Shown here: piece by piece, positions 1-21,303 of the stretch
How positions within the stretch are numbered: position 1 is the stretch's first letter
Layout of the letters: each line of letters begins with the position of its first letter
Source: a virus
Strand: one strand, 5' to 3'
Length of the DNA: 21,303 bases
Virus record (IMG/VR): IMGVR_UViG_3300007722_000140
Span: 1 to 21,303 of that record
Notes under the pieces: generated by a model
Seen by the model: the letters and a program-made list of their open reading frames with translations, nothing else
Database searches by the model: none
Told to the model about the DNA's origin: nothing
Translations under genes and position numbers: made by a program

Positions 1-65
1 AAAGAGCCCTTGCCTTGCCAACGCCATGCCAAGCCTCGCCTCGCCCGGCCTTGCCACGCCGTGAC
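1..65. repeat. Degenerate NNGCC pentamer array, copy A (touches window edge)
   Basis: After the leader AAAGAGCCC (1-9) come ten consecutive units ending in GCC (10-60). Nine are pentamers of the form NNGCC and one (20-25) is a hexamer. The array ends in GTGAC (61-65). The first two bases of each unit vary freely while GCC is constant. Copy B at 92-156 has the same leader, the same number of units and a near-identical end. The leader probably starts left of the window. Function unknown. Confidence 0.85.
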
Positions 66-91
66 ATTCGCGGAAACCACCACCATTGCTC

Positions 92-156
92 AAAAGAGCC
101 CTTGCCCAGCCGTGCCTTGCCGCGCCACGCCCCGCCGGGCCAGGCCTGGCCTTGAC
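92..156. repeat. Degenerate NNGCC pentamer array, copy B
   Basis: The leader AAAAGAGCCC (92-101) is followed by ten perfect NNGCC units (102-151) and the end TTGAC (152-156). The leader overlaps a small perfect inverted repeat, GCTC-AAAA-GAGC (88-99). Read on the minus strand the array starts four bases after the stop codon of the gene at 160-726, so it lies in that gene's 3' untranslated region. Period-five repeats have no stop codons in several frames, so any open frame here is a by-product and not evidence of a protein. Confidence 0.85.
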
Positions 157-159
157 GTT

Positions 160-726
160 TCAAAGAATCGCGAACCGTCCAAATTTTGGACGATAGTCAC
201 CGATCCCCGCTTGACTTCCAGCGTCGTGCACAGCTAGTTCGATGTTTTCAGGATTCACTAAATCCTCGTTATACGTCACATCAAACGACATTTTCCATCT
301 TTTGAAAATCGGGCGAGTTCGCATAATTCTCGCCATGCCAACCTTCACGGGTCGGATGTCCACATACTGAATGCCACGATCCCAAAGCTCGTCGGCCGTG
401 AGAGATTCACCGTAGTCAAGGACAGAGTCATCCATCACGCAGATCGACGACTTGAATTGCTTTCCGAGTTTGCTTTTTTTTGCACCATCGACAATACAGC
501 TTTCGATCAGCTCCGACGGAACGTGGACTATTCCATCAGAGTTCAAGTAGAGCCCCCCTTTGAATTCCAAGCGGCTGAGTTCAAGGTGAGTTTCTTCCGT
601 TTTCTTTCTTTGAGAAGTTAGCTCTTTCATCGCTTTTGTGATTGGATTCAGCGGATTAGCAAGCTGACCGTTGTGCATAAGAAGCGGACAAATTCCTTCG
701 ACATTAAACCGGATGACCTTTGACAT
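160..726 (-). CDS. Phage protein of unknown function with RAMP/Cas7-like sequence pattern
   Basis: 188 residues, last gene of the leftward operon. I chose ATG at 726 because AAAGGG stands eight bases before it; the frame stays open upstream, but only with a TTG and no binding site. The N-terminus is a beta-strand-like segment ending in PLLMHNG. A middle block (GGLYLN, then VHVPSELIES) resembles the strand-plus-helix 'yIPGssLkg' signature of Cas7-type RAMP proteins. The C-terminus (GSQAGIGDYRPKFGRF) looks like a RAMP glycine-rich loop. Proteins starting with a similar 'PLLMH' segment are, as I recall, widespread in phages without a known role. No catalytic residues can be named. The neighbour upstream is the primase-helicase, 116 bases away; downstream the pentamer arrays begin at once. 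The Cas7 link is inference from motif shape only. Confidence 0.8.
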   Translation of the reverse strand: MSKVIRFNVEGICPLLMHNGQLANPLNPITKAMKELTSQRKKTEETHLELSRLEFKGGLYLNSDGIVHVPSELIESCIVDGAKKSKLGKQFKSSICVMDDSVLDYGESLTADELWDRGIQYVDIRPVKVGMARIMRTRPIFKRWKMSFDVTYNEDLVNPENIELAVHDAGSQAGIGDYRPKFGRFAIL

Positions 727-842
727 TTTCAAAACCCTTTCAAGAAAACCAAACCAAGAATTAACCACAGATTCAGACTTTAAGCACGCTCCAAGAATAA
801 CACAACCGCAATTCAAACAAGTTTGAAAATAAAACCAGAAAT

Positions 843-3008
843 TTATTCAACGGCCTCAAACGTGATCGCCGTTCGACCGCCGGAATTCTGCTCACCCTGG
901 ACAACGAAACCGGAAGCGACAAGCGTGTTCAGGATTTCGTTTCGTTCTTTTGAGCGGAGCCCCCGCGTTTTCCGGGTTATATCCGACAGCCTCCATTCCC
1001 CTTTTTTGGAGCGGAGCATCGCCCGCATTTTATTCACCTCGTAGCCGAATTCGCTGGTGGCAACGTACCGATCCGCCTGCCGCAGCATCCGACGCGTCAC
1101 ACAATTGTTCAGCAGGATCGCAAGGTTCGCGTCTTCGATCGAAACGACCGGAACCGACCCGCCGGACCAACGTGAGCACGCGAACAGCAACGCTAGCTTC
1201 ACAGTTTTTTCAGCAGCCCGAGACCAGATCGCCGCCGGAATAGGTTCCTCCTCCATGCGACGTTGGCTGATTTTTATAGCATGCCCCTGCAGGCGAGCGT
1301 TCGCTTCCTCGTCGGACCGGACTAGAATCGGACAGGAGCCGTCCGCCATGTCCGCCAGGTTCCCGGAGTGGGTTTTCAGCTGCAGCCAGCCAGCAGCGAG
1401 TTCGACGATAGAATCCGGGATCGGTTCAACAGAAGCGGTTTTGTTGTAGGGAACATACTTTTCAGATTCGAACACGAGACACCTGCCGAGCAACCCGCCT
1501 TTCAAGTTCTCCTCCGACATCGCCGTCCAGAAGCCCTCGGGAACGGCGGTCCCGTATAACACCAGATGAGGATAAGAGAGCGTTTTGACTTTCTTACGGT
1601 CTCCGTAAGCGTCGCCCGTCCAGATCGAATCGGCCGATGAGAAAATTTGCATGAGCACCGACGCGATTTGAGCCAGGTGCGGAGCGGAGCGGTTTTGCAT
1701 CGCCATAGCGAGATGTTGAATTTCGTCGATTTGGAAAAGCGTGTTCCACTGATGAGCCATCGCGGAAACGATCCCGGCATGAGAGCCGACGCGTTCAGGT
1801 CCAACAAGCTCGGCACCACCGGCAGCACGCAGGATCCGCCGGTTCAGTTTTCGGCCGTGATCCTTCCCACCGCCCGAAGGAGCGAGCCCGATCAGAAACA
1901 GGTTGCTCCGGGCTCCCCCGCTTTCGACTTTTCCCCCGGTCAAGGAGGACAGGAGAGCAAGAGCCGAAGCGACAGCCAGCTCCGGGAGCGGATACAACGC
2001 CGTCCGAAGATTGTAATTCACCACTTCCCCGAGGAACCCGGGCAGATTGAGGCATTCATCCGGGAATAGAAGATCCTCCTCTGGAGCCACTGGCGGCCGT
2101 TCAGCGGGTTCGCCCGGGCAATTTGGTATGTAATCATCCCCCACAGGATCGACCGCCACAGGAGCCTTGTCGCGTCGCGGGGTTCCGTTTGTACGACCGT
2201 TGACCGACGCCTCAACCAGCTCGGCATATTTCAGCCGTGGATCGTTCTTCAGGTTCCAGACTTCCAGCAGCGACAGGACATCTGGATCCGAGAGCCTTTC
2301 TCCGAAGTCCCCGACCATAGAATGCAGATGACCAGACAGCGAGAATGCGGCATTCCGCAGATTTCCTTTTGACGAGCCTTCGATCGTTTCGATGTACGCC
2401 TGAGCCCGAACGTCCAGCGAGCCGCCCGGCAGTCGGCTGGGCGCAGGCATTTGCTTTGCAGGAGCAGGACCAGCAGGTTCGCCAGCGAGGAATTCACCAC
2501 AAAGCCAATCGATCGCCTCCTGCCCGGTTTCCGCCATTTCGGACATCCCGCCGAACACCTCGCCCGTGAAGGTCCAGAACCGGGAGTGATCGTAGCATTC
2601 GATCTGCTGTTTTTGCGGACCGACTTTATGGACACACCGAGCTCCTGCAGGCTTCCTGCCGTAGAGGAGGAATTTCACGCCACGCCCGGATGGCGACACC
2701 TCGCCATAAGCCACATCCCGAAAACGTTCGATGACCGGCAACGCCCAGTCGCGCACCTCGCCGTCCTCCGAGATGCAGTTATCGAGATCGACACCAACAA
2801 CCAGACCGTCGGCCAGCTCGAACGCCAGCCCTTGATAATATTTTGAAGCACCCAGAGCGTCCGCATAAGCAGACCACGTTTCAGGATCGTTCGACTTCGC
2901 GGGTTGCCCGTTCGTTTGCAGCGGGATCTTCACCCCTTCCCTTGAGTAATTCCAGACGTGCCATTGCTTCAGTTCCTTCAGCGGAGCCAGTAATTTCTCG
3001 GAGGACAT
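843..3008 (-). CDS. Prim-pol/DUF3987-like replicative primase-helicase
   Basis: 721 residues. The N-terminal third is a primase-polymerase (prim-pol) domain: GVDLDN with D74 and D76 as metal ligands, SPSGRG (about 105-110) and ECYDHSRFWTFTG (about 137-149) follow the family order. After a Pro/Ala-rich linker (about 176-195) and a helical segment comes a DUF3987-type helicase domain with a P-loop (GLAPSGGGKD, about 374-383) and a Walker B (FQIDEI, about 425-430). It probably primes and unwinds DNA at the phage origin. Two ATG codons are close together (3014 and 3008). AAGGA touches the first but stands six bases before the second, so 3008 is preferred. The 124 bases upstream hold no convincing gene; a 22-codon frame there lacks a binding site. 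Confidence 0.88.
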   Translation of the reverse strand: MSSEKLLAPLKELKQWHVWNYSREGVKIPLQTNGQPAKSNDPETWSAYADALGASKYYQGLAFELADGLVVGVDLDNCISEDGEVRDWALPVIERFRDVAYGEVSPSGRGVKFLLYGRKPAGARCVHKVGPQKQQIECYDHSRFWTFTGEVFGGMSEMAETGQEAIDWLCGEFLAGEPAGPAPAKQMPAPSRLPGGSLDVRAQAYIETIEGSSKGNLRNAAFSLSGHLHSMVGDFGERLSDPDVLSLLEVWNLKNDPRLKYAELVEASVNGRTNGTPRRDKAPVAVDPVGDDYIPNCPGEPAERPPVAPEEDLLFPDECLNLPGFLGEVVNYNLRTALYPLPELAVASALALLSSLTGGKVESGGARSNLFLIGLAPSGGGKDHGRKLNRRILRAAGGAELVGPERVGSHAGIVSAMAHQWNTLFQIDEIQHLAMAMQNRSAPHLAQIASVLMQIFSSADSIWTGDAYGDRKKVKTLSYPHLVLYGTAVPEGFWTAMSEENLKGGLLGRCLVFESEKYVPYNKTASVEPIPDSIVELAAGWLQLKTHSGNLADMADGSCPILVRSDEEANARLQGHAIKISQRRMEEEPIPAAIWSRAAEKTVKLALLFACSRWSGGSVPVVSIEDANLAILLNNCVTRRMLRQADRYVATSEFGYEVNKMRAMLRSKKGEWRLSDITRKTRGLRSKERNEILNTLVASGFVVQGEQNSGGRTAITFEAVE

Positions 3009-3132
3009 TCGCATTCCTTATGGTTGGTAAAAAAACCGGCTGACCAAGTCCTCAAGCGATTTGGGGTTGATCGACAAGTTCGTTGTGACCGGAAGTAACC
3101 GTAACGTTTACCATCACCATAAGAGCAGACTT

Positions 3133-4833
3133 TCAAAAAGGAACATCGTCATCAGAACCGGAAAATTCAGAATAAGGTCCAGCCGCCACAGGTTCTTTCC
3201 ACGACAGCGGCCGTTCCTGCAGGAACACCTGATTTGTGATTTTCGTATAGCGGCCTTCCTTGACTATAAACAGCTCGTCGGGCCACCGGGAACAACCACA
3301 ATCCAGCATTTCTATCGCGTCCTCTACGGAAGCGGGAACCGGAGCGATTGAATGTTCACGCCACCACCCCTCTGCTTTCACCCGAGCGAAACCAACATGA
3401 TCCAGGCACACCCACTCCGAAACGTGCTCTGTTATAGAACCGTCGCCGTCCGTGCAGTCGTAATCGATCCGGAGCGTCGCAGGATCGTCCGGGGTTCCGC
3501 CCCGTTTGACATGATAAGCCCAGTGAACATTCAGGACCTTCAGGCCACGCGGTAAAACAGGACCACCGATGATCGCGGATTCATCATCCGACTCCGCTTC
3601 GTGCTTCGGAGGAAATATAAACCCACAGCTCGGGCAAACCGTAAGCCTTGAGGAACACGAGCTTTGACAGTTCGGACATTTGAAGCCACCGCCTTCGATA
3701 GGATCGGAAGCGTCGCCCTCCCGTTTCTGCACAGAAAAACGACCGTAAGCAGGATCGTCCAGAGCCCCGTGACGTTTGATGTTCCCGCCGAAGTCCAACA
3801 CGAGACAGTCGGTTTTGCCGGGAGATTTCCGGAGCCCTCGCCCAACAATTTGGGCAAACAGGCCAGGAGACATTGTCATCCGCAGGACAGCGATCGCGTC
3901 AATATTCGGAGCGTCGAACCCGGTCGTGAGCACGTCGCAGTTGACCAACCAGCGGAGCCGCCCGGATTTGAAGTCCGACAGGATCGCCGCCCTTTCCATT
4001 GGGAACGTTTCGCCCGTGATGACTTCCACATTCTCGCCAGATTTTGCCGACAGCATGATCGCGATTTCATTCGCATGCAGGACGCAAGAAGCGAACAGCA
4101 GGCATGACATCCGGCCAGCGGCCTTTTCTACAATTTCAGCGACCGCCAGCTCCGTGTTTCCAGAATCCATGAAAGCGGATTGGACATCCGTCGTCACGAA
4201 CTCGCCGCCGCGAACAGGGATCCCTTCCGAGCTAACCGTTGCGACAGCAGCCCGGTTGACGACAGGCGACAGGAACCCTTCTTTGATCAACGTCCCGGTT
4301 TGGGATTCATAGCAGATCGATTGGAACAACATGTCCGCCCGGCAGATCTCACCCTCGCCCGTTCGGAAGGGTGTGGCAGTAAGACCAACAACCCGTTGGT
4401 TTGAGTTTTGCACTTTCGCATCCGACAGGAATTGACCGTACATGGTATCGTCCTCGGGCGAAACCAGATGAGCCTCGTCGATAACGATCAGCTCCCGCCG
4501 TCCCAGCAGGAGAGCCTTTCGATAAATCGATTGGATCCCAGCACACACGACGTCCTCCACCACCTGTCGCGATTTCATTCCAGCCGAGTAAATCCCAACC
4601 TTCAGAGATGGCATGAGGATTTTTATCTTTTCTGCATTTTGAGCGATCAATTCCTTTCGATGCTGGAGCACCACAACACGGGCTCCGAACTCGACAGCCT
4701 GCTGGCAGATCATGGCGATCACGAGCGACTTGCCAGCTCCGGTCGGGAGCACCACGAGCGGGTTGCCAGATTCGTTGTTGATAAAATCCCACACAGCGTC
4801 GTGGGCTTCGGTTTGGTAATAGCGAGGAATCAA
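3133..4833 (-). CDS. SF2 DNA/RNA helicase with C-terminal zinc ribbon
   Basis: 566 residues. Superfamily 2 helicase core with motif I PTGAGKS (30-36), motif II DEAH (119-122), motif III LTATP (151-155), motif V TTGFDAPN (303-310) and motif VI QIVGRGLR (328-335). A four-cysteine zinc ribbon follows (C386, C389, C400, C403), then a C-terminal domain of about 160 residues seen in phage-type members of this group. The start is a TTG at 4833, with AAAGG eight bases upstream; the helicase N-terminus (the Q-motif-like RYYQ) begins immediately after it, so a later start would cut the domain. It likely works with the primase-helicase and recombination proteins in DNA replication or restart. Confidence 0.92.
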   Translation of the reverse strand: MIPRYYQTEAHDAVWDFINNESGNPLVVLPTGAGKSLVIAMICQQAVEFGARVVVLQHRKELIAQNAEKIKILMPSLKVGIYSAGMKSRQVVEDVVCAGIQSIYRKALLLGRRELIVIDEAHLVSPEDDTMYGQFLSDAKVQNSNQRVVGLTATPFRTGEGEICRADMLFQSICYESQTGTLIKEGFLSPVVNRAAVATVSSEGIPVRGGEFVTTDVQSAFMDSGNTELAVAEIVEKAAGRMSCLLFASCVLHANEIAIMLSAKSGENVEVITGETFPMERAAILSDFKSGRLRWLVNCDVLTTGFDAPNIDAIAVLRMTMSPGLFAQIVGRGLRKSPGKTDCLVLDFGGNIKRHGALDDPAYGRFSVQKREGDASDPIEGGGFKCPNCQSSCSSRLTVCPSCGFIFPPKHEAESDDESAIIGGPVLPRGLKVLNVHWAYHVKRGGTPDDPATLRIDYDCTDGDGSITEHVSEWVCLDHVGFARVKAEGWWREHSIAPVPASVEDAIEMLDCGCSRWPDELFIVKEGRYTKITNQVFLQERPLSWKEPVAAGPYSEFSGSDDDVPF

Positions 4834-4845
4834 GAGAGCAGCCTT

Positions 4846-5064
4846 TCAGAAAAAAAGAATAACAACTTCACACGTTTTGCGTTCAAAAAAGAAGTTTTCA
4901 TGCTGGGTGATTTGGTCGAACGCACGACCAGCGAAAGCAACCGTGTTGCAGGCAGTTTCCCGGACACGCGGACCGAAACTGTAAGGGGGGGAACTTTCCC
5001 GGAGCACGACAGCGGACGAGAATTCCATCACGCAACGCAGAGATCTCGTATCGATTTCTTCCAC
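4846..5064 (-). CDS. Small hypothetical protein
   Basis: 72 residues starting at GTG 5064. AAGGGG lies about eight bases upstream, which is the main support. The product has no motif I recognise: a short acidic start, a Cys/Arg/Ser-rich middle and a hydrophobic end (CEVVILFF). The gene stops 12 bases before the SF2 helicase start, and the helicase ribosome binding site lies in this short gap, so the two are probably translated from one message. An alternative frame over the same bases has no binding site. Moderate confidence because of size. Confidence 0.5.
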   Translation of the reverse strand: MEEIDTRSLRCVMEFSSAVVLRESSPPYSFGPRVRETACNTVAFAGRAFDQITQHENFFFERKTCEVVILFF

Positions 5065-5136
5065 CGCTATTCCCCTTTTTCAAGTCTAGAATCCAAAACC
5101 CGTAATGCAAGTTTGATCATTTGAGACATAAGGGGT

Positions 5137-5610
5137 TCAGCCTTCCAGAGATTTGACCACAGCCAGCAGCCGGGTCGTTTCACGGGTAAAAATTTCAACA
5201 GCCATAGAGGGGTCATGAGCGAAAACGAAATCGCCCCATTCGTAAAATTCACGGTCGCCCTGCTCTTTGTCCACTCGCCAAACCAGACTGCAGGCGAGCG
5301 GATAAACCCCACACGCGCGTTTTAAAGCAAGATCAGCGAACATCTGACGTTGATCAACGCTGATGGTTTTCCAGCCCTTCGTGATATCGCCAGAGAGAAC
5401 CTCGTGAGCGTCGTGCAGTAATCCCCACAGTTCAATCCAAGGATCTAAGCCTCGCAATTCCCACCACACCTGTAGCGAGTGAAGCAGGACGTTTGACGTT
5501 GGATGCTGACCGCCGAACCGGCCGATTCGCTGGAGCGATTCAGCCAGCCAGCGAGGGTTTGAGACGCAAGCCTCCGCCCACTCATCAATGTCCGTAATAT
5601 AGTGATTCAC
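5137..5610 (-). CDS. HD-domain phosphohydrolase, YfbR-like nucleotidase
   Basis: 157 residues. The HD signature is clear: H44 in VLLHSL, then LLHDAHE with H66-D67, followed by a SGDI segment with D75. This is the metal-binding pattern of YfbR-type 5'-deoxynucleotidases and of related phage HD proteins that act on nucleotides, so a role in dNTP balance is likely. The start is GTG 5610 with GGAGG seven bases before it; a longer frame reaching 5667 would run through a hairpin that looks like a terminator and has no binding site. It lies between the single-strand binding protein and the helicase genes. Confidence 0.85.
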   Translation of the reverse strand: MNHYITDIDEWAEACVSNPRWLAESLQRIGRFGGQHPTSNVLLHSLQVWWELRGLDPWIELWGLLHDAHEVLSGDITKGWKTISVDQRQMFADLALKRACGVYPLACSLVWRVDKEQGDREFYEWGDFVFAHDPSMAVEIFTRETTRLLAVVKSLEG

Positions 5611-5635
5611 AATAGAGCCTCCGGTCAGAGAGAAA

Positions 5636-5658
5636 CCCGGTCCCGAATCAGGACCGGG
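5636..5658 (-). terminator. GC-rich hairpin between the ssDNA-binding and HD genes
   Basis: Perfect 8-bp inverted repeat (CCCGGTCC / GGACCGGG) with a 7-base loop, 16 bases after the stop of the gene at 5674. On the minus strand it is followed by TTTCTCT, so it is at best a partial (attenuating) terminator. It ends some 25 bases before the next start. Confidence 0.5.
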
Positions 5659-5673
5659 ATTGAACAACAGGGA

Positions 5674-6219
5674 TCAGACATAAGGATTTTTTCTTGCAGG
5701 CTTTGCAGGAGCCTCTTCCGTTTTTTCCCCATTGTGAAATGATTGCTCAACCAACGATGGGTCGGGTTCAGCAGCCGGTTCAGCAGGAGCCTTCGGAGCC
5801 ACGAGCGACTTCAACGAAGCAGCCGGAACGAGCCTCGGCTTGAAAGAAGCGATTTCGTTCCGAGGATTCCCGTTTTGATCGGTCGTGACTTTCACGACCG
5901 CCACGAGCGGTTTGTTCAGCCATTCATCCGTCAACTCTGCGGACACAAGATTCAGAGCCGCGCCGATCGTTTTGAATTGCTGTCGTCCGATCAGCTGCGC
6001 CAACGAGGAAGCATTGCGAACGTTATACCCCCCGAACAGAACCGCGTTTTGATGCTTGCCAGACAGGACGGATGCCTTGCAATTCATGCGGGAGCCCGTC
6101 CCGTCCTTCGTAGCCTTCTCGACAATTTCCGTCAGGATGACCGGATAGTCGCCAGCAGGCAGCACCTCGAACGTTTGGTCCGGAACGTTCTCAAGATCCA
6201 GAGATTCCAAATTTGCCAT
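5674..6219 (-). CDS. DUF669-like single-stranded DNA-binding protein
   Basis: 181 residues. The N-terminal part (VLPAGDYPVILTEI, then MNCKASVLSGKHQNAVLF and a region giving 'N' and 'A/G'-rich helices) follows the layout of DUF669 proteins, an OB-fold-like phage family coded beside Sak4 recombinases and shown for some members to bind single-stranded DNA. The C-terminal 50 residues are Ala/Pro/Glu-rich and end in basic NPYV, like a flexible tail. ATG 6219 is chosen because GGAG stands nine bases upstream. It directly follows the Sak4-like ATPase gene, a known functional pair in phage recombination. The family assignment rests on pattern and context. Confidence 0.78.
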   Translation of the reverse strand: MANLESLDLENVPDQTFEVLPAGDYPVILTEIVEKATKDGTGSRMNCKASVLSGKHQNAVLFGGYNVRNASSLAQLIGRQQFKTIGAALNLVSAELTDEWLNKPLVAVVKVTTDQNGNPRNEIASFKPRLVPAASLKSLVAPKAPAEPAAEPDPSLVEQSFHNGEKTEEAPAKPARKNPYV

Positions 6220-6272
6220 TTTTCTAAACTCCACAAAAACCAGAAAACACAACCACAAAACAACGCTTCAAT

Positions 6273-6998
6273 TTATTTCGGAAAAAAGTCCTGATAAGCG
6301 GACCACGTAAACGGGATTTCAGCAGGCATAGACAGCCGGTTCTTTGCCAGCACAGCGGGAGACTCCTGCGTCCGGATGTACCGTTCATCGCCATCCACCG
6401 CGATCGCCCGTTCCTTATCGAAGCCCAGGTCTTCCTTTCGGATAAACACGCGGTACGAAGCGAACAGCACCTCGTCAGCCCATTCCTGCCACATAGACGA
6501 AGCAGTGTCGTGCAGAGCGGGTTGATACCGATCATAAGAATCCTGATCCGGGCTCTCAAACCGCTTCACGTTCGAATGAGACAACAGGATGATCGACATT
6601 TTCCGGTCGGACCGGAGCATTTCAAACAGAGTCATAACCCGGTCCCAGATCGCCAGAGCCGCCTTGTATCCAGCACCGTAACCGATATCGCTGACGTGTT
6701 TCTTTCCTGCGTTTTCAGCGACAACGGCATGGATGATAGCTTCCAGCCAGTCCAGAGAATCCACGTTCAGCGTAAAGAATTCGTGCTCGGCAGCGATAAG
6801 CCAGTTCAGGAATTCGAACACCTGATCCAGCGTCGTAAGGTGCTCCGACCTTTGGCAGTCGATACCAGCGAGCCCGTCCTCCAGATTCATAAACACAGCA
6901 CCTGGAGCGTTCGCCGCCCAGGTGGATTTTCCGATCCCGTGCGTGCCGTAGAGCAAGCACTTCCTCGGAGTTTTTTCTTTACCAGTCAGAATCTTCAT
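6273..6998 (-). CDS. Sak4-like RecA-fold ATPase (AAA_24 family recombinase)
   Basis: 241 residues. The P-loop is at residues 18-26 (GTHGIGKST). NVDSLDWLEA (78-87) serves as Walker B, and IILLSHSNVKRFESP follows the sensor strand seen in phage nucleotide-binding proteins of the Sak4 type. These are single-strand annealing recombinases with a minimal RecA core. ATG 6998 is preceded by AAAGGGA at a spacing of nine. The start overlaps the end of the RusA gene by 20 bases, and the DUF669-like partner follows, so resolvase, annealase and binding protein appear translated together. Confidence 0.85.
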   Translation of the reverse strand: MKILTGKEKTPRKCLLYGTHGIGKSTWAANAPGAVFMNLEDGLAGIDCQRSEHLTTLDQVFEFLNWLIAAEHEFFTLNVDSLDWLEAIIHAVVAENAGKKHVSDIGYGAGYKAALAIWDRVMTLFEMLRSDRKMSIILLSHSNVKRFESPDQDSYDRYQPALHDTASSMWQEWADEVLFASYRVFIRKEDLGFDKERAIAVDGDERYIRTQESPAVLAKNRLSMPAEIPFTWSAYQDFFPK

Positions 6999-7410
6999 TC
7001 AATTCGTCCCTTTCGATTTGGACATAACAACACGGCAATGCGCCACCACCACAAACAACTTTTCGGATTCGCAAGTAAGACACCTGCGAGTCATCAGACC
7101 ACGCGACGCCGTTAAGAGCGTCCAGCACGGCCTTTGCAATATTGTCACCGTCGGGCTTCGCAACGTGAAGATAAGACGGCATTTTCATTCGCTTCCGGAC
7201 CATTGATTTCGGTCGCGGGAACATAGCGATAATTGACACCCGGACAGGACCGTCCAGCTTTGGGTTTTCACCAAACGCCTTCAGGATCCCGCGTTTGAAT
7301 CCATGCACTTTGGCGCTCGCCGGAAGATACAGGCAGGGCTTTCCTTTCAGCACCCGAGCACGATGCCTCGGCTGGGCGACAGGAGCACCCCACGCGATAA
7401 ACGTGATCAT
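6979..7410 (-). CDS. rusA: RusA-family Holliday junction resolvase
   Basis: 143 residues. The RusA catalytic block is plain: KPDGDNIAKAVLDALNG (85-101) supplies K85, D87, D89 and D97, and the next block is WSDDSQV (104-110). RusA cuts four-way DNA junctions symmetrically; phages use it to resolve replication and recombination intermediates before packaging. ATG 7410 touches the stop codon of the upstream zinc-ribbon gene (TGA followed at once by ATG), with GGGGAG about nine bases upstream. A Cys-rich patch near the end (VVCGGGALPCC) is unusual but does not affect the core. Confidence 0.93.
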   Translation of the reverse strand: MITFIAWGAPVAQPRHRARVLKGKPCLYLPASAKVHGFKRGILKAFGENPKLDGPVRVSIIAMFPRPKSMVRKRMKMPSYLHVAKPDGDNIAKAVLDALNGVAWSDDSQVSYLRIRKVVCGGGALPCCYVQIERDELNEDSDW

Positions 7411-7641
7411 TCACCACTCCCCGTGATATAGGATTTCAGATTGAACAATTGCGGAGTCAGCCTGGAACCCAACAGGGAACCGCACCGGCCTGCAGTCCGT
7501 GCAGTCCGTGCAGTACGCGGGGATGTTCAGAAAAGCAACACGCATCGCCTCACCACACCCGTCGCAGTAATCCCGGACCAGCTTCGAGCCTTCGATCGGA
7601 GAACCGACGTTCCCACAGTATTGGCTATTCTTTTTTCTCAC
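7411..7641 (-). CDS. Small zinc-ribbon protein
   Basis: About 76 residues. Cysteines occur as DYCDGCGEAM and YCTDCTDC, which suggests a zinc knuckle; the second group comes from a tandem 9-base repeat (about 7490-7515). GTG 7641 has GGGGGG seven bases upstream. An ATG two codons earlier (7647) is possible, but then the spacing falls to one base. The start overlaps the end of csrA by 17 bases and the stop abuts the RusA start, so it belongs to the same operon. No function can be given. Confidence 0.75.
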   Translation of the reverse strand: MRKKNSQYCGNVGSPIEGSKLVRDYCDGCGEAMRVAFLNIPAYCTDCTDCRPVRFPVGFQADSAIVQSEILYHGEW

Positions 7642-7822
7642 GGCCATGCCCCCCGTCGATAAGGTCCTGAATTTCGGACCTATTCACCCCGACGTTTTTT
7701 GGAGCATCGAAACCAATACGGGTCTTGTGACCACGGATTTCGATCACCATAATCGTAATCCGAACGCCGTCCGGGAGCGTAATAATAATCCGTTCGTTCA
7801 CTTCGCGAGACAATACAAGCAT
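7625..7822 (-). CDS. csrA: CsrA-family translational regulator
   Basis: 65 residues, typical CsrA length. It opens with the canonical MLVLSR (L4 and R6 contact RNA) and ends the core with RIGFDAPKNVGVNRSEI, where R48 corresponds to the RNA-binding R44 of E. coli CsrA. The loop after strand one (TLPDG) is longer than in the E. coli protein. CsrA dimers bind GGA motifs near ribosome binding sites and block or stabilise messages. ATG 7822 is preceded by AAAGGA at eight bases; that GGA could allow self-regulation. A frame extension to 7900 is open but not homologous to the family. The gene heads the recombination part of the operon, so it may act on phage or host messages. Confidence 0.95.
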   Translation of the reverse strand: MLVLSREVNERIIITLPDGVRITIMVIEIRGHKTRIGFDAPKNVGVNRSEIQDLIDGGHGREKKE

Positions 7823-7948
7823 TTTCACTTCCTTTGAAAATTGACCGGGTGACCGCCCCTGATTCGTACGGAGCCTTTCCGATTCATTCGGTAGCCACAT
7901 CCAACCGCCAGGGGAATGATCCCCGGATCGCCAGCCGGTTGGGAATTC

Positions 7949-8242
7949 CTATTCAGCATCGATCCAAATCCCGTCCCACCGTTCCAGTTCGGTTTTCAGC
8001 CGCAGAGCCACTTCGCGACGTTGCTCGTCAGAGCAGCGAGCAATCGCCTGCTTCGGGATACGAGCCATCAGCTTCGTCGCGAAGTCCACGAGCGGGAGGA
8101 TCAGCCGGTTGTAGTTCGGAAGTTCATTTGCAGCTTCAAGAGCCTTCAGCTTGTCCGAGAATTCACACAGGACGCCATTGCAATCGACATCAACCTCGCC
8201 ATCAACTTCGACATTCACAACTTCAGAGAATTTGATTTTCAC
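7949..8242 (-). CDS. Hypothetical protein, acidic N-terminus and helical C-terminus
   Basis: 97 residues from GTG 8242, which has AAAGG seven bases upstream; a TTG at 8257 would place the binding site inside the gene. The first 25 residues form alternating hydrophobic/acidic segments (strand-like, EVDGEVDVDC), the rest is mainly helical (SDKLKALEAANEL, DEQRREVALRLKTELERW). I do not recognise a family. It lies 126 bases upstream of csrA and downstream of a tRNA-like hairpin. Confidence 0.75.
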   Translation of the reverse strand: MKIKFSEVVNVEVDGEVDVDCNGVLCEFSDKLKALEAANELPNYNRLILPLVDFATKLMARIPKQAIARCSDEQRREVALRLKTELERWDGIWIDAE

Positions 8243-8267
8243 AGCACGACCTTTCAAAAAACAGGAT

Positions 8268-8292
8268 TCAACCCGCCCGGAATTGAACCGGG
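8268..8292 (-). other. tRNA T-arm and 3' acceptor look-alike
   Basis: On the minus strand, CCCGG-TTCAATT-CCGGG (8292-8276) is a perfect T-arm with the conserved GGTTCAA core, followed directly by CGGGTTG-A like an acceptor 3' strand and discriminator. No matching 7-base 5' acceptor strand or D and anticodon arms can be placed within 95 bases upstream; the nearest is CAAACCC, 88 bases away, with mismatches. It is either a decayed phage tRNA, a tRNA-mimic element, or chance. The 117-base gap between the flanking genes holds this and a small CCCGC/GCGGG hairpin. Confidence 0.35.
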
Positions 8293-8359
8293 AACTGACA
8301 CAACACCAAAGCCAGCCACCGCCATCGTCGAGTCGACACCCGCATTGCGGGGTTTGATT

Positions 8360-8581
8360 TCAATACAGACGCGTTCTTCCGACACGGTATCGGATAGCAG
8401 CGGAACGCATGCTTGCCGGACAGTACCGTTTGATCGCGTTATGGGCAGCACGCCATTTCAGCGACCGGCGTGAAGCCTTCCGGCGTTCAGCACGGTTCGT
8501 CGAGCGGAACGCGTCGCGATAAATCGGAGCGGACAACATCGCAGAAAACGCTTTCTTTTTTTCACGAGCAGAAAAACCCAC
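8360..8581 (-). CDS. Small, very basic hypothetical protein
   Basis: 73 residues with some 20 Arg/Lys (AERRKASRRSLKWRAAHN), so nucleic-acid binding is plausible but unproven. GTG 8581 is chosen because AAAGGTGG stands about seven bases before it. The binding site overlaps the stop codon of the small membrane peptide gene upstream (TTTTGAAAGG), which points to coupled translation. No family recognised. Confidence 0.65.
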   Translation of the reverse strand: MGFSAREKKKAFSAMLSAPIYRDAFRSTNRAERRKASRRSLKWRAAHNAIKRYCPASMRSAAIRYRVGRTRLY

Positions 8582-8595
8582 AGGATCACCACCTT

Positions 8596-8709
8596 TCAAA
8601 AGTCATTAAGACTACCATCACCGAACACGCACAGCATCACTTCAATAAACAGGAGAGCCGCACCTGTAAGCCCAGCAGCAGCGACAATACATTCCACAAT
8701 TTCCAGCAT
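8596..8709 (-). CDS. 37-residue single-span membrane peptide
   Basis: ATG 8709 has AAGGGGG nine bases upstream. The peptide is one hydrophobic segment (about residues 7-29: CIVAAAGLTGAALLFIEVM) with a short acidic C-terminus (GDGSLNDF). The stop TGA sits inside the binding site of the next gene. Size, single span and phage context would fit a small holin-like or inner-membrane accessory peptide, but no lysin gene is nearby and no homology is claimed. Confidence 0.6.
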   Translation of the reverse strand: MLEIVECIVAAAGLTGAALLFIEVMLCVFGDGSLNDF

Positions 8710-8766
8710 CTCAGCAACCCCCTTCGCGACCAGCAATAGCAGACAGCCTGATTTGTGGTCAGTTTT

Positions 8767-8967
8767 TCAAGTTTTCTCAAAAGCCTTAAACCCGGCAGTT
8801 CGCCGCAGGGTTTCTTCGATCTGGTTATTGACCGATGATTCGCCCGAAGCCAGATAATCCCACAGGACGGGAGACAGGGCCACGCTTCGACCGCGTTTTG
8901 CCTGTCCGTGTTCTAGTGGCCTACCAGCCCCAACGCGAACACCACCACGCTTTGATTTTTTCGCCAT
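8767..8967 (-). CDS. Ribbon-helix-helix-like small DNA-binding protein
   Basis: 66 residues. A basic leader (AKKSKRGG), the GVRVGAGRP motif common in phage DNA-binding proteins, then a strand-like RGRSVALSP, a helix VLWDYLASGE and a second helix SVNNQIEETLRR. This layout is that of ribbon-helix-helix (CopG/Arc-type) repressors. ATG 8967 has GAAAAGGGG nine bases upstream. It is placed among short accessory genes with hairpin-rich gaps on its upstream side, fitting a phage regulator. Target unknown. Confidence 0.75.
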   Translation of the reverse strand: MAKKSKRGGVRVGAGRPLEHGQAKRGRSVALSPVLWDYLASGESSVNNQIEETLRRTAGFKAFEKT

Positions 8968-9024
8968 TTTTATTCACCCCTTTTCAGAAAAGACAGCCCC
9001 GAACCGAATCAGGGCTTTTGATTT

Positions 9025-9040
9025 CTGGTTTTATAACCAG
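9025..9040. repeat. Small perfect inverted repeat
   Basis: CTGGTT-TTAT-AACCAG, 6-bp stem and 4-base loop, 15 bases (plus one) from a larger hairpin at 9048-9075, in the 127-base gap between the ribbon-helix-helix-like gene and the zinc-binding gene. Possible operator or RNA hairpin. Confidence 0.4.
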
Positions 9041-9047
9041 CTTCCCG

Positions 9048-9078
9048 AAGCACAGCAGCCCCTGCTGCTGTGCTTTTT
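9048..9078 (+). terminator. Strong hairpin with T-tract on the strand opposite to all genes
   Basis: A perfect 12-bp stem (AAGCACAGCAGC / GCTGCTGTGCTT) with loop CCCT, ending in TTTTT on the plus strand. This is an ideal rho-independent terminator for rightward transcripts, although no rightward gene is present. In the leftward message it forms the same stem but is not followed by U residues. Confidence 0.55.
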
Positions 9079-9094
9079 GGAAAATCAACCAACT

Positions 9095-9352
9095 TCAACA
9101 ACCCCTCCCGGTTTGAAGCCCCACAAGCGGATGCACTTCGTCCAGTAAGCCCGGGCATCTTTCAGCAGATATTCCCGTGCGAAAATTCACCGAATTCCGG
9201 TCGTGATTTTTACAGTACGAATGGACAGGACCAGCAGGTCGGAACAATGTAGAACCGCCGGGACCAGGACGCGAAGCGGTGTCCCGAACGAAAACAGAAA
9301 CAGGATCCCCACAGACTTCGCAGACAGTAGAGATCGGTTCGATTGCAGCCAT
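9095..9352 (-). CDS. Small zinc-binding protein (CxxC...CxxH)
   Basis: 85 residues. C11-x2-C14 and C47-x2-H50 form a likely single zinc site. The middle is Gly/Pro-rich and the C-terminus has a short segment (CPGLLDEVHPLVGLQ). The start ATG 9352 is supported by GAAAGG nine bases upstream; the frame is open further upstream, but that part consists of hairpins. No family or role recognised. Confidence 0.65.
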   Translation of the reverse strand: MAAIEPISTVCEVCGDPVSVFVRDTASRPGPGGSTLFRPAGPVHSYCKNHDRNSVNFRTGISAERCPGLLDEVHPLVGLQTGRGC

Positions 9353-9373
9353 TGAGTAGAGCCTTTCAAGAGA

Positions 9374-9399
9374 CCGGAGCCGCCAAGCGACAGCTCCGG
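9374..9399. repeat. Inverted repeat upstream of the zinc-protein gene
   Basis: CCGGAGC / GCTCCGG, 7-bp stem with a 12-base loop. On the minus strand it stands just ahead of the GAAAGG binding site of the gene at 9095-9352, so it could influence access of ribosomes. It lies in the 267-base gap 9353-9619, which holds no gene and two further hairpins. Confidence 0.4.
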
Positions 9400-9461
9400 G
9401 ACTGGAAACAAGATCAGGAAACGGGAACCATCTTTTCAGCGACACCGCCGTTAAGTATAAC

Positions 9462-9502
9462 CTGAATCGGCTGAATAGAAAACCACTATTCAACCGATTC
9501 AG
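9462..9502. repeat. Long near-perfect inverted repeat
   Basis: Two 17-base arms (9462-9478 and 9486-9502; CTGAATCGG...TGAATAG) pair at 16 of 17 positions around a 7-base loop. No T-run follows on either strand within the first bases, so it is not a standard terminator. An operator for a dimeric regulator (for instance the ribbon-helix-helix-like protein) or an RNA processing site is possible. A weak -10-like TTATACTT lies at its left edge on the minus strand. Confidence 0.6.
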
Positions 9503-9551
9503 AAGTTTTAAGGAAACATTTTCAAATAATAATTCCGGCCGGAAACGAAGG

Positions 9552-9577
9552 GAGCCCGGATCGATCGACCCGGGCTC
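9552..9577 (-). terminator. GC-rich hairpin after the tail-tip gene block
   Basis: GAGCCCGG / CCGGGCTC, 8-bp stem with a 10-base loop that itself contains the palindrome TCGATCGA. It lies 43 bases after the stop of the gene at 9620, with only a weak pyrimidine tail (CCTTCGTTTCC) on the minus strand. It probably marks the end of the virion operon, possibly as an attenuator. Confidence 0.5.
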
Positions 9578-9619
9578 TTCCCAGCCTTCGCTTTGCGGGA
9601 GCATACCCCGCTGCCGCAA

Positions 9620-9964
9620 CTATGACGATTCGACAGCCGGTCCCCATTTGGGAACAACGGCCGGGCAGGATTCACCGGCAATATAAACCTTGGCTGGCAT
9701 GAAGCAGCCGCACACACCGCACACGTGCGTTCTCTGCCGGAATTGATCGCAAGCCCGGCAGACAGCCAGGCGTTCGGCAGCGACCGCGACGCCAGACAAC
9801 ACAAAACCACCAGCCACGAAGTCCTTAACAGCGGTAGCCAGTGAGACGATTTTTCCAGCAGGAGCCTTGTCGCGGCCGAAGCGGATCGCAGGAGCAGGAG
9901 GAATGACATCCACGACAGGGATCGCAGGACGAACCGGCAGGTCAACACCTTGGCGATTTTTCAT
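9620..9964 (-). CDS. Phage zinc-ribbon protein (CxxC...CxxCGCF...CP...W type)
   Basis: 114 residues. A Pro-rich N-terminus and a hydrophobic segment (about 40-63) precede a cysteine cluster: C69, C72, C82, C85, C87 and C100, ending in CP...KW. Small proteins with this 'CGCFM..K......CP...W' ending are common at the end of phage tail operons; their role is not known to me. The start ATG overlaps the upstream stop by four bases (ATGA), so translation is coupled to the tail protein before it. Confidence 0.75.
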   Translation of the reverse strand: MKNRQGVDLPVRPAIPVVDVIPPAPAIRFGRDKAPAGKIVSLATAVKDFVAGGFVLSGVAVAAERLAVCRACDQFRQRTHVCGVCGCFMPAKVYIAGESCPAVVPKWGPAVESS

Positions 9965-10683
9965 GATGGCGTCAACGTAACGGAGGGTGGAACATCCGCC
10001 TGCGGAGCAAAATAACCATCCGAAGGATCGTAAGGCATACCGGGACCTTGGTGAGGATAAACAATAGGAGATTCGCCCCCTAGCACGTTTTTCCAGAACC
10101 CGGGGGAACTGGGAACCGACCCTTCCAGCGGAAGCGTAAAGGGTTGATTGCAGTCCAGCTTTAGCAGCCGTCCAAATTCGTCGCGTTCTTCGGGGATTTC
10201 CAGTTGGTACAACACGGACCCCCGCACACCACCGAAGGAATGCGTCGCCCCTTCTACTGCTGCACGGATAGAATACACACCGCCATAATAACCGATCGAA
10301 CAATTCGCGATCGGGATTTCGGTCAGAGTCGCAACCGTATATTCCTGAAACGGGGGGAATTCCGCTATTGGTACCTTCGCCTCAGCTTTGTAAAAACAGC
10401 GATCGCCAGCCAGATCGAAAACATGTTGAGAGAACGAAAGCGGCCACGTTTTCATCTTGAAATAAGGAACACACGGCGTGCCTTCCATATTCGCAAGTTC
10501 GCCGTCGCCGGGAATGTACGGATAACTCGTTGCATCCCACGGAAAAAAAAGCGAGTACTCCGCAGGGAGGAATTGATCGAGACAGCGATCCTTGCAACCG
10601 CCAGACACCCAGCCGTGCGGGGGAACGATCGGAGGATCAGGAGGGTCGTCGCTAACGCAGGGACACCTGCAGGTCCCTATCAT
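9961..10683 (-). CDS. Putative tail-tip or receptor-region protein, unknown family
   Basis: 240 residues, rich in Pro, Gly, Tyr and Cys (CRCPC near the start, PPDPPIVPP), mostly beta-like segments, no hydrophobic span. It starts at ATG 10683, which overlaps the stop of the preceding gene (ATGA), and ends in ATGA overlap with the zinc-ribbon gene. Place and composition suggest a virion surface protein distal to the tape measure. No family recognised. Confidence 0.72.
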   Translation of the reverse strand: MIGTCRCPCVSDDPPDPPIVPPHGWVSGGCKDRCLDQFLPAEYSLFFPWDATSYPYIPGDGELANMEGTPCVPYFKMKTWPLSFSQHVFDLAGDRCFYKAEAKVPIAEFPPFQEYTVATLTEIPIANCSIGYYGGVYSIRAAVEGATHSFGGVRGSVLYQLEIPEERDEFGRLLKLDCNQPFTLPLEGSVPSSPGFWKNVLGGESPIVYPHQGPGMPYDPSDGYFAPQADVPPSVTLTPS

Positions 10684-11033
10684 GGTTCAGGATCCGGACA
10701 GATCGAATCAGACCACAGCAGCGTCCACTCGCCTGCCACGTAGCCCAGCAGCACACGAGCCCCGTCCGCGACAGTAAGACCCGAATTCGTATCGTAGCGA
10801 GTGAACTCCTCGGTTTCCGTTCCTACGGTCGTTCCGGTTTCGTAGAGGGTCGCCGTCCCCGAATCACCAGCGAGACAAATCCCATCGTTCCGACCCCACG
10901 CCAGCGAGCCACCGCCACCCTTCTGCCAGCGACCACGGGGTGGAGCCGTGCTTTTAATCTGGCCTTCGATCCGCTTCACAGCAGCCGTGATTCGTTTGAT
11001 CACAGGAGAGGACAGCAAAAATCCGTCGTTCAT
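10680..11033 (-). CDS. Putative minor tail protein
   Basis: 117 residues. A helical N-terminus (VIKRITAAVKRIEGQI) is followed by a Gly-rich turn (QKGGGGSL) and beta-like repeats of Thr/Gly (GTATLYETGTTVGTETEE). Such a coiled start plus beta domain is common in short phage fibre or tail-tip proteins, but I can name no family. AAGG stands eight bases before ATG 11033. It lies between two other unknown tail-region genes. Confidence 0.7.
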   Translation of the reverse strand: MNDGFLLSSPVIKRITAAVKRIEGQIKSTAPPRGRWQKGGGGSLAWGRNDGICLAGDSGTATLYETGTTVGTETEEFTRYDTNSGLTVADGARVLLGYVAGEWTLLWSDSICPDPEP

Positions 11034-11043
11034 TTTTCAGACC

Positions 11044-11865
11044 TTACGACATTGGCAACGCGGAAAACGCCTTTTCGGTGTAGACATAATAGTTTCCGTA
11101 GACAGCATTGGCAAACGTTGGTTCCGCGATCGCGACACCCAAACCGTTGAGCGGGACAGGAGCGTCCGCGTTCGGGATCGACCGACGCGTCGAACCGGAT
11201 ATTTCACGCATTCCAGCATCCAGCGGTTGGACCACCCACCCCTCCCGCCGGAAGGAAAGCGTGATCGTCACAACGCGATAAGCGTATTCCTCGCGACGTT
11301 GCCATTCGCTGAGACCGACAGATTGGACCTTTGCGACACCAGCAGCGACAGGAACGCCATCAATGGTAAAGGCATCGGTGTTCACAGCGTCCTGGAACGA
11401 AAGAAGGTAAGCAGGAGCCGCAACCACGTTCTTCGAAAACGTAACCGTCGGCCGAGCATCATCCATCATAAACGGAGGATCGAACGGATCACCGGCAGAA
11501 TTCACGATGAGATTTCCAGACGTATCCACAACCGCCGGCTTCTGGTACTGCTCCGTTCCCCACGTAATAACAGCAGGTTCGAGAAGCGGGTTTTCCGTGA
11601 TCTCCCGTTCTGTCGTATAGGAAGCAGTGACCGTCCAGCCGGACCACGGATCGGTTGGATCCACAGACAGGTCCGTGCAGTAAGCAAGGTAATCATCCGG
11701 ATGAACCGAACCGATTCGCGGAAGCCACGGATGTGAGCCGACATGATAAGGTCGTTCGGTTTGAGAAGACGTCGTGAGTAAGAACTGGGCTTGATAAGTC
11801 CGGGCTCCTTTTGAGTTCTTCGCCCAACGGCCGTCGGCTTTTTCTTCAATATACGTGATCGTCAT
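11044..11865 (-). CDS. Putative distal tail or minor tail protein
   Basis: 273 residues, the first gene after the tape measure, where distal tail or baseplate hub proteins are usually coded. Beta-rich, no membrane span or enzyme motif. It begins with ITYIEEKADGRW and carries several Thr/Val strands. The start ATG overlaps the tape measure stop by one base (TAATG). Role inferred from position only. Confidence 0.75.
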   Translation of the reverse strand: MTITYIEEKADGRWAKNSKGARTYQAQFLLTTSSQTERPYHVGSHPWLPRIGSVHPDDYLAYCTDLSVDPTDPWSGWTVTASYTTEREITENPLLEPAVITWGTEQYQKPAVVDTSGNLIVNSAGDPFDPPFMMDDARPTVTFSKNVVAAPAYLLSFQDAVNTDAFTIDGVPVAAGVAKVQSVGLSEWQRREEYAYRVVTITLSFRREGWVVQPLDAGMREISGSTRRSIPNADAPVPLNGLGVAIAEPTFANAVYGNYYVYTEKAFSALPMS

Positions 11866-13538
11866 TACGGGAGAGCCCCTATAACTTTGGGTTCGTTTGA
11901 TGGATTCAGGGCTTTGACGATTTCTTTCGTTTGCTTTTGAATAGCAGCGACAGCGGGATCTTTTTGCTTCCCCATGAACGCCGAAACGATCGTCGAGTAA
12001 GTAGCGGCCGAGCCTTTTTCAGAGAGACCGGCCGTTTCCTTTTTCTTTCCAGAACCAGCAGGAGTGTCGCCCGGCAGATCAGGTCCACCCGGAGCGGAAG
12101 GAATGCCACTACTGGTGTCGTATTTTGACGAAATCGCGTCGCGGGATTTCGTAAAGCCCGCAACCATCTTTTCGCGTTCGACGTCCATCGTTGACACCAG
12201 ACCGGAAGCCAGCCCTTCGACATCGGAGCGTAAAGCGGTTTCAAATTCCGTAGCAGCCCGTTCGGGGATCGCTTCCATTTCCGACATGGCAGAAACGGCA
12301 CCTTCAGTGAGCGGTGTCCAGTCGAAAGTGAAACCGTTGCCAGCGATAAAATCCACAACAGCGGACCACAACGCACGCACATTCGTTCCGAAATTTATCA
12401 TCGCAGTCAGACCGTAATCCACCGCCGTGAAGATTGTATTCTGCCAGTTTTCAGCGAACCACGAAACGTAAGCAGGCAGCTTGTCCGTGAACCAGTAAGC
12501 GAAATCAAGACCGAATTCCACGACATGGAGCGTCGCGTTCTTCGCCGCGAGTTCCAACACCGTCGGCCAGTTTTGGAAAATGAGCAGAGCCTCAACGCCA
12601 ATTTCTGAAGCGGTTTGGAACCCGGATTTAATGCCACCCCACGCCCAGTCGAAAACCTCAACCAGCTTTGCGACAAGCGGAGCCCAGAAGTCCCACATGG
12701 CACCTGCCCAGTGTATAGCAGCCCCGCCGATCATCTCAAGCCAGACAGCAGCTTCGATCCCGATCGTTTTAAACAGATCGCCGTATTCCAGAACCTTGCC
12801 GCCCGCCCAGACCATCGCGGATGACACGACATCAATAACAGGCAGGAGCAGCGAGCCGAACATTTCCCCGACGTCACCAACAACGCCCATCGCCTGCGTC
12901 CACGGATCAGCCATCGCCTGAGCAGCCCCACCGAACTCGCCTTTGAGTTCTTTGAGGATTACCTGTTGAGCACCGGCCATGTCGCCGGATTCCTGCATGG
13001 CTTTGACTTGGGCTTTCTGCTGTTCAGTAAACGACACGCCAGACTTCGCCAGAGCCGACATTCCTTTCATCGGGTCGTTCAGGGCTTTTCCGAGTTGTAT
13101 CGTAGCCCCCTTCATGTCGGTCCCCATAACCGACGAAATATCCTGAATCGAAACGATCGCTTCTTTGAAGTTCACCCCTTTGATTTCTTTGAACGTAGCC
13201 AGCAGAGCCATCGACTCGATCGTCGCCTCGTCCCCGTAGTTCGTAATCCCCTGCAGCTCGCCAGCGTAGGTTTTCATTTCACCGGCAGTGAGCCCAGCGG
13301 CATGCCCGGTTGTTTCAAGAACAGCCGTGAGTTTCTTTTCGGCTTTCAATTGCTCTTTGTAAGACGATATAGCAGCCGCACCACCCCAGGCAGCCGCAAG
13401 AGCGGCACCGATCGGTCCTGCGATCGATGCCACCTTACCAGCGAACGAGCCGAGCGAACCGGCAGCACTATTAAGACCCTTTGAGAAGCCCATCGAGTTA
13501 AGCTGCATGTTCGCAACGATGTTGCCTATTCCGGACAT
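11865..13538 (-). CDS. Tail length tape measure protein
   Basis: 557 residues. Gly/Ala-rich hydrophobic segment near the N-terminus (about 26-56), followed by the helical block seen in tape measures (TAGEMKTYAGELQGIT, GDEATIESMALLATF, KGATIQLGKALNDP), then Trp-rich hydrophobic stretches (about 230-390) and a Ser/Gly/Pro-rich linker before a short helical end. It sets tail length and is injected or expelled at infection. Using the roughly 1.5 Angstrom per residue rule for helical tape measures, the tail would be near 80 nm, which is short. AGGTGG stands six bases before ATG 13538. The start overlaps the chaperone frame. Confidence 0.92.
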   Translation of the reverse strand: MSGIGNIVANMQLNSMGFSKGLNSAAGSLGSFAGKVASIAGPIGAALAAAWGGAAAISSYKEQLKAEKKLTAVLETTGHAAGLTAGEMKTYAGELQGITNYGDEATIESMALLATFKEIKGVNFKEAIVSIQDISSVMGTDMKGATIQLGKALNDPMKGMSALAKSGVSFTEQQKAQVKAMQESGDMAGAQQVILKELKGEFGGAAQAMADPWTQAMGVVGDVGEMFGSLLLPVIDVVSSAMVWAGGKVLEYGDLFKTIGIEAAVWLEMIGGAAIHWAGAMWDFWAPLVAKLVEVFDWAWGGIKSGFQTASEIGVEALLIFQNWPTVLELAAKNATLHVVEFGLDFAYWFTDKLPAYVSWFAENWQNTIFTAVDYGLTAMINFGTNVRALWSAVVDFIAGNGFTFDWTPLTEGAVSAMSEMEAIPERAATEFETALRSDVEGLASGLVSTMDVEREKMVAGFTKSRDAISSKYDTSSGIPSAPGGPDLPGDTPAGSGKKKETAGLSEKGSAATYSTIVSAFMGKQKDPAVAAIQKQTKEIVKALNPSNEPKVIGALP

Positions 13539-13876
13539 TTCATTCCACCTTTTTTCAGGACCGCAAGAGCCGCCGCATCGAAAATATCGTCCTCGGATTC
13601 CGAGGATTCGCCCGGCATATAAGACGACATCGACCGAACCATTTCCCGGAATTCTTCATCCGGGACAGGTTCCGCCTGCTGGGCAGCGATCAGATTTGCA
13701 GTCTGAATCGCAACCCGCAGGTCGGAACGCCGGTCGCCCCAAACCGCGACATCATAAAGAGCACGTTGGGAAGCCCACTGGAACGGTGTGTGCTCGCTAC
13801 GCAAATTCCACCAGTCCGCCCTTCCGAGGGAACGTGCAAATTCGGCAGCGAACTTCGCCTCACGATCCCCTTTCAG
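13526..13876 (-). CDS. Tail assembly chaperone, -1 frame extension (GT-like)
   Basis: 116 codons read only after a -1 shift at 13876-13882; joined with the frame at 13873-14208 the product would have 227 residues, matching the lambda gpG/gpGT strategy. The frame has no good start of its own: the first candidate is a TTG at 13804 without a proper binding site, while the frame is open back to the slippery site (LKGDREAKFAAEFARSLG). The extension contains a WGDRRSD motif and an acidic C-terminus. It overlaps the tape measure start by 13 bases. Such fusions bind the tape measure and tail tube during assembly. Confidence 0.82.
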   Translation of the reverse strand: MKGDREAKFAAEFARSLGRADWWNLRSEHTPFQWASQRALYDVAVWGDRRSDLRVAIQTANLIAAQQAEPVPDEEFREMVRSMSSYMPGESSESEDDIFDAAALAVLKKGGMKCPE

Positions 13877-14208
13877 TTTTTTGCAAGAGCGTCCTGATCG
13901 ACCGGCTTGATCAGCTTCAGGATCGCGTCCGAGATTTGACGAACAACAGAAACCGTGCAGTCGTTGGCTTCAGACAAAACCCGATCGGCAAACGCCTCGT
14001 CCGATTCATCCGGAAGCGCAGAGAAAACATGAGCACCGCCCTGATGAACCATACAAAAACCGATTGCCAGCCCGGTAGATTTTGCACCACCCAAAGCCTG
14101 CACCCGATCGATCTGACCGATAGTAGGTTCGCAAATGTAGGCAACCTCCCCATCGATATCGACAGGGTATGATTTCCTTTTTGCGAACCTTTGGAAGATA
14201 CCCGACAT
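13873..14208 (-). CDS. Tail assembly chaperone, 0-frame product (gpG-like)
   Basis: 111 residues between the tail tube region and the tape measure. A basic start (FQRFAKRKSYPVDIDGEVAYICEPT) is followed by a mostly helical body and ends in DALAKN just before TGA. The last codons GCA AAA AAC contain the A AAA AAC slippery heptamer, so a minority of ribosomes should shift and add the downstream frame. It starts with an ATGA overlap. No sequence family is recognised; the call rests on place, size and frameshift. Confidence 0.82.
   Translation of the reverse strand: MSGIFQRFAKRKSYPVDIDGEVAYICEPTIGQIDRVQALGGAKSTGLAIGFCMVHQGGAHVFSALPDESDEAFADRVLSEANDCTVSVVRQISDAILKLIKPVDQDALAKN
13876..13882 (-). 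promoter_or_regulatory. Programmed -1 ribosomal frameshift site A AAA AAC
   Basis: The heptamer reads A AAA AAC in the 0 frame, immediately followed by the TGA stop. This is among the most efficient bacterial -1 slippery sequences. After the shift the frame is open for 116 codons. A possible stimulating stem downstream was not resolved by eye. Confidence 0.85.
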
Positions 14209-14621
14209 CAGACTTCACCCTCCGGATTCGAAGCAACGACCTTCGCTTCGTTGTAAGCAGCCCAGTTCGCACCGGGCTTATACTTGCCGTCCTTGTCGAA
14301 ACCAGAGATAACGCCAGCACGGAACAATTCACGATCTTCCTTTTTGTGAATTCCGAGCGACGTCATTTTGTAGTCAACCTGCAGGGCTTCGAGTTGAGCA
14401 CCGGACAAACCGAGAGCCTCGGCACATTCTGGATCAGATGGAGCAGCCTGCCCATTGCGGCACAACGCAAGAGCCTGCTCCCCATCGAACTCCGTCCCGG
14501 CAGGGTAGATCGCCTCCGGTTTTCCGCCCGGTTTCGTTCGAGCGAATTTCACCTTCTTTTTTTGCTCCTCCGTCATAGAGGACATATCGGCGAAATGATC
14601 AATAACAAGTTTTGCCTTCAT
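14208..14621 (-). CDS. Hypothetical protein of the tail module
   Basis: 137 residues. An N-terminus with TEEQKKKVKFARTKPGGKPEAIYPAG-like basic stretches, then helical parts (GLSGAQLEALQ) and an acidic end. It lies between the tail tube gene and the tail chaperone, both with ATGA overlaps, so it is a fixed part of the tail assembly operon. I do not recognise the family; a tail or chaperone accessory role is inferred from position. Confidence 0.78.
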   Translation of the reverse strand: MKAKLVIDHFADMSSMTEEQKKKVKFARTKPGGKPEAIYPAGTEFDGEQALALCRNGQAAPSDPECAEALGLSGAQLEALQVDYKMTSLGIHKKEDRELFRAGVISGFDKDGKYKPGANWAAYNEAKVVASNPEGEV

Positions 14622-15028
14622 CAGCTTGGGGCTCCCGAAGTTTCAATCGTCAGAGAACCCGACAGACCATCCGCAGGGGTTGCTGACTTATCAAATCCAA
14701 AACCGACGCCAGAGTACGTCACAGACGTTGGTCCAGCATCAGCATAAGTGACTTTAAATGACGTCGCCACCGGAGCAGCGACCAAAGCGATAAACGCGGC
14801 GTGAACCGCGTTCTGCGGATCGTAGAAAACGTCCGCAGAGATTGAGCACGGGTCGACATACCCCGTCGCGGATTTTGTTTTGAACGCAATCCCGTCCAGA
14901 GTAACGTTCTCGAACGTTTCCGATTTCTCACCGGAGATCGTGAGTGACTTCATCTGCGGAATCGCCGTGAAGACCGAAGCGATCGACATAAGAAGGGTCG
15001 TCCCCTTCGATTTGATTTTATTCGCCAT
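14621..15028 (-). CDS. Major tail tube protein
   Basis: 135 residues. Beta-rich, with the pattern of lambda gpV-like and Phage_tail_3-type tube subunits: MKSLTISGEKSETF, a central DPCSISADVFYDPQNAVH block (the 'helix with NPxNxxH' zone) and a Gly/Ser-rich end (GLSGSLTIETSG). ATG 15028 is preceded by AAAGGGG at eight bases; that leader is nearly the same as the one before the gene at 160-726. A strong independent binding site fits a protein needed in many copies. The family assignment is likely but not certain. Confidence 0.85.
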   Translation of the reverse strand: MANKIKSKGTTLLMSIASVFTAIPQMKSLTISGEKSETFENVTLDGIAFKTKSATGYVDPCSISADVFYDPQNAVHAAFIALVAAPVATSFKVTYADAGPTSVTYSGVGFGFDKSATPADGLSGSLTIETSGAPS

Positions 15029-15050
15029 TTTCAAAACCCCTTTCTTTGGG

Positions 15051-15596
15051 TTATTTTTTCTTCAGTTTTTCAACTTCTTGATCGACCTTTTGCCCCACAC
15101 GTCGATCGAGAGCAGCCATCGCCCGCCCAATCGAGTTTGAGTAACCACGCTTCACAAAATCATTCGACGGCATTTCACCAGTTGACAACTGGTCGTCCGT
15201 TGGGTTTTCAATCGACTTAAATTTCCCACCCAGCTTGTCGCGATGACGTTCGGCCGTTCCTAGAGCAACCAGGTGACCAAAGCCAAAAGTATATTTTCGA
15301 TTGCCGCCGCCCATTTTTCCGACGTTGATTCCTGCATAGGCAAACCACGAGCCCTGGGATTTTCCCTTTGTGATTTTCCGACCGATAGCACCCCTGATCC
15401 CCTTCGGTCCTTCTTTCCGGATTCCAGTCCGGACAATATTCAAGCCAGAGCCGAGCCCAGACTTTGCGATCCGATCCCGTATTTTTGGTGAAGCCAAAAC
15501 AGACAGCCGTTTCCGCATTGCAGAAAAGCCAACAATCAGCATCTCCGTATCGTTTTTTGAGAGCGTAGAAGTAAGCATTTTCGGGTCGGTTGTCAC
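15051..15596 (-). CDS. HK97-gp10-like tail completion/neck protein
   Basis: 181 residues, strongly basic. Helical N-terminus (MRKRLSVLASPKIRDRI), then KSGLGSGLNIVRTGIRKEGPKG and a beta zone FGHLVALGTAERHR typical of HK97 gp10-like proteins, which sit at the neck or tail terminus of siphophages. The GTG start overlaps the upstream stop (GTGA). The gene is directly before the tail tube gene, as in lambda-like order. Confidence 0.82.
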   Translation of the reverse strand: MTTDPKMLTSTLSKNDTEMLIVGFSAMRKRLSVLASPKIRDRIAKSGLGSGLNIVRTGIRKEGPKGIRGAIGRKITKGKSQGSWFAYAGINVGKMGGGNRKYTFGFGHLVALGTAERHRDKLGGKFKSIENPTDDQLSTGEMPSNDFVKRGYSNSIGRAMAALDRRVGQKVDQEVEKLKKK

Positions 15597-16051
15597 AGCG
15601 ACGCCTCCACTTCAATGATCATCACCAGCGTCGCCACGAACAGCCAGTCCGAGGAAAGGATCGCTTTGATTGGAACCTCTTTAGGATCCGGATCGCAGGA
15701 CCAGACCTTCACGCGGCCGTCCGCCGTTTCATAATTATTCAGCCGTTGCCACAACTGCCGGACCAGAAGTTTAAGCGGTTCGATTTCATCATTTTCGACA
15801 GACCGAAGTTTCTGCCTGATAAACACCCGGACCATCAGCTGCGTTCGATCCTCGACGTCCAGCGTTTCCGACAACTGTTGCTCGCCTTCGCACACCACAT
15901 CGATCCGCAATTCCAGACCGATATTTTCAAGAACATCAATGATCGCTTCCGTATAGCAGGCAGCGACGTCCATGTCGTAAGCCTCGCCGGAATTCACACG
16001 ATCGACAACAGCAGCCATCGCCTCTGAACTTGGGGATTGAGTAACGGGCAT
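15593..16051 (-). CDS. Putative head-tail connector or tail terminator protein
   Basis: 152 residues, acidic, alternating helix (VDRVNSGEAYDMDVAACYTEAI) and strand zones (LELRIDVVCEGEQQ, TQLMVRVFIRQKL) that suggest a small tail terminator fold. It overlaps both neighbours by four bases (ATGA in, GTGA out). The ATG at 16051 is used; the frame opens at 16054 with TTG. Function inferred from order between the head-tail joining gene and the gp10-like gene. Confidence 0.75.
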   Translation of the reverse strand: MPVTQSPSSEAMAAVVDRVNSGEAYDMDVAACYTEAIIDVLENIGLELRIDVVCEGEQQLSETLDVEDRTQLMVRVFIRQKLRSVENDEIEPLKLLVRQLWQRLNNYETADGRVKVWSCDPDPKEVPIKAILSSDWLFVATLVMIIEVEASL

Positions 16052-16392
16052 CAAGACACCTGCTTCGTGTGGATACGGATCATTTGTGGGCTCACGATAA
16101 GGAACACCTTGTCGCCCGTTGTAGGTTGCACTTCGAACGTCGAGCCACCGCCAACAATACGATCGCCACGCTTCGGTTCCGAGTAGGGCATTTCAGTCGG
16201 CCTGCCGATAAAATCGACAGACCGAACCTCCACAACCGTCCCGTTTCCCGCATCAATAAGAGACGGCATTCGAGCCGACTTTATGAGCGTGACAGGAGCA
16301 CTTTCTGTCCCACGGAAATAAGAAAACGACCCGCCCGCTTGCACGAGCAGGTCGTCTACCATTCCACCAATATCGTCATCGAAACCAGACAT
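16051..16392 (-). CDS. Putative head-tail joining protein (lambda FII-like position)
   Basis: 113 residues. Short helix at the start (DDIGGMVDDLLVQAGG), then a small beta domain (APVTLIKSARMPS, GDRIVGGGSTFEVQP, GDKVFLIVSPQMIRI) like the beta-barrel of head-completion proteins. The start ATG 16392 lies six bases after the decoration protein stop; the binding site is weak (GAG), so translation may be coupled. No catalytic motif. Confidence 0.75.
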   Translation of the reverse strand: MSGFDDDIGGMVDDLLVQAGGSFSYFRGTESAPVTLIKSARMPSLIDAGNGTVVEVRSVDFIGRPTEMPYSEPKRGDRIVGGGSTFEVQPTTGDKVFLIVSPQMIRIHTKQVS

Positions 16393-16398
16393 TTTAGA

Positions 16399-17076
16399 TC
16401 AGCTCGGCAGCAATGGCATCGTGTACCACTGCGTCGCAGACGACGCAATGAACGTTGCAGGAATCAAACCGGAAGCAAGCGATATTGCAGCGGACTCAGA
16501 CAGCCCGTTGATCGTCGCCCCGGTTTGTGGCCAAACCTTCAGGACGCCAGCCGTGACGCCTTTCAGCTCAACACGCATGCCGGGTTTCGCCACCGGTAGG
16601 ATGACGCCCTTCGTGCCATCACCGCCCGTGACAACATTGAACCCCTGACCGAGGGCAGCAGCCGTCGCAGCATTCGTCCCGATCGCAGTAACGGCCGTGA
16701 CACCCAGAATGCCACTGGTGGGTTTGTTCAGGTCGACGATCGCATAATCGTCGCCGGAACCAGTAGCCTCGGCAGCTACACCGCAGAACGTTCCAATCCC
16801 CAATTGATTGGCAGCACCCGTTCCAGCAACGCCGGAATCAGGATCACCAACAGGATCCCAGTGAACCGGAAGCCCCGCAACGATTGCTGCCGTAGTTTTC
16901 GGGATTCGAAAGAGCCCCTCGGTTTGCAGAGCCCCCTTTTGGTTTGCTGCAATATCGTTTGCAGCAATACCGACAATTCCATTGATAACAACAACGTCGC
17001 CACCAGTAACCGCAGAGTCAGGCGTATAGTCGATCGCCTCGTCCTCGGAGTACATAAGAGCAGGAACCTGAGCCAT
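16399..17076 (-). CDS. DUF2190-like capsid decoration protein
   Basis: 225 residues with many Ala, Gly, Thr and Val, no Cys cluster, and the DUF2190 pattern: YTPDSAVTGGDVVVINGIVGIA, QKGALQTEGLFRIPK and later VHWDP. These proteins stick to the capsid outside as trimers. ATG 17076 is preferred because GGAG stands eight bases upstream; an in-frame TTG at 17094 lies before it. It follows the capsid gene across a hairpin, as expected for a protein made in a separate amount. Confidence 0.85.
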   Translation of the reverse strand: MAQVPALMYSEDEAIDYTPDSAVTGGDVVVINGIVGIAANDIAANQKGALQTEGLFRIPKTTAAIVAGLPVHWDPVGDPDSGVAGTGAANQLGIGTFCGVAAEATGSGDDYAIVDLNKPTSGILGVTAVTAIGTNAATAAALGQGFNVVTGGDGTKGVILPVAKPGMRVELKGVTAGVLKVWPQTGATINGLSESAAISLASGLIPATFIASSATQWYTMPLLPS

Positions 17077-17110
17077 TTCACCATCTCCAAACAAAATGAA
17101 ACAAACAGAG

Positions 17111-17135
17111 CCCGGGAGGAAACAGCCCTCCCGGG
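17111..17135 (-). terminator. Hairpin between capsid fusion and decoration genes
   Basis: Perfect 9-bp stem (CCCGGGAGG / CCTCCCGGG) around a 7-base loop, 23 bases after the capsid gene stop. On the minus strand it is followed by CTCTGTTTGTTTCATTTTG, a U-rich tail with interruptions. It is probably a partial terminator or an mRNA-stabilising structure after the highly expressed capsid gene. Confidence 0.6.
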
Positions 17136-17158
17136 TTCAACGGATCACCCGCAGGAGA

Positions 17159-19312
17159 TCAGGCAGCACCCTTCGACATCAGAGCGTTCAAGTAGCCCTC
17201 GTGCAGGTCGACACCGAAGTCGTGATAACCACGGAACTGGATCCCGAGGGTATCGAAATCAGCGTCCGCGTTTTCAACGGTCGGGGTTTCCTGACCGTTC
17301 AAGAACGAAACGACAACAGGCGAGCCCTTGCTCTTGTCGCCCAGCAAGTACCACGCCGTCGCGGAATTGCCAGAGTAAGCGGAATCGCTCAACTGATTTG
17401 CCACGATAGGTCGATACTTATTCCCGAACGTATTCGCGTCCGCGACCTTGACAGTCGCCAAGTTTTTCGTCGCGTACAACTGGTCGGCGATAACTTCCAG
17501 CTCCGGAGGAACCAGCAGGAATTTAGCCTGACCAGACATTCGCTTCGAACCGTCGGCGGTTGGCGATCGACGCGAACGCCATGCCTTCTGCCCGAGCCCG
17601 AGACCAACACCGTCGGTCAGCAAATTCGTCGTTGACCCGGAGATGTAGTTCGTTCGACCGACCGTGAAGATCGTAGCCAGATTTCCGAGGAACGTCGTCC
17701 AGAACAGATCGTTCAGTTTGATGGCACCACCACCACCAACACGAGTTCGCAAATCATCCAGAGCCGACATGTCGTCGTTCAGGATATTTTGTCGAGTCAG
17801 AGCGAACATTTTCGCGTAAGTATCGACCGATCGCGTGAACGATTCCTCGCCGACTTTTCCATGCTTGATTCGACCGCCAGCCCCGAGTTCCTCGTAAGCC
17901 ATATCGTCGAGCATTCGGTAAGACGTCAGGGTTTTGAAGTCAGACGTAGATTTGATGGCAGCGATTTCACGCCAGATCGTATCCTCGTCCATGTAGCCTT
18001 CAAGGATTTCCTTGTTGGCAACGTTCGACAAAATCCCGGGCAGCGACAAGGTTGAAAAGCCAGCCGCCTCAACCGAACGAGCGCAAGAATGCCGAAGCAA
18101 CTCACGCAAGTTTCCGGTTCCGATCTTGAAACCCGCATTGATCATCATACCGTTTGCAGCGGCAGCGATCATAAGGATTTGCTGCAGACCGATACCATTT
18201 CGGAACTGCGTGTGAGCCGCCTGCAGAATCTTGTCGTCATATTGCTTTTCGATTTCAACAGTACCGGGCTTCCGGCCGTTGTTCGTCAAATTACGTGACG
18301 AGCACAAAGCAGCTTCGATAACCAAAGCTTGGTTTTCCGGAGCGTTCTGGGATGCAGAAAACGACGTCGGGCGAGCCTTCGCGTTTACGATTTTCATAAC
18401 CTCCAGCTCGACCTTTTCGATAGACCAATCCTCTTCGATCGCCTTCGCAGCAATCAACGGATATCCAGCAGCCTTTGCCTGAATTTCGGCAGACTTTCGG
18501 AACTGGGCAGCGATCATTTTTCGATTCGCGGCCAGGCTTGCTTCAAGATTAACCGAAGCGTCGCCAGCAGCGGCCGTTGGGTTTGCAACCGGAGGAACCG
18601 CAGGAGCGGGAGCAGCCGGAGCAGGAACTGCAGGAGCAGCGGGTGGATGCTTCGCCGTATAGGCGACCATCAGGGCAGCGGATGCTTCCGGAGTCAACGT
18701 AGCAACGTCGATTCCAAGAGACATCACAAATTCTTCGAACGTAGGCATGACGCCGGTTCCTTTCACGAGTTTAGCGGCACTCGCCGCGAGATTGACAGAC
18801 GTTTTCGAATCCGCCCCCATTGGGAGGATTGACGTTTCACGAAGCACCGACCGCCTCAAAATGATCACCGGACCGACAAACGTCTGCCCGTTTGCTTCCG
18901 CAGTTTGACCAGGACCGACTTCCTCTTCCTCGATCGCAAGAATGCCGATCGACGCCTGCCACAAATGACCGACATCCGCCTGAGCAAGTACCGACTGGGC
19001 GATCGCGGAAACGCCAGTCACTACACCGCCAAGTTTCAAGGTTTTCCCGTTGTTTGAAATCGAATCCGTGAGACCAAGAGTCGCCTCGACGGTCTTTTTG
19101 TGATCGATAAGAATAGGAATTTGGTTTGGGGTTTCGAGCCCCGCAAGATCCACAACCACAGGAGCGGACCAGCCGTCCACCTGTAGGGTTCCACCCGTAT
19201 AAGCCAGAATCGCGAACCGCCTTTGTTTTCCGGCAGCATTCGCTTTCAAGCGAACCGCTGCAGGAAACGCAAGCGATTTCCCCCACGGGATTGTTGGTTT
19301 TGCAACCGGCAT
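17159..19312 (-). CDS. Prohead protease/major capsid protein fusion
   Basis: 717 residues. The N-terminal 175 residues look like a phage prohead serine protease: H71 in IPILIDHKK and S121 in WQASIGI are the likely catalytic pair. A helical scaffold-like stretch and an Ala/Pro-rich linker (about 222-249) lead to a C-terminal major capsid domain (about 260-717) with RQNILNDDMSALDDLRTRVG-like helices and NTFGNKYRPIVANQLSD near the end. Protease, scaffold and capsid on one chain imply self-cleavage during head maturation. AGGAGG lies eight bases before ATG 19312, the strongest binding site in the window. Most phages make these as separate genes; fused forms are known but less common. Confidence 0.88.
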   Translation of the reverse strand: MPVAKPTIPWGKSLAFPAAVRLKANAAGKQRRFAILAYTGGTLQVDGWSAPVVVDLAGLETPNQIPILIDHKKTVEATLGLTDSISNNGKTLKLGGVVTGVSAIAQSVLAQADVGHLWQASIGILAIEEEEVGPGQTAEANGQTFVGPVIILRRSVLRETSILPMGADSKTSVNLAASAAKLVKGTGVMPTFEEFVMSLGIDVATLTPEASAALMVAYTAKHPPAAPAVPAPAAPAPAVPPVANPTAAAGDASVNLEASLAANRKMIAAQFRKSAEIQAKAAGYPLIAAKAIEEDWSIEKVELEVMKIVNAKARPTSFSASQNAPENQALVIEAALCSSRNLTNNGRKPGTVEIEKQYDDKILQAAHTQFRNGIGLQQILMIAAAANGMMINAGFKIGTGNLRELLRHSCARSVEAAGFSTLSLPGILSNVANKEILEGYMDEDTIWREIAAIKSTSDFKTLTSYRMLDDMAYEELGAGGRIKHGKVGEESFTRSVDTYAKMFALTRQNILNDDMSALDDLRTRVGGGGAIKLNDLFWTTFLGNLATIFTVGRTNYISGSTTNLLTDGVGLGLGQKAWRSRRSPTADGSKRMSGQAKFLLVPPELEVIADQLYATKNLATVKVADANTFGNKYRPIVANQLSDSAYSGNSATAWYLLGDKSKGSPVVVSFLNGQETPTVENADADFDTLGIQFRGYHDFGVDLHEGYLNALMSKGAA

Positions 19313-19315
19313 AAA

Positions 19316-20947
19316 TCACACCTCCTGCTGGATAGCAGCGGGATCAACCCCACCGTCAAGAGCGTCGGCAATAAGAGCAGCGATTCGATCGGGAGCCATT
19401 CCGACCGACGCCAGAGTTTGTTCGGCCATCACCTGAGACATTTCGCCCGAAGCGAATTGATCCAGAGCCAGCTTGATTCGTTTTTGAACATTCGTAAACG
19501 CCCGTTGACCGAGATCCGTATATTCCCCCTGCGGCATTGCAGCCTGAGCGGAAGCGGGAGTCGGGAGCGGAGCAGCGGGATCCAGCCCGAATGTTTTCGC
19601 GAACACAGCAGCCTTGTAGGTTGCAGCATCGACACCGAAATCCTGAGCCGCACGAACCGATTCCGTTTCCCAGTCCAGAGCCCGACGGGAGTATTCGTCA
19701 GTCATAGTAGACTGACCAGACGATAAGCGGATCGAAGCGGCCGTCGCAGCATCGACAGCGTCCAGCTCCGGAAGGGGTGGCCAGTGCCACGTATGATCCA
19801 CTTCGTCCAACTTTGGCAAGCCATCCAGCAGCCCCGGAATGTAAATCGCGGATTCAAGGAACCAGCGGAACACAGGATCGATAACAGACACTTCAATGCG
19901 GGATTGCTCGGCTTTCACCTCGGGCTCCCACACGTTCTTCATGTCGCCTTTGAAAGAACTGAAATTTGAATCCTTGCCCGTTCCAGCCGCAAGCGAGTAC
20001 GGCATGTTGGTACACCGGCTGAACGATTGCAGGGCTTGCCGTTGAAACATTTCATACAGCGGGCCAGGCTGCTTCGGTTCGACCTGCCCCAGCTCCCACC
20101 CAGCCGGAAGGGTCGTGAGCATATTGCGAGTGAGTTCGATTTCAGCAAAGTCCGCAGGAGAAGCAGCGACATCCAAATTCGGAGCCGTTGTCTTCAAGTA
20201 CATTGCGAAGTTCGCGGCCGTTTCCGCCGAATACAGCGTCGCCAATTCCTGCCGACGCATGATCGGCAAAGTTTGCAACGAAGGAGTCGCACGCGGGATC
20301 CCGTGCGTTTGACCAGGACGTTCTGCCCGGAATAAATGGAGCACTTCGCGTGAGGAATACCATTCACCCTTCTGGGAAGCGACCCGAGCATTTCCACCCG
20401 GATGCGTATCGTAAACGTAAATTTCCAGTTCGTTTGTCGCACGATCAAACCGAATTCCGTCGTCCTGATATTCGTCGAGATAAGGAGCGGACCAGGGAGC
20501 GGACACCTGATCGCATTCGAATACCCGAACGTCCAGCGTCATAGGGAAGTTCGCAGGCCGGTCGGATTTCATAAAGAAAACCTCCCCGTCCCGCCAGTAA
20601 GCCTCGACAGCCGTGCGGATAGTGTCCGCAAAATCCGTTTTTCGAACCCAGCGTTTCCACGCCCGTTCAACCCTTTTGTTCGCCTCAGGATCGTCCGTAA
20701 GCAACTGTAAACGCGGACCGTTGCCGACGATATGATTCACGGCCGTCCGTAAGATCCCGGAATACCACGAGTTGTTTTCGGCTTCGTACCTAGAACGTAA
20801 ACGGATGATCTTTCGGACAGCAGGCGACAGGGCAGCACGAGCGGAAAGAGAATCCGTCCCAGCCCAGTGCTTCCGGTTTTCAGCCGTTGTTTGAGCGACG
20901 TCGAAACGAGCCTCGACAGCCTTTGCTTTTTTGAAGGGCCACCACAT
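19316..20947 (-). CDS. Portal protein, lambda gpB family
   Basis: 543 residues, the usual length of lambda-type portals. Landmarks are the N-terminal ARAALSPAVRKIIRLRSRYE region, WYSGILRTAVNHIVGNGPRL, the AYWRDGEVFFMK strand, LDVRVFECDQVSAP, and the late NMPYSLAAGTGKDSNFSSFKG block that is typical of this family. The dodecameric portal is the DNA entry and exit channel and contacts terminase and neck. ATG 20947 overlaps the gpW-like stop (ATGA). The stop is only three bases before the start codon of the capsid fusion. Confidence 0.95.
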   Translation of the reverse strand: MWWPFKKAKAVEARFDVAQTTAENRKHWAGTDSLSARAALSPAVRKIIRLRSRYEAENNSWYSGILRTAVNHIVGNGPRLQLLTDDPEANKRVERAWKRWVRKTDFADTIRTAVEAYWRDGEVFFMKSDRPANFPMTLDVRVFECDQVSAPWSAPYLDEYQDDGIRFDRATNELEIYVYDTHPGGNARVASQKGEWYSSREVLHLFRAERPGQTHGIPRATPSLQTLPIMRRQELATLYSAETAANFAMYLKTTAPNLDVAASPADFAEIELTRNMLTTLPAGWELGQVEPKQPGPLYEMFQRQALQSFSRCTNMPYSLAAGTGKDSNFSSFKGDMKNVWEPEVKAEQSRIEVSVIDPVFRWFLESAIYIPGLLDGLPKLDEVDHTWHWPPLPELDAVDAATAASIRLSSGQSTMTDEYSRRALDWETESVRAAQDFGVDAATYKAAVFAKTFGLDPAAPLPTPASAQAAMPQGEYTDLGQRAFTNVQKRIKLALDQFASGEMSQVMAEQTLASVGMAPDRIAALIADALDGGVDPAAIQQEV

Positions 20948-21147
20948 CAGGAGCCCCCCGGAGGAACGATGCGGAGCGTCATCCCTTTGAACATAGCAGC
21001 GGGGGAAGCAGTCGCAGCTTTCGCGGCTTGGTGCTTCTCGTAATCCATCAGCTCGGTCAGAGACCGGCGTGAAATAGAGATACCATCGACCGAACCGGAT
21101 GCCGGTTTAAGGGCTTCAGCAGCGAGTTGATCGGCAGGTTCGGGCAT
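20947..21147 (-). CDS. gpW-like head-tail connector protein
   Basis: 66 residues directly before the portal, the lambda W position and size. Helix-turn-helix-like parts (PADQLAAEALKPA, SRRSLTELMDYEKHQAAKAA) around a short beta turn (VDGISIS) match the gpW fold, a small neck protein added after packaging. ATG 21147 is chosen because AGGTG stands about seven bases upstream; a GTG at 21156 would have no site. The binding site lies in the 3' arm of a hairpin (21154-21192). The upstream neighbour should be the large terminase, but the 150 bases before this gene are non-coding. Confidence 0.82.
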   Translation of the reverse strand: MPEPADQLAAEALKPASGSVDGISISRRSLTELMDYEKHQAAKAATASPAAMFKGMTLRIVPPGGS

Positions 21148-21153
21148 TCGATA

Positions 21154-21192
21154 CACCTACGAAGAACGGGGGAATTCCCGTCCAGGTAGGTG
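21154..21192 (-). promoter_or_regulatory. Hairpin covering the gpW ribosome binding site
   Basis: CACCTAC (21154-21160) pairs with GTAGGTG (21186-21192), and inside it ACGGG (21166-21170) pairs with CCCGT (21177-21181). In the leftward message the AGGTG binding site of the gpW-like gene is in the 3' arm, so folding should reduce translation of gpW and of the coupled portal gene. Confidence 0.5.
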
Positions 21193-21287
21193 AATCAGAG
21201 CACAAAGCCAGAAGCAAGCAACCAGCTTGATGGCACCCCTGCCATATTCGACGAACGCGGGGTTCAGAGCAACCCGCGTCTCTGACT
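21193..21287 (-). ncRNA. Multi-stem structured leader RNA (no family recognised)
   Basis: Read on the minus strand from 21287, an 8-bp closing stem (21280-21287 with 21193-21200, one G-U) encloses three hairpins: 21255-21264 with 21271-21279 (9 bp, one bulge), 21230-21235 with 21240-21245 (6 bp perfect, loop GGGG), and 21215-21219 with 21225-21229 (5 bp). The loop of the first hairpin contains CTCTGA, which could also pair with the closing strand, so two folds may compete. The region has no convincing protein frame. Confidence 0.45.
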
Positions 21288-21293
21288 GACAGT

Positions 21294-21299
21294 ATTATC
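21294..21299 (-). promoter_or_regulatory. Possible -10 element (GATAAT)
   Basis: GATAAT on the minus strand would place transcription start near 21287, exactly where the structured leader begins. The -35 region is outside the window, so this cannot be tested here. Confidence 0.2.
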
Positions 21300-21303
21300 C
21301 CGT

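Follow-up and report, generated by a model that had tools for sequence, protein, structure and literature searches.

We found that the left end of the window, by which we mean the whole 21.3-kb stretch of DNA analysed, carries what is, judging from its sequence, almost certainly the vrRNA array of a VIPR system that the phage encodes. According to the bioRxiv preprint PMC13142463 (April/June 2026; main text), VIPR is an RNA-guided DNA-binding relative of CRISPR that is encoded mainly by phages and prophages and is used by phages against rival phages. As described there, Vipr, a RAMP-family homolog of about 20 kD, acts with vrRNAs made of 9–16 YNNGG repeats and a structured tail, and the system reads double-stranded DNA by a one-base-skip code, with the skip usually at the wobble base; expression, RNP formation, the one-base skip and repression are reported for the VIPR of phage SUSP1. 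The window holds a 188-aa Vipr homolog with a RAMP fold, two arrays of ten GGC units each and a constant structured 3′ tail, and it is of tailed-phage origin. The element looks functional and real, and its class of system has already been described. VIPR was first described in the April 2026 preprint, and here it was found from raw sequence by the guide array alone.

The genes of this tailed-phage fragment lie mostly on the minus strand and include those for a portal, a capsid/protease, a tape measure, a Sak4-like annealing protein, a ssDNA-binding protein, a helicase and a primase. Comparison of the primase with IMG/VR gave no match, and neither did a nucleotide search of phages with window positions 1–6000. 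A CsrA-like regulator is encoded at 7625–7822 (PHROG 9500, E 1.6e-13), and in several relatives, as judged by eye, a CsrA-like gene stands beside a RusA-like gene.

Two repeat arrays at the left end

An earlier note on this DNA had described two matched ten-unit NNGCC arrays, each with the leader AAAGAGCCC and an end of the form [G/T]TGAC, and both are real. Array 1 has ten GCC units at 10–60 followed by GTGAC (61–65), array 2 has ten at 102–151 followed by TTGAC (152–156), and the leader is present at 1–9 and 93–101. Runs of five GCCs spaced exactly 5 bases apart number 10 in the window and all fall inside the array stretch, compared with 0 in each of 100 dinucleotide-preserving shuffles of the window. 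The strict frame that had been read in both arrays holds for array 2 but not for array 1, where the third unit contains an extra base (AACGCC, 20–25). The arrays do differ in almost all variable dinucleotides, the first being the only one in common. The functional strand, which the note had overlooked, is most likely the minus strand. On it the arrays read (GGC-NN)n, in full GTC-AA-(GGC-NN)10-GG, and GGGCTCTTTTGAGCAATGGTGGTGGTTTCCGCGAAT comes after each of them, its second copy truncated at the contig end. Nearly all NN pairs within the two ten-unit GGC arrays are different. The features, with vrRNA assignments predicted from the sequence, are as follows.

160..726, minus strand: vipr gene, 188 aa, ATG at 726, predicted RAMP-fold guide-RNA-binding protein; the mechanical ORF extends to 816
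102..156, minus strand: putative vrRNA-A repeat tract, GTC-AA then ten GGC-NN units, 5′ end a few bases past the vipr stop codon; NN = AA CA CT CC GG GT GC AA AC TG AA
66..101, minus strand: putative vrRNA-A 3′ tail, consisting of the GGGCTCTTTTGAGC stem-loop, ATGGTGG, a second small stem-loop GTGG-TTT-CCGC, and GAAT
10..65, minus strand: putative vrRNA-B repeat tract, GTC-AC then ten GGC units, one of 6 bases; NN = AC GT AA CG GA GA TT AT GT(T) AA AA
1..9, minus strand: start of the putative vrRNA-B 3′ tail (GGGCTCTTT), identical to the start of tail A; the contig end cuts the rest

A coding origin of the repeats is unlikely, because the neighbouring gene stops before them, because both strands have several open frames across them, and because relatives with varying dinucleotides keep the GGY-to-GGY spacing at 5 in 440 of 443 cases. 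A frame conserved as protein, which the note had raised as an alternative, is unlikely on the same figures. Spacing of 6 bases accounts for the other 3 of the 443 in the clade, and vrRNA-B of the window has one such unit (GGC-GTT, 20–25).

The neighbouring gene and its linkage to the arrays

On the minus strand the vipr stop codon lies at 160–162, and the first array begins a few bases beyond it. The protein encoded at 160–726 belongs to PHROG 4652 (profile match, E 1.5e-51) and is 33% identical to ALH47069.1 of phage SUSP1 (E 8e-39); Pfam and NCBIfam held no family for it. ALH47069.1 (28474–29061) is itself in PHROG 4652 (E 1.4e-96) and sits between GGYNN arrays. From its position, size and arrays we infer that it is the Vipr of PMC13142463, the main text of which gives no accession. 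An AlphaFold2 model of the window protein, built from 19 homologs, reached a pLDDT of 91 and a pTM of 0.84. Its 50 best PDB matches were all RAMP subunits of CRISPR systems (Csm, Cmr, type III-D and type VII), the nearest being Csm3/Cas7-type RAMPs, with a best E of 1.7e-5 and a TM-score of about 0.5.

Next to this gene, arrays are the rule among relatives. We collected 24 IMG/VR loci with close Vipr homologs (40–67% identity), and in 22 of these 24 viral relatives strict arrays lie next to vipr on the same strand, with several arrays per phage that each have different variable bases. Array length varies among them, so the unit number of ten is not the constant that the note had seen in it. 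In many relatives a further gene, about 150 aa long, is placed between the arrays or behind them. Compared by profile, this vap matched the vap1 family of SUSP1 (probability 91.7, E 7.9e-7), a marker of type II VIPR; direct comparison with the SUSP1 vap1 sequence alone gave no match, the result being positive only with the family profile. No vap gene is present in the window up to its left edge, and that of the window phage would lie beyond it.

The pattern search in phage DNA that the note had proposed was run on IMG/VR with the pattern (NNGCC)8, eight GCCs spaced five bases apart, and returned at least 120 stretches. Among the matches listed, a Vipr homolog was found in the examined stretch of 85 of 120 array contigs (71%) compared with 1 of 58 control contigs that had been collected on other grounds, and 294 of the 301 arrays listed in those 85 contigs lie on the strand of vipr. 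The array pattern is a cheap, protein-independent way to VIPR systems, including those with divergent Vipr proteins. When examined for randomness, the variable positions were near-random dinucleotides in most listed array contigs, which contain several arrays each. That the arrays are a degenerate simple-sequence or coding repeat without function is vanishingly improbable: frames through the arrays are open, and a few pattern contigs (L018, L027, L082 and L101) do hold plain repeats, but the high dinucleotide entropy beside a fixed GCC, the conserved covarying tail described below and the strong Vipr linkage all speak against it, and we reject it on strand bias, tail covariation and linkage. 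The earlier judgement that a fixed GCC frame with free dinucleotides is not simple slippage was sound.

The remaining 35 of the 120 listed array contigs had no Vipr homolog in the examined stretch (for example L023, L067, L068, L085 and L093), and L023 and L068 hold seven degenerate arrays each. Such contigs could encode divergent Vipr types, or the arrays could be near a contig end. In a search of 84,980 species genomes with the leader and four units, the only exact match was in a Desulfurococcales archaeon MAG (L122, 6456–6484), which may be an archaeal VIPR or the result of mis-binning.

Like the type II VIPR of SUSP1, the window has a homologous RAMP protein, downstream GGY/NN arrays on the same strand and a structured tail, all phage-encoded, and its relatives share the vap1-like gene. 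However, the fixed triplet is mostly GGT in SUSP1 and GGC throughout in the window, the window tail consists of two small hairpins whose sequence differs from the SUSP1 tail, and the window has no array upstream of vipr and no vap seen. LESphi2 (a prophage of Pseudomonas aeruginosa, OQ594955) and Medea1 (MW862109) encode PHROG 4652 proteins 36–41% identical to that of the window and have a vap1-family gene after Vipr. LESphi2 contains GGC/NN arrays, but upstream of vipr, and both have tails other than that of the window; the examined stretch of Medea1 showed no strict arrays. The effector RAMPs of class 1 CRISPR (Csm3/Cas7, Cmr) share the fold of the window protein, whereas the window has a small single-domain protein and a non-contiguous guide, with no repeat-spacer array and no cas operon seen. 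Examination of the window for class 1 CRISPR-Cas revealed only 5-base units and no cas gene among the identified genes.

The guides and their possible target

By analogy with SUSP1, we infer transcription, processing, RNP formation, target recognition and repression in the window phage. The minus strand would be transcribed, probably jointly with vipr, and processing of the transcript would give vrRNAs about 90 nt long, each with a GGC/NN tract and a two-hairpin 3′ tail. Vipr subunits would line up on this RNA, one GGC per subunit, and the NN pairs would be presented to double-stranded DNA. Each unit would skip one base of the target, giving the reading NNxNNx..., and the skipped bases would usually be wobble bases in a gene of the rival element, the transcription of which would thereby be blocked. 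Our best guess is that the system would act against rival phages or satellites. The variable bases, described before as free positions, would rather be the guide, that is, the information.

When the skipped base is read as wobble, guide A corresponds to [KN][HQ]LPGVA[KN]T[CW][KN] and guide B to TV[KN]R[DE][DE][FL][IM]V[KN][KN]. For 31 clade guides, sense codon positions 1–2 were the best of six frames in 1990 of 2000 bootstraps, and for the guides of the 120 listed array contigs the same frame was best in 1959 of 2000, by a small margin. This codon-phase signal agrees with the skip on the wobble base published in PMC13142463 and extends support for the skip code to a clade beyond those tested.

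No natural target was found for guide A or B. Exact 18- or 22-base gapped matches to guide A were absent from IMG/VR, and partial matches of guides A and B there (16/22 or 16/20, from 16-base gapped patterns) were at about chance level and did not extend. With up to 3 mismatches, neither guide gave a match above chance in the window and 15 records, and none at all in the 15 records. Furthermore, when 74 clade guides were compared with the collected contigs at skips of 0–3 with shuffled controls, skip 1 did no better than shuffled guides and skip 3 trivially recovered the arrays themselves. The real target may be absent from the collections searched. Contig L160, which was collected for its 16-base match to guide B, encodes a Vipr homolog as well (E 1e-60); the match does not extend and is probably due to chance.

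The failure to find a target, together with the 6-base unit in vrRNA-B, would fit a VIPR array that has decayed or is no longer used in the window phage. We consider this improbable, as vipr is intact and keeps all family-invariant residues in the alignment of homologs, the vrRNA-A repeats are perfect and tail A folds.

The vrRNA tail and its possible processing

About 26 clade tails (25–26) are built on one plan: stem-loop 1, TGGTGG, stem-loop 2 and GAAT. In the window, stem 1 reads GCTC/GAGC; at this place the relatives have GACTC/GAGTT, GAGCC/GGCTC, GCAC/GTGC or GCTCTGA/TCAGAGT. Because these stems differ yet still pair, both sides of stem 1 change together. Its mean pairing score was 11.4 compared with 6.95 ± 0.31 in shuffles; the z-score from these shuffles overstates independence among tails of common ancestry, but the distinct stem sequences do not. 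Tail A is complete and folds, whereas tail B is cut by the contig end, and Rfam gave no match for the window array or for six related loci.

These tails also explain the parts of the pattern around the repeats. The GCTC-AAAA-GAGC hairpin marks the joint as the note had said, and in sequence it corresponds to the stem-loop of the vrRNA 3′ tail, with the leader as its 5′ half and [G/T]TGAC as the vrRNA 5′ start. Leader and end, both present, are thus read as tail and start of successive vrRNAs. More copies leftwards, as the note had expected, are likely; the contig edge falls inside the tail of the second unit, and further array units may well lie beyond it, where they would be joined by GGGCTCTTTTGAGCAATGGTGG-type tails.

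Another explanation is a DNA element, such as an origin, a packaging or a partition site, in which a phage protein contacts a GCC every five bp on double-stranded DNA. The regular half-turn spacing and the intergenic position would fit such a site, but in 294 of 301 cases the listed arrays come after a RAMP-fold gene and on its strand, the tails form covarying stem-loops, the guides are codon-like and strand-polar, and the several arrays of a phage differ in their variable bases. We regard a DNA element as highly improbable, and the DNA contact at every half helical turn that the note had suggested is rejected on strand bias, tail covariation and linkage to Vipr. What survives of that suggestion is a contact pattern as the likely reason for the spacing: the fixed triplet is most likely an RNA contact for the RAMP protein, in keeping with a VIPR array.

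It is possible, though less likely than not, that the window's clade forms a separate VIPR subtype whose vrRNAs are built in their own way: they would start a few bases past the vipr stop and be joined by the 36-nt two-hairpin tail, which would act as both handle and cutting site. If true, this subtype and the actinophage minihelices described below would together point to several routes by which VIPR phages free their guides.

tRNA-like minihelices adjoin arrays mainly in Gordonia and Mycobacterium phages. Each consists of a T-arm with the loop TTCRANY and an acceptor-like stem of 5–7 bp, with a linker of about 10 nt, at the following sites.

L150: 3601, 3722, 3831
L151: 2764, 2899, 4220, 4363
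L210: 1673, 3006, 3124
L211: 2431
Also in L005, L020, L094 and L108

They suggest that vrRNAs are processed by RNase P/RNase Z. The main text of PMC13142463 makes no mention of tRNA, and tRNA-like minihelices beside actinophage VIPR arrays may be new. We found 17 minihelices within 85 kb near arrays, compared with 8 in 2.7 Mb elsewhere.
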